From the NCBI GenBank assembly GCA_018667995.1, contig JABIQT010000385.1, forward strand, positions 1-5,910: 5,910 nt of DNA. Direction: 5' to 3'. Position numbers and translations under genes: made by a program. The DNA is from Candidatus Latescibacterota bacterium. Lineage in GTDB: Bacteria > JAAXHH01 > JABIQT01. Positions 1 through 5,910 of the stretch are shown piece by piece; the first letter of the stretch is position 1; every line of letters begins with the position of its first letter. The notes under the pieces were generated by a model. That model did not search any database and had not been told where the DNA came from. It saw only the letters and a program-made list of their open reading frames with translations.

Positions 1-69
1 ACGCCTCGGGTGGCCGAGTACTTCAATCAGAGATATGGAGACCTACTGGAACAATTGGGATACGGGTAG
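1..69 (+). CDS. C-terminal fragment, probable sulfotransferase-like protein (5' end outside window)
   Basis: Frame 1 is open from the window edge to the TAG at 67-69 and encodes only 22 residues, ending in YGDLLEQLGYG. An ending of the form 'F..RYGdLL.eLGY' is common at the C-terminus of bacterial sulfotransferase-domain proteins, and a second, recognisable sulfotransferase lies nearby at 1139-2014. The assignment rests on this short tail and the context only; no catalytic motif is visible. It is followed by 69 bp without a gene and then the Stealth-family gene on the same strand, so the two may be cotranscribed. It could also be the end of another sugar-metabolism enzyme. Confidence 0.45.
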   Translation, partial: TPRVAEYFNQRYGDLLEQLGYG

Positions 70-122
70 GTAGCGATCAATGAGATAGCTTATGGACCGG
101 CTGGCAAAGCAGGACGGTGCAG

Positions 123-133
123 AAGGAAAGGAG
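123..133 (+). promoter_or_regulatory. Ribosome binding site of the Stealth-family gene
   Basis: The purine-rich run AAGGAAAGGAG ends five bases before the ATG at 139 and fixes that start. No convincing promoter is visible in the 69 bp separating it from the upstream fragment, which fits cotranscription with that fragment. Confidence 0.7.
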
Positions 134-138
134 ACACA

Positions 139-1170
139 ATGTCGGAAATTTCACATAATATACCGGAGAAGCTTCCCGAATATGCCTTTCAGCCGTTAGA
201 TCACGCTGATAAAATAGACGCGGTGTACACCTATGCCGACATGTCTGACCCAGTATGGTATGAAGAGTACAAGAAGTACATGAAGAAAGAGCCGAGCACG
301 GGGAGACATCAGAATCACAACGAGCTGGAGTATTCTATTAAGTGTCTCAGATTATACTGCCCCTTTGTCGATAGGATCTTCATCGTAACCGCCGGTCCCA
401 TACCTGTTTGGCATGACGCACTCGATAGACAGATCATTATTATAGACCAGAATGAAATACTGGGAGACGAGTGCTTAAAACCTACTTTTAAAAGCACCAG
501 TGTTGAGGCCTATCTGCACAAGATACCCGGTCTTTCTGAATGCTTCATGTACCTGAACGACGATTATTTCATTGGAAACTATCTAACGAGGGAGATGTGG
601 TTTCAAGACAATCTGCCCGTTGTAGATATGTATATAAGCAAATGGGACTTTGACGTTCCCGATATCGATTCGTTTCAAAATCTGAAACCGGTGCAGAATG
701 CGGAAAACACCCAGCCCTATTCGATGCGTACGAATGTTCACATAGCCCATCTGTACCACACAAACCGCTGCATTTACCGGCAATACGGCTTGTTGCCAAA
801 TCTAAATATCACGCATCAGGCGCATCTCTTACGCAGAAGTTGTATGGAGGATGCGTGGCGGATTTTCAGGCGGGAATTAACGGAATGCGTGGCCATAGCA
901 AGAACGAGAACCAGAGACGAGGTCCATATGTCCCTGCTGTCTCATTTCGTAGGCGCCATATCTGGACGGATGCTTTTAAGATTGGGAGCAGATTCGCCCA
1001 TGCAGATGATGAGCGTGAAAATGCACAAACAGGAACAGATAGACCGGTGTTTGGAAACTAAGCCGCATCTGTTCTGCGTCAACCATGTGAATGCAGATTC
1101 AGCCGAAGCTTTTGAAGCATTAATGCAGTATCATTTGGTCAGGCATCATTTCGATTCACTGAATCACTGA
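139..1170 (+). CDS. Stealth-family hexose-1-phosphate transferase (capsule/glycan phosphotransferase)
   Basis: The 343-residue protein contains the conserved regions of the Stealth family in order. CR1 is at residues 26-40 (IDAVYTYADMSDPVW, against the usual D-V-V-Y-T-W-V-D-G-S-D-P-x-W). CR2 is at about 60-146, including NELEYS, RIFIVT, PTF-S-x-x-V/I-E, LHKIPGLSE and YLNDDYF. CR3 is at about 222-272 (NITHQAHLLRRS...AW). A weak CR4 is at 312-325 (FCVNH, where family members usually have C-x-N-D). Family members move a sugar-1-phosphate from a nucleotide sugar onto a growing glycan, forming phosphodiester-linked capsules or surface polymers; the substrate here cannot be read from the sequence. 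The start is supported by AAGGAAAGGAG at 123-133, five bases before ATG. CR1 has lost the usual Trp and Gly (TYADMSD), a mild divergence. The 3' end overlaps the opposing sulfotransferase gene by 32 bp. Confidence 0.9.
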   Translation: MSEISHNIPEKLPEYAFQPLDHADKIDAVYTYADMSDPVWYEEYKKYMKKEPSTGRHQNHNELEYSIKCLRLYCPFVDRIFIVTAGPIPVWHDALDRQIIIIDQNEILGDECLKPTFKSTSVEAYLHKIPGLSECFMYLNDDYFIGNYLTREMWFQDNLPVVDMYISKWDFDVPDIDSFQNLKPVQNAENTQPYSMRTNVHIAHLYHTNRCIYRQYGLLPNLNITHQAHLLRRSCMEDAWRIFRRELTECVAIARTRTRDEVHMSLLSHFVGAISGRMLLRLGADSPMQMMSVKMHKQEQIDRCLETKPHLFCVNHVNADSAEAFEALMQYHLVRHHFDSLNH

Positions 1171-2014
1171 TGCCCAACGGTCCAAAATCAACACCTCGAT
1201 AGAACGACGCATAGGAGACAATTTTTGCCTTCTGCTCGTCATTGAGATGCAGTCTACCCCTTCCTACGAACCCATAATTCTTCTTGGTAGGCTTCTGATC
1301 GCTCGCCTCAACAATCTCACGCAGCAATGTTTCCGCTCTGCCTTCCTCGAGAAAATCCAGGATCCGCTGCAATTCCTGGAGGGGGTCCGATTTCAAACGT
1401 TCATATTGGCACAAGTAGACGTGGCCGTCTTTCATGAGGTTCGATGTCATCCATCCACAATAAAAACCAAAGTACCACGGAACCACCATTTCGATTATGA
1501 ACGAGGTCTTCTCCGTATCGGATAACTGCTTCCAAGAATCGAAATTCATAAATGCGACAGGGACGATGAATCCAGTCCTGTCATTGTTAAGGTGATCCAG
1601 ATAGCTGATGACCATATCGAATATGTTACGGACCTGGACGATTACCCCGATATCAGCCTTTTCGACCATGCGATGAACGGACTGGCTGTACCGGGTATGC
1701 GTGCGCGGCGTAAACACAGGCCGCGATCGTGAGAGCTGCATAAAACGCATTATCTCTGGAACTTCTTCTCTGAGGATGTCTTTCGGCATGAGTCGAAGAG
1801 TGTCCCAACCGAGTCCTTCTTCGAGTAAGACAGATAGCCAGGTTGACCCAGACTTCGGGGCCGATATGAGCCAGGCATGTTTTCTTTTTTCAGGCAGGTG
1901 ACGAAAAATGAACTCGTCTGAATACAGCACTCCATAGGGATTTTTCAATTTCCGAAATAACCGCCGTAAAAACGTAGCCAATAGGAGTTTCCTGGGGATA
2001 AGGTAGAATGCCAT
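1139..2014 (-). CDS. Sulfotransferase-domain protein (PAPS-dependent)
   Basis: This 291-residue protein shows the signature residues of the PAPS sulfotransferase fold. The 5'-phosphosulfate-binding loop is at 51-60 (SAPKSGSTWL). A likely catalytic His is H106 in TPRTHTR, corresponding to the KTH motif. The 3'-phosphate-binding motif is at 124-138 (VIVQVRNIFDMVISY, with R129 and S137). A late G-rich/basic segment (FVGRGRLHLNDEQ, about 250-262) resembles the region that contacts PAPS near the C-terminus. Family members transfer sulfate from PAPS to a hydroxyl or amine of a glycan, lipid or small molecule; the acceptor is unknown. The N-terminus is basic and hydrophobic (about residues 1-25) and could sit against the membrane, but it is not a clear signal peptide. 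ATG at 2014 is the only ATG upstream of the PAPS loop. It has no good Shine-Dalgarno, but a strong promoter lies very close. The gene diverges from the peptide operon and converges on the Stealth gene. Confidence 0.85.
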   Translation of the reverse strand: MAFYLIPRKLLLATFLRRLFRKLKNPYGVLYSDEFIFRHLPEKRKHAWLISAPKSGSTWLSVLLEEGLGWDTLRLMPKDILREEVPEIMRFMQLSRSRPVFTPRTHTRYSQSVHRMVEKADIGVIVQVRNIFDMVISYLDHLNNDRTGFIVPVAFMNFDSWKQLSDTEKTSFIIEMVVPWYFGFYCGWMTSNLMKDGHVYLCQYERLKSDPLQELQRILDFLEEGRAETLLREIVEASDQKPTKKNYGFVGRGRLHLNDEQKAKIVSYASFYRGVDFGPLGISDSVNRNDA

Positions 2015-2033
2015 GGGCCGATCATTCCGTCAA

Positions 2034-2061
2034 AATATACATGCCCACCATACGGGGTCAA
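2034..2061 (-). promoter_or_regulatory. Sigma-70-type promoter for the sulfotransferase gene
   Basis: Read on the minus strand, TTGACC (2061-2056) and TATATT (2039-2034) are separated by 16 bp, each matching five of six consensus bases. Transcription would start near 2027, leaving only about 12 bases before the ATG at 2014. That would make a very short leader, consistent with the absence of a clear Shine-Dalgarno sequence. Confidence 0.5.
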
Positions 2062-2162
2062 TTTCAATCGCAACTCTCACCACTTCGTATTACCCTCGTC
2101 GCGCCGGTGTAATGCGGGTCCTGTGCGAAACCAGCGTCTTTATGGATTAGGGATTTTTACTC

Positions 2163-2191
2163 TTGTTTTTGTCACTATGGGATACTATTAT
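2163..2191 (+). promoter_or_regulatory. Candidate promoter for the precursor-peptide operon
   Basis: TTGTTT (2163-2168) and TATTAT (2186-2191) are separated by 17 bp. The -10 box matches five of six consensus bases, but the -35 box matches only three. Transcription would start near 2198, giving about 53 bases of leader before the peptide gene. TTGTCA at 2169-2174 is a better -35 box but lies only 11 bp from this -10 box. An activator-dependent promoter is possible; this is inference. Confidence 0.33.
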
Positions 2192-2237
2192 GGTAGAAAT
2201 CATCAAGAAGCTCGCTAAATTGGATTTTGTTGATAAT

Positions 2238-2243
2238 AGGAGG
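2238..2243 (+). promoter_or_regulatory. Perfect ribosome binding site of the 48-codon peptide gene
   Basis: AGGAGG lies seven bases before the ATG at 2251. It is the strongest Shine-Dalgarno in the window and the main evidence, apart from the peptide sequence itself, that this short ORF is translated at a high level. The enzyme genes downstream have weaker or no such sites, as expected when a precursor peptide must be made in excess. Confidence 0.8.
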
Positions 2244-2250
2244 CAACTCA

Positions 2251-2397
2251 ATGGATCTGTCTAATGCCCCGTCCGGTCAAAATCGCAAACTGAAACATTG
2301 GACGCGTCCCAAACTGCAATGTTACGCGATCCCCAAAGCGACTCAGCAAGGTTCGGGCCCATCTGGTTCTGACTCTAGCTCCACCTCAGAAGCCTAG
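2251..2397 (+). CDS. Putative RiPP precursor peptide, lasso-like, Ser-rich C-terminus (48 aa)
   Basis: ATG at 2251 follows an ideal AGGAGG site, and the frame closes at TAG 2395-2397. The N-terminal half is a basic leader holding W17-T-R-P20-K-L22. This matches the Y-x-x-P-x-L pattern by which lasso leaders are bound by their PqqD-like B1/RRE protein, and such a protein is encoded at 3527. T31 would be the conserved Thr just before the cleavage point (position -2 or -3). The C-terminal part reads QGSGPSGSDSSSTSEA. If the core starts at G34, D41 is residue 8; if at Q33, it is residue 9. Both spacings suit a lasso macrolactam acceptor. The tail SSSTSEA offers several Ser/Thr to the kinase encoded next, but it has no bulky 'plug' residue, which is unusual for a threaded lasso. 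Alternatives are another RRE-dependent RiPP, or a small regulator. I do not recognise a named family member. Confidence 0.72.
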   Translation: MDLSNAPSGQNRKLKHWTRPKLQCYAIPKATQQGSGPSGSDSSSTSEA

Positions 2398-2446
2398 CCG
2401 CGCTCCATCTGCTTAATGGTCTTAACAATGCATGCCCCATGGTTGA

Positions 2447-3373
2447 ATGACTAAGCACGACAATACAGCAAACGTGCCCTGCTATAGCATTTACGGATTA
2501 AATGTGGCATCGGATATTGCACTTCCAGCTGCTGCTCTGGGTGATGCGGTTCCTGATGTTTACATTCGCTATGGTAAGGTCCCGCAAGAACTCGATAAGA
2601 CCACATTCCAAAATCGCCAGTATCAGATCACGCAGAACTGCATTCTCGTCCGAAAAAGAGCGGCGAGGTTTCTTGTATGCAGGGGTAGTCAGATAACCAT
2701 CGATCCTGCGCCGCAGGCAACCGAAGCCGTGATCCTCTACAGATTGCTACAAGTACCACTCATGGCGCTACTGTACCAGAGGAGGAGGATCGTCCTCCAT
2801 GGCAGTGCTATCTGTGTGGACGGCAAAGCTGTCGTCTTTATGGGGCAGTCGGGCCGAGGGAAGTCTACGCTCGCAGCTGCCTTCCGAAGCAGACAGTACC
2901 CACTTCTAAGCGATGACATCTGTGTCGTCTCGCTTGCGTCGACCGGGAAATTGTTGGTGGTTCCCGGATATCCTCAGATCAAAATACATCGTGAGACTGC
3001 CCGTCAAATCGGTATCTCGGTCGATGATCTCGAACCACTACCTGTCGATCTGAAGCTTGAGAAATACACCCTCGAAACAACTGACAACTTCGTCCGATTT
3101 CCAATCCCACTTCGAGCAATTTTCGAAATCGATACAGCACACTGTGACGAGACGAGATTGACTCCGCTGCATGGGTACGAAAAGCAATTTGCGCTGATCG
3201 GGAATACATTTCTACCAGGGCTTGTCAAAGCTCTGGGACGGGAGCAGTCCTCTTTCCAGCAGTACGCGGAGGCATTCAGAGATATCCCTCTGAAACGGGT
3301 GAACCGCCCAGACTGTCTGTCTAAACTGGATAGTCTGGTAGAGAGGCTTGAGGGCGAATGGCAGTCCACATGA
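2447..3373 (+). CDS. HPr-kinase-like P-loop kinase (lasso-cluster / HprK-related type)
   Basis: The 308-residue protein has a variable N-terminal half and then an HPr kinase/phosphorylase-like core. L-H-G-S-A-I at 117-122 precedes a Walker A loop, GQSGRGKST, at 133-141. An acidic LLSDD at 153-157 fits the metal-binding/catalytic acidic segment, and VPGYPQIKIH at 172-181 is typical of HprK-related proteins. True HPr kinases act on Ser46 of HPr in sugar control. Relatives such as the paeninodin-type kinases phosphorylate a Ser of a lasso precursor, and the 'HprK-related kinase A' group sits beside PqqD-like proteins. The position 49 bp after a Ser-rich precursor and before a PqqD-like gene favours a peptide-modifying role. 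No HPr or PTS gene is present. The ATG at 2447 lacks a good Shine-Dalgarno, so translation may depend on coupling or be modest. The kinase activity and target are inferred. Confidence 0.85.
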   Translation: MTKHDNTANVPCYSIYGLNVASDIALPAAALGDAVPDVYIRYGKVPQELDKTTFQNRQYQITQNCILVRKRAARFLVCRGSQITIDPAPQATEAVILYRLLQVPLMALLYQRRRIVLHGSAICVDGKAVVFMGQSGRGKSTLAAAFRSRQYPLLSDDICVVSLASTGKLLVVPGYPQIKIHRETARQIGISVDDLEPLPVDLKLEKYTLETTDNFVRFPIPLRAIFEIDTAHCDETRLTPLHGYEKQFALIGNTFLPGLVKALGREQSSFQQYAEAFRDIPLKRVNRPDCLSKLDSLVERLEGEWQST

Positions 3374-3465
3374 GTATGTACCTGAATATAGTGAGCGGTA
3401 ATATACGTGGCGAAAATCCAACCGGAGAGACCGGTCGAGGCACGAGGCCAAGGCGCCCGATGTAA
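3370..3465 (+). CDS. Possible 31-codon ORF overlapping the kinase stop (doubtful)
   Basis: The kinase stop codon is embedded in ATGA (3370-3373), the classic arrangement for translational coupling. The ATG opens a frame that runs to TAA at 3463-3465 and encodes a peptide beginning MSMYLNIVSGNIRG and ending in a basic, Arg/Pro-rich stretch. It shows no leader motif, membrane segment or recognisable domain. It may be a real small protein, the remnant of a longer gene, or chance. The gap before the next gene is otherwise empty. Confidence 0.22.
   Translation: MSMYLNIVSGNIRGENPTGETGRGTRPRRPM
3421..3435 (+). repeat. Short perfect inverted repeat (hairpin) in the kinase-PqqD gap
   Basis: ACCGG and CCGGT flank a five-base loop (AGAGA), giving a 5-bp GC-rich stem. 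No run of T follows, so it is not a typical intrinsic terminator. It could be a weak pause, RNA-processing or protein-binding site within the operon, or chance. Confidence 0.3.
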
Positions 3466-3526
3466 TGCATTTTATGATATTATTCAGTAAACTGTGGTAC
3501 ATGCAGGATTTTAGGGGACAAAATCT

Positions 3527-3832
3527 ATGGGTAACGGACCTGTCATCAACTTGCAGACGATGATCAAGGCATCTGATGAGATTGTCAGCAGTAAACTTGA
3601 CGATCAAGTGGTTATGATGAGCATCGATAAAGGCGCGTACTTCGGTTTGGATGAAATCGGCAGTCGTATCTGGGAGTTGCTGGCGTCGCCTCGTACTGTA
3701 TCTGGTCTCTGCAGCATCCTGATACAGGAGTATGACGTGCCCCGCGAGGAATGCGAGCAGGATATCCTGGCCTTGCTCAATGAGCTCGCCGAAAAGAACC
3801 TGCTACAGATTACGGAAGAGCAATCTGCTTAG
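3527..3832 (+). CDS. PqqD-like RRE protein (lasso B1-type leader-binding protein)
   Basis: This 101-residue protein has the PqqD fold signature. After an N-terminal beta region (VVMMSIDKGAYFGLDEIG) comes the helix GSRIWELL (about 45-52), giving Y-F-G-L-D-E-I-G-S-R-I-W-E-L-L at 38-52. A C-terminal helical part follows (EQDILALLNELAEKNLL, about 77-93). Proteins of this size and pattern are stand-alone RiPP recognition elements. In lasso clusters (B1) they bind the leader Y-x-x-P-x-L motif and present the precursor to its modifying enzymes, and relatives accompany HprK-related kinases. The natural partner here is the W-x-x-P-x-L leader encoded at 2251. AGGGGA at 3513-3518, eight bases before ATG, supports the start. 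The leader peptidase domain (B2, transglutaminase-like), sometimes fused or adjacent, is not found here. Confidence 0.88.
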   Translation: MGNGPVINLQTMIKASDEIVSSKLDDQVVMMSIDKGAYFGLDEIGSRIWELLASPRTVSGLCSILIQEYDVPREECEQDILALLNELAEKNLLQITEEQSA

Positions 3833-3993
3833 TCCGTCGGCACTTGGTGTGCGAGCGTGTCTATACGCTGAAATTATCCGGGACATCTGCTTGGTTGATC
3901 CCAACCCTAGTACCCCAGTCCAAGAGTAACCTCGATACACCGTCATGAGAAATCTGGTGCAGGCTCAATGCGCATCCCCCACCTCTGTCACTC

Positions 3994-5250
3994 ATGCTAC
4001 AACCCGCCCGTATGACCGAACAATTTCTGCAAGAACTCCCACTCGAATTTCGCCTTCTGCTCTGCTGCCTCCGGACGCCACCGAACAGCACGGAGGATTT
4101 TGAGCAGTTAACCTCACATCATCTGGATTGGGATCGATTTCTCAGTTGGTGCGACCGGCATAGAGTCGTTCCACAGGTATACGGTAATCTGAGCGGCGCG
4201 TGGAAAAAGGCTCTGCCGAAGATGGTTCTTCGTGATCTGAGAAACCAGTTTCTTGAGAACACAAAACACGCAATGCTGCGAAGCGCTGCTTTGGTGAATC
4301 TGCTAAAGCGCTTTGCAGAGAGGGATCTCCCGGTTCTATCCCTGAAGGGTACCGCACTGGCACTCGGCATATATGGCGACTTGAACCTGCGCCATGCGGG
4401 TGATATGGACCTTCTCATTGCGCCTGAGCATTTCGATCAGGCCGATCACATCATCCGGCATGCTGGCTATCGGAATATCACACCTGGCATACGACACCGA
4501 GAACATCTTCATCATCTCTTTTCAGATGCCGGATACGTCTCAGATGCGGAAGGAATCCCCAATACCCATCGGATTCGCATCGAGTTGCACTGGAGGTTGA
4601 CGAATCTCATATCACTTCCCATGGATTTCCATGAGGTATACTACCGCTCACAGACCACGGTAATCGCAGGCTATCCGGAGGCTGTTCTTAATCCCGAAGA
4701 CCGGTTGATTTACCTGATGACGCATGGTAGTGAACACGCTTGGTATCGACTCGGGTGGCTCTGTGACGTGGCGCAGATCTTGCACCGACCCGAGATTCTC
4801 GATTGGCCTCAGATTGTGGCGCGAACCCGAGATCTGGGACTTGAACGTGTGGTGGATCAAACGATGCACTTAGCACACGTCCTATTGGGGACTCCCATTC
4901 CAGCTCTGATGAGCCCTGAGCCTGAAACGGGGAAACAGACTGCATACTTGGCTACCTCCGCCATCGGCGCTATGCTTGAACCAAATTCCTTTTTGATCGA
5001 ATGGAAGAAACACTCAGTTACACAGATCCTGAAAGGCACGATTTACAGGCTCAGACTGCATCGCGGTATCCGCCATAAAGCACGCATATTGAGACTGATG
5101 TTGGTCCGCCCAGAAGACTGGGACGAGATTTCTCTGCCCCGGCCACTCTTCCCACTCTACTATGTGCTGAATCCAATTCTCTTGATCTTACGGCGTTACC
5201 GGAGATATCGCAGAGGACACAACCAGCGGAATCAAAGTGGACGCCCGTAA
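3994..5250 (+). CDS. Nucleotidyltransferase-family protein (NTP_transf_5-like), lasso-tailoring type
   Basis: This 418-residue protein carries the pattern of the large nucleotidyltransferase family often found in lasso and exopolysaccharide loci. LSLKG-x-A-L-A at 116-123 is followed by IYGD, then R133-H-A-G-D137-M-D139-L-L-I, whose two Asp residues are the likely metal ligands of a polymerase-beta-type active site. IELHWRL at 196-202 could supply the third acidic residue. Further family features are LMTHGSEHAW (241-250) and RLGWLCDVA (252-260). The C-terminal 100 or so residues are Arg-rich and hydrophobic. In pseudomycoidin biosynthesis a protein of this family, acting after the kinase, was reported to add hexose to the phosphorylated peptide. 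A similar second-step role is inferred here; nucleotidylation is the other option. Neither ATG 3994 nor the in-frame ATG 4012 has a Shine-Dalgarno, so the start is uncertain by six codons; an in-frame TGA at 3946 limits it upstream. Confidence 0.83.
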   Translation: MLQPARMTEQFLQELPLEFRLLLCCLRTPPNSTEDFEQLTSHHLDWDRFLSWCDRHRVVPQVYGNLSGAWKKALPKMVLRDLRNQFLENTKHAMLRSAALVNLLKRFAERDLPVLSLKGTALALGIYGDLNLRHAGDMDLLIAPEHFDQADHIIRHAGYRNITPGIRHREHLHHLFSDAGYVSDAEGIPNTHRIRIELHWRLTNLISLPMDFHEVYYRSQTTVIAGYPEAVLNPEDRLIYLMTHGSEHAWYRLGWLCDVAQILHRPEILDWPQIVARTRDLGLERVVDQTMHLAHVLLGTPIPALMSPEPETGKQTAYLATSAIGAMLEPNSFLIEWKKHSVTQILKGTIYRLRLHRGIRHKARILRLMLVRPEDWDEISLPRPLFPLYYVLNPILLILRRYRRYRRGHNQRNQSGRP

Positions 5251-5499
5251 CCGCGCCGAAGGATTTAGATTGCTAAGGTCGTTGGAAGAGGATCATCGAC
5301 ACCGGCCAGTCAGACAGGATGATCGAGCAAGGCCGTTCTGCTTGCAGTACAACCAAACACCAATGTATGCACCCCTAATACTGTACCATTGATAATTAGA
5401 GTTCTCCGACATAGTTTCTATTCTCCAGGCAGAACCTGCTATTCATTGGACCCGTATTTCCGTGGCTGATCAATGCCAAGCCGTTCACATTGGGATTGA
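5251..5499. other. Spacer before the ParB-like gene, no supported gene
   Basis: This 249-bp stretch separates the nucleotidyltransferase gene from the ParB-like gene. On the + strand one frame is open from GTG 5237 to TGA 5390-5392, but it has no ribosome binding site and no recognisable motif. I see no terminator with a T-run, no second precursor with a W/Y-x-x-P-x-L leader and no tRNA. The AT-rich part at 5375-5415 could hold a promoter for the following gene, but no paired boxes are convincing. Confidence 0.5.
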
Positions 5500-5901
5500 A
5501 TGATGAAGGACAGCACCACAGATCAGTGGCGTGGGGCGCCCATTCTCTGGCTCAAGCGCGCGGACATTCTCCATCCCCATGAACCAGAGATAGAGGGGCA
5601 AGTCGAGACCATCAGAGCGATCCTTCAACATGGATGGGACCTCGATCGCGTACCGCCTATTCCTTTGGCTGATGAAGCTCAGCAACCGTATCGTGCCCTC
5701 AGCGGGGCGCACCGGATCGCGGCCGCAGTGCGAGCGAGACTGCCAGGAATCCCCTGTGTCGCGGTTCCTTGTGGGCCCGGTGACTATGATCGCCTTATTC
5801 GCATACCCGATGACGAGCTGGCTGTTCTGTTTCGGGAACAAGGAATGATCGCCGCAGCCGAAGCTACTCGCACCGATTTCCACGAACAGGTGATCCCGTG
5901 A
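5500..5901 (+). CDS. ParB/sulfiredoxin-like domain protein, possibly SerK-like
   Basis: The 133-residue protein is a single ParB-N/sulfiredoxin-type domain. LKRADILHPHEPEI (18-31) is followed by a helix, then VPPIPLAD (51-58) and the conserved turn ALSGAHRIAAAV (66-77), corresponding to the D-G-x-H-R loop that binds phosphate or nucleotide in this superfamily. It lacks the DNA-binding and dimerisation domains of true ParB, so a chromosome-partition role is unlikely. P26-H-E28 resembles the P-H-E of SerK, the ADP-dependent free-serine kinase of Thermococcus, where the Glu is important for catalysis. The usual Asp of D-G-H-H-R is Ser here (S68). A nucleotide-dependent kinase or phosphate-handling role in the cluster is possible but inferred. 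Two consecutive ATG codons (5500, 5503) are possible starts, and the Shine-Dalgarno is weak. Stop codons lie immediately after the gene, so the next gene would begin beyond the window. Confidence 0.7.
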   Translation: MMKDSTTDQWRGAPILWLKRADILHPHEPEIEGQVETIRAILQHGWDLDRVPPIPLADEAQQPYRALSGAHRIAAAVRARLPGIPCVAVPCGPGDYDRLIRIPDDELAVLFREQGMIAAAEATRTDFHEQVIP

Positions 5902-5910
5902 GAATGTAAC

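Follow-up and report, generated by a model that had tools for sequence, protein, structure and literature searches.

In lasso peptide biosynthesis, B2 cuts off the leader and C makes the macrolactam. Three groups of described systems come closest to the locus reported here. The first is the Bsf cluster of Bradymonas sediminis (BsfA, BsfK, BsfB1, BsfB2, BsfC and BsfN), in which the kinase BsfK, aided by the RRE, phosphorylates Ser3 of the precursor core (PMC10368454). The second comprises the paeninodin/pseudomycoidin-type clusters (PadeK, PsmK, PsmN, PbaB1), where PsmN adds hexoses to the phosphorylated lasso peptide (PMC9266682). The third is that of the linear polyphosphorylated peptides (LPP; LppA, K, B, S, D, N), reported from Bacillota only; the RRE holds a [Y/W]xxPx[L/V] segment (PMC13381572).

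The stretch of DNA that we analysed, called here the window, is contig C1043 in its entirety, 5910 bp from a draft genome of 1165 contigs with 85% completeness, so that the neighbourhood is cut off on either side; the contig stops 9 bp past its last open reading frame (ORF). We propose that a small ORF of this window very probably encodes a genuine RiPP precursor and, with a lower but still favourable probability, that this precursor gives rise to a lasso peptide of the kinase/nucleotidyltransferase type whose B2 and C proteins come from outside the contig.

The probable precursor gene and its neighbours

The earlier note had described a gene of 48 codons behind a perfect AGGAGG, with W17, P20, L22, T31 and D41 as its key residues, and the exact coordinates (Table 1) and translation (MDLSNAPSGQNRKLKHWTRPKLQCYAIPKATQQGSGPSGSDSSSTSEA) agree with all of these. 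D41 is the sole Asp beyond residue 2; a further acidic residue is E47. In the register of the homologous precursor described below, W17, P20, L22 and T31 occupy leader positions -16, -13, -11 and -2. The lasso leader feature of a [Y/W]xxPx[L/V/I] motif with a Thr at -2 is thus found as W17xxP20xL22 and T31, the -2 position being taken from that alignment. Another lasso feature is an Asp or Glu at core 7-9: D41 stands at core 9 if T31 is at -2, a place where an acidic residue by chance is not improbable.

Table 1. Coordinates of the features of the window
Feature	Position	Strand	Basis
Stealth-family protein (CR1-CR3)	139..1170	+	family match
Sulfotransferase (PF00685), PAPS-type, divergent from precursor	1139..2014	-	family match; association with the cluster putative
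Shine-Dalgarno AGGAGG, 7 nt ahead of ATG	2238..2243	+	sequence
Precursor peptide gene, 48 codons + stop	2251..2397	+	ATG 2251, stop 2395-2397
Leader, residues 1-32	2251..2346	+	predicted register, by gapless alignment to the L060 precursor
Core, residues 33-48, QGSGPSGSDSSSTSEA	2347..2394	+	predicted from L060 register and BsfK precedent
HprK-like kinase	2447..3373	+	family assignment, catalytic motif
Discrete RRE (B1, PqqD family)	3527..3832	+	NF033536 lasso_PqqD_Bac, PDB match TbiB1
NTP_transf_5 (PF14907) nucleotidyltransferase-like protein, PsmN/BsfN-type	3994..5250	+	family match

The H-G-G-G-K-S-D-D motif, a feature of the kinases of phosphorylated lasso peptides, is present in the window kinase: H118, G133, G136, G138, K139, S140, D156 and D157 correspond at all eight positions to the BsfK motif (H148 to D187) minus 30. 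The RRE scores 83.8 bits, for a cut-off of 80, against the NCBIfam model NF033536 (lasso peptide biosynthesis PqqD family chaperone), and its PDB matches are TbiB1 (the best, E=1.6e-16), the paeninodin-type PbaB1 (1.7e-13) and the LPP RRE LppB (6.9e-7). It carries an Asp at the position of LppB N33 and PbaB1 G42, as does TbiB1, and another at the position of LppB D70. Because of the first Asp, where paeninodin RREs have Gly42, it is not of the paeninodin type, despite the Trp of the leader.

On the other side of the precursor, the sulfotransferase is a possible candidate for a tailoring enzyme, and its position together with that of the Stealth gene is suggestive of membership of the cluster. 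An earlier article (PMC8498205, citing Zhu et al. 2016) already mentions kinase-type lasso clusters that begin with a putative sulfotransferase gene, so that the presence of one here is not new by itself. With the window proteins as queries, no sulfotransferase or Stealth relatives were found at the other loci. Two further frames were noted at the ends of the window. Positions 5500-5901, after the nucleotidyltransferase, hold an ORF of 133 amino acids (LSGAHRIAAAVRA) that by eye is ParB-N-terminal-like, with no confident family match. Positions 1-69 encode the 22 C-terminal residues (...YFNQRYGDLLEQLGYG) of a further upstream protein that the contig end truncates; they resemble the tail of a sulfotransferase, but no paralogue was found in the source genome, and the resemblance was left out of the argument.

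Like the Bsf cluster, the window has a precursor, an HprK-like kinase with identical spacing of the eight motif residues, a discrete RRE and a nucleotidyltransferase, a Ser at core 3 and an Asp in the ring, but its leader carries Trp instead of Tyr, its -2 residue is Thr instead of Ile, its ring acceptor is at 9 instead of 8, and its contig has no B2, C or D. With the paeninodin/pseudomycoidin-type clusters it shares the WxxPxL leader and the association of a kinase with NTP_transf_5, some of them also having a sulfotransferase gene, whereas its core is different and its precursor ends in Ala and not in the kinase-modified C-terminal Ser. Like the LPP loci, it combines a precursor with Ser3, a kinase, an RRE and an NTP-transferase, and no macrolactam cyclase gene is on its truncated contig, yet no SpI peptidase or exporter was found, the LPP leader consensus is unmatched and the RRE is more distant.

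Chance expectation and a homologous precursor

As a null model, we took the intergenic region 2015-2446 and shuffled its dinucleotides 5000 times. A frame of 30-110 codons is unremarkable by itself, as it occurs in 96% of the shuffles, and in 3% with a strong Shine-Dalgarno. The combination of a Shine-Dalgarno with aromatic-xxPx[LIV] and a suitably spaced Thr appeared in 0.04% of them (0.0004 per shuffled region), and a stricter motif including an acidic residue, again with a Shine-Dalgarno, in 0 of 5000. Across 294 kb of other loci, the filter on Shine-Dalgarno and motif picked out 12 ORFs, each precursor-like and at a lasso-type locus. These frequencies argue against the reading in which the frame is open by chance and the kinase and RRE have their true substrate off the contig or at another lasso locus of the genome. 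In favour of that reading, a leader profile built from 14 other precursors, or from the external ones only, scores the ORF at background, a second WxxPxL arises by chance in the window (frame 3844-3948), and codon usage is neutral, the ORF ranking top of the six frames yet below 97% of in-frame gene windows. The NCBIfam precursor models do not match the ORF, a point against the lasso precursor. On balance we hold a chance frame to be unlikely, for two further reasons: the ORF stands directly upstream of the kinase, at the usual site for such genes, and its top six-frame match is a true precursor, aligned in register.

This match was obtained by searching 8,786 six-frame segments from all loci, among which the precursor of locus L060 ranked first by both raw score and Z-score; two other precursors ranked 4 and 6 by Z-score. 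The alignment spans 31 residues without a gap (KHWTRPKLQCYAIPKATQQGSGPSGSDSSST with RSWERPIVRKESIASITQKSGRPSDSDHGTS) and scores 50 against a shuffle mean of 21, with P about 5e-5, a value which becomes 0.0007 when W17 and P20 are held fixed and 0.004 when L22 and T31 are fixed too. Common to both peptides, without gaps, are W-x-R-P, the Thr, P5, S6, S8 and the ring Asp at 9. L060 is by Pfam a complete lasso cluster, with kinase, B2 (PF13471), B1 (PqqD) and C (Asn_synthase + GATase); the precursor gene is next to C there, encoded on the opposite strand. No second locus was found in 4 genomes from the family and phylum of the L060 genome.

The shared register places core 1 at Q33, S35 at core Ser3 and D41 at core 9, from which a ring of nine residues from Q33 to D41, followed by the tail SSSTSEA, is predicted, with S35 as the probable candidate for phosphorylation. 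An alternative core start at G34, giving a ring of eight residues (G34-D41), fits the -17/-14/-12 rule of Bsf, but it turns the -2 residue into Gln and loses the L060 register; we rejected it as less supported because the -2 Thr is lost.

Related kinase loci and the lasso-type loci of the source genome

An alignment of three kinases retrieved 15 loci in public genomes, and more came from a sample of 384 genomes. A single-sequence kinase scan of the source-genome contigs gave no match, whereas the three-kinase alignment did work. The kinase search of viral contigs and the comparison of the whole window with a plasmid collection gave no match either; no kinase relative was found among 15 genomes of the same order, and the searches returned no close relative of the window locus. 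The comparison set was made of 27 distinct kinase loci, the window being left out. In this comparison of related HprK-like/PqqD-like loci, which the earlier note had proposed as a check, a small ORF with a [YW]xxPx[L/V/I] motif and a downstream Thr is found in 20 of these 27, most commonly immediately before the kinase and in its orientation, as in the window. Seven loci have no motif ORF, four of them near-identical loci from Caldilineaceae. The window leader is one residue shorter than that of most relatives and does not have their VYG/VHG stretch. In nearly all relatives, B1 stands beside B2, which is not the case in the window, and all loci but L062, 26 of the 27, have B2, C or both.

Some of these loci deserve mention in their own right. 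At L041:6852-7850, five tandem precursor genes upstream of the kinase have nearly identical leaders and variable cores. The Caldilineaceae loci L032, L033, L035 and L038 present kinase, B1 and B2 consecutively, with no cyclase and no precursor found. L062:3672-7271 associates a kinase, a nucleotidyltransferase, an ABC exporter, an RRE and an ORF of 32 amino acids (MERKEYTKPRLTDWGCISEVTRNNNQNGTIPK) without a core Asp/Glu; no B2 or C is present on its 8.6-kb contig, and its peptide is a candidate linear LPP-like product.

The source genome holds other lasso-type loci, on contigs C1103, C855 and C127: B2 (PF13471) occurs on C1103 and C855, the C cyclase on all three. C1103 carries a nucleotidyltransferase, B2, B1, a kinase, a precursor and C. 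Its locus is like the window in having the RRE nearest to that of the window by identity (about 50%), a kinase at 34% and the related core pattern P5-G7-D9, and unlike it in the presence of B2 and C, a Tyr leader and a core without Ser; the tree that groups the two RREs has weak support (50). The C1103 precursor (MKVYSRPVLRRLGRVEDVTLNTQQPTGPDAQIYADDPYGPV) has a T at -2, and its P5, G7 and D9 are in register with the window core; compared with the window precursor, P is about 0.02 whether whole sequences or cores are shuffled. Two other comparisons with this precursor were discarded: an extended N-terminal similarity (P about 3e-4), as the true start, an ATG preceded by AGGAGG, is 36 nt further downstream than the GTG first taken, and an alignment of TQQ with TQQ, which would move the Asp to position 12.

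In the C855 and C127 loci, the precursors (L023:14633-14794(-), 17565-17723(-) and 11632-11859(-); L021:1-170(-)) share ...[VK]TL[TQ]SSY after the leader, have no consistent Asp/Glu at core 7-9 and include two with a very basic tail containing RGWDKRRRR; lying beside Asn-synthase-like proteins, they may lead to a product that is not a standard lasso. On a further contig of the same genome, C755 (L022:1021-3879), a PqqD protein, a radical SAM-like protein, an HprK-like protein and a small ORF with a YIPPEL leader motif are found together: this is a radical-SAM-type RiPP locus with a kinase.

Predicted maturation and its alternatives

By analogy with the described systems, we infer the following scenario. 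The discrete RRE would bind the W-x-x-P-x-L of the leader and present the peptide to the HprK-like kinase, which would phosphorylate it before leader removal, most likely on core Ser3 (S35), the tail serines being alternatives. The B2 protease would then cleave after Q32 and the C cyclase would link the Q33 amino group with the D41 side chain, generating a 9-residue ring and a 7-residue tail. B2 and C would be encoded either just past the contig ends or at another locus; on the 5.9-kb contig, whose ends are cut, there is neither a B2 (PF13471) nor an Asn synthase-like C gene. Finally, the nucleotidyltransferase-like protein would decorate the phosphate, probably with a hexose.

The earlier note had already taken the ORF for a lasso-type precursor and a substrate of the enzymes encoded after it. 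The motif, the RRE, the kinase and the L060 homologue support this reading, qualified by the negative leader profile and by the lack of B2 and C on the contig; its lasso part stays conditional. Indeed, because B2 and C are absent from the contig, lasso maturation is deduced and a linear phosphopeptide is possible, and because the contig is truncated the choice between the two is not a firm one. An LPP-like product would use the same precursor, RRE, kinase and nucleotidyltransferase, with no macrolactam, another peptidase and S35 (poly)phosphorylated. The contig indeed corresponds to an LPP core minus peptidase and exporter, without B2 or C, and L062 offers, outside the window, a second gene set of this kind; moreover, LPP loci lie among polysaccharide genes and their core Ser3 is phosphorylated (PMC13381572). 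Against a linear product, no archaeal-type signal peptidase (SpI-like) was found in the window or in the 85%-complete genome, and the window leader (WTRPKLQCYAIPKATQQGS) does not match the LPP consensus YxxPxVLxHQxIxFETxxS. In addition, search scores put the RRE nearer to its lasso counterparts than to LppB, the closest precursor homologue sits in a cluster with B2 and C, and D41 is at the lasso ring position. We regard the linear product as the main rival, distinctly less probable than the lasso peptide.

A decayed or partial remnant cluster, having lost B2 and C and retaining the ORF as a fossil precursor, would account for a B1 without B2 beside it on a short contig, but the kinase motif is complete and the frames of the RRE, the nucleotidyltransferase and the sulfotransferase are unbroken, which makes such decay highly improbable.

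If the preferred reading of a lasso precursor holds, this gene, which is likely to be missed by automatic annotation, adds to the kinase-type lasso clusters a specific prediction, namely a ring from Q33 to D41 and a phosphate on S35, from a poorly sampled lineage with few sequenced relatives. A more speculative view, to which we give about the same modest weight as to the linear product, is that of a kinase/RRE/nucleotidyltransferase RiPP locus without its own B2 and C: it would make either a linear phosphopeptide of the LPP-like sort, from a new lineage and with another leader peptidase, or a lasso peptide matured in trans by another locus, decorated by the sulfotransferase and the Stealth phosphotransferase. 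These two enzymes, if they are true members of the pathway, would represent a little-explored decoration, and the locus bears on whether the RRE-kinase-nucleotidyltransferase module acts without macrolactam formation outside Bacillota.
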